Below, in pieces: positions 1 through 64,000 of a stretch of 64,000 bases of DNA. Both the position numbers and the translations under genes were made by a program. This stretch comes from Chelatococcus sp. HY11 (GTDB lineage: Bacteria > Pseudomonadota > Alphaproteobacteria > Rhizobiales > Beijerinckiaceae). Below the pieces are notes generated by a model. The model was not told where the DNA came from and made no database searches. It worked only from the letters and a program-made list of their open reading frames with translations. The number at the start of each line of letters is the position of its first letter. The first letter of the stretch is position 1. The DNA is taken from contig NZ_JAHBRX010000001.1 of assembly GCF_018398335.1 (NCBI RefSeq), forward strand, positions 4,557,501-4,621,500, in the 5' to 3' direction.

Positions 1-201
1 GCCAGAGCTTCCTTCCCTGCAGAATGTGGGGGAGGAGAGAGCGTTTTGCTCACCGAAAAGATGGGCTCGCTTTGGCGATATCCCGCGCCTCACCCCTGTG
101 CGACCTGGGAAGGCTTAAGCCGCCGTGCGAAACAGACCCCGGCATATTGGAACCTTGCCCGTCTTTCGCTAGCTAAAGGCGACGGGCACGGGAGCTGCTG
201 A

Positions 202-888
202 ATGACGGAGCGGATGTTGGACGGGCGGCCGGGCTCGGGCGCGGTGATACATGGGGGACAGTGGCCTTCCCTGTCCATGATGACAGCCTTGACGGCGTTC
301 GCCGGCTACGTGGACGCGGTGGGTTACATCAAGCTCGCCGGTCTCTTCCTCTCCTTCATGAGCGGGAACAGCACCAGTCTTGGTGTCAACCTCGCGGCGG
401 GCCATGTTTCGATGGTCTTCGCCATCCTAAGCGTCGTTGGGTGTTTCGTTGCCGGCGTGGTGATCGGAACACTTCTCGCGGACACCATGCCCACCGCGAA
501 AACCCGGGCGATCCTCGGGGTGGAAACGGTGCTCGTCGCAACTGGCCTGGGGCTGACCTTGGTTGGCGTGGGTTTCGCCAGCCTGATGCCGCTGGTGATG
601 GCGATGGGCATGCAGAACGCACTCCACCGCACGATCGTCGGAGCGGATGTCGGCAAGACATTCGTCACAGGCGTGCTGGTGGCGCTCGGACAGGCCGCTA
701 CACGGGCAATGCGGTCGCGGAAGTGGCATCCTGAGATCGGCTTGCTCGCGCTCTCGTGGGCAACTTTCGTCGCCGGTGCGAGCGCGGGTGCGTGGACGCT
801 CGCAGCCACATCCCTTGTATCGGCGCTATTGATCGCCCTTGGCGTGATCCTCGTGCTGACGATCATCGCCTTTGTGTGTGAGCGTTAG
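202..888 (+). CDS. YoaK/DUF1275 family membrane protein
   Basis: A 228-residue, very hydrophobic protein with about six predicted membrane segments, the usual size for DUF1275. The family hallmark is near the N-terminus: GYVDAVGYIKL followed by LFLSFMSGNST (residues about 35-60), where most members have a TGN or SGN triplet. The ATG at 202 is preceded by GGGAG at 190-194, a good ribosome-binding distance. No substrate is known for the family; a transport role is assumed only from its topology. It stands alone, with about 250 bases of non-coding sequence before the next gene, so its context gives no clue. The left edge of the window (1-201) holds no gene that I can support. Confidence 0.85.
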   Translation: MTERMLDGRPGSGAVIHGGQWPSLSMMTALTAFAGYVDAVGYIKLAGLFLSFMSGNSTSLGVNLAAGHVSMVFAILSVVGCFVAGVVIGTLLADTMPTAKTRAILGVETVLVATGLGLTLVGVGFASLMPLVMAMGMQNALHRTIVGADVGKTFVTGVLVALGQAATRAMRSRKWHPEIGLLALSWATFVAGASAGAWTLAATSLVSALLIALGVILVLTIIAFVCER

Positions 889-1105
889 CTGTTCCGGGCG
901 ATAAGCCGCTCGACAATTGTGCGGGTTTGTTCAGCGGGCCGTTGATGTGAGGGGGCCGGAATCCCAGCCTCGGGGGGGCGCGCGCGATTCAAAATTCAGG
1001 AGCAAGCAACGGAGTTTCAGCATCCCCGGGTCGTTTTACGGTTCTCGGCATAGAGCAACCGTTCGACCTTGCCCGCTTTTGGTGATCAGATTGGCCATCA
1101 ACGCG

Positions 1106-1124
1106 GGTTCGATACGGTCGAACC
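1106..1124. promoter_or_regulatory. Perfect inverted repeat upstream of ada
   Basis: GGTTCGA (1106-1112), spacer TACGG, TCGAACC (1118-1124). The 7-base arms are perfect and the repeat ends 18 bases before the chosen ada start. Its position fits an operator or an activator site for the alkylation-repair operon. It does not match the direct-repeat GTTC-N7-GTTC LexA box of alphaproteobacteria. Function is inferred from position only. Confidence 0.35.
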
Positions 1125-1142
1125 AGCATGTAAGGTGTCGTC

Positions 1143-2231
1143 ATGCTAGAAGGTTTGGATCGCGCAAGCTTGGACTTCCGAATGGCAACCCAGTCTGATC
1201 CACGCTGGCAGGCGGTGGTCACACGCGATGTGTCAGCCGACGGCGGCTTTGTCTACGGCGTGAAGACCACGGGTGTATACTGCCGGCCGTCCTGTCCCGC
1301 GCGGACCGCGAAGCCCGCCCACGTCACGTTTTTCGCAAGCGGTCAGGAGGCGACCGCCGCGGGCTATCGACCCTGCCTGCGATGCCGGCCTGATGACACT
1401 CCGCGGGGGGAGCGAGATGCCGCGCTGGTGGCGAGGGCCTGCCGGCTCATCGAGGCGGCGGACAGCCCACTCAGGCTCGAGAAGCTCGCGGCTGCCGTCG
1501 GCCTGAGCCCTTCGCATCTGCATAGGCAGTTCAAGACCATTACGGGCATCACGCCCAGGGCCTACGGCGCGGCGGCGCGCATGCGCCGGATGCGTGATGA
1601 GCTTGGGGACAAGCAGACCAGCATAACCGCAGCGATCTATGACGCTGGCTTTGCATCAAACAGCCGCTTTTATGAGACGTCCAATGAAGCGCTGGGTATG
1701 ACGCCGACGCGATTCCGCAGTGGTGGGGAGGGGACAGCCATCCGTTTCGCAGTGGGTGAATGCTCGCTCGGCTCCATTCTCGTCGCGGCGACGGAGAAAG
1801 GCGTTTGCGCCATCACATTGGGCGACGATCCGGAGCATCTGGTCCGCGAGCTGCAGGATCGGTTTCCCAAGGCCGATCTGATCGGGGCAGATGCAGCCTT
1901 CGAGGCCATGGTCGCCAGGGTGGTCGGCTTCGTCGAGGCTCCGGCGCTCGGGATCGACCTGCCGCTGGACGTCCGCGGCACCGCCTTCCAGCAGCGCGTC
2001 TGGGATGCCTTGCGCACCATTCCTGTTGGCCAGACGGTGAGCTATGCCGCGATTGCGGAGCGGATCGGCGCGCCAAAGGCTGTTCGCGCCGTCGCGCAGG
2101 CCTGCGGCGCGAATACGATCGCCGTTGCCATTCCCTGCCATCGTGTCGTGCGCAATGACGGTGCGCTTTCCGGCTATCGCTGGGGTGTCGCGCGCAAACG
2201 CGCGCTACTCGCGAAGGAGGGCGTGCAATGA
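1143..2231 (+). CDS. ada: Ada: bifunctional methyl-DNA repair protein and transcriptional activator
   Basis: 362 residues, close to the length of E. coli Ada. The N-terminal zinc domain has C47, C51, C78 and C81, the same 4-27-3 spacing as C38/C42/C69/C72 of E. coli Ada, so C47 is the expected methylphosphotriester acceptor. An AraC-type helix-turn-helix follows (about 90-185). The C-terminal O6-alkylguanine transferase domain ends in the active-site PCHR motif, with C332 as acceptor. The protein removes methyl groups from DNA and, once methylated, activates adaptive-response genes. AAGGTG lies 5 bases before the ATG at 1143; an internal ATG at 1182 lacks a comparable site. It heads a tight three-gene operon, and the next gene overlaps by 4 bases. 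Confidence 0.95.
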   Translation: MLEGLDRASLDFRMATQSDPRWQAVVTRDVSADGGFVYGVKTTGVYCRPSCPARTAKPAHVTFFASGQEATAAGYRPCLRCRPDDTPRGERDAALVARACRLIEAADSPLRLEKLAAAVGLSPSHLHRQFKTITGITPRAYGAAARMRRMRDELGDKQTSITAAIYDAGFASNSRFYETSNEALGMTPTRFRSGGEGTAIRFAVGECSLGSILVAATEKGVCAITLGDDPEHLVRELQDRFPKADLIGADAAFEAMVARVVGFVEAPALGIDLPLDVRGTAFQQRVWDALRTIPVGQTVSYAAIAERIGAPKAVRAVAQACGANTIAVAIPCHRVVRNDGALSGYRWGVARKRALLAKEGVQ

Positions 2232-2977
2232 CCGCGCCCGCCACGGTCCTGCCTCGGCCTCATCATGCGACGAAGGGTGATGTCGATGTCGCCCGCTTCG
2301 CCTGGGATGAGATCGCCACCACGCTCGATACCTGGGGCTGCGCGACGCTCGAGGCGCTCCTGGAGCCAGGATTATGCCGTGACATTGCCGCCCTCTACCC
2401 CGAGGAGACGCATTTCCGCAGCCATATTCACATGGCTCGTCATGGTTTCGGCAAAGGCGAATATCGTTACTTCAAATATCCGCTCCCCTCTGTACTGGCT
2501 GGGCTTCGTCATGAGCTCTATCCGCATCTGGCAGAGGTGGCTAATCACTGGAATGACAAGCTCGGCATAGCCCAGTGTTATCCGTTGGAGCATGCGGAAT
2601 TTCTGCGGCAATGTAATGAAGCGGGGCAGGCGCGGCCGACGCCCTTGCTGCTGCAATATGGGCCAGGCGACTTCAATTGCCTGCATCAGGATCTCTACGG
2701 GGATCTCGCGTTTCCGTTGCAGGTCGCCATCCTCCTCTCGGAGCCGGGGCAGGATTTCACCGGCGGCGAATTCGTCCTGACGGAGCAGCGGCCACGTATG
2801 CAGAGCCGGGCGGAGGTGGTGCCGCTGCGCAAAGGCGATGCGGTCATCTTCGCGGTGAATGATCGGCCGGTGACAGGCACCCGTGGCACCTATCGTGTCA
2901 AGATGCGCCATGGCGTCAGCCGTGTCCGCTCCGGCCGGCGGCACACCGTCGGCATCATCTTCCATGACGCGCGCTAG
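2228..2977 (+). CDS. 2OG-Fe(II) oxygenase of the alkylation-repair operon
   Basis: 249 residues. The Fe(II) ligands are visible as H153-x-D155 (CLHQDLYGD) and H228, with R238 in the 2-oxoglutarate-binding position of the C-terminal HGVSRVRSGRRHT segment. This end of the protein looks like the prolyl-4-hydroxylase type of double-stranded beta-helix rather than classic AlkB. The gene overlaps ada by ATGA and ogt by 14 bases, so it should be co-translated with two alkyltransferases. A role in oxidative removal of alkyl damage from nucleic acid is likely by context, but the substrate is not proven by sequence. The assignment to the oxygenase fold is firm; AlkB function is an inference. Confidence 0.8.
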   Translation: MTAPATVLPRPHHATKGDVDVARFAWDEIATTLDTWGCATLEALLEPGLCRDIAALYPEETHFRSHIHMARHGFGKGEYRYFKYPLPSVLAGLRHELYPHLAEVANHWNDKLGIAQCYPLEHAEFLRQCNEAGQARPTPLLLQYGPGDFNCLHQDLYGDLAFPLQVAILLSEPGQDFTGGEFVLTEQRPRMQSRAEVVPLRKGDAVIFAVNDRPVTGTRGTYRVKMRHGVSRVRSGRRHTVGIIFHDAR

Positions 2978-3506
2978 CATCGCTTCCACCCCCTTGCTCC
3001 TGGACACCGTCGAGACGCCTGTCGGCGGTTTCTTGCTCCTGAGTGACAGTCAGGGGTTGCTCCATGCCGCTGATTTTGCCGATTGCGAGGCGCGTTTGCT
3101 GGCGCTGCTTCGCCGGGGCAGAGGGGCCGCGTCGCCGGAGATGGAGCGCGGCGCCGTCCCGGCCGCCTTGAAACGCAGGCTGGCGGACTATTTCGCCGGC
3201 GATATCCGTGCGATCGACAGCATCGCGCTCGCGCCGCGAGGCACGGATTTCCAGTCGGTCGTCTGGGCTGCGTTGCGGACAGTGCCGCCTGGATCGACGC
3301 TGAGCTATGCCGGCATGGCCGAAGCCATCGGGCGCCCGGCCGCGATGCGCGCCGTGGGCCATGCCAATGGCGCCAACCCCTTTTGCATCATCGTTCCGTG
3401 CCATCGCCTCACCGGCGCGGATGGCGGTCTTGTCGGTTATAGCGGAGGACTGGCGCGCAAGAGATGGCTGCTCGACCATGAGCGGCGCCATGCCACGCCG
3501 GTCTGA
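2964..3506 (+). CDS. ogt: Methylated-DNA--protein-cysteine methyltransferase (Ogt type)
   Basis: 180 residues from the ATG at 2964; an open frame continues upstream to 2883, but that part lies inside the oxygenase gene and does not resemble the family. The active-site VPCHRL motif gives C146 as alkyl acceptor, followed by the usual GYSGGLARKRWLL end that contacts DNA. It lacks the N-terminal Ada and AraC domains, so it is a plain suicide repair enzyme for O6-alkylguanine. It is the third gene of the ada operon and overlaps the oxygenase gene by 14 bases. The operon therefore carries two independent alkyltransferase domains. Confidence 0.92.
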   Translation: MTRASIASTPLLLDTVETPVGGFLLLSDSQGLLHAADFADCEARLLALLRRGRGAASPEMERGAVPAALKRRLADYFAGDIRAIDSIALAPRGTDFQSVVWAALRTVPPGSTLSYAGMAEAIGRPAAMRAVGHANGANPFCIIVPCHRLTGADGGLVGYSGGLARKRWLLDHERRHATPV

Positions 3507-3538
3507 ACGGCCGCTGGTAGCTGGTGCTTGAGCCGCTT

Positions 3539-4804
3539 TCAGACGCCGGTTTTTCTATTCCTAACGTTTTTTTCCCAGCCGAATACGCTGCGGCCGCCGA
3601 ACAGCGGCGCTTCATCGAACTCCTTGCGAACGATTGTTCCGAAATCGGGGCCTTTCGCGTAGCGTTCCATCTGGCGGGCCTGGTCGTCGAGGCGCTTCAG
3701 GGCGGCCAGCTCCTCGTCGCGGCCGAGACGTCCCTTCTCCACGGCCGATTTCATGACCCTGATGGTCTCGTCATAGACCTTCAGCGGAACAGGGAAGGGG
3801 TGCCGGTCCTTGCCGCCATGCGCGAAGGAGAAGCGGGCGGGATCAGAGAAGCGGCAAGGCGTGCCGTGCACGACCTCGGCGACCGTCGCGAGCGCTTTCA
3901 CCGTGCGCTGGCCGACGCCCGGCACCAGCAGGAGCTCGTTGAAATCCTTCGGGCCTCGATCCGCCGCCGCCGCCAGGGTGCCGTGCAGACGCCGCATGAC
4001 GACATCGGCGGGTCTGACATCGTGATGGGCCGGCATGTCGAGATGAGGTAGAAGCGGCTGCAAAGCCTGGGGGCGAGGCGACTTCGGGGATGGCCCGTCG
4101 TTGAGGCGGGTGAGTTCACGCAGAATGGCGTCCGGGCCGGCGTCGTTGAGCAGTGTGAGCTGGTCGCGCCGCGACGGCGCGGCGCGCCTGTCGGCAAGAT
4201 TGATGATCTTGCCCTGTTCGCGGCCTTCGATCGCGGCATGCGGGGAATCGAGGAAGCTCTCAAGCCCTTCCGATTGCCAGTGATAGCGGCGGGCCTGCCG
4301 ACGGTCGCCGTTCATGCCCTGCTGAACGATGACCCACGATCCTTCGTCCGTGACGATGAAGCCGTGCAGATAGAGGTCGAAGCCGTCCTGCACCGCCGCG
4401 CTGTCGACCTTGGCCACCAAGCGGCTTGTATTCGCAAGGGCTGCGCCATCGAAGCCGACACGCTCGCCGATCGCGACCAGTTCATCGGGCGTCTTGCGGG
4501 AATGGGCGCCGCGCCCGCCACAGACATGGATGCCCAATTCGCCTGCCAAGGGCGTGAGGCCGCGCTTCAGCGCGCCGATGACGCTCGTGGTGATGCCGGA
4601 GGAATGCCAATCCATGCCCATGACGGCACCGAAGGACTGGAACCAGAAAGGATGCGCCAGCCGGCGCAGCAATTCGTCTCGTCCGTAATGCTGGACAATG
4701 GCCTCGGAGATCAACGCTCCAAGCCTGGTCATGCGCTGGCCGAGCCATGGCGGAACGCGACCTCCGTGGAGGGGAAGATTGGCGCTGCCAGCTCTATGAG
4801 CCAC
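3539..4804 (-). CDS. DUF763 domain protein with helix-hairpin-helix motif
   Basis: 421 residues, the usual DUF763 length. Family signatures are the N-terminal SANLPLHGGRVPPWL block and ELGIHVCGGRGAHSRKTP (about residues 90-108). In the second half, LLLVPGVGQRTVKALATVAE (about 285-304) is a good helix-hairpin-helix, the non-specific DNA-binding element of many repair proteins. The biochemical function of DUF763 is not established. It is convergent with the ada-ogt operon, only 32 bases from the ogt stop, which is suggestive of DNA metabolism but not proof. It lies 62 bases downstream of the sensor kinase on the same strand. Confidence 0.85.
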   Translation of the reverse strand: MAHRAGSANLPLHGGRVPPWLGQRMTRLGALISEAIVQHYGRDELLRRLAHPFWFQSFGAVMGMDWHSSGITTSVIGALKRGLTPLAGELGIHVCGGRGAHSRKTPDELVAIGERVGFDGAALANTSRLVAKVDSAAVQDGFDLYLHGFIVTDEGSWVIVQQGMNGDRRQARRYHWQSEGLESFLDSPHAAIEGREQGKIINLADRRAAPSRRDQLTLLNDAGPDAILRELTRLNDGPSPKSPRPQALQPLLPHLDMPAHHDVRPADVVMRRLHGTLAAAADRGPKDFNELLLVPGVGQRTVKALATVAEVVHGTPCRFSDPARFSFAHGGKDRHPFPVPLKVYDETIRVMKSAVEKGRLGRDEELAALKRLDDQARQMERYAKGPDFGTIVRKEFDEAPLFGGRSVFGWEKNVRNRKTGV

Positions 4805-4866
4805 AGGAGCTTACCCTTCTCTGCGCGACGCCTATCGGATCAATGCGGGCGCCCAAGCCCTGAGAC

Positions 4867-6381
4867 CTAGGCGCTCAACCGTTCGCGCGCAATGGTCAGG
4901 CGGATCGAAAGGCCCTCCCGTTGCCAATCACGCTCGATGTCTCCCCCGAGCTGTCCCCTGACTGTCGCATTGGTCAGAACATAGCCAAAGCCGGTGTTCT
5001 CCTTCTGGCGATCGGTGGGGGGGCCGCCGCGTTCCGTCCATGTCAGACACAACCGCGTCTCGTCGACGGCGCAGTCGATCGTCACCGTTCCCATGGGCGT
5101 CGATAGTGCGCCGTATTTGGCCGCGTTGGTCGCGAATTCATGTAAAAGCAGCGCGAAACTCGTAACCGCGCCGCCTGCGATCGTGATGTCGTCGCCATGG
5201 ACGGCAGTCCGCGGCCTGCCGGACGGCTCGGCGAGGTCATAGGGCGCGAGGATCGCGGAAATGAGGGCGTGGAGCGTCGTGACCTGCGAGGTGCGCGCGC
5301 TTGCCTGTGATGTCTGCGGCACCGTGAGCGCGTGGGCCCGGGCGAGGGACGTCAGCCGTTCCAGGAGGTCTCTGGATAGTTCACTGGCACTCGCGGCCGA
5401 GCGCGTGCTGAGGGAGACGAGGCCGCAGGCCAGCGTGAACAGGTTCTTCACCCGGTGGTCCATCTCGCGGATCAGGAGGTGCTGCTGCTCCTCGGCGCGA
5501 CGCCTTTCCGTGATGTCCCGCGCGATTTTCGATGCGCCGATAATGCGGCCGGAGGCATCCTTGACGGGCGAGATGGTCAAGGAGATCTCGATCAGGCTTC
5601 CATCCTTGCGCCGCCGGACTGTCTCGAAATGGTCAATGCGCTCGCCGGCGCGGATGCGCGCCAGGATCCGCGGCTCCTCGTCCTGCCGATCGAGCGGGAT
5701 AAGCATCATCACCGGCCGGCCGACCGTTTCATCCGCAGTGTAGCCGAACAGCCGTTCCGCGCCGCGATTCCAACTGACGATCGTGCCGTCGAGGTCCTTG
5801 GCCAGGATCGCATCCTCCGATGACTCGACGATCGCGGCGTAGCGCTGCGCATCCTCATCGGCGAGTTTGCGATCGCTGAGATCAACCAGCATGTTAACCG
5901 CGCCGATCAGGTCCCCTGCCTCGTCGAAGAGCGGCGTCGGAAAGGCGAGAACGGGAACGCGTGTGCCGTCCGGCCGTTCGACGGCCATCTCGTGGCCGCG
6001 ATTGGCCCGCCGTTCCTGGAGCGCCACCGCGAGCGGGGACCGGTCGTGTGGAAGTACCGAGCCCTGTGGCGTATAGAGCGTTACTGACCCGCAATAGCGG
6101 GTTTGTCCAAGCTTCGGATGCGTGCCCCACAACTCGGTCGCGGCCTTGTTATGGAATACGATGCGCCCCGCCGCATCCGTCGTGTAGATCGCTTCGGGCA
6201 GCGCGTCGAGAATCGCGGCGGTTGACAGTCCGGTAAGGCTGCTGTCGCGCAATGCGATCTTGGAAAGAGACCGCTTTGGAGGGCTGCTTTCCCGCCCGCG
6301 CGTTGCCGCGGATTGTCCGGATGGTTTCCGATGGGACGTGGGTACGCCTGTCACATCATCGATTGCGCCGCCCTTCGCCAT
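4867..6381 (-). CDS. PAS-PAS sensor histidine kinase, HWE/HisKA_2 type
   Basis: 504 residues from the ATG at 6381, which has an excellent AAGGGGGG site about 9 bases upstream; a TTG 30 bases further out is less likely. A PAS domain (about 55-170) is followed by a second PAS/PAC domain (about 180-295, ending in IARDITERRRAEE). The dimerisation helix has EMDHRVKN with H309 as phosphorylation site. The ATP-binding part has LLHEFATNAAKYGAL and TGFGYVLTNATV, typical of the HWE/HisKA_2 group of alphaproteobacteria. There are no membrane segments or signal peptide, so it senses a cytoplasmic cue (redox, light or a small ligand). No response regulator is adjacent. Whether it feeds the general stress response cannot be told from the sequence. 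Confidence 0.9.
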   Translation of the reverse strand: MAKGGAIDDVTGVPTSHRKPSGQSAATRGRESSPPKRSLSKIALRDSSLTGLSTAAILDALPEAIYTTDAAGRIVFHNKAATELWGTHPKLGQTRYCGSVTLYTPQGSVLPHDRSPLAVALQERRANRGHEMAVERPDGTRVPVLAFPTPLFDEAGDLIGAVNMLVDLSDRKLADEDAQRYAAIVESSEDAILAKDLDGTIVSWNRGAERLFGYTADETVGRPVMMLIPLDRQDEEPRILARIRAGERIDHFETVRRRKDGSLIEISLTISPVKDASGRIIGASKIARDITERRRAEEQQHLLIREMDHRVKNLFTLACGLVSLSTRSAASASELSRDLLERLTSLARAHALTVPQTSQASARTSQVTTLHALISAILAPYDLAEPSGRPRTAVHGDDITIAGGAVTSFALLLHEFATNAAKYGALSTPMGTVTIDCAVDETRLCLTWTERGGPPTDRQKENTGFGYVLTNATVRGQLGGDIERDWQREGLSIRLTIARERLSA

Positions 6382-6547
6382 CTCGCTCACCCCCCCTTCG
6401 CTGCTGGCCAAAGGAACTTAAGTTGGTCCGCGAGAGCCGCGGGCTCAGGCGGAAGCTCAGCTTATCGAAATCCGCCGCCTGAACCTAGTACAATCCCTGA
6501 GCAGTCAAGCCGTCGTCCTTGCCCGCTCGCGCCGCTGGCTTGTCACG

Positions 6548-7975
6548 CTATTCGACCTGGTAGGGGATGATGTTGCGTCGGCTGGCATCCATGGCGATCC
6601 GCCGGTCGATCGGCGGGACGGCGCGCTGGTGGCAATCGGCGCGCTCGCAGAGCCGGCAACTCACGCCGATCTTGACAAGCGGTGACGGGTTGCGCAGGTC
6701 CACCGCGTCGGAATAGACGAACTCGCTCGCATAGGTTAGCTCGCAGCCGAAGCCGATAGAGTAGCGCAGGCGCAGGGCGTCGAAACGCGCCTCGCCCTTG
6801 GTGATGGCCCGCGCGATGGAGAGGTAGCGCGCGCCGTCCGGCATCTCCGCGGCCTGCACGAGGAAGCGGTCCGGCGTCTCGAAGGCTTCATGGATGTTCC
6901 AGATGGGGCAGGCGCCGCCGTAGCGGGCGAACTGGAAGCGCGTGGCGCTGTGGCGCTTTGTGATATTGCCGGCGCGGTCCACCCTGAGGAAATAGGTCGG
7001 GATACCCTCAAGCCCCGGCCGCTGCAGGGTGGAGAGGCGATGGCAGACCTGCTCCATGCTGACGCTGAAGGTCGTCGCCAGCCGCTCGATGTCGTGCCGG
7101 ACACGGCGCGCCTCCTCGAGGATATGGCTGTAAGGCATGACAAGTGCGCCGGCGAAATAATTGGCGAGCGCGGCTGCGCAGACCTTGCCGGCGTCCGGGC
7201 TGTGAAAGGCCGCGGAGGCGACGAGCTCGTCGATCGCCCCGCCATAGGCCAGAAACGCGAGATGTCGGGCCAAAGCGAAGGACTGCGTCGCGCGCGGCAG
7301 CGTATCATTGAGGATGATTAGTCCGCGATCCTTGTCGAGCCGGCTCACGAAATGCGAGCCGTCAGTCGGTGTCTGGCGCTCGATCGTGAAGTTGAACTTC
7401 GTTTCCAGATGCTCCGCCAGCGCATTGGCGGTGCCGCCCGGAGCACCGCCCCACTGCCGGACCAGTCTTTCGGCCGCGTGATCGAGGCTGTCGACGTAGT
7501 TGCCGATGAAGTGGAAGTAATCGCGCACTTCGTCGAAAGCCGATTGCTGCACCGGCGTGCCGCTCGATCCGCCCGAGGTCGTGAGTGCCTCGTCGAGCGC
7601 GCGATGCCGCTCCTCGAGGCGCCGATACAGGGCATGCAGATCGACGAGGGCGCGTCCCACCCGCGGGGCATGCAGCGACAGCGCCTTCAATTCGCGCAGC
7701 GTGATGTCCGGCGGGCCGAAGGCGGGGTCGCTCAGGAGTTCGCGGAGGGTGCCGACGAGCCGGTCGCTGTCATTATCCGAGAAGACGGACACATTCACAC
7801 GCAGCACGCGGGCGAGTTCGACCACGACCGTACCGGACAGGCTGCGCTGGTTGGCTTCGATCTGGCTCATGTAGCTCGGTGAAACGCCGATGCGCTTGGC
7901 GAGCTCGATCTGTGTCCAGCCCCGCGCCTCGCGCAGGCTGCGCACCGCATCTCCAGCAAACAATTTCCGTGACAT
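6548..7975 (-). CDS. pccR: PccR: short-chain acyl-CoA responsive regulator of propionyl-CoA carboxylase
   Basis: 475 residues. An XRE helix-turn-helix lies at about 8-62 ([21 protein letters not shown]). It is followed by an IrrE-like middle region and a C-terminal DUF2083-type domain ending in a cysteine cluster, CRLCERADC, that could bind metal. This is the ScfR architecture; the Rhodobacter sphaeroides member PccR controls pccB in response to propionyl-CoA. Here the gene is divergent from pccB with 143 bases between the starts, the arrangement expected for a local regulator. I infer that it controls the pccB-pccA-mutA-mutB-mce genes and probably itself. The alternative name is 'XRE family short-chain fatty acyl regulator'. 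Confidence 0.88.
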
Positions 7976-8118
7976 TGGGGACTTTGCGGTTAGCTAAATT
8001 GTCAGATTTACATTTTTACAATTTTGCACGAAAAGCCTTTGCAGGACAATATCTCTTCTGGATTATCGACGGCTGTGTTCTAATTTGCCCCATCCCATTT
8101 CGCGGACATGGGCGGACA
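7976..8118. promoter_or_regulatory. pccR/pccB divergent control region with candidate operators
   Basis: This stretch is much richer in A+T than its surroundings. It contains a perfect dyad AAATTGT (7996-8002), 15-base spacer, ACAATTT (8018-8024). It also has two TTTGCA half-sites at 8023-8028 and 8038-8043, plus TTTGC at 7983-7987 next to the palindrome TTAGCTAA (7990-7997). In R. sphaeroides the motif TTTGCAAA-N4-TTTGCAAA upstream of pccB is needed for regulation by PccR. The half-sites here are similar but spaced 9 rather than 6 bases apart, so the match is partial. Confidence 0.55.
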
Positions 8119-9651
8119 ATGCGCGACATATTGGAACGACTGGAAGAACGGCGCGAACAGGCGCGGCAGGGGGGAGGCGAGCGCCGGGTGACGGCGCAGC
8201 ATGCCCGTGGCAAGCTCACGGCGCGCGAACGCATCGACCTTCTGCTCGATGAGGGATCCTTCGAGGAATTCGACATGTTCGTCGAACACCGCTCGACGGA
8301 TTTCGGCATGGAGAAGCAGAAGATCCCCGGCGATGGCGTCGTCACCGGCTGGGGCACCATCAACGGGCGCAAGGTCTTCCTTTTTTCCAAGGACTTCACG
8401 GTGTTCGGCGGCTCCCTGTCGGAGGCTCATGCCGCCAAGATCGTCAAGATCCAGGACATGGCCGTGAAAATGCGCTGCCCGATCATCGGCCTGTTCGATG
8501 CCGGCGGCGCCCGCATCCAGGAGGGCGTGGCGGCGCTCGGCGGTTATGGCGAGGTCTTCAAGCGCAACGTGGTGGCCTCCGGCGTCATCCCGCAGATCTC
8601 GGTGATCATGGGCCCCTGCGCGGGTGGCGATGTCTATTCGCCGGCCATGACCGATTTCATCTTCATGGTGCGCGACACCTCCTACATGTTCGTCACCGGT
8701 CCCGAGGTGGTGAAGACGGTCACCAACGAGACGGTGACCTCGGAGGAGCTCGGCGGTGCGAAGGTTCACACGTCGCGCTCGTCGGTTGCCGACGGCGCCT
8801 TCGACAACGACGTCGAGGCGCTGCTGCAGATCCGCAGGTTCATGGATTTCCTGCCCGCCAACAACACCGAGGGCGCGCCGCACTGGCCGAGCCTCGACGA
8901 GCCGGACCGTGTCGAGACCTCGCTCGACACGCTCGTGCCCGACAATCCGAACGTGCCTTACGACATCAAGGAACTGATCCTCAAGGTCGTCGACGAGCGG
9001 GATTTCTTCGAGGTCCAGCAGGCCTTCGCCGGCAATATCGTGGTGGGTTTCGGGCGCATCGAGGGGCGCACGGTCGGCATCGTCGCGAACCAGCCGATGG
9101 TGCTGGCCGGCGTGCTCGATTCCGACGCCTCCCGCAAGGCGGCGCGCTTCGTGCGCTTCTGCGACGCCTTCGAGATCCCGATCGTCACCTTCGTCGATGT
9201 GCCCGGCTTCCTGCCCGGCACGGCGCAGGAATATGGCGGGCTCATCAAGCACGGCGCCAAGCTGCTCTATGCCTATTCGGAAGCCACCGTGCCGCTTGTC
9301 ACGGTGATCACCCGCAAGGCCTTCGGCGGCGCCTATGACGTGATGGCCTCCAAGCATGTCGGCGGCGACGTCAACTATGCCTGGCCGACGGCGCAGATCG
9401 CGGTGATGGGCGCGAAGGGCGCGGTGGAAATCATCTTCCGGCAGGACGCCGGTGACCCGGACGCCATCGCCGCTCACACGAAGGGCTACGAGGAGCGCTT
9501 CATGTCGCCCTTCGTGGCGGCCGAGCGCGGCTATATCGACGAGGTGATCAAGCCGCATTCCACCCGCCGGCGCGTGGCTCGCGCGCTCGCCATGCTCGCC
9601 TCCAAGCGCGCGGAGACGCCCTGGCGGAAGCACGATAATATACCCTTGTGA
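8119..9651 (+). CDS. pccB: Propionyl-CoA carboxylase beta subunit (carboxyltransferase)
   Basis: 510 residues from the ATG at 8119 ([20 protein letters not shown]), the standard length and start of PccB. The frame is open back to 7879, but that part covers the control region and is not PccB-like. N- and C-terminal crotonase-fold carboxyltransferase domains are both present; the acyl-CoA pocket shows [16 protein letters not shown] and the biotin pocket [15 protein letters not shown], with [13 protein letters not shown] near the end. It transfers CO2 from carboxybiotin on PccA to propionyl-CoA, giving (S)-methylmalonyl-CoA. It is the first gene of the operon; pccA starts 10 bases after its stop. 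Confidence 0.96.
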
Positions 9652-9661
9652 GGAAGCGCCG

Positions 9662-11668
9662 GTGTTCTCGAAAATTCTGATCGCCAATCGCGGCGAGATC
9701 GCCTGCCGGATCATCAAGACGGCGCGGCGCATGGGCATCAAGACGGTCGCGGTCTATTCCGACGCCGACCGTGATGCGCTGCATGTGGCCATGGCCGACG
9801 AGGCCGTCGCCATCGGCCCGGCGCCTGCCGCCGAGAGCTATCTCGTGATCGACAAGATCATCGCGGCCTGCAAGCAGACCGGCGCCGAGGCGGTCCATCC
9901 GGGCTATGGCTTCCTCTCCGAGCGGGCAGCCTTTCCCGAGGCGCTCGCAGCCGCCGGGATCGTCTTCATTGGTCCCAACCCGGCGGCGATCGCCGCGATG
10001 GGCGACAAGATCGAATCGAAGAAGGCGGCGGCCGCCGCAAAGGTTTCAACCGTGCCGGGCTATCTCGGCGTGATCGAGAGCCCCGAGCATGCGGTGGCGA
10101 TTGCCGGGGAGATCGGTTTCCCTGTGATGATCAAGGCCTCTGCCGGCGGTGGCGGCAAGGGCATGCGCATCGCCCATTCGGCGGAAGAGGTCGCGGAGGG
10201 CTTCGCGCGCGCCAAATCCGAGGCCGCTTCGTCCTTCGGCGATGACCGCGTCTTCGTGGAGAAGTTCATCACCGACCCGCGCCATGTCGAAATCCAGGTG
10301 CTGGGCGACAAGCACGGCCATGTCATCTATCTCGGCGAGCGTGAATGCTCCATCCAGCGCCGCAACCAGAAGGTGCTGGAGGAGGCGCCGTCGCCGCTGC
10401 TCGATGAAGAGACCCGCCGGGCCATGGGCGAGCAGGCCGTCGCGCTGGCGCAAGCCGTCGGTTACGATTCCGCCGGCACGGTCGAATTCGTCGCCGGCCA
10501 GGATCGCTCCTTCTACTTCCTCGAGATGAACACGCGCTTGCAGGTTGAGCATCCGGTGACGGAACTCGTCACCGGCGTCGATCTCGTCGAGGAGATGATC
10601 CGCGTGGCGGCGGGCGAGCCGCTGCGGATGGCGCAGAAGGACGTGAAGCTCGATGGCTGGGCGATCGAGAGCCGCATCTATGCCGAGGACCCGACGCGCA
10701 ACTTCCTGCCCTCGACGGGCCGGCTCGTCACCTATCGTCCGCCCGCCGAGGGCGTCAGCGATGGCGTGACACTGCGCAACGACACCGGCGTCTACGAGGG
10801 CGGCGAGATCTCGATCTACTACGACCCGATGATCGCCAAGCTGGTGACCCACGCGCCGACCCGCGCCGCGGCCATCGCGGCGCAGGCGACCGCCCTGGAC
10901 GCCTTCGCGATCGAGGGCATCCGGCACAACATCCCGTTCCTGTCGGCGCTGATGCACCATCCGCGTTGGCGGGAGGGGCAGCTCTCCACGGGCTTCATCG
11001 CCGAGGAGTTTCCGGAGGGCTTCAACAATGCGATCCCCGCCGGTGAGACGGCGCTGCGAATCGCGGCGGTGGCGACGGCGATCGACCACGTCTTGAACAC
11101 GCGCAAGCGCCGGATATCAGGGCAGATGCCGACGGCGCGCCCTGTGACCTTCGCGCGCCAGCGCATTGCGCGGGTGGGGGATGAGCGCTTCGTCCTGACG
11201 GTGGATGGCGAGGCGGACAGCACGCTCGCGTTGGTCGCCGAGGACGGGCGTCGTATCTCGGTCGCCTCGTCCTGGCGTCCCGGTGAGCCGGTCTGGCACG
11301 GCGCCATCGATGGCGTGCCGCTCGCCATGCAGGTGATCGCCATCCCCAACGGCGTCAGGCTCGGCCATGCCGGCGCGATCGCCGACGTGCGGGTGGAAAC
11401 GCCGCGCGAGGCGGAGCTCGCGGCGCTGATGCCGGTGAAGGTCGTCGCCGACAGCGGCAAGCAGTTGCTCTGCCCGATGCCGGGCCTCGTCAAGCTCATA
11501 GCGGTCACGGCCGGGCAGGAGGTGCGCGCCGGCGAGACGCTCGCCATCGTCGAGGCGATGAAGATGGAAAACGTGCTGAAGGCCGACCGGGACGGCACGG
11601 TCGCGCAGGTGCTTGCCAAGGAAGGGCAGAGCCTCGCCGTCGATGCCGTCATCCTTGAGTTTGCCTGA
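9662..11668 (+). CDS. pccA: Propionyl-CoA carboxylase alpha subunit (biotin carboxylase plus biotin carrier)
   Basis: 668 residues, starting with GTG (MFSKILIANRGEIACRI). The biotin carboxylase domain fills about 1-450, with the glycine-rich ATP loop SAGGGGKGMRIAHS and EMNTRLQVEHPVTE. A linking region follows, then a biotinyl domain with EAMKMEN, where K634 carries biotin. It carboxylates its own biotin with bicarbonate and ATP and hands the CO2 to PccB in the PCC complex. The family signatures are complete and nothing is broken. The downstream mutase gene begins 18 bases after the stop. Confidence 0.96.
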   Translation: MFSKILIANRGEIACRIIKTARRMGIKTVAVYSDADRDALHVAMADEAVAIGPAPAAESYLVIDKIIAACKQTGAEAVHPGYGFLSERAAFPEALAAAGIVFIGPNPAAIAAMGDKIESKKAAAAAKVSTVPGYLGVIESPEHAVAIAGEIGFPVMIKASAGGGGKGMRIAHSAEEVAEGFARAKSEAASSFGDDRVFVEKFITDPRHVEIQVLGDKHGHVIYLGERECSIQRRNQKVLEEAPSPLLDEETRRAMGEQAVALAQAVGYDSAGTVEFVAGQDRSFYFLEMNTRLQVEHPVTELVTGVDLVEEMIRVAAGEPLRMAQKDVKLDGWAIESRIYAEDPTRNFLPSTGRLVTYRPPAEGVSDGVTLRNDTGVYEGGEISIYYDPMIAKLVTHAPTRAAAIAAQATALDAFAIEGIRHNIPFLSALMHHPRWREGQLSTGFIAEEFPEGFNNAIPAGETALRIAAVATAIDHVLNTRKRRISGQMPTARPVTFARQRIARVGDERFVLTVDGEADSTLALVAEDGRRISVASSWRPGEPVWHGAIDGVPLAMQVIAIPNGVRLGHAGAIADVRVETPREAELAALMPVKVVADSGKQLLCPMPGLVKLIAVTAGQEVRAGETLAIVEAMKMENVLKADRDGTVAQVLAKEGQSLAVDAVILEFA

Positions 11669-11686
11669 GGCACGCGGAGGAAGGTC

Positions 11687-13642
11687 ATGATCGCCCATAG
11701 CGAGCCCGCTCCCGCCTCGGCCGAGGCCCACAATCCGGATCTTCCCGGCCCGAATATTCCTGGGCCCAATATTCCTGGGCCTAATATTCCTGGGCTGGAG
11801 CAGTGGCGTGCGCTGGTGGACAAGGTGCTCAAGGGCGCCGATTTCGAGCGTGTGCTGGTCGGCCGTACGGCGGACGGCATCAGCATCGATCCGCTTTATG
11901 CCAAGGCGAGCGGCGTCCCCCGGGCGTTGAGGGCGGAGGCCGGGCGCTGGGCGGTCTGTCAGCGGCTGGACCATCCCGACGGCGCGGAGGCGAACCGTCT
12001 GGCGCTGGCCGATCTCACGGGCGGTGCCGACGCGCTGACGCTCGTTTGCGAAGGCGCGCGCGCGGCGCGTGGTTTCGGCTTGCCAGTGGCGGCGATTCCG
12101 GCCGCTCTGAACGATGTCCATCTCGACCTGATCCGCCTGCGCGTCGAGCCGCCGCCCTTTGCCGGGCAGGCGGTATCGGCGGCGCTCAGTGCTGTCATCG
12201 CCAGGCGTGGCCTTGATGCCGGCTCGCTCGCCGTCGACTGGGGTATCGACCCCCTCGGGGATATGGCCTCGACCGGGACGGCGCCGAAACCGTGGCCAGA
12301 GCTCGCCGCCGATGCGCCGGTCTTGGTCGGGTCCCTGCGTGCGTCAGGATTCACAGGCGCGGTGCTGCGCGCTGACGGGCGCGTGCATCATGAGGCCGGC
12401 GCCACCGAGGCGCAGGAACTGGCGGCTGTGCTTGCCTCGGCCGTCGCCTATCTGCGCGCGCTGGAGGCAGCGGGCGTGCCGCTGGATCAGGCGCGGCGCG
12501 CCATCAGCTTCACGCTGGTTGCCGATGCCGACGAATTCCTCACGGTGGCCAAGCTGCGCGCGCTGCGGCGTCTCTGGGCCGAGGTGGAGCGCGCCTGCGG
12601 GCTGGCGCCTGAGCCCATCCAGCTGGCGACGGAAACGGCGTGGCGGATGACGACGCGGCACGATCCCTTCGTCAACATGCTGCGCAACACCATGGCCGTC
12701 TTCTCGGCGGCTGTCGGCGGGGCGGATGTCATCACCGTGCTGCCGCATACCGCGCCCCTTGGCCTTGCCGACGAATTCGCCCGACGCATGGCACGCAACA
12801 CCCAGATCATCCTCGCCGAGGAAAGCAATATCTGGCGTGTCGCGGACCCGGCGGCCGGGGCGGGCGGCTTCGAGGCCTTGACGGCCGAACTCTGCGACAA
12901 GACATGGGGCCTGTTCCAGCGCATCGAGGGTGAAGGGGGGCTTGCCGCGATGCTCGCGAGCGGCGCGTGGCAGACGGAGGTGGCCACGGCGCGCGAGGCG
13001 CGCGCCAGGCAGATCGCGCGGCGCAAGCAGCCGCTGACCGGCACGACCGCCTTTCCCAATCTCGATGAGGCGCCGGTCACCGTGCTCATGCCGGCGGTGG
13101 AACTGCAGCCCGTCATCGCAACAGCCTTTCCTCCCATGAAAGCCGCCCGGGTGTCGGAGCCCATCGAGCGGTTGCGTGACCATGCCATGGCGCGCGGCTA
13201 TACGGTGTTCCTCGCGACACTCGGCAAGCCGGCCGATTTCGCGGCGCGCGCGGGTTTCGCGCGGGGTGTCTTCGAGACGGGCGGGCTTCGCACCACGGGC
13301 AGCGAGGGCTTCGCGTCCTACGAGGCGCTCATTGCTGCCTATCGTGCGTCGGGAGCGCATGTCGCCTGCATCTGCTCGTCCGATGATCGCTATGACAGCC
13401 TGGCGGCCGATGCAACGATCGCGGGTGAGACATTGGCCGAGGAAGCGGCCCGCGGTCTCACGGCGGCTGGCTGCGACCTGGTAATGCTCGCCGGTGCCGG
13501 CGGGACGCGTGAGACGGCGCGGCGCGAGGCGGGTGTCCGCGACTTTCTCGTGGCCGGCATGGATGTGGTCGATTTTCTCGACAGGACGATGGCGCTGCTC
13601 GACGCGCAGGACGCGTCATCCGTGACGGAGGGCGGAGAATGA
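11687..13642 (+). CDS. mutA: Methylmalonyl-CoA mutase small (beta) subunit
   Basis: 651 residues. It has the TIM-barrel mutase fold and a degenerate B12-binding-like C-terminal domain that lacks DxHxxG, as expected for the non-catalytic partner. The barrel is recognisable from [35 protein letters not shown] and [19 protein letters not shown]. It pairs with the large subunit encoded next, whose start overlaps by ATGA. The N-terminus is odd: three in-frame 15-base repeats encode a PNIPG-type tandem just before the conserved LEQW block, so the variable leader has been extended by repeat expansion. Confidence 0.93.
11747..11791 (+). repeat. Three tandem 15-bp repeats in the mutA leader
   Basis: Three consecutive units of GGSCCNAATATTCCT type at 11747-11761, 11762-11776 and 11777-11791 differ at only two to three positions. 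They are in frame and encode a repeated P-N-I-P-G pentapeptide. The AATATT core stands out as AT-rich against the GC-rich gene. Confidence 0.9.
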
Positions 13643-15807
13643 GCCGGATCCCCGATTTCACAACGGTGAAGCCGGCTTTCGCGGCGGCGCCCGATGCCCG
13701 CGTGCCGGGCGACGTCTGGGAGACGCCGGAGGATATCGCCGTCAAGCCCGTCTACGGCGAGACGGACCGGGAAGGGCTTGATTTCGTCGACAGCCTGCCG
13801 GGGATCGTGCCCTTCGTGCGCGGCCCCTATCCCACCATGTATGTCAACCAGCCCTGGACGATCCGGCAATATGCCGGCTTCTCCACGGCCGAGGATTCCA
13901 ACGCCTTCTACCGCCGCAATCTCGCGGCCGGGCAGAAGGGGTTGTCGGTCGCCTTCGATCTCGCCACCCATCGCGGCTATGACAGCGACCATCCGCGCGT
14001 TGCCGGCGACGTCGGCATGGCCGGGGTGGCGATCGATTCGATCTATGACATGCGCACGCTGTTTTCAGGCATCCCGCTCGACAAGATGAGCGTGTCGATG
14101 ACGATGAATGGCGCGGTGCTGCCGATCCTGGCGCTTTATATCGTCGCGGCGGAAGAGCAGGGCGTGTCGCCTGACAAGCTCTCCGGCACCATCCAGAACG
14201 ACATTCTCAAAGAATTCATGGTGCGCAACACCTATATCTACCCGCCGGCCGGGTCGATGCGCATTATCTCCGACATATTCGCCTATACCTCGCAGAATAT
14301 GCCGAAGTTCAATTCCATCTCGATCTCCGGCTATCACATGCAGGAGGCCGGGGCGACGGCGGATCTTGAACTCGCCTATACGCTGGCCGATGGCGTCGAT
14401 TACATCCGCGCCGGGATCGCGGCGGGCCTGCCTGTCGACAGCTTTGCTCCACGCCTGTCGTTCTTCTGGGCGATCGGCATGAACTTCTTCATGGAAGTCG
14501 CCAAGATGCGGGCCGGGCGGCTGTTGTGGTCGCGGCTCGTCAAGCGCTTCAATCCCCGGTCCGACAAGTCGCTGGCGCTCCGCACCCACTGCCAGACCTC
14601 GGGCTGGTCGCTGACGGCGCAGGACGTGTTCAACAACGTGACGCGCACCTGCATCGAGGCGATGGCCGCGACCCAGGGCCATACCCAGTCGCTGCACACC
14701 AATGCGCTCGACGAGGCGCTGGCGCTGCCGACGGATTTCTCCGCGCGTATTGCCCGCAACACCCAGCTCTTCATCCAGCAGGAATCGGGCACGACGCGCA
14801 TCATCGATCCCTGGGGTGGTTCCTATTATGTCGAGCGCCTGACCGCCGATCTCGCCGCCAAGGCGTGGGAGCATATCGAGGAGGTCGAGAAACTTGGCGG
14901 CATGGCGAAAGCCATCGAGGCGGGCATCCCGAAGCTGCGGATCGAGGAGGCGGCCGCCAAGACCCAGGCGCGTATCGATGCTGGCCAGCAGGTCGTCGTC
15001 GGGGTCAACCGCTTCCGTGTCGACAACGAGCCGCCGATCGACGTGCTCAAGGTGGATAATTCCGCCGTCCGCGCCCGCCAGATCGAGAAACTGGAGCGCC
15101 TGAAGGCCGAGCGTGACGCGGGCCGGGTCGCGGCGGCGCTCGCGGCGCTCGCCGAGGCGGCGCGCTCGGGTCAAGGCAACCTCCTCGCGCTCGGCGTGGA
15201 TGCGGCGCGCGAAAAGGCGACGGTGGGCGAGATATCCTCGGCTCTGGAGACAGCCTGGGGCCGCCATAAGGCCGAGGTGAAGATCAATTCCGGCGTCTAC
15301 AAGACGGCGTTTGGCGCCGATGACGACAGGCTCGCCCGCGTCAATCGCCTCGTCCGCGACTTCACGGATGAGGCGGGCAATCCGCCGCGCATTCTCATCG
15401 CCAAGATGGGACAGGATGGGCACGATCGCGGCCAGAAGGTGATCGCGACAGGCTTCGCCGATCTCGGCTTCGACGTGGTGATCGGCCCCTTGTTCGCGAC
15501 GCCGGAGGAGGCCGCCGACCAGGCGATCGATCAGGATGTGCATGTGGTCGGCGTATCGTCGCTCGCCGCCGGACATCTCACGCTGGTGCCGGCGCTCAAA
15601 GCCGAGCTCGACAGGCGCGGCCGCTCCGACATCCTCATCGTCGTCGGCGGCGTCATCCCGCCGCAGGACTATGATGCCCTTTATGATGCGGGCGCCATCG
15701 CCATCTTCCCGCCGGGCACGCCCATCACCGATGCGGCCCTTGCGGTGCTCGACCGGCTGAGCAACCATCTCGGCTATCGCCAGAAGGACCCCGCAGACTA
15801 TCTCTGA
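13639..15807 (+). CDS. mutB: Methylmalonyl-CoA mutase large (alpha, catalytic) subunit
   Basis: 722 residues, standard for MutB/ScpA. The catalytic barrel includes [20 protein letters not shown] and [20 protein letters not shown]. The C-terminal cobalamin domain has [10 protein letters not shown] with D593-x-H595-x2-G598, H595 being the lower axial ligand of cobalt, followed by the SxL and GG parts ([17 protein letters not shown]). It rearranges (R)-methylmalonyl-CoA to succinyl-CoA using adenosylcobalamin. Its ATG overlaps the mutA stop by 4 bases. The corrin it needs is made by the cob operon at 46.9-62.5 kb of the same window. Confidence 0.97.
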
Positions 15808-15844
15808 CGGGCGGACGGGTTGTCACGAAAGGCAGGAGATAGCC

Positions 15845-16255
15845 ATGATCGGACGCTTGAACCACGTGGCCATCGCCGTGCCGGATCTCGAAGCAGCGGC
15901 GGCGCTCTATCGCGACAGTCTCGGCGCCAATGTCACGCCGGCGCAGACCTTGCCTGCGCACGGTGTGCGGCTCGTCTTCGTCAACTTGCCCAACACCAAG
16001 ATCGAATTGATGGAACCGCTCGACGAGAGCTCGCCGATCGCGTCCTTTCTGGCCAAGAGCCCGTCAGGCGGGATTCACCATCTCTGCTACGAGGTGGATG
16101 ACATTCTGGCGGCGCGGGACCATCTCGTGGCCACGGGCGCGCGCGTGCTCGGCAGCGGGGAGCCCAAGACCGGCGCCCATGGCCTGCCGGTGCTGTTCCT
16201 GCATCCCAAGGATTTCAACGGCACTCTGATCGAGCTGGAAGAAGCCGCGCCTTAG
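15845..16255 (+). CDS. mce: Methylmalonyl-CoA epimerase
   Basis: 136 residues, a single vicinal-oxygen-chelate unit pair. Metal-ligand positions are visible at H7 (LNHVAIAVPDL), in GIHHLCYEVDDI and in the C-terminal GTLIELEE glutamate. It interconverts (S)- and (R)-methylmalonyl-CoA, the step between PCC and the mutase. AGGAG lies about 8 bases before the ATG. Gene order directly after mutB supports epimerase rather than glyoxalase function. It is the last gene of the pathway; a long inverted repeat follows. Confidence 0.93.
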   Translation: MIGRLNHVAIAVPDLEAAAALYRDSLGANVTPAQTLPAHGVRLVFVNLPNTKIELMEPLDESSPIASFLAKSPSGGIHHLCYEVDDILAARDHLVATGARVLGSGEPKTGAHGLPVLFLHPKDFNGTLIELEEAAP

Positions 16256-16282
16256 CGCGCCGCATTCCGAGAAAATCCGCTG

Positions 16283-16428
16283 GTCATTCCGGGTCTTCGC
16301 GTCAGCGAAGAGCCCGGAACCCATGAACACGAGGGCGCACAAGAAAGCGCGTCGGGCCGGCGTTCCGTTGATTCACCGTGGTGTTCATGGGTTCCGGGCT
16401 CGGGCCTTATGGCGCGCCCCGGAATGAC
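16283..16428. repeat. 146-bp intergenic inverted repeat (GTCATTCCGGG family)
   Basis: The element begins with GTCATTCCGGG (16283-16293) and ends with its exact complement CCCGGAATGAC (16418-16428). Inside, the 20 bases 16311-16330 are the perfect reverse complement of 16381-16400. The two arms enclose about 50 unique bases. It sits in the roughly 400-base gap between mce (stop 16255) and the ABC transporter gene (start 16657) and could act as a transcription terminator or RNA-stabilising fold for the mutase operon. I see no gene in the remainder of the gap. Similar fragments occur at 31059-31091. Confidence 0.85.
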
Positions 16429-16656
16429 GAGGTGGTTCCGTGTGAATCACCATGCTCCAGCGCGCCGCCTCTGGGTAGCCTCGTCCAGCCTTGACGAGGC
16501 AGGTGACAATGTCCTGCATTGTATGCCACATTTGCGTGAGCCCTCGCGGGCTTGCATGAAATCGCTGGCTTCGCTTCAAGGCTGAGGTCTTCAATCAAAA
16601 GAGTTTCGCTTGCCGGAGGGGCACGTGAAGGTATTGAGCGCAAACGGGGTGACGTC

Positions 16657-18525
<1,869 letters not shown>

Positions 18526-18546
18526 TTGTTCAGCTGGACATAGCTC

Positions 18547-18583
18547 AGACCCCGGATCTTCGTTGATCCGGGGTCTTTTCTTT
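18547..18583 (+). terminator. Rho-independent terminator after the ABC ATPase gene
   Basis: A perfect 12-base stem, AGACCCCGGATC (18547-18558) with GATCCGGGGTCT (18565-18576), encloses a 6-base loop and is followed by TTTCTTT. It lies 21 bases after the stop codon. This is the clearest terminator in the window. Confidence 0.92.
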
Positions 18584-18976
18584 GGGGCGTGCGTTGAAAT
18601 GCCCGAGTGGTTTCGGCGGGGGCCTTTTCGATTGCGAGGCCGGGCGGATCACCGGAGGGACGAGAGCATTCCCGACAGAACGGGGTTTGGAAGATACTCT
18701 GTCTCTCTGCCCGCCTTTGATTCCGGACGGGAGACCGCCGCGCGCTACCGTTGGAACTGCTTTTGAGCCTCGCAGTGGTGCGTTTGCCAGAATGGCTGCG
18801 GTCCGCTGCCAGCTTGACGATTGCCGGTGCCGCTGGCAACGATCGATAAATGCTAGTGATTGTGGCTCTCTTGCTGAGAATGTCGCACAGGAGCAGCGGG
18901 CCGATTGGAATGCCGGAAACTCTGCCGTGTTCCGCAAACATGTTGCTGCAGTCGGGTTTACGATGAGGACGACGGA
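18584..18976. other. Gap before the flavin reductase gene, no gene seen
   Basis: About 390 bases between the terminator and the flavin reductase start. Open frames here lack family resemblance and ribosome-binding sites. The promoter of the reductase gene presumably lies in it, but I see no convincing boxes. Confidence 0.5.
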
Positions 18977-19483
18977 ATGAACGATGTAACTGACATGGCA
19001 GAGATCACGGCTGAGTTTCGCTCTGCCATGCGCACATTGGCCGGTGCGGTCTCCGTGCTGACGGTTGGTGAGGGCGACGACCGCAACGGCTTTACCGCCA
19101 CGTCCGTGTCCTCCTTTTCCATGGAACCGCCGCGCGTTACCGCCTTCATCAACAAAAACGCCTCATCCTGGCCGACAATGAGGAAATACCAGGCCTTCGG
19201 CGTCAATATCCTTGCCGAGGGCCAGGAGGAGATCGCGGATCGGTTCGCCGGGCGTCATGGCACGAAAGGCCAGGATCGGTTCGCCGGGGCCACCTGGATC
19301 ACCGCCGCCACCGGCGCTCCCCTACTGGAGGGAGCGTTGGTCGCTATCGATTGCAAGCTCGAAGAGGCGATCGAGCGCCATACCCATGCAATCCTGATCG
19401 GTCAGGTCTGCGCTGTCAGGCTTGCCGGCACCGACGTCGACCCGTTGCTCTACTGGCATGGCCGTTACCGCGCCCTCAAGTGA
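18977..19483 (+). CDS. Flavin reductase family protein (NAD(P)H:flavin oxidoreductase)
   Basis: 168 residues from the ATG at 18977 (MNDVTDMAEITAEFRSAMR); a frame open to 18905 adds an unlikely cysteine-rich leader. The fold of short flavin reductases is visible in AGAVSVLTVG, GFTATSVSSFSMEPP and YWHGRYRAL. Such proteins reduce free FMN or FAD for a two-component monooxygenase (HpaC, RutF and similar). No monooxygenase partner of that kind is adjacent, so the client is unknown. Confidence 0.85.
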   Translation: MNDVTDMAEITAEFRSAMRTLAGAVSVLTVGEGDDRNGFTATSVSSFSMEPPRVTAFINKNASSWPTMRKYQAFGVNILAEGQEEIADRFAGRHGTKGQDRFAGATWITAATGAPLLEGALVAIDCKLEEAIERHTHAILIGQVCAVRLAGTDVDPLLYWHGRYRALK

Positions 19484-19789
19484 GAGCAGCTGACGGGGTG
19501 GGTGTGACGCCGGTCCCGTTTTTCAGCGCGTAAGCTGTTCATCGTGTTCTCGGAAAAGCGTAGCCGGCTTGCTCACAACGCAATGCCGGCTATCATCGTC
19601 CGCTTGTGCCAAAGATCAGCGTTTGCGCATTGATTTTGGACTTTATCGCCTCTTGCCCGAGCCGTTTCCTGTTTTTTAGGATGTGGACGCCTTCAGGTGA
19701 GGTCGATTGGAGTATCGGCATCAGGTGTCAGTGCCGCCTGGACCACATGCCAATAGAACAAGATGCGCTGAGGAAAGCACGGTCCCTCC
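19484..19789. other. Gap before the Na/Pi cotransporter gene, nothing recognised
   Basis: About 305 bases, locally richer in A+T than the coding flanks. I find no gene and no clear terminator or regulator site. Confidence 0.45.
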
Positions 19790-21451
19790 ATGGCCATTTC
19801 TTTCGCACTGATTAACTTGGCCGGCTACGTCGCGTTGCTGCTCTGGGGCACCCACATGGTCCAGACCGGAGTGCAGCGCGCTTTTGGGCCCCATCTGCGG
19901 ACATTCCTCGGCTCGGCACTGCGGAATCGACTGTCCGCCTTTCTCGCCGGTCTCGGCGTCACGGCCGTCCTGCAGAGCAGTACGGCGACTGGCCTTATGG
20001 TGACCGGCTTTGCGGCGGACGGCCTGGTTCGCCTGATGCCGGCGCTTGCGGTCATGCTCGGGGCCAATGTCGGCACCACGCTGATCGTGCAGGTGCTGTC
20101 CTTCGACGTCGCCGCCTTCGCGCCCGGCCTGATCCTGTTCGGCGTCGTGATGTTCCGCCGCGATTCCAGCACGCGGCTGCATGATCTCGGGCGCGTCTTC
20201 ATCGGGCTTGGGCTCATCCTGATCGCGCTGCATCAGATGCTGACGCTGATGGCGCCCTTTGAGAATGCGCCTGGCCTCAAGGTCTTGCTCGGAGCGGTTT
20301 CGACCCTGCCGATCATCGATGTGCTGCTGGGTATCATCGTCACCTGGGCGTTTCATTCCAGCGTGGCGGTCGTGCTGCTGATCATGTCGCTTGCGACCAA
20401 CGGCGTCATTCCGCCGGAAGCCGCCATCGCCTTCGTCATCGGCGCCAATATCGGAACCGCGGTCAATCCCGTGCTCGAGGGAACGACGAGTGACGACCCG
20501 GCTGCCAAGCGGCTGCCCATTGGCAATCTGCTGAACCGGATCGTCGGTGGCGTTATCGCGCTCGCGCTGATCGATCCGATCTCAGGCTTGATGGTTCGCC
20601 TCGACGGGGATGCGGGGCGCATGGTGGCTGATTTCCACACCTTCTTTAATCTTGTCATCGCGGCTGTGTTCTTTCCGTTTCTCGGACCCTACAGTCGTTT
20701 CCTCGAGAAGATCTTGCCCGAGCGCGCCAAGGCGAACGATCCGGCGCAGCCGATCTATCTCGACAACGCCGCCAAGGAGACGCCGATCGTCGCGTTGGGC
20801 AGCGCCTCCCGCGAGGCCTTGCGACTGGCCGACATGCTGGAGAACATGTTACGGGGCGCGCGCGATGCCCTAGCCAAGGATGACCGCAAGATCATCAGCG
20901 AGACCAAGCGCCTCGATGATATTCTCGATAGCCTCAATACCGCGATCAAGACTTACCTCACCTCGATCGATCCCGAGGAATTAAGCGACGCCGATCATCG
21001 GCGCCTGAACGAGGTTCTCGCGTTTACAATGAATCTCGAACAGGCCGGCGATGTCATCGATCGCAACCTGCTGCCCCATGCCTCAAAGCGCCTCAAGCGA
21101 GGGCTCACCTTTTCCAAGGAGGGGCAGGAAGAACTGCTGGCTTTGATGGATCGGCTCATCGCCAACCTTCGAACGGCTGCGTCGCTTTTCATGACAGAGG
21201 ACGCGCGGGCGGCGCGGCTTCTCGCGGAGGAGAAGGTAGCCTTTCGTGACGCCGAGAACGCTGCTACGGGCGCGCATTTTGCGCGTCTCCGCACCGGGCG
21301 CCTGGATACCACTGAGACCAGCTCACTGCATCTTGATCTTCTGCGCGACATCAAGCTCATCAATTCGCATATAGTCGCGGCCGCCGCCTACCCTGTACTT
21401 GAGCGTACAGGGGATCTGTTACCAAGCCGCATTGCGGCCACCGGCGAATAG
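19790..21451 (+). CDS. Na/Pi cotransporter family protein with PhoU-like domain
   Basis: 553 residues. Two inverted transmembrane repeats each carry the family core: LQSSTATGLMVTGF with MLGANVGTTL (about 62-100), and FHSSVAVVLLIMS with VIGANIGTAVNPV (about 187-225). From about residue 330 a helical PhoU-like cytoplasmic domain follows. Family members move phosphate with sodium, usually inward; the PhoU part suggests control by phosphate status. It stands alone, and I see no convincing pho box upstream. Confidence 0.9.
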   Translation: MAISFALINLAGYVALLLWGTHMVQTGVQRAFGPHLRTFLGSALRNRLSAFLAGLGVTAVLQSSTATGLMVTGFAADGLVRLMPALAVMLGANVGTTLIVQVLSFDVAAFAPGLILFGVVMFRRDSSTRLHDLGRVFIGLGLILIALHQMLTLMAPFENAPGLKVLLGAVSTLPIIDVLLGIIVTWAFHSSVAVVLLIMSLATNGVIPPEAAIAFVIGANIGTAVNPVLEGTTSDDPAAKRLPIGNLLNRIVGGVIALALIDPISGLMVRLDGDAGRMVADFHTFFNLVIAAVFFPFLGPYSRFLEKILPERAKANDPAQPIYLDNAAKETPIVALGSASREALRLADMLENMLRGARDALAKDDRKIISETKRLDDILDSLNTAIKTYLTSIDPEELSDADHRRLNEVLAFTMNLEQAGDVIDRNLLPHASKRLKRGLTFSKEGQEELLALMDRLIANLRTAASLFMTEDARAARLLAEEKVAFRDAENAATGAHFARLRTGRLDTTETSSLHLDLLRDIKLINSHIVAAAAYPVLERTGDLLPSRIAATGE

Positions 21452-21501
21452 TCCCGACGGATTTTGGTGGCAGAGATTTTGACAATGAGGATCTGTAATC
21501 G

Positions 21502-21891
21502 ATGTTAAAGCCATCGGCGACCTTGTTCATTTTCTGTCTGATGGTCACTCCCTCTTACGCCGTCGATCCGCGACTGGAAGCCAGTCTCCGGAAGCTCGAT
21601 CCGGCGGAGCGTTTCACGCAGCTTTGCGATGTTGAGGCGATGGCGCGCATCCGTCACGATGCAACTGCCTATCGTCCGGACCGTGCCCTCGCCGATGCCA
21701 TCAGCCCCACCGAGCGCGACGGTGATCGGCTCACTGGCGCTGGCGGGGCTTTTCGCAGCGCCGGCCATTGGTATCGCTACAGCTTCAGCTGCGAGGCCAG
21801 CCCGGATCGCATGACGATTACGGCGTTTGACTATAAGATCGGGCCCATGATCCCCGAAGCGCAATGGGCGAAATTCGGGCTCTGGCAGTAG
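21502..21891 (+). CDS. Exported DUF930 domain protein
   Basis: 129 residues with a short N-terminal signal peptide (to about residue 20, FCLMVTPSYA), so it is predicted to be periplasmic. The remainder matches DUF930: LDPAERFTQLCDVEAM near the start and YKIGPMIPEAQWAKFGLW at the end. A conserved cysteine pair (C in TQLCD and SFSCEA) could form a disulfide. Function is unknown. It follows the phosphate transporter by 50 bases on the same strand. Confidence 0.75.
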   Translation: MLKPSATLFIFCLMVTPSYAVDPRLEASLRKLDPAERFTQLCDVEAMARIRHDATAYRPDRALADAISPTERDGDRLTGAGGAFRSAGHWYRYSFSCEASPDRMTITAFDYKIGPMIPEAQWAKFGLWQ

Positions 21892-22003
21892 CGAAGACCT
21901 TATCCGGTGCCGTCGCGGCCACGGCCGCCGCTCCTTGAAGTCGTGTCTCGCCCATGCTTTGAGCGCAGATCAGCGTTCTATCATGGGAATTTGTGCCAGA
22001 ATT

Positions 22004-22017
22004 GATGATATGTCATC
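22004..22017. promoter_or_regulatory. Candidate MarR operator
   Basis: GATGA-TATG-TCATC forms a perfect 5-base inverted repeat 32 bases before the preferred ATG of the MarR gene. MarR regulators usually bind such short dyads at their own promoter. It overlaps an alternative ATG at 22010, which argues against that start. Confidence 0.4.
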
Positions 22018-22048
22018 TATTGGTAGGGCATCTAGTTCCGAGACCGTC

Positions 22049-22507
22049 ATGTCTGTTCTTCCCTTCCAGGAGCGCAGCCGCCTTGGGCCGCTGCTCGCCC
22101 ATGCCGCGCGCCAATGGCGCCGTGCTGTTGATCGCCACCTGCAACCCTTCGATTTGACGGAAGCGACCTGGCTTCCGCTGCTGCGCATTGCCCGCGCGCC
22201 GCATCCCATGTACCAGAAGGATCTGGCCGCATCCTTGTCGCTGGATCGTTCATCCGTCGTCCGATTGCTCGATTCGTTGCAGCGTGCCGGGTTGGTCGAG
22301 CGTCGTGAGGGGAGGGACCGTCGCACGAAGGCCATCGTGCTGACGGCGCTTGGCCATGCCACGGTGCAGCGCGTGGAGGTATTTGCGCGGGAAGTGCGCG
22401 AGATGGCGCTGGCGGATGTCGCCCCCGACGATCTCGCCACCACAATGCGTGTTCTGGATCATATCGCGACGGTTCTTTCCCCATCCGGTGAGGAGATCAT
22501 CGCGTGA
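22049..22507 (+). CDS. MarR family transcriptional regulator
   Basis: 152 residues from the ATG at 22049 (MSVLPFQERSRLGPLLAHAA); the frame is open to 21935, but upstream codons overlap a probable operator. A winged helix-turn-helix is clear: MYQKDLAASLSLDRSSVVR (recognition region) followed by the wing VERREGRDRRTKAIVLT. It overlaps the downstream Bcr/CflA exporter gene by 4 bases, so it most likely represses itself and the exporter until a toxic ligand, often a phenolic, binds. Confidence 0.88.
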   Translation: MSVLPFQERSRLGPLLAHAARQWRRAVDRHLQPFDLTEATWLPLLRIARAPHPMYQKDLAASLSLDRSSVVRLLDSLQRAGLVERREGRDRRTKAIVLTALGHATVQRVEVFAREVREMALADVAPDDLATTMRVLDHIATVLSPSGEEIIA

Positions 22508-23727
22508 ACGCCCCGATGAAGGAGCCTACGGCCGGCGGCCTGGTTGAAGAGCCACGTCCGAGGGTACCATTGTGGCTTCTCGCCTCGCTCACTTTCAGCG
22601 CGACGCTCGCCATGCACATCTTCGTGCCGGCTTTGCCGCAGGTGGCGCAGGATCTGAGCGCCAGCGTCGGTGCGATGCAGCTGACGATCAGCCTCTACAT
22701 CCTCGGGCTTGCTGTCGGGCAGTTGATCTATGGTCCGATCGCGGACCGTTTCGGCAGACGGCCGACACTCATTGCGGGGCTATCCCTCTATATCATGGCC
22801 GGCATCGCCGCCGCGATGGCGCCGAGCGCGCATGCGCTGATCGCGGCGCGCCTGTTCCAGGCCATGGGTGGCTGTGTTGGGATGGTGCTCAGCCGCGCCA
22901 TCATCCGCGATACCTCCAGCCCGCAGGATTCTGTCCGAAGCCTTGCACTCGTGAATCTGTTCATCACGGCCGGGCCTGCGGTCGCGCCGCTGATAGGCAG
23001 CGCGGTGATGTCCACGGCTGGCTGGCGCTTCATCTTTGTGCTGCTTGCCTTGTTCGGTGTGATGAACATCATGTTCACGGTGTGGCTTCTGCCGGAGACG
23101 CGGCGGGCGGGCGGCGACAATTCCGTTACGACGCTGGCGCGCAACTATCGCAGCCTTCTCACATCGCCTGCTTTCCTCGGCTACGCCATCGGCGGCGGCT
23201 GCGCCACGACGTCTATGTATGCGTTCATCGGTGCGGCCCCCTTCATCTTCATCAACGAGCTGGGGCGTTCCGCCTATGAGGTGGGGATTTATCTTGCGAT
23301 CCTGGTCACCGGCATCTGGATCGGCAGCATCGTCGTCAGCCGTCTGATCATGCGCGTGCCGATCCGATCGCTCTTGATCGGTGGCAATCTCGTGAGCCTC
23401 GTGGCGGCGCTCGTGTTCCTTGGGGTCGTCGCAAGCGGACATCTCACCGTGTCCTGGGTCGTCGGCCTTATGTTCCTCTTCCTGTTCGGGGCCGGCTTTG
23501 CCGCGCCAACGGCTCTCACTCAGGCCGTCAGCGTCAACCCGAAGGTGGTGGGTTCGGCATCGGGACTCTACGGCTTCGCGCAGATGTCGGTGGGCGCGCT
23601 TTGCGCGGGGCTGGCCGGCGTCGGCTCGCATCCCGCGCTGGCGGCCGCCCTGGTACTGGGCGGCGCCACCATCGTCGCGCAGATCGCCTTCATGATCGCC
23701 CAGCGCAACGCGCCGAAGCTCCGCTAA
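22504..23727 (+). CDS. Bcr/CflA family MFS drug exporter
   Basis: 407 residues, about 12 membrane segments. The first MFS half has YGPIADRFGRRPTLIAGLSL, the loop 2-3 signature, and LFQAMGGCVGMVLSRAIIRD, typical of the Bcr/CflA (DHA1) subfamily. It is a proton-driven exporter of antibiotics or other small toxic compounds. It starts with GTG inside the stop of the MarR gene (GTGA), so the two are translationally coupled and probably co-regulated. Confidence 0.92.
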   Translation: MNAPMKEPTAGGLVEEPRPRVPLWLLASLTFSATLAMHIFVPALPQVAQDLSASVGAMQLTISLYILGLAVGQLIYGPIADRFGRRPTLIAGLSLYIMAGIAAAMAPSAHALIAARLFQAMGGCVGMVLSRAIIRDTSSPQDSVRSLALVNLFITAGPAVAPLIGSAVMSTAGWRFIFVLLALFGVMNIMFTVWLLPETRRAGGDNSVTTLARNYRSLLTSPAFLGYAIGGGCATTSMYAFIGAAPFIFINELGRSAYEVGIYLAILVTGIWIGSIVVSRLIMRVPIRSLLIGGNLVSLVAALVFLGVVASGHLTVSWVVGLMFLFLFGAGFAAPTALTQAVSVNPKVVGSASGLYGFAQMSVGALCAGLAGVGSHPALAAALVLGGATIVAQIAFMIAQRNAPKLR

Positions 23728-23773
23728 TGCAGGTCGGATGGTCGCGGGCTCGCCCCGCTCAGGAATAGACGAA

Positions 23774-23790
23774 CCAAGTCGGAGACTTGG
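23774..23790. terminator. Small hairpin between convergent genes
   Basis: CCAAGTC-GGA-GACTTGG gives a perfect 7-base stem in the 99-base gap between the exporter and hydrolase genes. There is no T-run, so termination is only a guess from position. Confidence 0.3.
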
Positions 23791-23826
23791 ATGGTATCGG
23801 ATGATGCCACCCAAGCTGGATCCGCC

Positions 23827-24453
23827 TTAGTTTTGTGAGGCCTGCTCGGCGAGCCACTGCCTGCCGAGGTTGACATCGGCCTGGGATAGGCCGTGTCCGG
23901 TGGGCAGCACGTGGTGTGTCACAGCCGCACCGGCCTCGGCAAGGGCGGCGGTGAGCCGGTTGGCATTCTCTTCGGGCACAATGGGATCCATCGCTCCAGA
24001 GAGGATGAGCACGGGATGCCCGGCCAGGCCCTGTGTGGGCGCCTCCGGCAGAGGGACCATGGCGCGCAGCAACACCGCGCCGGCCAGCGCATCCGGCTGG
24101 CGATAGAGGAGGGCGGCCGCGATATTCGCGCCATTGGAGAAGCCGACCGCAATCGGTGCCGCAAGCTCATAGGCCGCCCGCGCCTCGCGAACGAAGCCCG
24201 CGAGTTCGTCGGCGCGGCGGCGGACATCGTCCTCGTCGAAGACCCCTTCGGCGAGACGCCGGAAAAAGCGCGGCGCTCCACCCTCTGATACCTTGCCACG
24301 CGGTGACAGGAGCGCGGCGCCGGGCGCCAGCAGACGGCCGAGCGACAGGAGGTCGTTCTCGTCACCCCCGGTTCCATGCAGCAACAGGAGTGGAGCGAGG
24401 CCGGCCTGCGTGGCGGGTTCGAAGCGGTGGATAAACGACAAAGCGGCGCTCAT
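23827..24453 (-). CDS. Alpha/beta hydrolase (MhqD/YpfH-like esterase)
   Basis: 208 residues, a compact carboxylesterase. LLLLHGTGGDENDL marks the oxyanion region, GFSNGAN the nucleophile serine, SGAMDPIVP the acid and GHGLSQAD the histidine. It lies 83 bases downstream of a ring-cleaving dioxygenase gene on the same strand. In Bacillus the MhqD hydrolase and MhqO dioxygenase pair protects against quinones, and the same pairing is seen here. The substrate cannot be read from sequence; hydrolysis of a ring-cleavage product is the likely role. Confidence 0.85.
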   Translation of the reverse strand: MSAALSFIHRFEPATQAGLAPLLLLHGTGGDENDLLSLGRLLAPGAALLSPRGKVSEGGAPRFFRRLAEGVFDEDDVRRRADELAGFVREARAAYELAAPIAVGFSNGANIAAALLYRQPDALAGAVLLRAMVPLPEAPTQGLAGHPVLILSGAMDPIVPEENANRLTAALAEAGAAVTHHVLPTGHGLSQADVNLGRQWLAEQASQN

Positions 24454-24536
24454 GACGGCCTCCTTGCAAATCAGGTTAAGCGCTGTCCCGCGCCGCGAGG
24501 GCGCAGGACAGGTGTCTTGTCTTCGCTCGCCCGGGA

Positions 24537-25469
24537 TTAGCCGAGCTCGGGAAGCACAGCCTCGATCTCCGCGCGGCGGCGCTCCAGGAACGACGGAAGC
24601 TTCAGCGCCTGGCCGAGCGAGGCCAGCGGCTCGTCGGCTGCGAAGCCGGGATCATCGGTCGCGATCTCGAAGAGCACATGGCCGGGTTCGCGGAAATAGA
24701 CGGACCGGAAGTAATTGCGGTCCTTCTGCTCCGTGGTCTGGATGCCGTGGTTCTCCCGCAGCTTCCTGACCATCGCCTCCTGCGCGGCATCGTCAGCCGC
24801 GCGGAAGGCGACATGGTGAACCGACCCACCCCCCATGCGCGCCGGCAGGAACTCGCCGGCGGCGCGCAGGTCGACGATACCGCCGATCGCGGTATCGCCC
24901 GCCTTGTAGCGGATGAGCGTGCCCTCACGGCCGACTTCGCTGAAGCCGAGAACGTCCGTCAGGATCGCGCCTGTTGGTGCTGCGTCCTTGATCAGCAGGC
25001 TGACACTGTGAAAGCCGCGGATCGCGTTCTCCGCGGGAACGTCGCTGCCGCCCCATGCGGGTTCGGCTTCGATGCCCGCAACGCCGACGAGGGAAAGCCG
25101 CATGCCGTCCGGATCCTTGAACGCCAGCACCGTTTCACCGAAGCGTTTCTCCGGAGCCTGGTGCACCACGCCCTTCTCGACGAAGCGGTGCGTCCAGTAC
25201 CCGATGGAACCCTCCGGCACGCGGAACACCGTCTCCTGCGTCTCGCCGACGCCGAGGCGGCCGGGCGCCACATGCTCCCACGGAAAGAAGGTGAGGATGG
25301 TGCCGGGTGATCCGGCCTCGTCCCCGAAATAGAAGTGGTAGGTGCCGGGATCATCGAAGTTCACCGTGCGCTTCACGAAACGCAGGCCGAGGACTTCCGT
25401 GTAGAAATGAAAATTGCGACGCGCGGGACCGGCGATAGCGGTGACGTGGTGAATGCCATTCTGGACCAT
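24537..25469 (-). CDS. Ring-cleaving dioxygenase, VOC family (MhqO-like)
   Basis: 310 residues made of two vicinal-oxygen-chelate halves. Likely metal ligands are in the N-terminal GIHHVTAI, in VHHVAFRA of the second half, and in the late FEIATDDPGF glutamate. FYTEVLGLRFVKRTVNFDDP is the conserved start of the MhqO/hydroquinone-dioxygenase group. It should open hydroquinone- or catechol-like rings with Fe(II) or Mn(II) and O2. It is divergent from a LysR regulator and followed by an esterase, forming a small quinone-detoxification or aromatic-degradation unit. Confidence 0.87.
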   Translation of the reverse strand: MVQNGIHHVTAIAGPARRNFHFYTEVLGLRFVKRTVNFDDPGTYHFYFGDEAGSPGTILTFFPWEHVAPGRLGVGETQETVFRVPEGSIGYWTHRFVEKGVVHQAPEKRFGETVLAFKDPDGMRLSLVGVAGIEAEPAWGGSDVPAENAIRGFHSVSLLIKDAAPTGAILTDVLGFSEVGREGTLIRYKAGDTAIGGIVDLRAAGEFLPARMGGGSVHHVAFRAADDAAQEAMVRKLRENHGIQTTEQKDRNYFRSVYFREPGHVLFEIATDDPGFAADEPLASLGQALKLPSFLERRRAEIEAVLPELG

Positions 25470-25593
25470 CGATCGTACCCTCCTTCGGGGGAGCTTCGAC
25501 GGACACGCATCCGGAAGCTCGGTGCCGGGCGGTCATGGCCGCCTTCGATGTGTCTAGAGATAGCGCCAATCGCTCGAAGCGCCAGGGTGTTTC

Positions 25594-25611
25594 CATTGCG
25601 TTGATGCAATG
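25594..25611. promoter_or_regulatory. LysR-type operator between dioxygenase and regulator genes
   Basis: CATTGC-GTTGAT-GCAATG is a perfect 6-base dyad that contains the T-N11-A pattern of LysR boxes. It lies in the divergent gap, about 125 bases before the dioxygenase start and about 90 before the regulator start, as expected for a shared control site. Confidence 0.6.
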
Positions 25612-25701
25612 TCTGTTCTGCTTTTCTCGATATGAGTTTGCCGTTAAGCTCAGGGGCCCTTGGCCAACCCGGCCGATGGTTGTGGCATGGGGAGCCGCGT
25701 C

Positions 25702-26625
25702 ATGGTTGAGCCTTTCAAGCATCTGGCCTGGGACGACTTCCGTCTGGTCAAGGCGATCGCGGACGCGCGCGGGTTACCCGCCGCCGCGGCGCAGATGGGC
25801 GTGAACCATTCGACCGTTTTCAGACGTCTCGGCCAGATCGAGGAGGCGCTCGGCGTCAAGCTGTTCGAGCGCCACCGGGCGGGCTACGCGCTGACGCCGG
25901 CGGGAGAGGAGATCGTCGCCGTCGCGGAACGGGTCGATGCCGACATCACGGCGGTGACCCGCAAGCTTGTCGGGCGGGAACTGGCGCCGGCCGGTGAACT
26001 GCGCGTCACCACCAACGACTCACTCCTGGTGCATCTTCTGACATCCCTGTTCGCCCAGTTTCGTGAGGCCTACCCGACGATCCAGCTTGACGTCGTGCTG
26101 ACCAACCAGGCGCTCAACCTGTCCAAGCGGGATGCCGATGTCGCCATCCGCGCGACTGACAAGCCACCCGAGAATCTCGTCGGACGCCGCATCGCCAATG
26201 TCGCCTGGGCGCTCTATGGCCGGGCGAGCGACTTTCCCGACCCGGAGACCCAGCGCAACGCCGATCTTGCGACGCTGTGCAACAGGACCTGGGTCTCACT
26301 CGGTGACAATCTCGGCTCGCTCAATGTGGTACGCTTCGTGCGGACCCATATCGCGCCCGAGAATGTCGGCTACAAGGTCAATACGGTGCTCGGGCTCGCC
26401 GAGGCGATCGAGGCGGGTCTGGGCATCGGTCATCTGCCCTGTTTCATCGCCGATGCGCGCCCGTCGCTGGTTCGGCTGCAGCCCCCGGACAAGCAGTTCG
26501 AGGCGCAGCTGTGGCTTCTCACCCACCCGGACCTGCGCCACAACGCCCGCGTGCGCGCGCTGATGGATTTTCTCGCCGCCGAAATGAGCCAGTGCCGCCG
26601 CTATATGGAGGGTGACCTGATCTGA
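25702..26625 (+). CDS. LysR family transcriptional regulator
   Basis: 307 residues from the ATG at 25702 (MVEPFKHLAWDDF); a frame open to 25660 adds 14 residues without support. The winged helix-turn-helix is at about 8-65 (GLPAAAAQMGVNHSTVFRRL), followed by a LysR effector domain. Some members of this subgroup, with the WDDFRLVKAIAD start, regulate aldehyde or quinone responses. It is divergent from the dioxygenase-esterase pair and probably activates it through the dyad at 25594-25611. Confidence 0.88.
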   Translation: MVEPFKHLAWDDFRLVKAIADARGLPAAAAQMGVNHSTVFRRLGQIEEALGVKLFERHRAGYALTPAGEEIVAVAERVDADITAVTRKLVGRELAPAGELRVTTNDSLLVHLLTSLFAQFREAYPTIQLDVVLTNQALNLSKRDADVAIRATDKPPENLVGRRIANVAWALYGRASDFPDPETQRNADLATLCNRTWVSLGDNLGSLNVVRFVRTHIAPENVGYKVNTVLGLAEAIEAGLGIGHLPCFIADARPSLVRLQPPDKQFEAQLWLLTHPDLRHNARVRALMDFLAAEMSQCRRYMEGDLI

Positions 26626-26649
26626 CTCGGGGAGGCCGCCAGCGGTTCT

Positions 26650-26740
26650 CCCTCTCCCCGGCGGGGAGAGGGTTGGGGTGAGGGGAGTTGGCGCTGCTCG
26701 TCGGACCCCTCACCCTGTCCCTCTCCCACACGGGAGAGGG
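26650..26740. repeat. Type-A palindromic repeat pair (intergenic)
   Basis: The first hairpin is CCCTCTCCCC-GGC-GGGGAGAGGG (26650-26672), followed by TTGGGGTGAGGGG. The second is CCCTCTCCC-ACAC-GGGAGAGGG (26719-26740), preceded by CCCCTCACCCTGT. The pair as a whole is an inverted repeat. Related copies occur at 35240-35510, 36972-37160 and 60053-60255, and, remarkably, inside cobN and cobG. Confidence 0.9.
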
Positions 26741-26785
26741 GACGCTAGCGAATGACCGCGCGGCCGCCTGCCGCTCGCCGTCGCC

Positions 26786-27232
26786 TCAGGCTTCCGGCGG
26801 AAGGAAGTGAATGTTGTGAAGCGCCGCCCGGCGCACGACCTCGGCCGGGTCGGGAACGCCGTGGATGGCGGTGAACAGCTCGAACAGCTTTTGCGTCGGG
26901 CTTACCCAGAACAGGCATTTGGCGGGCTGGTCACTCTTGTTGAAGATGCCATGGGCCTTGTCGCGCGGCAGGCGGGCGAGATCACCGGGGCCGGCCTTGT
27001 TCTCGACGCCTTCCAGCCAGAAGGTCAATTCGCCTTCAAGCATATAGATATATTCATCCTGGTCGGGATGGATATGCGGCGGCACGAAGGTGCCGGGCGG
27101 GAAGGTCGCGTGCCAGGAGAAGCTGTCGTCTGTTCGTGTCTTCGGCACATAAGTCTGGCCAAGGATATTCCAGGTGATGCCATCCAGACCGTCATTGGCC
27201 TTGCGAATACCTGCGGTCTCTGCAATCGACAT
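26786..27232 (-). CDS. Cupin domain protein
   Basis: 148 residues, a single cupin barrel. Metal-binding motif 1 is PPHIHPDQDEYIYMLEG (two His and Glu) and motif 2 is the AHGIFNKSD stretch with a histidine. AGAGAGG precedes the ATG by 8 bases. It is the last gene of the livH-M-G-F run, 55 bases after livF, so it is probably made with the transporter. It may be a small dioxygenase, isomerase or ligand sensor; the sequence does not decide. Confidence 0.8.
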   Translation of the reverse strand: MSIAETAGIRKANDGLDGITWNILGQTYVPKTRTDDSFSWHATFPPGTFVPPHIHPDQDEYIYMLEGELTFWLEGVENKAGPGDLARLPRDKAHGIFNKSDQPAKCLFWVSPTQKLFELFTAIHGVPDPAEVVRRAALHNIHFLPPEA

Positions 27233-27287
27233 GGGGTTTACCTCTCTTTTTACGCTCTTGGATTGGAGGGGCCGTTTTCAGTCAGCC

Positions 27288-27995
27288 TCACACATGGAGA
27301 AAGCGGTCCTTCACGCTCGGATCAGATTTCAGCGCGCTGCTCGTGCCGGTCCACACAACCGCGCCCTTTTCGATGACCACATGGCGATCCGCGAAAGTGG
27401 TCAAGGCATCGACATTCTTGTCCACGACGAGGATCGCCTGATGCTCGTTCTTGAGCTGGCGCAGGCAGTTCCAGATCTCTTCCCGGATCAGCGGCGCGAG
27501 TCCCTCAGTCGCCTCGTCGAGCATGAGAAGGCGGGGGTTCGTCATCAACGCGCGGCCGATGGCGAGCATCTGCTGCTCACCACCAGAGAGCTGGTTGCCG
27601 AGATTGCCGCGCCGCTCCTTGAGGCGTGGAAAAAGCGCGTAGATATCGGGCAGCGACCAGCGCGGCGCCTTGCTGCGGTCCGGGCCGGGCGAGGCCGTCG
27701 CGACCAGGTTTTCCTCCACCGTGAGATTGGGGAAGATCTGCCGGCCTTCCGGCACGAGGCCAATGCCCTGGCGAGCGACCCGATAGGCCGGCTGCCCCGC
27801 CAGCGGCTTGTCGTTGAAGCTCACCGAGCCGCCGGTCGCGGGCAACAGGCCGATAATGGTCTTGATCGTCGTCGTCTTGCCCATGCCGTTGCGGCCAAGC
27901 AGCGTGACGACCTCGCCGGCGCCGATCTCGAAGGAGATGTCGAAGAGAACCTTGGCAGGCCCGTAGGCCGCCTGGAGATCACGCACACGGAGCAT
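27288..27995 (-). CDS. livF: Branched-chain-type ABC transporter ATPase (LivF-like)
   Basis: 235 residues. Walker A GRNGMGKTTTIKTI, signature LSGGEQQML, Walker B LLMLDEATEGLAP; the DEATEGLAP form is characteristic of LivF. It overlaps the livG stop by one or two bases (TGATG), so the two ATPases are coupled. It energises uptake by the permease pair LivM/LivH. Neighbouring aryl-CoA ligase and monooxygenase genes suggest an aromatic acid rather than an amino acid as substrate. Confidence 0.92.
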   Translation of the reverse strand: MLRVRDLQAAYGPAKVLFDISFEIGAGEVVTLLGRNGMGKTTTIKTIIGLLPATGGSVSFNDKPLAGQPAYRVARQGIGLVPEGRQIFPNLTVEENLVATASPGPDRSKAPRWSLPDIYALFPRLKERRGNLGNQLSGGEQQMLAIGRALMTNPRLLMLDEATEGLAPLIREEIWNCLRQLKNEHQAILVVDKNVDALTTFADRHVVIEKGAVVWTGTSSALKSDPSVKDRFLHV

Positions 27996-28759
27996 CAGGC
28001 GGCCTCCTCGCCGAGATAGGCCGAGCGGACCTCCGCATTGTTGCGCACCTCATCGGCGGATCCCGTGGCGATGACGCGGCCGTAGACGAGCACGGAAATG
28101 CGATCGGCCAGCTGGAAGACCGCGTCCATGTCATGCTCGATCAGGAGGATGCCGAGCGTGCCCTTGAGGCTCTTGAGCGTCGCGATGATGCGTGCCGATT
28201 CCTCATGGCTCGTGCCGGCGAGCGGTTCATCAAGCAACAGCAGGCGGGGGCGTGTCGCGAGCGCGATGGCGAGTTCGAGCTGCCGTTTCTCACCGTAGGA
28301 GAGGAGACCGGCCGGCACGGCCGCGCGCGGCAGCAGGCCGAACTGGTTGAGGATGACCCGCGCGGGGGCGTTCAGTTCCTCCTCCTTGCTCGCGTTGCGG
28401 AAGAAACGGAAGCTCGACCCCGAGCGCCCCTGGACCGCGAGCGCGACATTCTCCAGCACCGAGAAGTCCGGCAGGATGGAGGTGATCTGGAAGGAACGGG
28501 CGAGGCCTCCCGCGGTGCGTTCCGCCATGGTCCGCTGCGTGATGTCCTCGCCCGCGAAGAGGATGCGCCCCGTATCGGGACGGGCGAGGCCCGAGATCTG
28601 GTGGATCAGCGTCGTCTTGCCGGCGCCGTTCGGGCCGATGATGGCGTGAAGCTCATTGGCGCCGACATGCAAGGACACGTCGTCCGTGACCTTCAGCGCT
28701 CCATAGTTCTTCGCAAGGTGATCGAGGACGAGAAGAGGTCCGTTCATAGCCTGGTTCAC
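27995..28759 (-). CDS. livG: Branched-chain-type ABC transporter ATPase (LivG-like)
   Basis: 254 residues from a GTG at 28759 that overlaps the livM stop (GTGA) and has GAGAGGA 8 bases upstream; an ATG four codons later is the alternative, and an open frame to 28846 is not used. Walker A GPNGAGKTTLIHQIS, signature LSYGEKRQLELA, Walker B LLLLDEPLAGTSHEE, typical of LivG. It is the second ATPase of the transporter. Confidence 0.92.
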   Translation of the reverse strand: MNQAMNGPLLVLDHLAKNYGALKVTDDVSLHVGANELHAIIGPNGAGKTTLIHQISGLARPDTGRILFAGEDITQRTMAERTAGGLARSFQITSILPDFSVLENVALAVQGRSGSSFRFFRNASKEEELNAPARVILNQFGLLPRAAVPAGLLSYGEKRQLELAIALATRPRLLLLDEPLAGTSHEESARIIATLKSLKGTLGILLIEHDMDAVFQLADRISVLVYGRVIATGSADEVRNNAEVRSAYLGEEAA

Positions 28760-29742
28760 CGCCGCGTCCTCTCGATGAGGGGGGTGATACCGCCCCTGAT
28801 ATAGAGCACGCAGAGGATCAGGAGTGGGCCGAAGATGATGTGCCAATGCTCCGTGAACCCCGCGAGCACCTCTTCCGCCAGAAGGAAGACGATGGCGCCG
28901 GCGATCGCCCCATGCAGGGAACCCATGCCGCCGAGCACCACCATGAAGATCAGGTCGCCGGAGCGCTGCCAGCTCATGGTCGCCGGGCTCACGAACTCGC
29001 TGGTGTTGGCGAGCAGCACGCCGGCCAGCGCCGCGATCATGCCCGCGATGACATAGAGCACGAGCTGGTAGCGATAGGGCGAGAAGCCGATGGCCTGCAT
29101 GCGCACCGGGTTCTGCCGGGCGCCCCGCAGCACACGTCCGAAACGGGAGGCGACCAGCATGCGGCAGGCGAGATAGACCACGCCCAGCGTCGCGAAGGCC
29201 GTGTAGTAGAGCATGCGGTCGTTGTCGAGCGGGTCAAAGCCGAAGAACAGGCTGCGGCTCGGCAGATTCATGCCATCGTCGCCGCCATAGGCCGCCAACG
29301 ATGTAGCCAGGAAGAAAAGCATCTGCCCGAAGGCCAGCGTGATCATGATGAAATAGACGCCCCGGGTCCGCAGCGAGATGGCGCCCGTGATGGCCGCGAA
29401 AATGGCAGAGACCGCGAGCGCGGCGACGACCTGCAGGCCAATGCCGTTGATCCCGTGGCTGGCAAGTATGCCGACCGAATAAGCGCCGATGCCGATGAAG
29501 GCGGCGTGGCCGAAGCTGACGAGCCCGGCGTAGCCGATGAGGAGGTCGAGCGAGAGCGCGGCGAGGCCCAACACCATCACGCGCGTCAGGAGCGACAGGA
29601 GGAAGCTCTCCGTGCCGAACTGCGCGAGCCACGGCGCGATGGCGAGGCCCGCGAAGACGATGATCGGCATCACGAGCCGTCGCAGGTTTGGCGGCGCGTC
29701 TGCCGGCGCGCTTTGCTGGACCGGACGGGCGGCATCCGTCAT
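28756..29742 (-). CDS. livM: Branched-chain-type ABC transporter permease (LivM-like)
   Basis: 328 residues, about ten membrane segments. LDLLIGYAGLVSFGHAAFIGIGAY is the LivM signature region (about 70-93; the conserved core is YAGLVSFGHAAF), and the cytoplasmic coupling loop is GRVLRGARQNPVRMQAIGF. It forms the translocation path with LivH. It ends inside the livG start and begins 43 bases after livH. Confidence 0.92.
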   Translation of the reverse strand: MTDAARPVQQSAPADAPPNLRRLVMPIIVFAGLAIAPWLAQFGTESFLLSLLTRVMVLGLAALSLDLLIGYAGLVSFGHAAFIGIGAYSVGILASHGINGIGLQVVAALAVSAIFAAITGAISLRTRGVYFIMITLAFGQMLFFLATSLAAYGGDDGMNLPSRSLFFGFDPLDNDRMLYYTAFATLGVVYLACRMLVASRFGRVLRGARQNPVRMQAIGFSPYRYQLVLYVIAGMIAALAGVLLANTSEFVSPATMSWQRSGDLIFMVVLGGMGSLHGAIAGAIVFLLAEEVLAGFTEHWHIIFGPLLILCVLYIRGGITPLIERTRR

Positions 29743-29785
29743 CGCGGATCTCTCGGCATGGGGAGGCCTTTCACGCGCGTCACTC

Positions 29786-30706
29786 TCAACGTTTGGCCGG
29801 GAAAAGGCCGGCGGGTCGGATGCACAGGGTCACGGCCATCAGCACGTAGATCAGCATCGGGGCAATCGCCCGGCCGGTCTGGCTTGCCGTGGATGGATCA
29901 AGGATGGCGCGCAGCAGCATCGGCGCCATGAAGCGCCCGAGCGTGTCGACGACGCCGATGAGAAGCGCGGCCAGGAAGGCGCCGCGCACCGAACCGATGC
30001 CGCCGATGACGATGACGACGAAGGCAAGGATCAGCACGTTGTCGCCCATGCCCGGCTCGACCGAGAGGATGGGGGTGACCATCGCACCCGCGAAGCCCGC
30101 AAGCATGGCGCCGAAGCCAAAGACGAAAGTGAAGAGGAGCCGGATGTTGACGCCGAGCGCGGACACCATCGGCGCATTCGAGGCGCCGGCGCGCACGAGC
30201 ATGCCGACCTTGGTGCGGTTGACGAGAAGGTAGAGCAACAGGCCGACCGCAAGGCCCGCGATGATGATGGCAATGCGGTAGACGGGGTAGCGCAGCCCGC
30301 CGATCAGCGGGATCGACCCCGACAGGATGTCCGGCACCGGGACGCTGAGGGGCGCAGCACCCCACAGGATCTTCACCGCCTCGTTCAGCGTGATGATCAC
30401 GCCGAAGGTCGCCAGCACCTGATCGAGGTGATCGCGGTCATATAATTTGCGGAAGACGAGCACCTCGAGCAGAAGGCCGAAGGCGAGCGCCGTCGGCAGC
30501 GCCAGCAGGAGCCCGAACAGGAAGTTGCCCGTCAGTGCCGTGAACATGGCGGCGAGATAGGCTCCGACCATGTACTGGACGCCATGGGCGAGATTGATGA
30601 AGTCCATAACGCCGAAGACCAGCGTCAGGCCCGCGGCGATGAGGAAGAGAATGAGCCCGAACTGCAGGCCATTCAGCATCTGGACGAGGAACAGGCTCAG
30701 CGGCAT
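29786..30706 (-). CDS. livH: Branched-chain-type ABC transporter permease (LivH-like)
   Basis: 306 residues, about eight membrane segments. AAGLTLVFGVMDFINLAHG near the N-terminus and GASNAPMVSALGVNIRLLF in the coupling loop identify LivH. It is the first gene of the permease/ATPase run on this strand. The binding-protein gene lies upstream on the same strand across a repeat-filled gap of about 400 bases, so the two may be separately transcribed or differentially expressed. Confidence 0.92.
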   Translation of the reverse strand: MPLSLFLVQMLNGLQFGLILFLIAAGLTLVFGVMDFINLAHGVQYMVGAYLAAMFTALTGNFLFGLLLALPTALAFGLLLEVLVFRKLYDRDHLDQVLATFGVIITLNEAVKILWGAAPLSVPVPDILSGSIPLIGGLRYPVYRIAIIIAGLAVGLLLYLLVNRTKVGMLVRAGASNAPMVSALGVNIRLLFTFVFGFGAMLAGFAGAMVTPILSVEPGMGDNVLILAFVVIVIGGIGSVRGAFLAALLIGVVDTLGRFMAPMLLRAILDPSTASQTGRAIAPMLIYVLMAVTLCIRPAGLFPAKR

Positions 30707-31113
30707 CAGGCGCTCATGGTCGGCAGTAAAAGGAATGACATCCGCATCCGGTCATCCCGGAGTGGGGCGAAACGTGAGGCCTGGGATCCAGGCCTCCGGC
30801 TAGAGCGAATCCGACTTGCACGACATCCGATGCAACAATCCAAGTCGATAAATTTGCTCTTCGATTTCTTGCATCGAGCAAATCCCCGACAGAAGGGTTG
30901 CCCTTGGGACAGGTCGAAATTCCGGAGCCCCTTTTTGTCCCGTGTCATCAAGTCAGCCGCGACGCGTCGATCCCTCCCCTTGAGGGGAGGGATCAGTGGC
31001 GGCGGTTCCCCGATCCATGGATATGCTGGTGGCAAGTCCCGCATCAGCGGCGTCCATCCATTCCGGGCTCAGCCTGCGCCATCCCGGAATGACCTGTCCC
31101 CGCAGCGCTGACC
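30707..31113. repeat. Repeat-filled gap between livK and livH
   Basis: No gene is seen. Four palindromic structures are visible: GAGGCCTGG-GAT-CCAGGCCTC (30776-30796); nested dyads CGATGCAA/TTGCATCG (30828-30876) and ATTTGCTC/GAGCAAAT (30852-30883); a 26-bp palindrome of type B, GATCCCTCCCCT-TG-AGGGGAGGGATC (30969-30994); and CATTCCGGG/CCCGGAATG (31059-31091). The folded RNA could lower expression of livH-M-G-F relative to the binding protein, a common pattern for ABC operons, but this is inference. Confidence 0.75.
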
Positions 31114-32304
31114 TTAATTGGTCAGCGAGCATTCCTTCGCATAGGGATCCGCATAGTTCGTGAAGACCTTCTCCACGACCTCGGTCTGGAACTTGCCGTC
31201 CGGCCGCTTGGCAACCTTCGTCAGGTAGAAGTCCTGGATCGGATAGCCGTTGGCGCTGAACTTGAAGTTGCCACGCAGCGACTTGAAGTCAGCCTTCAGG
31301 AGCGCGGCGCGCAGCGCCTCCTTGTTGGAGAGGTCACCCTTCGTGGCCTTGACCGCGCTGTCGATGAGCTTGGCCGCGTCATAGGCCTGGAAGGCATAGC
31401 TTCCCGGAACCGAGTTATAGGCCTTCTCGTAGGCCGCCACGAAGGCCTTGTTCTCGGGGGTGTCGAGGTTCGGCGCCCAGTTCGAGCCCGCGAACATGCC
31501 GACAGCCGCATCCTTCTGGGCGGGAAGCGTCGATTCGTCCACCGTGAAGGCGGAGAGAACCGGGATCGTGAGGCCAGCCTGCTGATACTGCCGCACCAGG
31601 TTCACGCCCATGCCGCCCGGCATGAAGGTATAAATGGCGTCCGGCTGCAACGCGGCGATATTGGCGAGCTCCGACTGGAAGTCGAGCGTGTTGAGCGGGA
31701 CATAGGACTCCGCCACGACCTCACCCTTGAAGTCGCGCTTGAAGCCGGCGATCGCGTCCTTGCCCGCCTGGTAGTTCGGCGCCAGCAGATAGACTTTCTT
31801 GTAGCCGCGATCCTGCGCCACCTTGCCCGAAATCTGGTGGACCTGATCGTTCTGGTAGGATGTGACGAAGAAATACGGGTTGCAGCTCTTGCCGGCGAGC
31901 ACCGAAGGGCCGGCATTCGGGCTGATCAGGAAGGTCTTCGCGTCCGTCACCGGCTTCGAAATCGCCATCAGAACGTTGGAGAAGATCGGTCCGACGACGA
32001 AATCGACCTGATCGCGCTCAAGCATGCCCTTGACGCGGGTGACGGCGACGTCAGGCTTCAGTTCGTCATCGACGACGATCACCTCGGCCGGCAATCCGCC
32101 AAGCTTGCCGCCAAGCTCCTTGACGGCGAGTTCGAACCCGTCACGGGCCTGCTGCCCGAGAACCGCGGAGGGGCCGGAGAGTGAAACGATAACGCCGACC
32201 TTGACCTTGTCCGCCGCCACGGCAGCCTCAGTGAAGGCCTGCCCGGCAAGCAACGTCACTGCTGCGATTGCGCCGAGACCAAGGCGAGTTACGCAATCTT
32301 TCAT
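31114..32304 (-). CDS. livK: ABC transporter substrate-binding protein (LivK-like)
   Basis: 396 residues from the ATG at 32304, which has GGGAG 9 bases upstream; an open frame to 32361 is less likely. A signal peptide ends at AAVA before ADKVKVGVIVSLSGPSAVLG (about residue 31). The rest is a type I periplasmic binding fold of the leucine/aromatic family, with VVGPIFSNVLMAISKPV and SAFTVDEST. It captures the substrate for LivHMGF. It is divergent from the aryl-CoA ligase gene, which fits uptake of the compound that the ligase activates. Confidence 0.92.
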   Translation of the reverse strand: MKDCVTRLGLGAIAAVTLLAGQAFTEAAVAADKVKVGVIVSLSGPSAVLGQQARDGFELAVKELGGKLGGLPAEVIVVDDELKPDVAVTRVKGMLERDQVDFVVGPIFSNVLMAISKPVTDAKTFLISPNAGPSVLAGKSCNPYFFVTSYQNDQVHQISGKVAQDRGYKKVYLLAPNYQAGKDAIAGFKRDFKGEVVAESYVPLNTLDFQSELANIAALQPDAIYTFMPGGMGVNLVRQYQQAGLTIPVLSAFTVDESTLPAQKDAAVGMFAGSNWAPNLDTPENKAFVAAYEKAYNSVPGSYAFQAYDAAKLIDSAVKATKGDLSNKEALRAALLKADFKSLRGNFKFSANGYPIQDFYLTKVAKRPDGKFQTEVVEKVFTNYADPYAKECSLTN

Positions 32305-32633
32305 ATCTTCGATCTCCCCAACTTCTGTTCCCCTGGGTGGTGCGCTGCTTGAGGCGCTCACTTTGCCGTGGAGAGCTTATCATCTCTCCGAACGGATCGC
32401 TCGTCGAGCAATGCTTTGGGATGAAAGCCTCATGAAAGCCCTTGCCAGACGATAGTTCAAGATTAAAATAAATTCCATACAGGCCGCAAGGGCCTTGCGA
32501 GCCGCGCGATGAAAATGGTCGGCGCGGCGGCGCAAATCCTTGTGAGGCACCCCTTTTTCGGGTGTCGGCCTTCGACCGGATGGAGCGTGCGGACCCGCGA
32601 TAAGGGGAGGGGCCGCACACGAGGGAGATGACG
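32305..32633. promoter_or_regulatory. Divergent control region, livK and aryl-CoA ligase
   Basis: The region has an AT-rich core (about 32450-32475). A direct repeat ATGAAAGCC occurs at 32421-32429 and 32432-32440, 11 bases apart, about one helical turn, as if bound by a dimeric or tandem regulator. No regulator gene is adjacent. Confidence 0.45.
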
Positions 32634-34280
32634 ATGGCACACACGGCGCATGTGGACACCTTTGCGCGTGACAACCTGCCGGCCCGTGAATCGTGGCCGG
32701 AGATGATCTTCGATCGGCCCGAGTTCCAATATCCCGAACGCTTGAACTGTTGTGTCGCGTTTCTCGATCGCTGGATCGCCGAGGGGCATGGTGATGCGCC
32801 CTGCATGTTCGGTCTCGATGAGGCGTTGACCTATCGCGAACTCTACGAGCGTGTGAACCGCATCTGCAACGTACTGGTCAACGACCTCGGCCTCGTGCCC
32901 GGTGGCCGCGTTCTACTGCGCTCCGCCAATAATACGATGATGGTCGCGACTTATCTCGCCGTTCTGAAAGCGGGTGGCGTGGTCGTCGCCACCATGCCAC
33001 TCCTGCGCGCCAAGGAGTTGGTCTATCCCATCGACAAGGCGAAGATCGCGCTTGCCCTGTGCGATCACAAGCTCGCCGACGAGATGGAAAAGGCCGCGAG
33101 CCAGACCTCCGCGCTGAAGCGCATCGTCTATTGGGGATCAGGCAAGAACGGTTCACTCGAAAGCCTGATCGCCGGGGCCAGCCCAGAGTTTACGGCCGTT
33201 GATACGGCCGCCGATGACGTCTGCCTCATCGCCTTCACGTCGGGCACGACCGGTGTGCCGAAGGGCACCATGCATTTCCATCGGGATATGCTGGCGATCT
33301 GCGACGGCTTCTCGCGCAACGTGCTGCGGCCGGTTGAGAGCGATCGCTTCATCGGCTCGGCTCCGCTCGGCTTTACCTTCGGGCTCGGCGGTATCGTGCT
33401 CTTTCCCATGCGCATCGGCGCCTCCTTCGTCGTGCTGGAGAAAGCCGGGCCCGACGATCTGCTGCCGGCTATCGAGAAATTCAAGGTCACGATCTGCTTC
33501 ACGGCGCCGACGGCCTATCGCGCCATGATCCCGAAGCTCGATCAGTTCGATATCTCCACCTTGCGCAAATGCGTCTCGGCGGGCGAGGCCTTGCCGAAGA
33601 GCACCTTCGATGCGTGGTTGGCCGCTACCGGCCTCAAGCTTATCGACGGCATCGGCGGCACGGAGATGCTGCATATCTTCATCAGCGCGCGCGAGGAGGA
33701 GATCCGTCCGGGCTCGACCGGCAAGCCCGTCCCGGGCTTCGAGGCCAAGGTGGTGGACGACGAGGGCCACGAGGTGCCGCCCGGTACCCCGGGACGCCTC
33801 GCGGTGCGTGGCCCCACCGGCTGCCGTTATCTCGCCGACGAGCGCCAGCTCAAATTCGTCCAGAACGGCTGGAACATGACCGGCGACACCTATGTCATGG
33901 ATGAGGACGGTTACTTCTGGTACCAGGCGCGCTCCGACGACATGATCGTCTCGTCGGGCTACAATATCGCCGGTCCGGAAGTCGAGGCGGGGCTTCTCAC
34001 TCACGCGGCTGTCGTCGAATGCGGCGTCGTGGGGGCGCCCTGCGAGCAGCGCGGTCGCATCGTCAAGGCCTATGTTGTGCTGCGCGAGGGCGAACCGCGC
34101 GATGCCGACATGGTCAAGCGTCTGCAGGAGCATGTCAAAGCCGAGATCGCGCCTTACAAATACCCGCGCGAGATCGTCTTCGTGGACGAATTGCCGAAGA
34201 CCTCAAGCGGCAAGTTGCAGCGTTATGCGTTGCGCGTGCGGGCCGAGGAAGAGGCTTTCACCGCCAAGGGAACAGCCTGA
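32634..34280 (+). CDS. Aryl-CoA ligase (benzoate/2-aminobenzoate-CoA ligase family)
   Basis: 548 residues from the ATG at 32634; an ATG six bases earlier sits too close to the GAGGGAG site. The AMP-forming motifs are complete: FTSGTTGVPKGTMHFH (P-loop, about 197-212), GGTEMLHIF (A5), SDDMIVSSGYNIAGPEVE (A8 hinge) and the catalytic lysine in PKTSSGKLQR near the end. Start and pocket resemble benzoate- and 2-aminobenzoate-CoA ligases, in which the acid is activated to its CoA thioester. Context (uptake system, formamidase-like hydrolase, flavin monooxygenase) favours an ortho-substituted benzoate such as anthranilate, but the substrate is not proven. Confidence 0.8.
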   Translation: MAHTAHVDTFARDNLPARESWPEMIFDRPEFQYPERLNCCVAFLDRWIAEGHGDAPCMFGLDEALTYRELYERVNRICNVLVNDLGLVPGGRVLLRSANNTMMVATYLAVLKAGGVVVATMPLLRAKELVYPIDKAKIALALCDHKLADEMEKAASQTSALKRIVYWGSGKNGSLESLIAGASPEFTAVDTAADDVCLIAFTSGTTGVPKGTMHFHRDMLAICDGFSRNVLRPVESDRFIGSAPLGFTFGLGGIVLFPMRIGASFVVLEKAGPDDLLPAIEKFKVTICFTAPTAYRAMIPKLDQFDISTLRKCVSAGEALPKSTFDAWLAATGLKLIDGIGGTEMLHIFISAREEEIRPGSTGKPVPGFEAKVVDDEGHEVPPGTPGRLAVRGPTGCRYLADERQLKFVQNGWNMTGDTYVMDEDGYFWYQARSDDMIVSSGYNIAGPEVEAGLLTHAAVVECGVVGAPCEQRGRIVKAYVVLREGEPRDADMVKRLQEHVKAEIAPYKYPREIVFVDELPKTSSGKLQRYALRVRAEEEAFTAKGTA

Positions 34281-34319
34281 TCCTTGAAGGGCGGGCTACT
34301 CCATGAAACGGGGCAGGGC

Positions 34320-35180
34320 ATGACGGCAGGTATGGGAGCGCAAAATTGCGACGAGCGAGGTCGAGACTGGTACGAGCGCGAGTATAACCCGCGCGTCACG
34401 GTTCCCGAACTGCCGGACATCCTTGCTGACTGGATCGCGCGCTCCAAGGCCACGCGCGAGCGGCACCCACCGCTGGCCGACATCGCCTATGGCGCGCATC
34501 CTCGTGAGGTGTTCGACCTTTTCCGGGCGCCGCATGCGCGAGGGACCGTGGTTTTCATCCACGGCGGCTACTGGCGCGCGTTGTCGAAATTTGAAACGAG
34601 CTGGGTCGCGGATGCCTTCCTCGATCAGGGCCTGTCGGTCGCTCTTCTGAATTATCCGCTCTGCCCGGATGTGACGCTCGCCCATATCCGTGAGTCGGCG
34701 CTCAGCGCTTTCGCGAAGCTCTACGGGGACGTGCTGAACGACGACGAGCGCCGCAGCATCGTCGTCACCGGCCACTCGGCCGGCGGCTATCTCGCCGCGC
34801 TCCATCTCATGACGGACTGGACGGCACGGGGATTACCGGAGAAGCCGATCGCCGGCATCGTCTCCATTTCCGGCGTGTTCGAGCTTCTGCCGCTCCTCAA
34901 CACCTCCATGAATGAGGCGCTGAGGCTCGATGCCACGGAGGCGGAGCGTCTCACCTTGCTCGGCCAGCCGTGGGTCACACCGGCCAAGGCTGCTTTCGCG
35001 GTCGGTGGCCGTGAGCCAGAAGCTTTCCATCGCCAGTCCTGCGACATGGCGGCTGGCTGGGCCGATCTCTCACCGCGATCCTTCGCGGTGCCGGGCACCC
35101 ACCACTTCAACGTCTTCGATGGCCTGGCCGTGCCAGGCAGCACGCTCAATGCCGCCGTCATCGAGATGGTGGGCGAATAG
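34320..35180 (+). CDS. Alpha/beta hydrolase of the arylformamidase (kynurenine formamidase) type
   Basis: 286 residues from the ATG at 34320, preceded by GGGGCAGGG. The hydrolase has IHGGYWRAL, the oxyanion HGGYW motif of eukaryote-type kynurenine formamidases (H81), the nucleophile elbow GHSAGGY (S153) and a late histidine in GTHHFNVFDGLA. The short N-terminal WYEREYNPR segment is also seen in that family. It would cleave N-formyl or ester bonds; N-formylkynurenine to kynurenine is the classic reaction. It follows the aryl-CoA ligase by about 40 bases and is likely co-transcribed. Confidence 0.8.
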   Translation: MTAGMGAQNCDERGRDWYEREYNPRVTVPELPDILADWIARSKATRERHPPLADIAYGAHPREVFDLFRAPHARGTVVFIHGGYWRALSKFETSWVADAFLDQGLSVALLNYPLCPDVTLAHIRESALSAFAKLYGDVLNDDERRSIVVTGHSAGGYLAALHLMTDWTARGLPEKPIAGIVSISGVFELLPLLNTSMNEALRLDATEAERLTLLGQPWVTPAKAAFAVGGREPEAFHRQSCDMAAGWADLSPRSFAVPGTHHFNVFDGLAVPGSTLNAAVIEMVGE

Positions 35181-35240
35181 ATTTGTGGGCGGGGTAACAC
35201 TTGCCAGGATCCCTTGGGCGCTGCCGATAGTCGGTAGCGT

Positions 35241-35509
35241 CCCCTCTCCCGTGTGGAAGAGGGACAGGGTGAGGGTTTACCGTTTGCTGTCATATCGAGG
35301 GTTTCCCCCTCACCCCAACCCTCTCCCCGCTGGGGAGAGGGGGCCTGTCACGCCCGGCGGCACGCTCTGTGCCGCTGTCGTCAAGATTCTGGAGTGATCG
35401 CTGGCGTTCCCTCTCCCGCTGGGAGAGGGACAGGGTGAGGGTTTGCGGTCCGTTGTCGTATGGAGGGTTTCCCTTCGCCCACCCTCTCCCCGCCGGGAAG
35501 AGGGGGCTG
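35241..35509. repeat. Tandem type-A palindromic repeats downstream of the hydrolase
   Basis: Four CCCTCTCCC...GGGAGAGGG-type hairpins lie at about 35242-35263, 35320-35342, 35409-35430 and 35483-35505, joined by CAGGGTGAGGGTTT segments. The last two belong to a block (35335-35460) that recurs as a direct repeat at 36989-37115, on the other side of the flavin monooxygenase gene, with about 90% identity by eye. The gap holds no gene. Confidence 0.88.
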
Positions 35510-35525
35510 TCGCGCGAGCCGGACG

Positions 35526-36764
35526 CTAGGCCGCCTTGCCTTTGTCCGCCGCGAAGCCGGCGCGCTGGGCATAGCCGCGGACAATAGCTTCGCGCTCGGC
35601 GTAGCTCAGCACCTCTTCGATGTTCGTGAACCCCTCGGGCGCCAGCTTTTCCACCGCGTCGATCACGCCTTCCGGCCCGCCTTTACGGTTGGAATGCACG
35701 ATCTCGGCCGTCTTTGGCAGCCGCTCGGCGTCATAGGCGGCGAGCGCCTGCATGGGATGCTCGGCGCGAACCAACGCATCACCCAGCGCGCGCGCATCGA
35801 GGATCGCCTGGGATGCTCCGTTCGAGCCCACGGGATACATAGGATGAGCGGCATCACCGAGGAGGGTGACGCGGCCGTGTGACCAGCGCGGCAGGGGGTT
35901 GCGATCGCTCAGGGGATATTCCCAGAAGGTCTCTGTCGCACGCATCAGCGCGTGGACGTCGACATGCGGGATACTGATCCCGGCGGTGTTTGGCGTCAGA
36001 TCGTCCCAATGGCCCGGTCGCGACCAGTTCTCGCGGGCCGGCAGGCTTGTGCCATCCCCGAGCTTGCCGATGACCGCCCAGTTGGTGAAGACCGTGTCCG
36101 GTGTCGAGCCCTCGGCGATGGGATAAACCACCATCTTGGATTCAAGACCGCCGGCGATGATCATCGACCGGCCGGTCAGGAAGCGTGGCCAGTCCCGCGC
36201 GCCGCGCCACAGAACAAGGCCGTTCCAGATCGGCCCGCCCTCGTCGGGAAACAGCGTCCGGCGCACGACGGAATGAATGCCGTCCGCGCCGACAAGGATC
36301 TCCCCGCGTGCGGTTTCGACGGGCGTGCCGGCATGGTCGGTGAATTCAGCACTGACACCGCCTTCATCCTGGGTGAAGGATGCGAGCCGACGGCCTGTAT
36401 GCACCTTGTCCGCGCCAAGGCGCTCGATCACGGCATCGAGGATGACCGACTGCAGCCGGCCGCGGTGGATGGAAAACTGCGGCACGTCGTGGCCGGCGTC
36501 GAGCCCGCGTGGCTCGTGCCACACTTCCTGGCCCTGCCGGTTGAGGTAAAAGAGCTCATGGGTGCGGATCGCCACGGCATCCAGACGGTCGAGGAGGCCA
36601 AGCGCCGCCAATTCACGAATGGCGTGGGGCAGGACATTGATGCCGACACCGAGCTCCTGGATGCTCGCCGCCTGCTCGTAGATTTCACACTCAAGGCCGC
36701 GGGCATGCAGCATCAAGGCCGTGGTCAGGCCGCCAATACCCCCGCCGACGATAATGGCCTTCAT
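35526..36764 (-). CDS. Flavin-dependent monooxygenase (PhzS/hydroxybenzoate hydroxylase-like)
   Basis: 412 residues. FAD binding is shown by IIVGGGIGGLTTALML at the N-terminus, the middle EILVGADGIHSVVR (DG motif) and the late GDAAHPMYPVGSNGASQA (GD motif). It belongs to the single-component NADH/FAD aromatic hydroxylases, closest in feel to PhzS and related 'flavin-dependent oxidoreductases'. GAGGGGAA precedes the ATG. It is convergent with the CoA-ligase/hydrolase pair and bracketed by direct copies of a palindromic repeat, so it may be a movable or later addition to the aromatic locus. Substrate unknown. Confidence 0.85.
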   Translation of the reverse strand: MKAIIVGGGIGGLTTALMLHARGLECEIYEQAASIQELGVGINVLPHAIRELAALGLLDRLDAVAIRTHELFYLNRQGQEVWHEPRGLDAGHDVPQFSIHRGRLQSVILDAVIERLGADKVHTGRRLASFTQDEGGVSAEFTDHAGTPVETARGEILVGADGIHSVVRRTLFPDEGGPIWNGLVLWRGARDWPRFLTGRSMIIAGGLESKMVVYPIAEGSTPDTVFTNWAVIGKLGDGTSLPARENWSRPGHWDDLTPNTAGISIPHVDVHALMRATETFWEYPLSDRNPLPRWSHGRVTLLGDAAHPMYPVGSNGASQAILDARALGDALVRAEHPMQALAAYDAERLPKTAEIVHSNRKGGPEGVIDAVEKLAPEGFTNIEEVLSYAEREAIVRGYAQRAGFAADKGKAA

Positions 36765-37218
36765 GGCTCGTTCCCCTCGTTCTCTGGATCGACGCTTTTC
36801 GACGCGGTTCTATGGGATCACGTCAATGCTTTAAGTTTAAAACAATAGCATAGGGCAGACGAGGGAGGGATACAAAAAATCGCGCCCGATCGAAAGACCG
36901 GACGCGTTGACGATCGTTCAGCTCTTCCGGGCTTAGAGGTCGCACCGCAGTTGCAGGTGAGGGGCAGCCCGCAACCCTCTCCCGACGGGAGAGGGGGGCC
37001 TGTCGCGCCAGGCGGCACGCTCAACGTCGCTGTCGTCGGGATCGTGGAGTGATCGCTGGCGTTCCCTCTCCCGGTGGGAGAGGGACAGGGTGAGGGTTTG
37101 CGGTCTGTCGTCGTAGTGGGCTTCCCCTCACTCCAATCCTCTGCCCGGGGGAGAGGGAGACATGCGTCGCGCCTTCTGCCATTCGAACGACTGTAGGGCG
37201 CAACGCGAGTTGGTCGAC
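36765..37218. repeat. Gap with type-A repeats upstream of the monooxygenase
   Basis: Next to the monooxygenase start is an AT-rich patch with ATGCT...AGCAT (36826-36851) around TTTAAGTTTAAAAC, a plausible promoter/operator. Then follow repeat hairpins at about 36974-36995 (CCCTCTCCCGACGGGAGAGGG) and 37063-37084, and a degenerate one near 37137-37158. The segment 36989-37115 is the direct repeat of 35335-35460. No gene is seen. Confidence 0.8.
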
Positions 37219-38775
37219 TTACGGCATGACCGCTTCGATGAGGAAGGGGCCGCGCCGCTTGAGGGCGGCCTCGAAAACTGTCGCCAGTTCATCGGTTGTC
37301 GTGACGCGGACGCCCTCGACACCCATACCCTTGGCTATGCTGACCCAATCGAGCGCCGGATCATCGAAGCCGAGCATGCGTTCGGCATTACGGCCGAATT
37401 CCTTGACGCCGACATTGCGCATCTCGCCTTGCAGGATCGCATAGGCGCGGTTCGAGTAGATGATCGAGATGACGTCGAGCTGCTCGCGTGCCTGCGTCCA
37501 CAAGGCCTGGACGGTATACATGCCACTGCCATCGGCCTGCAGGCCAATGACCTTGCGGTCGGGGCAGGCGACGGCCGCGCCGGTGGCAAGCGGCAGGCCG
37601 ATGCCGATGGAGCCGCCCGTCAGCGCCAGCATGTCGTGGGGGGCGGCAAGATGCGCGTAGTTATGGAAGGCGCCCGACGTGACGGCCTCGTCGCAGAGGA
37701 TCGCGTTTTCCGGAACACGCTGCATGACGACGCGTGCGATGGCATCAGCCGTCAGCGGGCCGGAAGGCACCGCCGCGGTCAGGGCCTCGGCGTCGGGCGC
37801 GGGACGCAGCTGGACCTTGCGCGGCGCGCCCACTTCGTCGGCCAGCCATTCCAGCGCGGCGGTGAGGTCCTGTCCCGCCGCCGCGAGCGTGATCAGTTCG
37901 CAGTCGTTGCGCACCACGCGGCCCGGCTTGCCGGGATAAGCGAAGAAGGCGACCGGCACGGTTGCGCCGACCATGATCATCACATCGACGTCCTTGAGCG
38001 CCTCCACAGCCACATCGACCACATAAGGCACGCGCTCGTAGGCCACGCGACCCCGGCCGCGCTCGGCCCGCGCGTTTGATGTCGGCGCCATCACGCGTGC
38101 GTTCGCCGTCTGCGCGATCGCGTCAGCCACGCTGAGCGGCTCCACGCGCAGGGCGCGCCCGCCGAGGAGCAGGGCGACGCGCTTGCCGGAGCGAAGCGCG
38201 GCGGCGGCCGCCTTCACCGTCTTCTCGTCGATCCCCGGGGGCTTCGGGCGCTCGGAGCGCTTGATGGAACGCGGTGTCACCGCGCCCCAGGCCATGTCAC
38301 CAGGCAGGATGAGCGTGGTTACACCCGGCAGCGAGACGGCGGCCCGCCAAGCTGCCGCCGCATCCTCGTCGATCGTCTCCGCATTGATGATCCGGCGCAC
38401 CCAGTTGGACATGGGCTTTGCCAGACTCTCGATATCGCTGGTCAGCGGCGCGTCGTGCTGCAGATGGTAGCTCGCATGGTCGCCGACGACATTGATCATC
38501 GGCGTCTTCGCGCGTCGGGCGTTGTGCATGTTGGCGAGGCTGTTCGCGAGACCAGGTCCGGTATGCAGAAGCGTCGCCGCCGGCTTGTCCGCCATGCGCG
38601 CATAACCATCGGCGGCGGCCGTCACGACACCTTCGAACAGGCCCAGCACGCAACGCATGCGCGGCTTGGCATCGAGCGCCGCCACGAAATGCATCTCGGA
38701 CGTCCCGGGATTGGCGAAGCAGACGTCGACGTCGTGGGCCAGCAGCGTGTCGCAGAGAAGATCGGCACCATTCAT
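37219..38775 (-). CDS. Thiamine-diphosphate enzyme (acetolactate synthase/benzoylformate decarboxylase type)
   Basis: 518 residues with all three domains of the TPP decarboxylase superfamily. FANPGTSEMHFVAAL and the catalytic glutamate in LFEGVVTAAADGYARM are in the first domain; the cofactor motif ADGSGMYTVQALW...YSNRAY is in the last. It is annotated in many genomes as acetolactate synthase large subunit, but no small subunit is present and it looks more like the MdlC-type branch, so it more likely decarboxylates or carboligates a 2-oxo acid. Its ATG overlaps the gabT stop by one base, so it acts with an aminotransferase. Confidence 0.82.
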   Translation of the reverse strand: MNGADLLCDTLLAHDVDVCFANPGTSEMHFVAALDAKPRMRCVLGLFEGVVTAAADGYARMADKPAATLLHTGPGLANSLANMHNARRAKTPMINVVGDHASYHLQHDAPLTSDIESLAKPMSNWVRRIINAETIDEDAAAAWRAAVSLPGVTTLILPGDMAWGAVTPRSIKRSERPKPPGIDEKTVKAAAAALRSGKRVALLLGGRALRVEPLSVADAIAQTANARVMAPTSNARAERGRGRVAYERVPYVVDVAVEALKDVDVMIMVGATVPVAFFAYPGKPGRVVRNDCELITLAAAGQDLTAALEWLADEVGAPRKVQLRPAPDAEALTAAVPSGPLTADAIARVVMQRVPENAILCDEAVTSGAFHNYAHLAAPHDMLALTGGSIGIGLPLATGAAVACPDRKVIGLQADGSGMYTVQALWTQAREQLDVISIIYSNRAYAILQGEMRNVGVKEFGRNAERMLGFDDPALDWVSIAKGMGVEGVRVTTTDELATVFEAALKRRGPFLIEAVMP

Positions 38776-40070
38776 CAGTTCTGGCTCTCGGTCACGAGTT
38801 CGGTGAGGGCGGCCTCGAGGATGGCGAGACCTTCCTTTACCTGTGCCACGGGCGTGGTGAGCGGTGCAAGCAAGCGCACGACATTGGCATCCGGCCCGCA
38901 GGACAGGAGAATGAGGCCCTTGTCCTCCGCCCGGGCGATGAGCGCGCTCGTCAAGGCCGCGTCAGGCGCACGCGTCGCACGGTCCTTCACAAGCTCGAAG
39001 GCCGTCATGGCGCCGAGACCGCGCACGTCGCCGATGCAGGCGAATTCATTGCGCTTCGCCATCGCGGTCAGATGGTCGCGCATGATCTCCCCGATCTCGG
39101 CTGCGCGGCCGGTCAGGTTCTCTTCCTCGACCACGTCGAGCACCGCATGGGCGGCCGCCACGCCGATGGGGCTGCCGCCATAGGTGCCGCCGAGACCTCC
39201 GGGCGCTGCCGCGTCCATGATCTCCGCCCGCCCGGTGACGGCCGACAGCGGGAAGCCGCCGGCGAGCCCCTTGGCCATGGTCACGATGTCAGCCGCGACG
39301 CCAGCGTGCTCGGCCGCGAACAGCTTGCCCGTGCGGGCGATGCCGGTCTGGATCTCGTCGATGATCATGAGGATGCCGTGCTCGTCGCAGACCTTGCGAA
39401 CCTCGCGCAGGAAATCGAAGGGCGCGACATAGAAGCCGCCTTCGCCTTGCACCGGCTCGACGATGATGGCGGCGACCCGCGCTGGGTCGACATCGGTCAG
39501 GAACAGGCTCTTCAGCCCAGCGATGGCCTGCGCCGTGTCGATGCCGTGATAGGTCTTCGGGAAGGGCGCGTGGAACACGTCGGCCGGGAAGGGGCCGAAG
39601 CCCTTCTTGTAGGGCACGACCTTGCCGGTGAGCGCCATGCCGAGCAGCGTGCGGCCGTGGAAGGCGCCGCCGAAGGCGATGACGGCCGGGCGGCCGGTGG
39701 CGTTGCGGGCGATCTTGACGGCATTCTCGACAGCTTCGGCGCCGGTGGTGACCAGCATCGTCTTCTTCGCGAAATCCCCTGGCGTCAGCCCATTGAGCCG
39801 CTCGGCGAGGCTGACGTAGCTCTCATAGGGCGCCACGTGGAAGCAGGTGTGGGTGAACGCCTGCGCCTGTTCGGTGACGGCGGCGATGACCTTGGGGTGG
39901 CAGTGGCCGGTGTTCACCACCGCGATGCCGGCGGCGAAATCGATATAGCGCTTGCCATCGACGTCCCACAGCTCGGCATTCTGAGCGCGCGCCACATAGA
40001 TCGACTTGGTGGCCACGCCGCGTGCCACGGCGCTCTTGTGCCGGTCCGCCAACTGAGCTGTTGCATTCAT
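38775..40070 (-). CDS. gabT: 4-Aminobutyrate aminotransferase-like class III aminotransferase
   Basis: 431 residues from the ATG at 40070 (MNATAQLADRHKSAV); a second ATG two codons upstream (40076), close to GGGAGAC, is equally possible. A longer open frame to 40715 is antisense to the regulator gene and is rejected. PLP enzyme features are VTTGAEAVENAVKIAR, FHGRTLLGMALTG, IIDEIQTGIARTG and the PLP lysine K267 in TMAKGLAGGFP. The protein closely follows GabT, transferring the amino group of GABA or a similar omega-amino acid to 2-oxoglutarate. It is divergent from an XRE-cupin regulator and followed by a TPP enzyme. Confidence 0.88.
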   Translation of the reverse strand: MNATAQLADRHKSAVARGVATKSIYVARAQNAELWDVDGKRYIDFAAGIAVVNTGHCHPKVIAAVTEQAQAFTHTCFHVAPYESYVSLAERLNGLTPGDFAKKTMLVTTGAEAVENAVKIARNATGRPAVIAFGGAFHGRTLLGMALTGKVVPYKKGFGPFPADVFHAPFPKTYHGIDTAQAIAGLKSLFLTDVDPARVAAIIVEPVQGEGGFYVAPFDFLREVRKVCDEHGILMIIDEIQTGIARTGKLFAAEHAGVAADIVTMAKGLAGGFPLSAVTGRAEIMDAAAPGGLGGTYGGSPIGVAAAHAVLDVVEEENLTGRAAEIGEIMRDHLTAMAKRNEFACIGDVRGLGAMTAFELVKDRATRAPDAALTSALIARAEDKGLILLSCGPDANVVRLLAPLTTPVAQVKEGLAILEAALTELVTESQN

Positions 40071-40155
40071 CGCCATCGTCTCCCAGAAAATGCGCCACCC
40101 GCGTCCCTGCGCGAAAGTCGGCCTGCCAATGCGGCGGACGATAGTCTTGCCCAGA

Positions 40156-40164
40156 ATTTTAAGC
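40156..40164. promoter_or_regulatory. Candidate regulator site in the gabT/regulator gap
   Basis: ATTTTAAGC in the AT-rich part of the divergent gap. The same nonamer occurs inverted within the palindrome GCTTAA-AATA-TTAAGC at 40810-40825, just beyond the other end of the regulator gene and before gckA. The pairing suggests a shared operator of the XRE-cupin protein. Confidence 0.4.
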
Positions 40165-40205
40165 AATATGGATAAAATAGTCCGCAACATGTCGGAGCTG
40201 GATGG

Positions 40206-40781
40206 ATGGAGTTTGACGTCGGTGCGCGGCTGCGCGAGTTGAGGGCCGCGGCGGGACTGTCGCAGCGCGATCTCGCGGAACGCGCGGGTGTGACGCATGG
40301 GTTGATCTCGATGATCGAGCGCAACCGCAACAGCCCGTCCGTGGCTTCGCTGCGCAAGATTCTCGGCGGCATTCCGACGACGATGTCGGAGTTCTTCAAT
40401 GAGGACCAGGCAACCAACGACAAGATCTTCTTCGCGGCGACCGAACTGACCGATCTGACCTCCCGCGTCGTCCCGCGTGGGCGTGGCGCGGCCGGGCGCA
40501 TGGCTTTCCGCCAGGTGGGCGACGCCCGCGCCCATGACCTGCAGATCCTGCACGAGCGCTACGAGCCGGGCGCCGACACCGGCCCGACGATGCTGGAGCA
40601 TCCCTCGCGCGAAGGCGGCGTGGTCATCTCCGGCGAGATCGAGCTGACCGTTGGCGATCAGGTCCGGCGTCTGAAGGCTGGCGAGGCTTATCTGTTCGAC
40701 AGCCGCATTCCCCATCGCTTCCGCAATATCGGCAAGGAGCCTTGCGAAGTCGTGAGCGCCTGCACCCCGCCTTATCTGTGA
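40206..40781 (+). CDS. XRE-cupin transcriptional regulator (PuuR-like)
   Basis: 191 residues. The helix-turn-helix is at about 8-62 (LSQRDLAERAGVTHGLISMI) and a C-terminal cupin domain at about 110-185 (GGVVISGEIELTVGD, RIPHRFRNIG). This architecture is that of PuuR, which represses putrescine/GABA catabolism genes and releases DNA when the cupin binds ligand. It is divergent from gabT and 172 bases upstream of the glycerate kinase gene, and both flanks carry the motif ATTTTAAGC. Control of gabT and the TPP enzyme is the most likely role. Confidence 0.87.
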   Translation: MEFDVGARLRELRAAAGLSQRDLAERAGVTHGLISMIERNRNSPSVASLRKILGGIPTTMSEFFNEDQATNDKIFFAATELTDLTSRVVPRGRGAAGRMAFRQVGDARAHDLQILHERYEPGADTGPTMLEHPSREGGVVISGEIELTVGDQVRRLKAGEAYLFDSRIPHRFRNIGKEPCEVVSACTPPYL

Positions 40782-40809
40782 GGTGGCCGGCGCCCTATGC
40801 GGCGCTTGC

Positions 40810-40825
40810 TTAAAATATTAAGCGC
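40810..40825. promoter_or_regulatory. Palindrome before the glycerate kinase gene
   Basis: GCTTAA-AATA-TTAAGC, perfect 6-base arms, 29 bases after the regulator stop. It contains the complement of the ATTTTAAGC motif found upstream of gabT. It may be an operator or a weak terminator. Confidence 0.4.
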
Positions 40826-40953
40826 GGCGACCAGCCCAGCCGTGCATCCGGCGTGCCCCGGTCAGCGCAAAAAGGCTTGCCCTGCCACGGCAGTTGCGGT
40901 CCATGTGGCGAAAAGGTCGGCGGATCGACGGAACGGATAGGGTGGAGGGTACT

Positions 40954-42192
40954 TTGGACGACAAGGCGATCTTGAGGGCGTTGTTCGATGCCGCGCTCGC
41001 GGCGGCCTACCCCGACGGCAAATTCGCAGGACGTCTGCCCGAGCCGCCCAAGGGACGTACCATCGTCATTGGCGCCGGCAAGGGGGCCGCGCGGATGGCG
41101 GCTGCCTTCGAGGCGGAATGGCCGGGCGCTTGCGAGGGACTTGTCGTCACGCGCTATGGCCACGGCATGGCGACGCGCGCGATCGAGGTTGTAGAGGCCG
41201 CTCACCCGGTGCCGGACGAGGCGGGGATGGCGGCTGCGGCCCGCATCCTGGCATTGGCGCAGTCCGCTGGCCCTGACGACCTCGTGGTCTGCCTTATGTC
41301 GGGCGGCGCCTCGGCCTTGCTGACCCTTCCGGCGGACGGCGTGACACTGGCCGACAAGCAGGCGGTCAACAAGGCCTTGCTGAAATCAGGCGCGCCCATC
41401 GGCGCGATGAACCAGGTGCGCAAGGCGCTCTCCGCCATCAAGGGGGGGCGGCTGGCCGCTGCCGCCGCGCCCGCCCGGCTCGTCACCTATCTCATCTCCG
41501 ACGTGCCGGGCGATGAGCCGCGCAGCATCGGTTCCGGCCCCACCGTGCCGGAAGCCTCGGATGCGGAGGCCGCGCTCGCCATCCTGAAGCGGTATGAGAT
41601 CGCCGTTCCAGCAGCCATCGAGGCGGCCATCCGCGCCAATGTGATCAAGGACGTGCCGGCGCCGGCGCCCATGCATATGCTGGCGACGCCGCATATGGCG
41701 CTCGAGGCCGCGGCAGCGAAGGCCAGGGAATTCGGCCTGACGCCGCTCATCCTCGGTGACGCGCTGGAGGGTGAGGCGCGCGAGGTGGCGACGGTGCTCG
41801 CCGGCATCGGCCGCTCGGTCGCCGAGCATGATGAGCCGGCAAAGCGCCCCTGTGTGCTGCTGTCTGGGGGCGAGACCACGGTGACCGTGCGCGGCAAGGG
41901 GCGGGGCGGGCGCAACGCGGAGTTTCTGCTGGCCTTCGCGCTGGCCTCCCAATCGGTGCCCGGGATCTCCGCGATCGCCTGCGATACCGACGGCATCGAC
42001 GGCTCGGAGGACAATGCAGGCGCCATCGTCGACGGCGATCTGATCGCGCAGGCAAAGGCTCGGGGAATCGATCTCGTCGCGCATCTGGCTAATAACGACG
42101 CCTATTCCGCCTTCTCGGCCCTCGACAGGCTCGTCGTGACGGGTCCGACCCTCACAAACGTCAACGATTTTCGCGCCATCCTGGTGCGCTGA
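40954..42192 (+). CDS. gckA: Glycerate 2-kinase (GckA/TtuD family)
   Basis: 412 residues from a TTG at 40954, chosen because GGAGG lies exactly 6 bases before it and the family similarity begins there (LDDKAILRALFDAALAAAYP); an ATG at 40894 would add 20 basic residues. VIGAGKGAARMAAAFE and MSGGASALLTLPA are the kinase-domain glycine-rich motifs, and the C-terminal MOFRL domain ends with LSGGETTVTVRGKGRGGRNAEF and DTDGIDGSEDNAGA. It phosphorylates D-glycerate to 2-phosphoglycerate. Older annotations call it hydroxypyruvate reductase. It may be independent of the gabT locus. Confidence 0.88.
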   Translation: MDDKAILRALFDAALAAAYPDGKFAGRLPEPPKGRTIVIGAGKGAARMAAAFEAEWPGACEGLVVTRYGHGMATRAIEVVEAAHPVPDEAGMAAAARILALAQSAGPDDLVVCLMSGGASALLTLPADGVTLADKQAVNKALLKSGAPIGAMNQVRKALSAIKGGRLAAAAAPARLVTYLISDVPGDEPRSIGSGPTVPEASDAEAALAILKRYEIAVPAAIEAAIRANVIKDVPAPAPMHMLATPHMALEAAAAKAREFGLTPLILGDALEGEAREVATVLAGIGRSVAEHDEPAKRPCVLLSGGETTVTVRGKGRGGRNAEFLLAFALASQSVPGISAIACDTDGIDGSEDNAGAIVDGDLIAQAKARGIDLVAHLANNDAYSAFSALDRLVVTGPTLTNVNDFRAILVR

Positions 42193-42373
42193 GCCGCGAG
42201 ACGCGTTTGGAACCCGCCGGTCATCCCTGAGGTCGCGAAGCACGGCGTTCCGGGGAGGACTGTGGCCTCATCGCATCGCCGCCGTGATCGGATGCTGCAC
42301 GTGTTGCCAATCCATTGCTTACCGAACGACGCGATGACATAAGCGAAACTGCGGATCTTGAGCAGGTTCACCG

Positions 42374-43354
42374 ATGATCGATTGGTTGATGAAGAGGCCG
42401 GCATCGACGGTGCTGGGCGGCTGTCTCGCCCTGTTTCTGCTCTATGAGCTATCGGTCGTCTTCTTCGCCTATACCGGCGATGCTTATGTCAACAGCGACA
42501 CCGTGACCCTTTCGGCGGAAATCGAGGGGCCGATCGCCCGGCTCGACGTGCATGAAAACCAGGTCGTTGCCAAGGGCGCCCCGCTTTTCACGATCGACCC
42601 AACGCCGTATCAGCTCGCCGTGGACGAGAGTACGGCGGCGCTTGCCAATGCCGAGGCGACACTCGCTCTCTCGCGGGACCGTTTGACCGCGTCCCAGGCG
42701 GACCTCGTCTCTGCCCAGGCGAGCGAGACGGCGGCGCGGCAGACCTATAATCGGGTCAGCAGCCTCGCGCGCTCCGAGTTCGCCTCCGGCCAGGCCATCG
42801 ATGACGCGACGCGCGACCTTGCGACGGCGACGGCGCGCGCGGCAGCCTCGGCCGCCGATGTGGATGTGGCCCGACAGACCATTGCCGTGAATGCCGCAAG
42901 CGTTCAGCAGGCGCAGGCGACGCTCAATCGCGCGCGCTACCAGCTCGGCAAGACGGCGGTGATCGCGCCGGATGCAGGCCGCGTCGCGCCCTTCACGGCG
43001 CGCGTAGGGGATTATCTGCAGGTTGGCAACCAGGTGCTGACCCTCGTCACCGACAACAGGCGGCGGGTGGTGGCGAACCTGTCGGAGCGGCATCTGGCGC
43101 GTCTGCGGCCGGGGCAGCGGGTGTGGCTGACGCTTGGCTCCCAGCCCTGGGTCGTGCATGCCGGCCGGGTGACGAGCGTGGCGCCCGGCGTGGCGCGCTC
43201 GCCGACCGCGCCGCTCACGCTGCCTTATGTCGATCCGACGACCGACTGGGTGCGTCTGCCGCGTCGCTTCCCGGTCGATATCGCGCTCGACACGTGGCCC
43301 GCGGATCTCGGCTTCTACCTGGGTGCCGACGCGCGCGTTCTCGTCATCTTCTGA
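42374..43354 (+). CDS. HlyD/EmrA-type periplasmic adaptor of an efflux system
   Basis: 326 residues. One N-terminal membrane anchor (about 12-32), then a biotinyl-lipoyl half (ARLDVHENQVVAKGAPLFTI), a long alpha-hairpin rich in Ala/Gln (about 85-190) and a beta-barrel with VRDYL-like GDYLQVGNQVLTLV. It links the inner-membrane pump to an outer-membrane channel. The downstream gene encodes an FUSC protein 13 bases later, the AaeA/AaeB arrangement that exports aromatic acids in E. coli. Confidence 0.87.
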   Translation: MIDWLMKRPASTVLGGCLALFLLYELSVVFFAYTGDAYVNSDTVTLSAEIEGPIARLDVHENQVVAKGAPLFTIDPTPYQLAVDESTAALANAEATLALSRDRLTASQADLVSAQASETAARQTYNRVSSLARSEFASGQAIDDATRDLATATARAAASAADVDVARQTIAVNAASVQQAQATLNRARYQLGKTAVIAPDAGRVAPFTARVGDYLQVGNQVLTLVTDNRRRVVANLSERHLARLRPGQRVWLTLGSQPWVVHAGRVTSVAPGVARSPTAPLTLPYVDPTTDWVRLPRRFPVDIALDTWPADLGFYLGADARVLVIF

Positions 43355-43367
43355 GGGGGCGGGGCGG

Positions 43368-44348
43368 ATGGACGCGATCTCCCGCCAAAGCCTCGTGACT
43401 GCCGTGGCCTGTCTGATGGCGACGCTTATCGCCATCGCAGCCGGCCTTGAACAGCCTTTCTGGGCGACCATTACGGCCTTCATCGTCTCCAACGTCGACA
43501 CATCGGCGCTGGTGACGAAGGCCGTGCTGCGGCTTGTGGGGACGGCGATCGGCTGCGTCATCGGCTATTTCGCGGCGGTGGCAATGGAAGGATTGCCTTT
43601 CGCGCAGGCGGCAGTCCTGTTCCTGGCCTCCGCGATCGGCACCTACGGCCGTTTTCGCAGCCGCTTCGGCTATGCGTGGATCCTCGGAGCCGCGAGCGTG
43701 ATGCTGCTCGTCACCAGCAGCATGAGCGATCCGACGGACCTCTATATCTTTGCCTGGACGCGCTTCTACGAGATCTCCATCGGCGTCTTGGTCGCGACCG
43801 TGCTTGCCTGGGGCTTCTCGGCCAGCGGCCCCATCAGCCTTCAGCCGGCGCCGGTCGCTGTCGCCCGCGACGCCGCGCTGGAGCAGGGCTTGTCGGCGGG
43901 TATAGCGGCTGTCGTCATCGCGCTGCTCTGGAACTGGTTCGATCTGCCGAGCCTGCCGCAGGTCATCGTGACGAGCCTCGTCGTGGTCAGCCAGGATCTG
44001 GGGGCCTCACGCCTGCGCGGCGCGCAGCGGATGATGGGATGCATCCTTGGCGGCTGCCTCGGCCTCATCGTCATCCTGATCGACGCCGCCGATTTCCTGT
44101 GGTGGGCCGTCGCGCTCGTGTCAGGCATCTTCCTGGCGTCGCGCCTGCATCTCAGCCCGCACAAGCATGCCTATGTCGGCACGCAGATCGGCATCGCCTT
44201 CATGATCACGCTCGTGACGGGCGGCGGCCCGCCCGACAGCATCCTCGCCCCGGTCAACCGCCTCTCCGGCATGGTCGCCGGCGTGGCGGTGATGCTGACG
44301 GTGATGTGGATGATGAGCGGCAAGCTGCACCGCGCCGTGTCCGCCTGA
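43368..44348 (+). CDS. FUSC family inner-membrane protein (AaeB-like, short)
   Basis: 326 residues from the ATG at 43368 (MDAISRQSLVTAVAC); the upstream frame belongs to the adaptor gene in another frame. Two sets of hydrophobic helices are separated by a short soluble part. FWATITAFIVSNVDTSALV and VGTAIGCVIGYF are the FUSC core. It is about half the length of E. coli AaeB, so it lacks the large cytoplasmic domain. With the preceding adaptor it likely forms an exporter of aromatic carboxylic acids or similar weak acids. Confidence 0.83.
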   Translation: MDAISRQSLVTAVACLMATLIAIAAGLEQPFWATITAFIVSNVDTSALVTKAVLRLVGTAIGCVIGYFAAVAMEGLPFAQAAVLFLASAIGTYGRFRSRFGYAWILGAASVMLLVTSSMSDPTDLYIFAWTRFYEISIGVLVATVLAWGFSASGPISLQPAPVAVARDAALEQGLSAGIAAVVIALLWNWFDLPSLPQVIVTSLVVVSQDLGASRLRGAQRMMGCILGGCLGLIVILIDAADFLWWAVALVSGIFLASRLHLSPHKHAYVGTQIGIAFMITLVTGGGPPDSILAPVNRLSGMVAGVAVMLTVMWMMSGKLHRAVSA

Positions 44349-44467
44349 GCTCGTATTCGCAATTTGCATAACACTTCGGCGCAGGTTGCGTCACAATCGC
44401 GGCGCGAAGGCCCTCGGCATCGTCACAGGTCGCATGCTTAAGGTCCGGGGCAATTCGGGGAAACGCC

Positions 44468-45412
44468 ATGGAATTCCGCAATCTCGGCCGGTCGGGCCTG
44501 CGTGTCTCGGTGGTTGGTCTTGGCTGCAACAATTTTGGTGGCCGGCTTGATGTGGAGGCGACGCGCCGCGTCGTGCACAAGGCGATCGACGCCGGGATCA
44601 CCCTGTTCGACACTGCAGACATCTATGGCAACCGAGGTGGTTCAGAAAGCCAGCTTGGGGAGGTCCTCGGTCCACGCCGCAAGGACATCGTGCTCGCCAC
44701 CAAATTCGGCATGGCGATGGACGATGGGGACATCCTCAAGGGCGGCTCGCGCCGCTATATCATGTCCGCCGTCGAGGCGAGCCTGAAGCGCCTGAAAACC
44801 GACTGGATCGACCTCTACCAGCTGCACCGACCCGATCCGCTGACGCCGATCGAGGAGACGCTGCGCGCCCTCGACGATCTCGTCCGCGCCGGCAAGGTGC
44901 GCTATATCGGCTGCTCCAACCTGCCGGGCTGGCAGGTTGTCGAGGCATATTTCACGGCGCGTGAGCTCGGCATCAACGGCTTCGCCTCCGTCCAGGACGA
45001 ATACAGCCTCGTCGAGCGCGGCATCGAGCGGGAGCTGGTGCCGGCCGCGTCCCGCTACGGCTTCGGTCTGCTGCCTTTCTTCCCGCTGGCGAGCGGCCTG
45101 CTCACAGGCAAGTACAAGCGTGGCGAGGCCGCGCCCGCCGGCACGCGCTTCGCCGAGCAGCGCTATGCCGATCGCTATTTCAACGATCGGAACTGGGACG
45201 TCGTCGAGGGCCTGCGCGGCTTCGCCGAGGCGCGCGGCCATAGCCTGCTCGAGCTCGCTTTCAGCTGGCTGGCAGCGCGGCCACTCGTCGCGAGCGTGAT
45301 CGCCGGCGCCACCAAGCCGGAACAGGTGGAGGCCAATATCGAGGCCGCCGGCTGGCGTCTCACGGCGGAGGACCTGGCCGAGATCGATCGCATCACCGGC
45401 ACGCCAGCCTGA
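44468..45412 (+). CDS. Aldo/keto reductase
   Basis: 314 residues, a complete AKR barrel. The catalytic tetrad is visible: Asp and Tyr in FDTADIYGNRG, Lys in LATKFGM and His in LYQLHRPDP. The C-terminal GATKPEQVEANIEA stretch binds the NADPH phosphate. It reduces aldehydes or ketones; the physiological substrate cannot be read from sequence. It precedes the MFS gene by 19 bases on the same strand. Confidence 0.9.
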   Translation: MEFRNLGRSGLRVSVVGLGCNNFGGRLDVEATRRVVHKAIDAGITLFDTADIYGNRGGSESQLGEVLGPRRKDIVLATKFGMAMDDGDILKGGSRRYIMSAVEASLKRLKTDWIDLYQLHRPDPLTPIEETLRALDDLVRAGKVRYIGCSNLPGWQVVEAYFTARELGINGFASVQDEYSLVERGIERELVPAASRYGFGLLPFFPLASGLLTGKYKRGEAAPAGTRFAEQRYADRYFNDRNWDVVEGLRGFAEARGHSLLELAFSWLAARPLVASVIAGATKPEQVEANIEAAGWRLTAEDLAEIDRITGTPA

Positions 45413-45431
45413 GGGGAGCCGCACACCGTCC

Positions 45432-46646
45432 ATGGCGTCCTCCAGTTGGCGCATCTTCCGGGAGAGGGATTTCTCTCTTTTCCTCAGCGCGCGCTTCTGC
45501 GCGTCGATCTCCCAACAGATCACCGATATCGCCGTTGGCTGGCTGGTCTATGACCTGACAGGCAGTGCACTTGCGCTCGGGCTGGTCGGCCTCGCGGCGT
45601 TCCTGCCCGTCATCAGTCTCGTGCTGGTGACCGGCCATGTGGCCGATCGGGTGGACCGCCGGCTCATCATGATGGCCTGTTTCGCTTTGAACACGCTCAT
45701 CTGTGTCGGTCTCGCCCTCTTCGCCATCTGGCAGCCGCCCGAGGTTTGGCCGCTCTATGCGCTCGTCGTGCTGATGGGCGTGGCGCGGGCCTTCTACCAG
45801 CCGGCAAGCCAGGCCTTCGTGCCGAATCTCGTGCCTCGGCACCTCTTCGGCCAAGCCATAGCCTGGAGTTCATCGATCGGGCAGGTCGCTGTCATCGCCG
45901 GTCCGGCGATCGGTGGCCTCCTGTATATCGCGGGCGCCCATGTCGCTTTTGGGGGCGCGGCCCTGCTCTTCCTCGTGGCGGCGGTCGCGGTGACGCTGAT
46001 CCGCCTGCGTGCGGAGAAGGTTCCGGCATCGAAGGTCAACTGGTCGACGCTCATCGCAGGATTGACCTTCATCCGCGGCAAGCCTGTGCTCTTCGGCGCC
46101 ATCACGCTCGATCTCTTCGGCGTGCTGCTTGGCGGCGCGACCGCGCTCCTGCCCATCTATGCCAGCGACATCCTGCATATCGGCCCGGCGGGCCTGGGGC
46201 TTCTACGCAGCGCCCCGGCGGTGGGAGCGGCGGCGATGGCCCTGGTGCTGGCGCATCACCCGATCGCGCGCAACGCCGGCAAGCGCATGTTCGGCGCCGT
46301 CATCCTGTTCGGGCTGGCGACCATCGTCTTCGGCCTGTCGACGAACTTCTACCTGTCGCTTGGCGCGCTGGTCGTCCTCGGCGCCTCGGACATGATCAGC
46401 GTGTTCGTTCGCCAGACGCTCGTCCAGGCCGATACGCCGGATACCATGCGCGGCCGGGTGGCTGCCGTGAACACGGTGTTCATCGGCGCCTCGAACCAGC
46501 TCGGTGAATTCGAGTCCGGCACGCTGGCGGCCTTCATCGGCGCGGCGCCGGCCGTCGCGCTGGGCGGCCTTGGAACCATTGCCATCGCCTTGGCGTGGAC
46601 CCGGCTATTTCCGACACTGCTCCACCGCGACAAGCTCGTCGAATAA
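45432..46646 (+). CDS. MFS transporter (EntS/MFS_3-like)
   Basis: 404 residues, about 12 membrane segments. The start WRIFRERDFSLFLSARFCA and the loop GHVADRVDRRLIMM, together with FYQPASQAFVPNLVP, place it in the MFS_3 group that includes the enterobactin exporter EntS and many uncharacterised exporters. It probably forms an operon with the aldo/keto reductase. It ends 50 bases before the promoter of the cobalt/cobalamin operon. Confidence 0.88.
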   Translation: MASSSWRIFRERDFSLFLSARFCASISQQITDIAVGWLVYDLTGSALALGLVGLAAFLPVISLVLVTGHVADRVDRRLIMMACFALNTLICVGLALFAIWQPPEVWPLYALVVLMGVARAFYQPASQAFVPNLVPRHLFGQAIAWSSSIGQVAVIAGPAIGGLLYIAGAHVAFGGAALLFLVAAVAVTLIRLRAEKVPASKVNWSTLIAGLTFIRGKPVLFGAITLDLFGVLLGGATALLPIYASDILHIGPAGLGLLRSAPAVGAAAMALVLAHHPIARNAGKRMFGAVILFGLATIVFGLSTNFYLSLGALVVLGASDMISVFVRQTLVQADTPDTMRGRVAAVNTVFIGASNQLGEFESGTLAAFIGAAPAVALGGLGTIAIALAWTRLFPTLLHRDKLVE

Positions 46647-46656
46647 GGTTGGCGCG

Positions 46657-46685
46657 TTGACTTTTGGCGGGAGTAGGCGTCTAGC
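46657..46685 (+). promoter_or_regulatory. Probable promoter of the cobalt/cobalamin operon
   Basis: TTGACT (46657-46662), 17-base spacer, TCTAGC (46680-46685). The -35 box is a good sigma-70 match, the -10 box moderate. It lies just before the riboswitch. Confidence 0.5.
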
Positions 46686-46694
46686 TTCGGCAAG

Positions 46695-46886
46695 CGATGG
46701 TCCTCGTCAGAGGTCAAAAGGGAATGCCGGTGCGGGGTGTGTCACCCCAAGGCCGGAGCTGCCCCCGCAACTGTGAGCGGTTGAGGCGCGAACCACGACA
46801 GCCACTGGATCTGCCGTCCTTCCGGCGGGGGTCTGGGAAGGCGGTTCGCTCCGATGATCCGCAAGCCAGGAGACCTGCCTTCGCGA
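46695..46886 (+). ncRNA. Cobalamin (AdoCbl) riboswitch
   Basis: The conserved core is plain: AAAAGGGAATGCCGGTGCGG (46716-46735), GAGCTGCCCCCGCAACTGTG (about 46757-46776), the B12 box AGCCACTGG (about 46800-46808), GGGAAGGCGG, and the closing CAAGCCAGGAGACCTGCC (46862-46879). It precedes cbtB with its strong AAGGAGG site (46918-46924). A short hairpin CTGCC-GGTGG-GGCAG (46901-46915) sits immediately before that site, so control of translation start is likely. When cobalamin is plentiful it should shut off cobalt uptake and the downstream cob genes. Confidence 0.95.
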
Positions 46887-46929
46887 TGGAAGCCATGGAA
46901 CTGCCGGTGGGGCAGTGAAGGAGGTCGCG

Positions 46930-47103
46930 GTGTCGAATGTTGCTGTTGCGGGATTGGGTTCTCGCGCTGAGGTATTGAAAGTTGCCCTTGTTGCCTTTGC
47001 CATGGGCGTTGCCCTGGTGTTCGTGACGGGTTTCGCGCATCCCGAGGCCGTCCACAACGCGGCCCATGACACGCGCCACGCGCTGAGCTTTCCCTGCCAC
47101 TGA
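46930..47103 (+). CDS. cbtB: Cobalt transporter subunit CbtB
   Basis: 57 residues from the GTG at 46930, set by AAGGAGG five bases upstream. One membrane helix (about 18-36) is followed by a histidine-rich tail, GFAHPEAVHNAAHDTRHA ending in PCH, which can bind metal. This is the CbtB pattern; with CbtA it forms a B12-regulated cobalt importer. It is the first gene after the riboswitch, 7 bases before cbtA. Confidence 0.92.
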   Translation: MSNVAVAGLGSRAEVLKVALVAFAMGVALVFVTGFAHPEAVHNAAHDTRHALSFPCH

Positions 47104-47110
47104 TCGCGGC

Positions 47111-47881
47111 ATGTTCAATCGTGTGCTGGCCGTTGCCCTGGTGGCCGGCCTTGTTGCGGGACTTGCGATCGCGGTCCTGCAGCATTTCACCACGACTCCG
47201 CTGATCCTGGCCGGCGAAAAATTCGAGAAACCCGAGGGCACCGCCGCGCTTGGCGGCATGTCCGCCGGCCTGTTCGGCGCCCACATGGTTCAGACATCGG
47301 GCGTCATGCTGGCACATAACGTCGTCAAGGCGCATGCGCCGACAGGCGAAGGCGGCGACCACGCCGAGGGCTGGAGCCCCGCCGATGGCTTGGAGCGATC
47401 GGCCTTCACCGGGCTTACCACCATCGTCACAGCGATCGGTTTTGCCTTGATCCTGATGGCGGCTCTCCTGGTGGCGGGCGAGACGATCGATGTCCGGAGC
47501 GCGCTCGCCTTCGCGGCGGCGGCCTTCGTCGCAACCGGTCTCGCGCCAGCCCTGGGGCTCGCTCCCGAGCTGCCGGGGAGCGCGGCCGGGCCGCTCGTCG
47601 CGCGGCAGATCTGGTGGGTGTCCACCGCCGTCGCGACGGCAGTCGCGCTGTGGCTCCTCATCCGCACACCGGCTGTCTGGGCGAAGATCATCGGCATCCT
47701 CCTGCTCATCGCGCCACATGTCGTTGGCGCGCCGCATCCGGAGGCCTATGCCAGCGGCGCGCCCGCCGAGCTTGCCGGCCATTTCGCCGCGGCCTCGCTC
47801 GTCGTGCACGCGGCTTTGTGGGCCGCGGTCGCGGTCGCCGTCGGTTTCTTCTGGCCGCGCCTCGCCCGGCGCGCGGCATGA
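47111..47881 (+). CDS. cbtA: Cobalt transporter subunit CbtA
   Basis: 256 residues with about five to six membrane segments. The conserved CbtA features include the N-terminal helix FNRVLAVALVAGLVAGLAIA, GLAPALGLAPELPGS and the histidine-bearing IAPHVVGAPHPE loop. It works with CbtB to import Co(II) for corrin synthesis. Its stop overlaps the DUF1636 gene by ATGA. Confidence 0.92.
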   Translation: MFNRVLAVALVAGLVAGLAIAVLQHFTTTPLILAGEKFEKPEGTAALGGMSAGLFGAHMVQTSGVMLAHNVVKAHAPTGEGGDHAEGWSPADGLERSAFTGLTTIVTAIGFALILMAALLVAGETIDVRSALAFAAAAFVATGLAPALGLAPELPGSAAGPLVARQIWWVSTAVATAVALWLLIRTPAVWAKIIGILLLIAPHVVGAPHPEAYASGAPAELAGHFAAASLVVHAALWAAVAVAVGFFWPRLARRAA

Positions 47882-48285
47882 ACGCACCTCAAACCGTCGC
47901 GCCAACCACGCTGATGGTCTGCGTGACCTGCCGGCGACGGCAGGGTGGCGCGACGGAAGGACCTTATGACGAGCCGGGGCGTGAGCTCGTGCAGACACTG
48001 GCTGAGCGGCTCGCCGCCGATGCCGATGTCACAGTCACGCCCGTGGAGTGTCTCTCGGTCTGCCGCAGGCCCTGTACGGTGGCCTTCGCCGCCCCCGGCA
48101 AATGGACCTATGTGATCGGCGATCTCGACGCCGACACGCATCTCGACGATCTCGTGCTCGCCGCCCGCCAGTATGCGGTGGCGGCGGACGGTATCATTCC
48201 CTGGCGTGAGCGCCCGCTGCCGATCCGTAAGGGTGTGGTCGCGCGTGTTCCGCCGCTCGTCTGCAAGATGGAAACGACCTCATGA
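47878..48285 (+). CDS. DUF1636 cysteine-rich protein of the cobalt operon
   Basis: 135 residues from the ATG at 47878 that overlaps the cbtA stop. Cysteines are arranged as CVTCRRR near the N-terminus and CLSVCRRPC in the middle (C-x2-C ... C-x3-C-x3-C), as in thioredoxin-like [2Fe-2S] or metal-binding proteins. DUF1636 proteins occur regularly beside CobW. It overlaps cobW by 4 bases. A role in passing cobalt or sensing metal between CbtAB and CobW/CobN is plausible but unproven. Confidence 0.85.
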   Translation: MNAPQTVAPTTLMVCVTCRRRQGGATEGPYDEPGRELVQTLAERLAADADVTVTPVECLSVCRRPCTVAFAAPGKWTYVIGDLDADTHLDDLVLAARQYAVAADGIIPWRERPLPIRKGVVARVPPLVCKMETTS

Positions 48286-49328
48286 CCTCTCCTGTGGCGG
48301 CCACGGCCAAGGTTCCCTGCACCATCGTCACCGGCTTCCTCGGCGCCGGCAAGACGAGCCTCCTGCGCCACGTGCTCACCAACGCGGACGGGCGCCGGCT
48401 CGCCGTCATCGTCAACGAGTTCGGCGATGTCGGCATCGACGGCGAGATCCTGAAGGGCTGCGGCGTCGAGGCCTGCCCGGAGGACAATATCGTCGAGCTC
48501 GCCAACGGGTGCCTCTGCTGCACGGTTGCGGATGATTTCATCCCGGCGCTGGAGGGCCTGCTGGCCAAGGCGGAACCGCCGGAGCACATCCTCATCGAGA
48601 CCTCGGGGCTCGCCCTGCCGAAGCCTCTGGTCAAGGCCTTCAACTGGCCGGCGATCGCCTCGCGCGTCACCGTCGATGGCGTCATCACCGTTGTCGATGG
48701 CGCGGCGACCGCCGCCGGGCGCTTTGCCGACGATCTCGAGGCGCTCGCCCGCCAGCGCGCGGCCGATCCCTCGCTCGAGCACGACAATCCCCTCGAGGAG
48801 GTCTTCGAGGACCAGTTGCTCTCGGCCGATCTCGTCATCCTCAACAAGGCCGACCTTCTCACGGGCGATGACGAGGCCCGGGTGCGCGCCGAGATCGCGG
48901 AAACCGTGCCGCGCGCCGTGAAGGTCGTCACCACCCGCGAGGGCGTGGTCGATCCCAAGGTTCTGCTCGGCCTCGGCGCGGCGGCGGAAAGCGACCTCGA
49001 CGCGCGTCCTTCCCATCACGATGCGGAAGGGGAGCACGATCACGACGATTTCGACTCGTTCGTCGTCGAAATCCCCGAGCAGGGGGACGCGGAGGCGATG
49101 ATCGCGCGGCTCAGGGCGGCCGCCGAAGCCCATGACATCCTGCGAATCAAGGGCTTTCTCGCCATCGCCGGCAAGCCGCTGCGGCTTCTCGTGCAGGGCG
49201 TCGGCGCCCGCTTCCAGCAGCAGTTCGAGCGCCCCTTCGCGGCCACCGAGGCGCGGGGCGGCCGGCTCGTGGTCATCGGCCAGAAGGGCTTCGACCGCGA
49301 GGCCGTGACGGCTGCCATCCTCGGCTGA
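48282..49328 (+). CDS. cobW: CobW: GTP-dependent metal chaperone of cobalamin synthesis
   Basis: 348 residues. GTPase motifs are Walker A GFLGAGKTS (about 18-26), a Walker B/switch region around EDNIVELANGCLCC, and NKADLL (about 188-193). The CLCC cysteines are the metal site typical of COG0523 proteins. A histidine/acid-rich loop (HHDAEGEHDHDD, about 246-257) may hold extra metal. The C-terminal CobW_C domain follows. It is thought to deliver cobalt for insertion by CobN-S-T. It overlaps DUF1636 and precedes cobN by 12 bases. Confidence 0.95.
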   Translation: MTSPVAATAKVPCTIVTGFLGAGKTSLLRHVLTNADGRRLAVIVNEFGDVGIDGEILKGCGVEACPEDNIVELANGCLCCTVADDFIPALEGLLAKAEPPEHILIETSGLALPKPLVKAFNWPAIASRVTVDGVITVVDGAATAAGRFADDLEALARQRAADPSLEHDNPLEEVFEDQLLSADLVILNKADLLTGDDEARVRAEIAETVPRAVKVVTTREGVVDPKVLLGLGAAAESDLDARPSHHDAEGEHDHDDFDSFVVEIPEQGDAEAMIARLRAAAEAHDILRIKGFLAIAGKPLRLLVQGVGARFQQQFERPFAATEARGGRLVVIGQKGFDREAVTAAILG

Positions 49329-49340
49329 GGGGAGGGGGCG

Positions 49341-52300
49341 ATGCATCTCCTGCCGGTTACGGCTGTCGGGCTCGACCAGGCGGAAACGCCGGTCGACCTC
49401 GGCCAGACGCCGGCGGAGATGGTGATCCTCTCCTTCACCGACACGGACCTCGCCGCGCTCGCCACGGCCCATGAGCGCGCCGGCAAATCCCTTCCGACAC
49501 TCCGGCTCGCCAATCTCCAGCGCCTCAGGCACCCGCTGTCGGTCGATCTCTATGTGGAGGAGGTCATCGATAAGGCGCGGATCGTCGTGATGCGCTGCCT
49601 CGGCGGGCTCGATTATCTCGACTACGGCCTCAACGAGATTGCCGCGAGTTGCATCAGGCGCGGGGCCATCCTCGTGGCCCTCGCCGGCGACGACCGGCCC
49701 GACGAGCGCCTCGCCGCCCTGTCGCGCGCCGACGGCGACTTCTACGACGCGCTGGACGGCTATTTCCGCGCCGGCGGCGTGGACAATCTCGGCGCGGCGC
49801 TTACGCTGATGGCTAATGCGCTCGGCGCAAGCCTTCCTATCGTACCCGCGCGCCCCGTACCGGCAGCGGGGGACTTTCCCCTGAAAGCGCCCGTTTCACC
49901 TCTCCCCGGCGGGGAGAGGTCGGACGCGCAGCGTCCGGGTGAGGGGGGGGCTTACGCTTCTCCGACGTTGCTCCCCCTCACCTCAGCCCTCTCCCCGCCG
50001 GGGAGAGGGAGTGGAGCCAGTCTTGCCCGGCCAGGGGCCAGTGAAGAAGAGGCCGGAGCGCAAGGCCCGGGTGAGGGCACTGGAAGCGCCGCCGCCGATC
50101 CCTCCCCTCCAGGGGAGGGTGGCGCCGCAGGCGCCGGGTGGGGCCCCGGCCTCCACCATTTCCACGCAGACAGACGCACGCTGACCCCACCCGACCTTGC
50201 CGGAGGCAAGGCCACCCTCCCCTGGAGGGGAGGGATCGCGGAGCCTTTCGCGGAGAGCGGCGCAACAGCGCTCATCCTGTTCTACCGCTCGGTCTATCTC
50301 GCGGGCGATACCGCACCGATCACGGCGCTGGCGGCGGCCCTCGTGGAACGGGGCCTCACCCCCGTCGCACTCTTCGTCTCCAGCCTGAAGGATCCCGAGG
50401 CGATCGCGATCGTCGAGGCGGCGATCGCGCGTCACAGGCCGGCGGTGATCTTGAACACGACGGCCTTCTCGGCGCAGCGGAACGAGGGCGGCAGCGTGCT
50501 CGATCGCGCCGACTGCCCTGTGCTGCAGGTGATCCTCGCCGGGGCACCGCGGGCGGCCTGGGACGAGAGCCCGCGCGGCCTCGGAGCCGCCGATTTCGCC
50601 ATGAATGTCGCCCTGCCGGAGATCGACGGGCGGCTCACGACGACCGCGATTTCCTTCAAGGCCGAGGCACCGGCCAATCCGGCGCTCGAATTCGCCGTGG
50701 TGCGCCATCAGCCCGATCAGGCCCAGATCGCCCTCGTCGCGGAGCGCGCGGCGGGATGGGCGCGGCTCGCCGCCACGCCGCCCGCCGCGCGGCGCATCGC
50801 GGTGATCGTCGCCGACTATCCCTCGCGCGGCGGGCGCACCGGCTATGCGGTGGGTCTCGACACCGGCCGCAGCGCCGCCAATGTGCTGTCCTGGCTGGCG
50901 GGAGCGGGCTACGCGGCTGACAAGACCGTTCCGGCCGAGGCCATCCTGCTGCGGCTGGAAGCCGGCACGGAGCGCGCGGCGCTCAGCCTGTCACACTACC
51001 GGGATTGGCTTATGGCCACACCGCAAGCCTTCCGCGACGCGGTGACGGCGGCCTGGGGCGAGCCGGAGGACGACTCGGCGGTTGGGGACGGCGCGTTCTC
51101 CTTCCCTGTCCTGAGGGCCGGCCATGTCGTGCTCGCCCTTCAGCCGGAGCGCGGGCGAGACGCCGACCGCAAGGCGAGCTATCATGACCCGGCGCTGCCG
51201 CCGCGCCACGCCTATTGCGCCTTCTATGCCTGGCTTGCGCTCGGCCGGTCGGGCGGCGGCGAGGAGGTCGATGCCATCGTCCATCTCGGCACCCATGGCA
51301 CGCTCGAATGGCTGCCGGGCAAGACCGCCGCGCTGTCGCCCGCCTGCGCGCCGCAGGTGCTGACGGGCGCGCTGCCGGTGATCTATCCCTTCATCGTCAA
51401 TAATCCCGGCGAGGCGGCGGTGGCGCGCCGGCGGATAGGGGCGGTGACCATCGGCCATCTCACGCCGCCGATCAGCGAGGCGGGGCTCCATGGCGCGTCG
51501 GCCGAGCTCGAGGCGCTGGTTGATGAATACGCGGCCGCCGACGGCCTTGATAGCAAGCGCCAACGGCTCCTGAAATCCGCCATCGTCGACAAGGCGCGCG
51601 AGACGGGCCTTGCCGCCGAATGCGGCGCCGAGGCGAGCGATGACGACACGCTGATCACCGCGCTCGATGCCTGGCTGTGCGACCTCAAGGAGTTCGCCAT
51701 ACGCGACGGGCTGCATGTGCTCGGCGAGGCGCCCACACCCGCCTCCGGCGAGGCGATGGCGGTCTTGATGGGAGGCGCCGCAGCGGAAACGCGCCTGCGT
51801 ATCGCGGCTTCTCCACAAGCGGAAAAAGCCGCGCTGCTGGCGGCGCTCGACGGGCGCTTCGTACCGCCGGGACCGGCGGGAGCGCCGACGCGCGGCCGGC
51901 TCGACGTGCTGCCGACCGGCCGCAATCTCACCGGGCTCGACCCGCGCGCCATCCCGACACGCACGGCGCTTGCCATCGGGGAGCGGGCGGCAGCGGAAGT
52001 GCTGCGACGCTATCTACAGGATCATGGCGACTGGCCGCGCGCGCTCGTCATGGACCTCTGGGCCTCGATGACGCTGCGCACCGGTGGCGACGACCTTGCC
52101 GAGGCACTGGTGCTGATGGGCGCACGCCCGCGCTGGGACCATGCCTCGAACCGTGTCACTGGCGTCGAGATCGTGCCCGGGCCGCGCATGGACCGGCCGC
52201 GCATCGATGTGACCTTGCGTATTTCCGGCCTTTTCCGGGATGCCTTCGCCCAGCAGATCACCCTGTTCGACCAGGCGGTCAAGGCGATTGCGGCGCTCGA

Positions 52301-53066
52301 CGAGGAGGACGACTTCAACCCGCTCGCGGCCGCGCGGCGGCGCGGCGAGCCGCTCGACCGTATTTTCTCCGGCGCGCCGGGCACCTATGGCGCGGGGGTG
52401 TCCGCGCAGGTGCTGGATGGCGACTGGTCGGGGCGTGACGCCCTTGGCGCCAGCTATCTCGCGGCCGGCGGCTATGCCATCGGGGCCGACGGGACGGCGC
52501 GGCCGGCGTCCGAGGCCTTCAGGGAGCGCGTGCGGACCGCCGACGCGCTGGTTCACGCCCGCGACGACGGCGAGCGCGACGCGCTCGACACCGAGGACGT
52601 GGCCGATTTCGTCGGCGGCTTCGCGGCGGCAGCCGAGGCGCTCGGCGCGAGCCCCGCGCTCATCCATCTCGACACCAGCCGGCCGGACGCGCCGCGCGCG
52701 CGCCTGATGGCCGAGGAAATCGCCCGCATCGCCCGCAGCCGCCTCGCCAATCCGCGCTGGATCGCGGGACAGCTGCGCCATGGCTATCGCGGCGTCGCCG
52801 AGCTCGCGCAGGGGGTCGATGCGCTCTATGCCTTCGCGGCGACCTCGAACGCGGTCGGCCATCGGCCCTTTGAGCTGGTCTTTGACGCCTATGTCGCCGA
52901 CGAGGCCGTGTGGTCGGCCCTGTCGGCCGCCAATCCCGCCGCTGCCCGCGCCATCGCCGCGCGCTTCGCCGATGCCCTGAAGCGCGGTCTGTGGCAGCCT
53001 CGCCGCAATTCGGTCTACGGGCGGCTCGCGGCCGCCCTCGATGCGATGCCGGAGGCTGCGCAGTGA
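49341..53066 (+). CDS. cobN: CobN: cobaltochelatase large subunit, with palindromic-repeat insertion
   Basis: 1241 residues. It binds hydrogenobyrinic acid a,c-diamide and, with CobS and CobT (not in this window), inserts cobalt using ATP. The core shows FYRSVYLAGDTAPI, HLGTHGTLEWLPGK (about 647-660) and QVLDGDWSGRDALG in the C-terminal half. AGGGGGCG precedes the ATG. Residues about 180-300 are unlike the family: a Pro/Gly-rich linker encoded by two type-A hairpins and a 141-bp type-B palindrome, all read through in frame. The conserved sequence resumes at ESGATALILFYRS. The linker lies between the N-terminal domain and the main chelatase body, where it may be tolerated. Confidence 0.95.
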   Translation: MHLLPVTAVGLDQAETPVDLGQTPAEMVILSFTDTDLAALATAHERAGKSLPTLRLANLQRLRHPLSVDLYVEEVIDKARIVVMRCLGGLDYLDYGLNEIAASCIRRGAILVALAGDDRPDERLAALSRADGDFYDALDGYFRAGGVDNLGAALTLMANALGASLPIVPARPVPAAGDFPLKAPVSPLPGGERSDAQRPGEGGAYASPTLLPLTSALSPPGRGSGASLARPGASEEEAGAQGPGEGTGSAAADPSPPGEGGAAGAGWGPGLHHFHADRRTLTPPDLAGGKATLPWRGGIAEPFAESGATALILFYRSVYLAGDTAPITALAAALVERGLTPVALFVSSLKDPEAIAIVEAAIARHRPAVILNTTAFSAQRNEGGSVLDRADCPVLQVILAGAPRAAWDESPRGLGAADFAMNVALPEIDGRLTTTAISFKAEAPANPALEFAVVRHQPDQAQIALVAERAAGWARLAATPPAARRIAVIVADYPSRGGRTGYAVGLDTGRSAANVLSWLAGAGYAADKTVPAEAILLRLEAGTERAALSLSHYRDWLMATPQAFRDAVTAAWGEPEDDSAVGDGAFSFPVLRAGHVVLALQPERGRDADRKASYHDPALPPRHAYCAFYAWLALGRSGGGEEVDAIVHLGTHGTLEWLPGKTAALSPACAPQVLTGALPVIYPFIVNNPGEAAVARRRIGAVTIGHLTPPISEAGLHGASAELEALVDEYAAADGLDSKRQRLLKSAIVDKARETGLAAECGAEASDDDTLITALDAWLCDLKEFAIRDGLHVLGEAPTPASGEAMAVLMGGAAAETRLRIAASPQAEKAALLAALDGRFVPPGPAGAPTRGRLDVLPTGRNLTGLDPRAIPTRTALAIGERAAAEVLRRYLQDHGDWPRALVMDLWASMTLRTGGDDLAEALVLMGARPRWDHASNRVTGVEIVPGPRMDRPRIDVTLRISGLFRDAFAQQITLFDQAVKAIAALDEEDDFNPLAAARRRGEPLDRIFSGAPGTYGAGVSAQVLDGDWSGRDALGASYLAAGGYAIGADGTARPASEAFRERVRTADALVHARDDGERDALDTEDVADFVGGFAAAAEALGASPALIHLDTSRPDAPRARLMAEEIARIARSRLANPRWIAGQLRHGYRGVAELAQGVDALYAFAATSNAVGHRPFELVFDAYVADEAVWSALSAANPAAARAIAARFADALKRGLWQPRRNSVYGRLAAALDAMPEAAQ
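49898..50009. repeat. Two type-A palindromes inside cobN
   Basis: ACCTCTCCCC-GGC-GGGGAGAGGT (49898-49920) and CCCTCTCCCC-GCC-GGGGAGAGGG (49987-50009), each with perfect 10-base arms. Between them lie CGGACGC-GCA-GCGTCCG (49921-49937), GGGTGAGGGGG and CTCCCCCTCACC. This is the same paired layout as the intergenic copies, but here it encodes residues about 186-223 of CobN. Confidence 0.92.
50097..50237. repeat. Type-B palindromic element inside cobN (141 bp, in frame)
   Basis: It is bounded by perfect 27-base inverted arms: 50097-50123 and 50211-50237, each outermost with GATCCCTCCCC or its complement. An inner dyad CGGGTGGGG (50135-50143) pairs with CCCCACCCG (50185-50193). It is exactly 47 codons long, beginning at a codon boundary with D-P-S-P-P-G-E-G-G and ending R-G-G-I. 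Confidence 0.95.
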
Positions 53067-54592
53067 GCGCGGCGACCGCTGCCGATCGCCGGCGCGGCTG
53101 GTGCCCTGGGGCCCTGCGGCCGATGGCGACGGGTGATGGCCTGCTCGTGCGGCTGCGTCTCACCGCAGGGTATCTGCCGGCGGCGACCGCGCGGCTGATC
53201 GCCGATCTCGCCATGCGCCACGGCAACGGGCTGATCGACCTCAGCAGCCGCGCCAATCTGCAACTGCGCGGCGTGACCGAGACAAGCCTCGGTTCGCTGC
53301 AGTCGGAACTGGCGCAAGCCGGCCTCCTCGATGAGAGCCCCGCCCATGAAGCCGCGCGCAACGTGCTGGCGAGCCCGCTGTCGGATTGCGACCCGACGGC
53401 CTTGTGCGACGCGCGCGGGGCGGCGCGAGCGCTGGAAGCGGCGCTGATGGCTGCCGCTGATCCCTCCCCTCAAGGGGAGGGTGGCCTTGCCTTCGGCAAG
53501 GTCGGGTGGGGAAAAAGGGCGGCGGATGTCTGGTCCCCACCCGGCGCCTGCGGCGCCACCCTCACCTTGAGGGGAGGGATCGGCGCGCCACTGGCTCTGC
53601 CGCCCAAGTTCTCCTGGATCGTCGACGACGGCGGCGCGCTGGCGCTGGACGACATCGCAGCCGATGTCCGTTTTCGCGCTGTCATGCACGAAGGCGTGGT
53701 GCTCTGGGCGGTCGGCCTCGATACGCTGGCGGGCATCGACTGGATCGGCGCCTCACCGCTTTCAGCCTTGCCGGATATCGCCCGCGCGATCGGCCTCGCC
53801 TTTGTCGAGGCGATGGCGCGGAATCCCGGCTTGCGCCGCATGCGCCAGCTCGATGCGGCGGGGCGGCGAGAGTTCGTCTTGGCGCTCGTCATGGCGCTTG
53901 CGCCGTTGCAGGCGGCACCCCCTCACCCCGGCCCTCTCCCCGCCGGGGAGAGGGCCGGGGTGAGGGGTATTCCGACACCCGGAATGGCAACAGACCCAGC
54001 CGTTCTCACGCTCGCCCTACCGTTCGGGCGCATGGCCGCGCGGCAGCTCGCCCTTCTCGCGGAGCTTGTCGAGGAGGGCTGCGGGGCGCTGAGGCTCGGG
54101 CCGTGGCGGCAGGCCCACCTGCCGGGGATCGCCCAGGGCCGGGCGGCAGCGCTGATGGCCAGCGCCGAGGCGGCCGGGTTCATCACGGCGGCCGGTGATG
54201 CACGGCTCGCCATCGCCGCCTGTCCCGGCGCGCCCGCCTGTGGCAGTGGGGAGATGTCGGCCCAGGAGGACGCGGTCCGTATCGCCACGGCGGCTGAGGA
54301 TTTGGCGGACGCCGGCCTCAGCCTCCATGTCTCCGGCTGCGCCAAGGGCTGCGCGGCGCAGGCGACGGGGCGCCGTCCGCCGGGGCTGACACTCGTCGGC
54401 AGCGATGGCCGCTACGAATTGGTGCGCGGCGGCGCGGCCCATGCTAGGCCCATCGTCGCGCTCGGCGCGGCTGAGGCGGCGGCGGGGCTCGCGCGCCTCG
54501 CCGCCCATTGCCGGGCGCGCGGCGGCGCAGCCGCGCTGGCGGCGCTGGGCGACAGGGAATTGGCAGGGATGTTCGTGGCGTCTGATGGTTGA
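53063..54592 (+). CDS. cobG: CobG: precorrin-3B synthase, with palindromic-repeat insertions
   Basis: 509 residues from the GTG at 53063 that overlaps the cobN stop (GTGA). It is a sulfite-reductase-like monooxygenase that makes the ring-contraction substrate precorrin-3B with O2, marking the aerobic pathway. NirS/SiR features are the N-terminal GLIDLSSRANLQLRGV and the [4Fe-4S] ligands in CPGAPACGSGE and SGCAKGCAAQ. It is longer than usual because of two read-through insertions: residues 133-173 from a type-B element and about 286-302 from a perfect type-A palindrome. All core motifs remain intact and in frame. Confidence 0.93.
   Translation: MSAATAADRRRGWCPGALRPMATGDGLLVRLRLTAGYLPAATARLIADLAMRHGNGLIDLSSRANLQLRGVTETSLGSLQSELAQAGLLDESPAHEAARNVLASPLSDCDPTALCDARGAARALEAALMAAADPSPQGEGGLAFGKVGWGKRAADVWSPPGACGATLTLRGGIGAPLALPPKFSWIVDDGGALALDDIAADVRFRAVMHEGVVLWAVGLDTLAGIDWIGASPLSALPDIARAIGLAFVEAMARNPGLRRMRQLDAAGRREFVLALVMALAPLQAAPPHPGPLPAGERAGVRGIPTPGMATDPAVLTLALPFGRMAARQLALLAELVEEGCGALRLGPWRQAHLPGIAQGRAAALMASAEAAGFITAAGDARLAIAACPGAPACGSGEMSAQEDAVRIATAAEDLADAGLSLHVSGCAKGCAAQATGRRPPGLTLVGSDGRYELVRGGAAHARPIVALGAAEAAAGLARLAAHCRARGGAAALAALGDRELAGMFVASDG
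53459..53581. repeat. Type-B palindromic element inside cobG (123 bp, in frame)
   Basis: The terminal 27-base arms 53459-53485 and 53555-53581 are complementary with a single mismatch; the ends are GATC. The inner part has CTTGCC-TTCG-GGCAAG-like and GGCGCC-TGC-GGCGCC hairpins and GGGTGGGG/CCCCACCC. It is 41 codons long, starting on a codon boundary with D-P-S-P-Q-G-E-G-G, the same phase and frame as the cobN copy. Confidence 0.95.
53919..53967. repeat. Type-A palindrome inside cobG with perfect 23-bp arms
   Basis: 23 bases at 53919-53941 are exactly complementary to 53945-53967 around a GCC loop. It encodes about P-H-P-G-P-L-P-A-G-E-R-A-G-V-R-G in CobG. The match between the arms is complete, so the insertion is recent or under conversion. 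Confidence 0.95.
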
Positions 54593-55229
54593 GGCAAGGA
54601 ATTCCGATCGCGACTACATTCGCGAGGGTGACGAGATCTACCGGCGATCCTTCGCCATCATCCGCTCCGAGGCGCGGCTTGCGCGCTTCTCGCCGGTGGA
54701 AGAGCGGGTCGCCGTGCGCATCATCCACGCCTCGGGCATGGTCGAGGTGGCCGACGACATCGCCATGACGCCGGATTTCGCCGAGACCGCGCGATCGGCG
54801 CTCCGCGCCGGCGCGCCCATCCTCTGCGACTCCAAGATGGTCGCGAACGGCATCACCCGCGCGCGCCTGCCGGCGGACAATGCGGTGATCTGCACGCTCG
54901 ACGATCCCTCCGTGCCGGGTCTCGTGCGCGAGATCGGCAATACGCGCAGCGCCGCGGCGCTCGAATTGTGGCGTCCGCATCTCGATGGCGCCGTCGCCGT
55001 CTTCGGCAATGCGCCGACCGCCGTGTTCCGCCTGCTCGAGATGCTGGATGCGGGAGCTCCCAAGCCTGCCGCCGTCATCGGCCTCCCCGTCGGCTTCGTC
55101 GGCGCGGCCGAGTCCAAGGAGGCGCTGATGGCCGATGGCCGCGTGCCGGCGCTCATCGTGAAAGGGCGCAAGGGCGGCAGCGCCATGGCGGCGGCGGCCG
55201 TGAACGCGCTGGCGAGGGACGCCGAGTGA
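54585..55229 (+). CDS. cobH: CobH: precorrin-8X methylmutase
   Basis: 214 residues from the ATG at 54585, which overlaps the end of cobG by 8 bases. The catalytic histidine is H48 in RIIHASGMVEVADDI, and the substrate-binding segments CDSKMVANGI and GLPVGFVGAAESKEAL are typical. It moves the C11 methyl to C12, giving hydrogenobyrinic acid. It is followed by cobI with a GTGA overlap. Confidence 0.95.
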   Translation: MVEARNSDRDYIREGDEIYRRSFAIIRSEARLARFSPVEERVAVRIIHASGMVEVADDIAMTPDFAETARSALRAGAPILCDSKMVANGITRARLPADNAVICTLDDPSVPGLVREIGNTRSAAALELWRPHLDGAVAVFGNAPTAVFRLLEMLDAGAPKPAAVIGLPVGFVGAAESKEALMADGRVPALIVKGRKGGSAMAAAAVNALARDAE

Positions 55230-55969
55230 GCCTTCCCCCCATCAAGCCCGGCACGCTCTATGGCGTGGGTCTCGGCCCCGGCGAGCCCGACTACATGACC
55301 GTGCGCGCGACACGCGTGATCGCGAACGCGGACATCATCGCTTTCTTCGCCAAGCGCGGGCGCTCCGGCCATGCGCGCACCATCGCCGGCGGGCTGATCG
55401 AGGCAGGCCGGCGCGAGATGCCGCTGATCTATCCCATGACCACTGAGATGCCGGCGGATTCGGCTGAATACCGCGCGAGCCTCGCGGCCTTCTATGAGGA
55501 GAGTGTCGCGGCGATCTCCGCCGAGCTCGCCGCCGGGGCGAGCGTTGCCGTGCTCTGCGAGGGCGACCCCTTCTTCTACGGGTCCTTCATGCATCTCTGG
55601 CGGCGGCTCTACGGCCGCTGGCCGCTCGAGGTGGTGCCGGGAGTCACCGGCATGTCGGGCGCCTGGACTCGGGCGGCCGCGCCGATCACCTGGGGGGACG
55701 ACGTCCTGACGGTGCTCCCCGCGACTTTGCCCGAGGAGGCGCTGACCCGGCGCCTTTCCGAGACGGACGCGGCCGTCATCATGAAGCTCGGGCGGCATCT
55801 GCCGAAGGTGCGGCGGGCGCTTGAGGGAGCCGGCATCGCCGGCCGCGCCATCTATATCGAGCGCGGCACCATGGCGGACGAGCGCATCATGCCGCTCGGC
55901 GCGATGACCGACGCCGATGCGCCCTATTTCGCCATGGTGATCGTGCCGGGCGAGGGCAGGCGGCCATGA
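55226..55969 (+). CDS. cobI: CobI: precorrin-2 C20-methyltransferase
   Basis: 247 residues from the GTG at 55226 inside the cobH stop. It is a SAM-dependent tetrapyrrole methylase: LYGVGLGPGEPDYMTVRA at the N-terminus, the glycine-rich LCEGDPFFYGSFMHL (about 110-124) and VVPGVTGMSGA. It methylates precorrin-2 at C20 to form precorrin-3A, the substrate of CobG. Confidence 0.94.
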   Translation: MSLPPIKPGTLYGVGLGPGEPDYMTVRATRVIANADIIAFFAKRGRSGHARTIAGGLIEAGRREMPLIYPMTTEMPADSAEYRASLAAFYEESVAAISAELAAGASVAVLCEGDPFFYGSFMHLWRRLYGRWPLEVVPGVTGMSGAWTRAAAPITWGDDVLTVLPATLPEEALTRRLSETDAAVIMKLGRHLPKVRRALEGAGIAGRAIYIERGTMADERIMPLGAMTDADAPYFAMVIVPGEGRRP

Positions 55970-56784
55970 TCGGGGCTGTGACATCGGAGAAGACAGGGGA
56001 GAAGGCAGAGGATAGGGCTGGCGACGAGGCCGGCTGGCTCGTGGTGGTGGGCCTTGGCCCGGGGCCTGACCGCTGGCTGACCCCGGCCGCTTCCGCCGTG
56101 CTCGACGCCGCGACCGATATCATCGGCTATGGCCCCTACACGGCGCGTTTGCCGGCGAGGGCGGGATGCGAGGTGCATGCCAGCGACAACCGCGTCGAGA
56201 TCGAGCGCGCGCGCCACGCGCTGGAGCTCGCGAGCGCCGGGCATCGGGTCGCGGTGGTGTCGGGCGGGGACCCCGGCGTCTTTGCCATGGCGGCCGCCGT
56301 GTTCGAGGCTGTCGAGCATGGCCCGGGGGCGTGGCGCGCGCTCGATATCCGCGTCGAGCCGGGCGTGACGGCCATGCTGGCGGCGGCCGCCCGCGTCGGC
56401 GCGCCGCTCGGGCATGATTTCGCGGCGATCTCACTCTCCGATAATCTGAAGCCCTGGGAGATCATCTTGCGCCGCCTGCGGCTGGCGGCAGAGGCCGATC
56501 TCGTCATCGCCCTCTACAATCCCGTCTCCCGCGCGCGGCCGGACAAGCTGCGCGAAGCCTTCGCGGCTCTCGGCGCCATCCGCGCGCCGGAAACGCCTGT
56601 CATCATGGCCCGCGCGGTGGGACGTCCGGACGAGCGCATTGCGCTGACGACGCTTGGCGAGGCGCCGGGCATCGAGGCCGATATGGCGACCGTCGTGATC
56701 ATCGGCTCCTCGGAAACCCGCCTCATCGCGCGCTCCGGCACGCCCTTCGTCTATACGCCGCGCAGCTATGGAGCCGCGCGGTGA
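55966..56784 (+). CDS. cobJ: CobJ: precorrin-3B C17-methyltransferase
   Basis: 272 residues. Tetrapyrrole methylase features are VVVGLGPGPDRWLTPAA, the VSGGDPGVFAMAAA loop and ALYNPVSRARPDKL, the latter typical of CobJ. It methylates C17 and drives ring contraction to precorrin-4. The ATG overlaps cobI by 4 bases. Its 3' end overlaps the convergent cobK by 19 bases. The first 20 residues are variable and acidic. Confidence 0.94.
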   Translation: MIGAVTSEKTGEKAEDRAGDEAGWLVVVGLGPGPDRWLTPAASAVLDAATDIIGYGPYTARLPARAGCEVHASDNRVEIERARHALELASAGHRVAVVSGGDPGVFAMAAAVFEAVEHGPGAWRALDIRVEPGVTAMLAAAARVGAPLGHDFAAISLSDNLKPWEIILRRLRLAAEADLVIALYNPVSRARPDKLREAFAALGAIRAPETPVIMARAVGRPDERIALTTLGEAPGIEADMATVVIIGSSETRLIARSGTPFVYTPRSYGAAR

Positions 56785-57584
56785 GACGGCGAGGCCAGCT
56801 TCTTCGCCCGGGCCAATTTCTCGACCCAGGCCAAGGCTTCGCTTGGCTCGTGGAATGTCGGGACGTCGGGCTCGGGCGGCCGCGCGACCATCACGACGGG
56901 CAGACCGAGATTGCGAGCCGCCTTGAGCTTGGCGGCGGTCGCCGCGCCGCCGGCATTCTTGGTGACGAGCACGTCGATGGCATGGGCGTGCATCAGCGCT
57001 TCCTCATCCGCCAAAGCGAAGGGGCCGCGCGCCGTTATGAATGTCGCCTGCGGGGCGGTGAAGCCATCCGGCGCGTCGATGCTGCGCACGACATAGTGAT
57101 GTTGCGGCGCGCCGTTGAAGGGCGCGAGCTCCTGCCGCCCGATGGTGAGGAAGACGCGGCGTGGCGTCGAGCCGAGCGCCGCCACGGCGGCTGCCATGTC
57201 GGGCACCACCTGCCAGCGATCTCCGGGTTCGGGCATCCAGGCCGGGCGGGTGAGGCGTGCGAGGGGAACGTCCCCAATGGCGCAGGCGCTCGCCGCATGG
57301 GCGGAGATCCGCGCCGCGAAGGGATGGGTCGCGTCGATGACCGCATCGATGCTGTTCGTGGCGAGATAGGTGGCGAGCCCCGCCACGCCGCCGAAGCCGC
57401 CGACACGGAGCGGGATCGGCGCCGGAGCATGCTCCCGGGTTCGACCGGCGAGCGACAGCACCGGCGCGATCTCAGCATTGTCCGCGACGAGAGCGGCAAG
57501 TCGGCTCGCCTCGGTCGTTCCGCCAAGGATCAGAAGGCTGAGCGCCACGGTGGGGCGCGGCGTTATGGGGGAGCTTGAGGCCAT
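56766..57584 (-). CDS. cobK: CobK: precorrin-6A reductase (antisense within the cob operon)
   Basis: 272 residues from the ATG at 57584. SLLILGGTTEASRLAAL is the NADPH-binding start, with DAVIDATHPFAARISAHA and VLVTKNAGG-type motifs typical of CobK/CbiJ. It reduces precorrin-6A to 6B. It lies on the opposite strand to every other cob gene: its stop overlaps cobJ by 19 bases and its start codon shares the tetramer CATG (57582-57585) with the cobL start. Its own promoter must therefore lie inside cobL. The ribosome-binding match is weak (AAGGAT about 13 bases upstream). Confidence 0.92.
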   Translation of the reverse strand: MASSSPITPRPTVALSLLILGGTTEASRLAALVADNAEIAPVLSLAGRTREHAPAPIPLRVGGFGGVAGLATYLATNSIDAVIDATHPFAARISAHAASACAIGDVPLARLTRPAWMPEPGDRWQVVPDMAAAVAALGSTPRRVFLTIGRQELAPFNGAPQHHYVVRSIDAPDGFTAPQATFITARGPFALADEEALMHAHAIDVLVTKNAGGAATAAKLKAARNLGLPVVMVARPPEPDVPTFHEPSEALAWVEKLARAKKLASPSHRAAP

Positions 57585-58869
57585 GTCCGGTCGCGATATC
57601 CTTTCATCCCGCGATATCCCTTCTTCCACGGTCGTGTCGAGAGCATCCTCGGCAACGCCCTGGCTTGCCATCGTGGGCCTCGGCGAAGATGGGATCGACG
57701 GCCTCAACGCCACCGCGCGCCGCCTGATCGCGGGCGCCGGCCTCGTGGTGGGCGGGCAACGTCATCTCGCGCTCGCTGGCGCGCTCGTCAAGGGCGAGAC
57801 GCTCGTCTGGCCGAGCCCGATCCATGATGCCTTTCCCGCGATCCTCGCGCGGCGCGGCACGCCGGTCTGCGTGCTCGCGAGCGGTGACCCCTTCTGCTAC
57901 GGCATCGGCAGCGTGCTCGCCCAGCATGTGCCGGCGGCGGAATGGGAGGTAGTGGCGCAGCCGTCAGCCTTCAGCCTCGCGGCCGCGCGCCTCGGCTGGG
58001 CTCTGCAGGACGTGGCCACCATCAGCCTGCATGGCCGGCCGCTGGCGCGCATCAGGCCGCTGCTGCAGCCGGGCGCGCGCATTCTGGCGCTGGCCTGGGA
58101 CGGCACGACGCCGGGGAAGCTCGCGGCCATGCTCGCGGAACATGGCTTCGGCGCCTCGCGCATCACCACGCTCGAATGCCTGGGCGGCCCGCGCGCGCGG
58201 GTGCGCGCGTCGACAGCGGCCGATTACGACAGCGGTGATTGCGATCCCCTCGTCACCATCGCGCTGGAGGTGGCGGCGTTACCCGGAGCGCGCGTCCTGC
58301 CGCTGGCCGCCGGCCTCGACGACGATCTCTTCGCCCATGACGGGCAGATCACCAAGCGCGAGATCCGCGCGCTGGCGTTGTCCGCGCTCGCGCCGCGCCA
58401 GGGTGAACTCCTGTGGGATGTCGGCGCGGGGTCCGGCTCCGTCGGCATCGAATGGATGCTGCGCCATCCCTCGCTCCGCGCCATCGCCATCGAGGCCAGG
58501 GCGGAGCGCGTTGCCCGCATCCGTGCGAATGCCGAGAGCCTCGGCGTGCCGGATCTCGCCGTGATGGAAGGCATGGCGCCGGAAGCGCTCGCCGGCCTGC
58601 CGCCGCCGGCAGCGATCTTCATCGGCGGCGGGGCGAGCCGTCCCGGCGTCATTGAGGCCTGCTGGGACGCGCTGGCGGAAGGGGGGCGGTTCGTCGTCCA
58701 CGCGGTGACGCTGGAGACCGAGGCGGTCTTGACCGCCGCCCGGGCCCGCCACGGCGGGGATCTGACGCGCTGTTCGCTGGAGCGGGCGGAGCCCATCGGC
58801 CGGTTTCATGGCTGGCGGGCGGCGATGCCAGTGGTGCAATGGCGTGTGGTGAAGGGGATGACGCCGTGA
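57583..58869 (+). CDS. cobL: CobL: precorrin-6Y C5,15-methyltransferase (decarboxylating)
   Basis: 428 residues from the ATG at 57583, with GGGGGAG 9 bases upstream; an ATG at 57565 is possible. It is a two-part enzyme: the CbiE-like N-half (WLAIVGLGEDGIDGL, LASGDPFCYGIGS) methylates C5, and the CbiT-like C-half (LLWDVGAGSGSVGIEWML, about 280-297) methylates C15 and decarboxylates. The first 25 residues carry an in-frame duplication, R-D-I-L-S-S R-D-I-P-S-S. The next gene, cobE, starts with GTG inside its stop. Confidence 0.94.
   Translation: MSGRDILSSRDIPSSTVVSRASSATPWLAIVGLGEDGIDGLNATARRLIAGAGLVVGGQRHLALAGALVKGETLVWPSPIHDAFPAILARRGTPVCVLASGDPFCYGIGSVLAQHVPAAEWEVVAQPSAFSLAAARLGWALQDVATISLHGRPLARIRPLLQPGARILALAWDGTTPGKLAAMLAEHGFGASRITTLECLGGPRARVRASTAADYDSGDCDPLVTIALEVAALPGARVLPLAAGLDDDLFAHDGQITKREIRALALSALAPRQGELLWDVGAGSGSVGIEWMLRHPSLRAIAIEARAERVARIRANAESLGVPDLAVMEGMAPEALAGLPPPAAIFIGGGASRPGVIEACWDALAEGGRFVVHAVTLETEAVLTAARARHGGDLTRCSLERAEPIGRFHGWRAAMPVVQWRVVKGMTP
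57592..57627. repeat. Two tandem 18-bp units at the start of cobL
   Basis: CGCGATATCCTTTCATCC (57592-57609) and CGCGATATCCCTTCTTCC (57610-57627), 16 of 18 bases identical. They encode R-D-I-x-S-S twice. Because cobK is read away from this point, the repeat also lies where the cobK promoter should be. Confidence 0.85.
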
Positions 58870-59252
58870 GAAACGTGGTGGCCGGCTTCGGCTTTCGCCA
58901 GCGCGCGACGATCGCCGATTTCCATGCCGCGCTCGATGCGGCCCTGACCGACGCTGACGTCGCGCCGGACGCGGTCGCGGAGATCGCCATCCCCCGCGTC
59001 AAGCGCAGCGCCATTGTCGAGGCTTTCGCGCAGCGGCGGGGGCTGATGCTGGTGTCGCTGTCGGAGATGGACCTGCATGCCGCCGGTGACCGCTGCCTCA
59101 CCCAGTCGGCGCGTTCGGTCGGCGCGCTTGGCGTGCCGAGCGTCGCGGAAGCCGCCGCCCTTGCTGCGGCGGGGGAGGGCGCGCGACTAATCCGGCCGCG
59201 CATCAAGACCGCCGCCGTCACCTGCGCGCTGGCGCGCCGCGTACAACCATGA
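58866..59252 (+). CDS. cobE: CobE (CbiG C-terminal-like) cobalamin biosynthesis protein
   Basis: 128 residues from the GTG at 58866 that overlaps the cobL stop. [21 protein letters not shown] is the common start of CobE, and [20 protein letters not shown] near the end is the CbiG C-terminal signature. The family binds late corrin intermediates, but its exact role in the aerobic pathway is unsettled. It sits between cobL and cobM. Confidence 0.9.
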
Positions 59253-59262
59253 GGATGAGGCT

Positions 59263-60024
59263 GTGACCGTCCATTTCATCGGCGCCGGGCCCGGCGCGCC
59301 CGATCTCATCACGGTGCGTGGACGTGATCTCGTGGCCCGTTGCCCGGTCTGCCTCTACGCCGGCTCGCTGGTGCCGCGCGAGGTGTTGACCTGGTGCCCG
59401 CCCGGCGCGCGGATCGTCGATACCGCGCCGCTGTCGCTCGACCAGATCATCGCGACGATCGCGGACGCGCATGCGGCGGGGGAGGACATCGCCCGCCTGC
59501 ATTCGGGCGATCTGTCCATCTGGAGCGCCATGGGCGAGCAATTGCGCCGGCTGCGGCAGCTGGACATTCCCTATACGGTTACACCCGGCGTGCCGGCTTT
59601 CGCCGCCTCGGCGGCGGCGCTCGGTCAGGAACTGACGCTGCCGGGCGTTGCGCAATCGGTGGTACTGACGCGCACCTCGGGACGCGCCACCGCCATGCCG
59701 GAGACGGAGACGCTGGCGGCCTTCGCCGCCACGGGCGCGACGCTCGCCATCCACCTCTCGATCCATGTTCTCGACAAGGTCGTGGCCGAACTCACGCCTC
59801 ACTACGGGGAGGACTGCCCCGTGGCTGTCGTGGCGCGGGCGAGCTGGCCGGAGGAGCGCATCCTGCGCGGCACGCTCGCGACCATTGCCGGCCTCCTCGC
59901 CGCCGATCCTGTCGAACGCACGGCAACGATCTTCGTCGGGCCCGTGCTCGGCACGGAGGATTTCCGCGAGAGCGCGCTCTATGGCGCCCACTACGTCAGG
60001 CGTTTTCGCGGCGCTGGGGAGTAA
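59263..60024 (+). CDS. cobM: CobM: precorrin-4 C11-methyltransferase
   Basis: 253 residues from the GTG at 59263, with GAGGATGAGG just upstream. [18 protein letters not shown], the short [16 protein letters not shown] glycine-rich loop and [18 protein letters not shown] identify CobM/CbiF. It methylates precorrin-4 at C11 to precorrin-5. After it, CobF would act; no cobF gene is present in this window. A repeat-filled gap separates it from cobA. Confidence 0.94.
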
Positions 60025-60052
60025 GGGGTACCCATGCGGCGAAGTGTTAACC

Positions 60053-60255
60053 CCTCACCCTGTCCCTCTCCCACGCCAAGTTGGCTGTTGCCAATTTGGC
60101 ATTCTTATAGAGCCCAACACGGCAACAGCCGTGCTGGGTGGAGAGGGGACGCTAACGGTCAGGCATTGCGGTATGGAGGCGACGCTGCTCGTGTCGCGTT
60201 GGTGAACCGCGACACGCTCCCTCTCCCCGGCGGGGAGAGGGGTGGGGTGAGGGCA
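60053..60255. repeat. Type-A repeat pair with a nested insertion, cobM-cobA gap
   Basis: The left part begins CCCCTCACCCTGTCCCTCTCCCAC like other type-A copies, but the hairpin is split. About 65 bases (60074-60138) carrying GCCAA-G-TTGGC, GCCAA-T-TTGGC and CCCAACACGGC-AACA-GCCGTGCTGGG (one mismatch) are placed before the expected GAGAGGGG. The right hairpin CCCTCTCCCC-GGC-GGGGAGAGGG (about 60219-60241) is intact and followed by TGGGGTGAGGG. No gene is seen in this 278-base gap. Confidence 0.85.
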
Positions 60256-60302
60256 AGCTCGCTCCTCGTGCGCCCCCTTACGATTCAGTCTATAGCAGCG
60301 CG

Positions 60303-61136
60303 ATGATGCCACCCGCCGCGAGTTCAGCCTCTGTGCCAGCCTCCTTCCCCGTAGCCATGCGATCGCTGACGCCTGATTTCGCGCCGGGCTCGGTCTGGCT
60401 CGTGGGCGCGGGGCCGGGCGATCCCGGGCTGTTGACGCTGCACGCGATCAATGCGCTGGCCGCGGCGGATGCCGTCGTCTACGACGCCCTCGTTGACAAG
60501 CGCGTGCTCGGCCTCGCGCGGCCGGACGCACAGCTCGAATTCGCCGGCAAGCGCGGCGGCAAGCCCTCGCCGCAGCAGGCCGACATCACGCGTCGGCTCA
60601 TCGCGCTCGCCCGTGAGGGCCGGCGGGTCCTGCGGCTGAAGGGCGGGGATCCCTTCGTGTTCGGGCGTGGCGGAGAAGAAGCGCTGGCGCTGGTGGAGGC
60701 CGGCATTCCGTTCCGCGTCATACCGGGTGTGACCGCCGGGCTCGGCGGGCTCGCCAGCGCGCTCATTCCAGCAACGACACGGGGCACGAATCAGGCCGTG
60801 GTGCTCGCCACCGGGCATGCGGCGGCCGGCTCCGAGGAGGATCTCGATTGGTCGGCGCTCGCCCGTCTGCGCCAGCCGCTCATTCTCTACATGGCGGTGG
60901 CCAACTTGCCGCGCATCGCCGGCGCGCTGATGGCCGGCGGGGCCGATCCCACGACACAGGTCGCCATCGTCGCTTCCGCCACGCTGCCGTCGGAACAGAT
61001 CTTGGAAACGACGCTGGGTGGCGCCGCCGTCGCTCTGGCCGAGGCCGGCATTGAGGCGCCCTCGATCGTGGCCATCGGCTCCATCGTCGGCCTGAGGGCG
61101 CAGCTCACCGCCCGGACGGCGGCGGGGGCGCCATGA
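60303..61136 (+). CDS. cobA: CobA: uroporphyrinogen-III C-methyltransferase
   Basis: 277 residues. VWLVGAGPGDPGLLTLHA, DALVDKRVLGLA, the diagnostic LRLKGGDPFVFGRGGEE (about 115-131) and VIPGVTAGLGGLASA identify the SUMT type that makes precorrin-2 with two SAM. There is no CysG-type siroheme domain, so it is dedicated to corrin synthesis. Start choice within the first 20 residues is uncertain; a second ATG lies at 60357. It overlaps cobB by ATGA. Confidence 0.94.
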   Translation: MMPPAASSASVPASFPVAMRSLTPDFAPGSVWLVGAGPGDPGLLTLHAINALAAADAVVYDALVDKRVLGLARPDAQLEFAGKRGGKPSPQQADITRRLIALAREGRRVLRLKGGDPFVFGRGGEEALALVEAGIPFRVIPGVTAGLGGLASALIPATTRGTNQAVVLATGHAAAGSEEDLDWSALARLRQPLILYMAVANLPRIAGALMAGGADPTTQVAIVASATLPSEQILETTLGGAAVALAEAGIEAPSIVAIGSIVGLRAQLTARTAAGAP

Positions 61137-62488
61137 CGGCAGCGAGGACAGGATCGACGACAGCGCCAATGGGGGCACCTGGCCTCCTCATCGCCGCGCC
61201 GCGTTCCGGCGCCGGCAAGACCACCGTGACGTTAGGACTGATGCGCGCTTTTGCCCGCCGCGGGCTCAAGGTCGCGCCGGTGAAATGCGGGCCGGACTAC
61301 ATCGACCCCGCCTTCCATGCGGTGGCGGCGGCGCGCGGCGGCGTCAATCTCGACAGCTGGGCCATGGGCGCCGATCTTCTCGGCGCGCTCATCGCCGGCC
61401 AGACCACTGGCGCGGACCTCGTGCTGGCGGAAGGGCTGATGGGCCTCTTCGACGGCGTGCCGGCCGAGCCGGGACGCACCGGCTCCAGCGCCGATATCGC
61501 GGCCCTGATGGGCTGGCCCGTGCTACTGGTGCTCGATGTCTCCGGCCAGTCGCAGTCGGCCGCCGCCATGGCGTTCGGCGCGGCGCGCTATGACCCGCGC
61601 ATCACCATCGGCGGGGTGATCCTCAACAAGGTCGGCAGCGAGCGCCACAGGCGGCTCGCCGCCGAGGCGATCGAGGCCATCGGCCTGCCCGTGCTTGGCG
61701 CGCTGCCACGCGGCGAGGTGACCTTGCCCGAGCGGCATCTCGGGCTCGTGCAGGCGCGCGAGACAGCGGAGCTGGAGACCCGGCTCGACGGCCTCGCGGA
61801 ACTCGTCGAAGCGCATATCGACCTTGCCGCCGTGCGGGAGCTGGCGCGGAGCGGCCAGCGCGTCGCGGCGCCGGAAGGCGGGCGCGTTGCCGTGCCGCCG
61901 CCCGGCCAGCGCATCGCCATCGCCGACGACGCCGCCTTCTCCTTCGTCTATCCGCATGTGGCGATGGGCTGGCGCGCGGCCGGCGCCGAGCTGTTGCCGT
62001 TCTCGCCGCTCGCCGACGAGGCGCCCGGCGACGACTGCGATGTCTGCTGGCTGCCCGGGGGATATCCCGAGCTCCACGCCGGCCGTCTCGCGGCCAACGC
62101 GCATTTCCGGGAGGGCCTTGCCGCCTTCGCCGCCACCCGGTCGGTCCATGGCGAGTGCGGCGGCTATATGGTGCTCGGCGAGGCGCTGGTCGATGCGGCC
62201 GGCGTCAGCCATCCCATGGCGGGGCTGCTGCCACTGGTGACGAGCTTCGCCAAACGCAAGCTCAATCTCGGCTATCGCATCGCCACCTTCACCGCGCCGG
62301 CGCCCTTCGCGCCCGCCGGCGCGGTGGCGCGGGGCCATGAATTCCACTACGCCAGCATCCTGTCTCCACCCGCGACGGCCCCTCTGGCCGAGGTCGGGGA
62401 CGCCTACGGCAACAGGCTTGCGCCGGCAGGGCACAAGGTCGGCCATGTCTCCGGCTCGTTCTTTCACGTCATCGAGGTCGTGTCCTGA
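61133..62488 (+). CDS. cobB: CobB: hydrogenobyrinic acid a,c-diamide synthase
   Basis: 451 residues. The N-terminal ATP-binding domain has APRSGAGKTTVTLGL and KCGPDYIDPAFH. The C-terminal class I glutamine amidotransferase has LPGGYPELHAGRL and the nucleophile cysteine in GECGGYMVLGE. It amidates the a and c side chains before cobalt insertion by CobN. It is the last clear cob gene; the next ATG uses one base of its stop. Confidence 0.95.
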   Translation: MTAARTGSTTAPMGAPGLLIAAPRSGAGKTTVTLGLMRAFARRGLKVAPVKCGPDYIDPAFHAVAAARGGVNLDSWAMGADLLGALIAGQTTGADLVLAEGLMGLFDGVPAEPGRTGSSADIAALMGWPVLLVLDVSGQSQSAAAMAFGAARYDPRITIGGVILNKVGSERHRRLAAEAIEAIGLPVLGALPRGEVTLPERHLGLVQARETAELETRLDGLAELVEAHIDLAAVRELARSGQRVAAPEGGRVAVPPPGQRIAIADDAAFSFVYPHVAMGWRAAGAELLPFSPLADEAPGDDCDVCWLPGGYPELHAGRLAANAHFREGLAAFAATRSVHGECGGYMVLGEALVDAAGVSHPMAGLLPLVTSFAKRKLNLGYRIATFTAPAPFAPAGAVARGHEFHYASILSPPATAPLAEVGDAYGNRLAPAGHKVGHVSGSFFHVIEVVS

Positions 62489-63627
62489 TGGCTGACGGGG
62501 CCGCGCGAAGTGCTGACAGGCGAAGCGCTGACGGGCCAAGTGCTGACCGGCGAAGTGCTGACAGGCGAAGTGCTGACAGGCTCTTGGCCGTGCAGGTGCT
62601 GCGCGCGCTGGCCGCGCTGATGGTCGTGGTGCATCATGCGCAATATGACGCGGGGGCGCTTGCCGAACGGCTTGGTTTCGCCTTTACGCCGAGCCATCTC
62701 CTGCCGTGGCTTTCGGGCGTCGACATCTTCTTCGTCATCTCCGGCTTCGTGATGGTGCACGCCTCGCGCCCGCTCTTCGGCACGGCGGGAGCCTGGCGCA
62801 TGTTCCTCAGCCGGCGCATCGTGCGCATCGTGCCGCTCTATTGGGGCGTGACAACGCTCTATCTGGCCGTGGCGGTCGTTCTGCCGCAGGTGTTGAACAG
62901 TGGTTGGCCGAGCCTTTGGCAAATCGTCGCGTCCTATCTCTTCATCCCCGCGATGCGGGCCGACGGCACCGTCCAGCCCATCTATTCACTGGGCTGGACG
63001 CTCAATTTCGAGATGTTCTTCTATCTCGTCTTCGCGGCCGCCATCGCCTTGCCGCGACGCCATGCGGTGCTCGCGGTCACGCTCGGGCTCGCCTTGCTCG
63101 TCGCCTCGCGGGCCTTCGTCGTCTGGCCGCTGCCGGTCGCCTACTGGTCCGATCCCATCGTGCTCGAATTCGTGCTCGGGATGGGTGTCGCCATGATACG
63201 CGAGACGGGCCTGCGGCTCAGCGGCGCAGCGCGGGTGTTGCTGGTCGTGGCGGGCTTTGCCCTCTTGCACCTTGACCTGTCGGCCGCCGATGGCACGGCG
63301 CTGCCTCAGTTCATCGGCTATGGCGGGCCCGCCGCGATGCTGGTGGCCGCCGCCGTGCTCGGGCGGCCGAATGAACGGCCGCCGGCCGTCGAGCGAGCCC
63401 TGGTCGCGATGGGCGATGCCTCCTACGCCCTCTACCTGCTGCATCCCTTCGCGATCCGCGCGTTGCGCGAGGTCTTCGCGCGCAGTCCGCTGGGCGTATG
63501 GCTCGGTCCTTGGGGTTACGTGGCGGCGTGCGTCGTCGCCGCGAGCCTGCTGGCGCTCGTCGTCTACCAGTGGCTGGAGCGGCCGCTCCACCAATATTTG
63601 CGGGCGCGCCTCACGTCACGGAGATGA
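62488..63627 (+). CDS. Acyltransferase 3 family membrane protein
   Basis: 379 residues with about ten membrane segments. The family start is LLAVQVLRALAALMVVVHHA, with the conserved VDIFFVISGFVM and the RIVRIVPLYW arginine motif. Such proteins O-acylate sugars of surface polymers. The start overlaps the cobB stop (TGATG), so it may be co-transcribed with the cob operon without a functional link. The 30 residues before the first membrane segment are five RSADR pentapeptides from a 15-base tandem repeat. A later start would remove them, but no good ribosome site is seen there. Confidence 0.87.
   Translation: MADGAARSADRRSADGPSADRRSADRRSADRLLAVQVLRALAALMVVVHHAQYDAGALAERLGFAFTPSHLLPWLSGVDIFFVISGFVMVHASRPLFGTAGAWRMFLSRRIVRIVPLYWGVTTLYLAVAVVLPQVLNSGWPSLWQIVASYLFIPAMRADGTVQPIYSLGWTLNFEMFFYLVFAAAIALPRRHAVLAVTLGLALLVASRAFVVWPLPVAYWSDPIVLEFVLGMGVAMIRETGLRLSGAARVLLVVAGFALLHLDLSAADGTALPQFIGYGGPAAMLVAAAVLGRPNERPPAVERALVAMGDASYALYLLHPFAIRALREVFARSPLGVWLGPWGYVAACVVAASLLALVVYQWLERPLHQYLRARLTSRR
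62506..62580 (+). repeat. Five tandem 15-bp repeats at the acyltransferase N-terminus
   Basis: Units of CGAAGTGCTGACAGG begin at 62506, 62521, 62536, 62551 and 62566; the first, fourth and fifth are identical and the others differ by two bases each. Their 15-base length keeps the frame and encodes R-S-A-D-R five times (one unit P-S-A-D-R). Confidence 0.93.
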
Positions 63628-64000
63628 GCGGTGCCTTGAGCGCCTCCGCCAGCTCCCGCGGCGCGATGGGAAAATTGGCGAAGGGGGTGCCGGCCGCCGC
63701 CCAGACCACGTCGAAGGCCATGAGGTCCTGATCGATATAGGTCGCCATCGCCGTCGCATGGCCGAAAGGCGGGATGCCGCCGATGGCGAAGCCGGTCAAC
63801 TCGCGCACGCGCGCGGCGTTCGGGCGCCGCAGCCCCTCGCCGAGGATCGCGGTGACCCCCGTCTCGTTGACGCGGTTCTGTCCGGACACGAGGAAGAGAT
63901 AGGGCTGGCCCGTTTCCGCACCCTCGAAGATGAGGGACTTGACGATCTGCCCGACCGCGACGCCATGCACGACAGCGGCTTCCTCGGCGGTGCGGGTCGT
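63611..64000 (-). CDS. YbaK/aminoacyl-tRNA deacylase-like protein (5' end outside the window)
   Basis: At least 129 residues are read from the window edge; the frame stays open to base 64000 with TRTAEEAAVVHGVAVGQIVKSLIF, the usual start of the YbaK/ProX-type editing domain, so the true start is beyond the edge. Later parts, VTAILGEGLRRPNAARVREL and IGGIPPFGHATAM, fit the family, which hydrolyses mischarged tRNA (Cys- or Ala-tRNA-Pro). It is convergent with the acyltransferase, overlapping by 17 bases. Confidence 0.85.
   Translation of the reverse strand, partial: TTRTAEEAAVVHGVAVGQIVKSLIFEGAETGQPYLFLVSGQNRVNETGVTAILGEGLRRPNAARVRELTGFAIGGIPPFGHATAMATYIDQDLMAFDVVWAAAGTPFANFPIAPRELAEALKAPLISVT

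What the first reader, a model, noticed from the sequence alone, without database searches (positions are those of the whole stretch)
50097..53581. Both coding copies use the same codon phase and reading frame: a candidate protein-coding palindromic element
In cobN and cobG the element begins at codon position 1 with GAT and is translated D-P-S-P-x-G-E-G-G ... A-T-L-x-x-R-G-G-I. By chance two insertions would share strand and phase one time in six, and only some frames lack stops. This parallels Rickettsia palindromic elements, which also insert in frame in genes. I infer a family whose one open frame makes insertions survivable.
Basis: partly seen in the sequence, partly recalled or inferred. 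Interest (0 to 1): 0.85.

Follow-up and report, generated by a model that had tools for sequence, protein, structure and literature searches.

The report
Palindromic repeats tolerated in gene linkers
This bacterium carries many copies of a short hairpin-forming DNA repeat that nearly always sit between genes; the few inside genes seem to survive because they lie in floppy protein linkers without breaking the reading frame, and two vitamin B12 genes hold such repeats in several groups of bacteria.

Summary
The two copies exist as stated: 141 nt in cobN, 123 nt in cobG, GAT at codon position 1 in both. The copies lie in opposite orientation; the shared peptide ends come from near-palindromic termini. 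Family A, seen only in this genus (4 of 31 genomes), is a REP/BIME-like double-hairpin repeat: at least 49 places in the genome, 4 clearly inside genes. In 1.22 contiguous Mb, 4 of 32 A/B clusters are genic though 81% is coding. All 4 genes read the 5' end as D-P-[SF]-P, but their 3' ends fall in all three frames, and intergenic copies are about equally open in each phase (46, 54, 42 of 98). So no single open frame explains survival. In cobN the element shows no codon-position bias; in the cobG model it coincides with a disordered stretch. What seems to matter is the landing place: palindromic repeats of other genera sit in the same cobG linker (27 of 32 long linkers outside Chelatococcus; controls, Chelatococcus included, 1 of 70). 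The element is ordinary; the recurrent cobG/cobN site is the new part.

The parts
49341..53066 (+). cobN ORF (1241 aa) carrying families B and A in frame
   Evidence: ORF; Pfam CobN-Mg_chel PF02514
53063..54592 (+). cobG ORF (509 aa from GTG 53063) carrying families A and B in frame
   Evidence: ORF; Pfam NIR_SIR_ferr PF03460
50097..50237 (+). family A element, 141 nt, cobN residues 253-299
53459..53581 (-). family A element, 123 nt, cobG residues 133-173, opposite in orientation to the cobN copy
49899..50008 (.). family B element in cobN (two hairpins, middle stem)
53919..53967 (.). family B-type palindrome in cobG (stem 24, loop 1)
30969..30994 (.). 26-nt remnant of family A between genes; sister species hold full 171-nt copies at the orthologous place (L148, L187)

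Best explanation
Family A is a genus-specific, non-autonomous, REP/BIME-like palindromic repeat. Its unit is about 50 nt: an end hairpin GATCCCTCCCCTnnAGGGGAGGG, TGGC, a second hairpin, GGGTGGGG. Units are often paired in inverted orientation (107-183 nt). Shown: copies lie mostly between genes; four clear genic copies are in frame, in linkers, and are shared by orthologous genes of sister species; the cobN copy drifts without visible codon-position bias. Shown: full copies and 26-nt remnants occupy orthologous places. Inferred: the remnants arise by deletion between the two end hairpins, which are also direct repeats; copies spread by an unidentified enzyme; insertions in genes are removed by selection unless net length is a multiple of three, no stop arises and the site is a linker. 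The cobN and cobG linkers pass this filter so often that repeats of several genera have gathered there. The shared D-P-S-P phase is chance or a mild bias, not the cause of survival.
For: Repeat: at least 49 places; end pattern in 4 of 31 genomes, all of one genus. Gene avoidance: 4 of 32 clusters, binomial 1.6e-16; of 208 genic hairpins of any kind in the same 1.22 Mb, 3 have z below -5, two in cobG and one in the ligase. Linkers: cobN insert at reference residues 199-202, cobG inserts at 168 and 271-286. Disorder: pLDDT below 50 at cobG 133-173 and 292-310 and cobN 185-305, besides the N termini. Recurrence: linkers of 40 aa or more with fold z below -3 in 30 of 35 (cobG 262-292), against 1 of 70 control stretches; one criterion for all genes: 13 of 50 hairpins in cobG, 6 of 82 in cobN, 0 of 85 in other genes. 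Drift: cobN element substitutions 28/27/39 at codon positions 1/2/3, rest of gene 422/341/1503. Remnants.
Against: One 5' phase in 4 of 4 genes would arise 1 time in 27 by chance. No clean empty site or target duplication was recovered, so insertion as a discrete event is inferred. No enzyme was identified; PF01797 is absent. The ligase and NuoF-like elements still favour codon position 3 (34/24/51 and 8/11/22), so weak constraint there is not excluded. Tolerance alone may not explain why cobG is hit so often when 520 kb of other genes in the same loci showed none. Length variability of the linkers is partly caused by the inserts themselves.
Confidence: 0.8

Rival explanations
1. One reading: the family has one privileged open frame (D-P-S-P...R-G-G-I) that makes its insertions survivable, a protein-coding palindromic element.
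For: 5' phase shared by 4 of 4 genes, and by the Chthonobacter look-alike.
Against: Open frames about equal among phases; 3' frames differ; few copies in genes; near-equal substitution at the three codon positions in the cobN element.
Confidence: 0.08
2. The shared 5' phase comes from target choice: the element enters GC-rich targets that in a GC-rich genome fall mostly in one codon phase.
For: Codons before GAT are GCC or GCT in cobN, cobG and the NuoF-like genes; intergenic copies too are often preceded by GCC or GCT-like bases (by eye).
Against: No empty site to read the target; the ligase copies are preceded by CCA, CCG or ATC; four events are few.
Confidence: 0.25
3. CobG and cobN are preferred or useful landing sites, for example because a hairpin between domains tunes cob mRNA or translation.
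For: Recurrence in several genera, repeats of different sequence at one linker.
Against: Many relatives lack a long linker (80 cobG sequences aligned, 35 long); no expression data; the linker may simply tolerate length change.
Confidence: 0.15
4. The stretches are not insertions but locally grown GC-rich linkers that happen to be palindromic.
For: No empty site shown.
Against: The same sequence recurs at 49 places in the genome; cobG linker palindromes of three other genera have further copies in their own genomes.
Confidence: 0.03

Closest known systems
REP / BIME elements (Di Nocera et al. 2013, PMC3733652: section 15 read in full, other passages) and REPINs (PMC3116915: search listing only)
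   Same: Short palindromic units, often paired in opposite orientation, mostly between genes, sometimes inside ORFs. PMC3733652 reports REPs in a DNA ligase gene of O. terrae and different REPs at about the same site of recB in two Xanthomonas species.
   Different: Unit of about 50 nt with two hairpins; GATC ends, no GTAG or CGTC tag seen by eye; no PF01797 transposase in the genome.
Rickettsia palindromic elements (passages of the reviews PMC2229807 and PMC10969869; the original PMC186582 is not held)
   Same: Palindromes of 100-150 nt, in-frame insertions in unrelated conserved genes.
   Different: PMC10969869 says nearly half of the reported elements lie in ORFs; here 4 of 49 places. No sequence comparison was made.
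Rhizobium intergenic mosaic elements (RIME; name and likeness recalled, not from a call)
   Same: The palindrome in cobG of L044, L048 and L054 resembles them by recall.
   Different: Not the window's family; not compared with any RIME sequence.

Membership tests
REP/BIME-type palindromic repeat | short palindromic units dispersed in many copies | tested here: met
   at least 49 places, units of about 50 nt
REP/BIME-type palindromic repeat | units paired in opposite orientation | tested here: met
   60 full-length inverted pairs of 107-183 nt in four genomes; single units and outward pairs also occur
REP/BIME-type palindromic repeat | mostly extragenic | tested here: met
   28 of 32 A/B clusters outside genes in 1.22 Mb
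GTAG or CGTC REP superfamily | GTAG or CGTC tag at one end of the unit | tested here: inconclusive
   ends are GATC in the copies listed; judged by eye, no motif search was run
REPIN mobilised by RAYT | tyrosine transposase PF01797 in the genome | tested here: not met
   0 matches at E 0.001; 5 of 14 control genomes positive
Rickettsia palindromic element | sequence homology to an RPE family | not tested
   no RPE sequence was compared
Rickettsia palindromic element | in-frame insertion in several unrelated protein genes | tested here: met
   four genes
Rickettsia palindromic element | a large share of copies inside genes | tested here: not met
   4 clear of 49 places
MITE | terminal inverted repeats with target-site duplication | tested here: inconclusive
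   inverted ends present; no clean empty site recovered

The most novel reading that the evidence does not exclude
The linkers of CobG and CobN are not merely tolerant but preferred or actively kept landing sites for palindromic repeats in Alphaproteobacteria: repeats that look different in sequence have entered the same few residues of two adjacent cobalamin genes in at least seven genera, which suggests targeting of this locus or a benefit of a hairpin between the domains.
Probability: 0.15. Interest if true: 0.75.

Novelty: new member of a known kind. Interest (0 to 1): 0.5.

Why it matters
In-frame palindromes in proteins are best known from Rickettsia. Here a case outside Rickettsia can be followed in sister species, with full and collapsed copies in one gene. 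The cobG and cobN linkers look like natural replicates of how repeats enter proteins: one site, several repeat types, open reading frames. It would also warn annotators that peptides such as D-P-S-P-x-G-E-G and P-L-P-x-G-E-R are repeat-derived.

Tried and rejected
One privileged open frame: rejected by stop counts in 49 non-genic full-length A copies. For 30 family B pairs, genic ones included, the three phases are open in 37, 27 and 36 of 60 readings, so a weak stop effect is possible for B. Same orientation of the window copies: rejected. RAYT: PF01797 absent. Known RNA family: six hits in 49000-55000, all below their gathering scores, best E 0.016. Empty sites: flanks of copies in 105 fetched loci compared across the four genomes gave full/remnant pairs, shared copies and rearranged places, no clean empty site. 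Family B in the order: a strict pattern matched 0 of 61 genomes, a looser one 13 of 61; of the 17 loci returned, two from the window's own genome, none was genic (the gene finder was trained on Chelatococcus). One search used unequal criteria for cobN/cobG and other genes and counted stretches upstream of cobN starts; one search replaces it. One search was read in the wrong frame and is not used.

Rows dropped or not scored. The 49 places are a lower bound: 40 of 85 candidates were scored; 14 of 46 clusters had two mismatches and were left out; 6 of these 14 lie inside gene segments and look like chance matches; with all 46 counted, 10 are genic, still far below 81%. One search flagged six more places. 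L097 and L121 are degraded remnants within the last codons of a gene. L107 and L118 are not read through in the flagged gene, and L108 lies in a short ORF of 132 aa. In L111 (C1:2693388) an outward pair is read through as the C-terminal tail of an ORF that ends 14 codons later; its second unit also reads D-P-S-P; it is not counted among the four; hairpins at reference residues 0-63 of cobN in seven loci (L059, L025, L036, L026, L030, L033, L044) probably lie upstream of the true start; L085 has a further pair at 437-441. L043 has the same doubt. L009 and L149 are the same genome, so the printed 8 of 10 (cobN) and 5 of 5 (cobG 160-176) become 7 of 9 and 4 of 4; without Chelatococcus the counts are 27 of 32 (cobG 262-292) and 3 of 5 (cobN).
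Full report
WHAT IS THERE. The window lies in a 6.95-Mb genome close to Chelatococcus asaccharovorans (cobN product 92% identical to that of DSM 6462; G001 is that strain by its matching contig length). At 50097-50237 and 53459-53581 palindromic elements of 141 and 123 nt lie in cobN and cobG, both left open. Each folds as a long closing stem with side hairpins and a middle stem (z -8.1 and -9.1). GAT is codon position 1 in both, and both lengths are multiples of three. The copies are in opposite orientation (110 of 141 columns identical, against 97 of 149 in the same orientation), so the shared peptide ends follow from the palindromic termini and the inner peptides differ. A second family, B, is also in frame in both genes.

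ANATOMY. From at least 49 places in the genome the unit is about 50 nt: end hairpin, TGGC, second hairpin, GGGTGGGG. Units occur singly, in inverted pairs and in outward pairs (L111, L129). Sixty full-length pairs in four genomes measure 107-183 nt. The end pattern was found in 4 of 31 genomes searched, all of one genus. Remnants of 24-26 nt exist, and sister species hold full copies at orthologous places: 171 against 26 nt (L148 and L187 against L130), 172 against 26 (L134 against L193), 107 or 122 against 26 in the ligase gene. Since each end hairpin is itself a palindrome, the two ends are also direct repeats; deletion between them would give this remnant. That route is inferred.

WHERE COPIES LIE. 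A codon-usage gene finder% of a contiguous 1.22 Mb coding. Of 32 clusters of A or B hairpins with at most one mismatch, 4 lie in genes: cobN, cobG twice, and an ATP-dependent DNA ligase. The chance of 4 or fewer at random is 1.6e-16. A scan of 208 genic hairpins of any kind in the same stretch gave 3 with z below -5, the two in cobG and the ligase; cobN was not among the 208, because the gene finder breaks at its insert. In the whole genome one further clear genic A copy was found, in a gene with NuoF-type domains.

THE PHASE TEST. In all four genes the 5' end is read GAT CCC TYC CCT, that is D-P-[SF]-P. Four would agree by chance 1 time in 27. Orthologous copies in sister species add no independent events: cobN in 4 of 4 genomes, the ligase in 4 of 4 (collapsed in G001), the NuoF-like gene in the three genomes where it was seen (half an element in G001; G003 not seen), cobG in G000 and G002. 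The 3' ends are read in three frames: R-G-G-I in cobN and cobG, P-E-G-E-G-S in the ligase, L-E-G-R-D-R in the NuoF-like gene. Stops do not explain the 5' phase: 49 non-genic full-length copies in both orientations are open in 46, 54 and 42 of 98 readings, and 43 of the 49 have two to four of six frames open. In cobG of G001 and G003 a different palindrome sits at the same residue and is read in another phase, and in-gene palindromes of other genera use several phases. A bias is possible; a single open frame is not its cause.

WHY GENIC COPIES SURVIVE. Aligned with relatives, the cobN insert is at reference residues 199-202 and the Chelatococcus cobG inserts are at 168 and 271-286. Residues 181-200 are the most length-variable 20-residue window of cobN, 201-220 the fifth; 261-280, 161-180 and 281-300 are the first three of cobG. 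This is partly circular, since the inserts add to the variability. AlphaFold models have confidence below 50 at cobG 133-173, which is exactly the family A element, at 292-310, overlapping the family B element (286-301), and at cobN 185-305, which holds both elements; the only other such stretches are the N termini. Among four species the cobN element has substitutions 28/27/39 at codon positions 1/2/3 (not different from equal, P 0.24), the rest of the gene 422/341/1503 (pairwise counts, not independent). Other elements: cobG 3/3/3, ligase 34/24/51, NuoF-like 8/11/22, the last two with some flanking codons; these two still favour position 3.

THE RECURRENT SITE. Eighty loci fetched by cobN similarity alone were scanned. 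The hairpins of A/B type that the gene finder placed inside genes, in 19 loci, all lay in cobN or cobG. Such palindromes sit at or near the same linkers in Ancylobacter and two Mesorhizobium (cobN 199-202) and in Azospirillum and Neorhizobium (cobG 268-287). Linkers of 40 aa or more have fold z below -3 in 30 of 35 cases (cobG 262-292; 27 of 32 without Chelatococcus), against 1 of 70 control stretches of the same genes; for cobG 160-176 in 4 of 4 (all Chelatococcus; controls 1 of 10) and for cobN 190-215 in 7 of 9 (3 of 5 without Chelatococcus; controls 0 of 20), one genome printed twice being counted once in these two. Related species are not independent. With one criterion for all genes, strong palindromes (z below -5) were 13 of 50 tested hairpins in cobG (11 loci), 6 of 82 in cobN (2 loci) and 0 of 85 in other genes. 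The cobG linkers hold repeats that differ in sequence by eye: one in Pseudaminobacter arsenicus with 8 other places in its genome, one in Rhizobium wenxiniae with 4 other places, and an A-like one in Chthonobacter with 11 exact end matches, read D-P-S-P. B-type hairpins number 144, 72, 1, 17, 2 and 165 in six host genomes, so for the two Mesorhizobium the cobN palindrome was not shown to be multi-copy.

MECHANISM. Most likely these are selfish or neutral repeats; insertions in genes are purged unless they add a multiple of three bases, create no stop and fall in a linker. What moves them is unknown: no PF01797 transposase, no clean empty site.

LITERATURE. PMC3733652 (section 15 in full; other passages) already reports REPs inside ORFs, DNA ligase among them, and different REPs at about the same site of recB in two Xanthomonas species. 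RPEs are known here from passages of PMC2229807 and PMC10969869. Searches for REP with cobN (none), precorrin-3B synthase with palindrom (one genome paper) and Chelatococcus with palindromic and repeat (eight listings) showed, by title and abstract start, no report of the cobG/cobN site; the library is partial.

Noticed in passing
L009 8253-8410; L186 and L149 cobG: In C. asaccharovorans and G003 the cobG site that holds family A in the window holds a different palindrome (CCCTCCCCGCAAGGGGGAGGG), in frame but in another phase.
   Followed up: partly
L130, L141, L193 against L148, L187, L190, L134: Full elements and 26-nt remnants at orthologous places, also inside the ligase gene, where the change (96 or 81 nt) keeps the frame.
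   Followed up: partly
L111 3560-4254, L129 3535-3742: Pairs of units facing outward, twice in L111; one of them forms the C-terminal tail of an ORF.
   Followed up: partly
L025 cobG linker: Chthonobacter carries a look-alike repeat (GATCCTTCCCCT ends, second hairpin) that reads D-P-S-P in cobG, at a different linker from the window's A copy.
   Followed up: partly
window 35254-37159: Two diverged direct repeats (167 nt, 80% identical, 1655 nt apart) beside family B-like hairpins.
   Followed up: no
L117, L130, L134, L135, just before the element: Several copies are preceded by a further shared stretch (GTCATCAAGTCAGTCGCGACG-like), so the family may be part of a larger mosaic.
   Followed up: no
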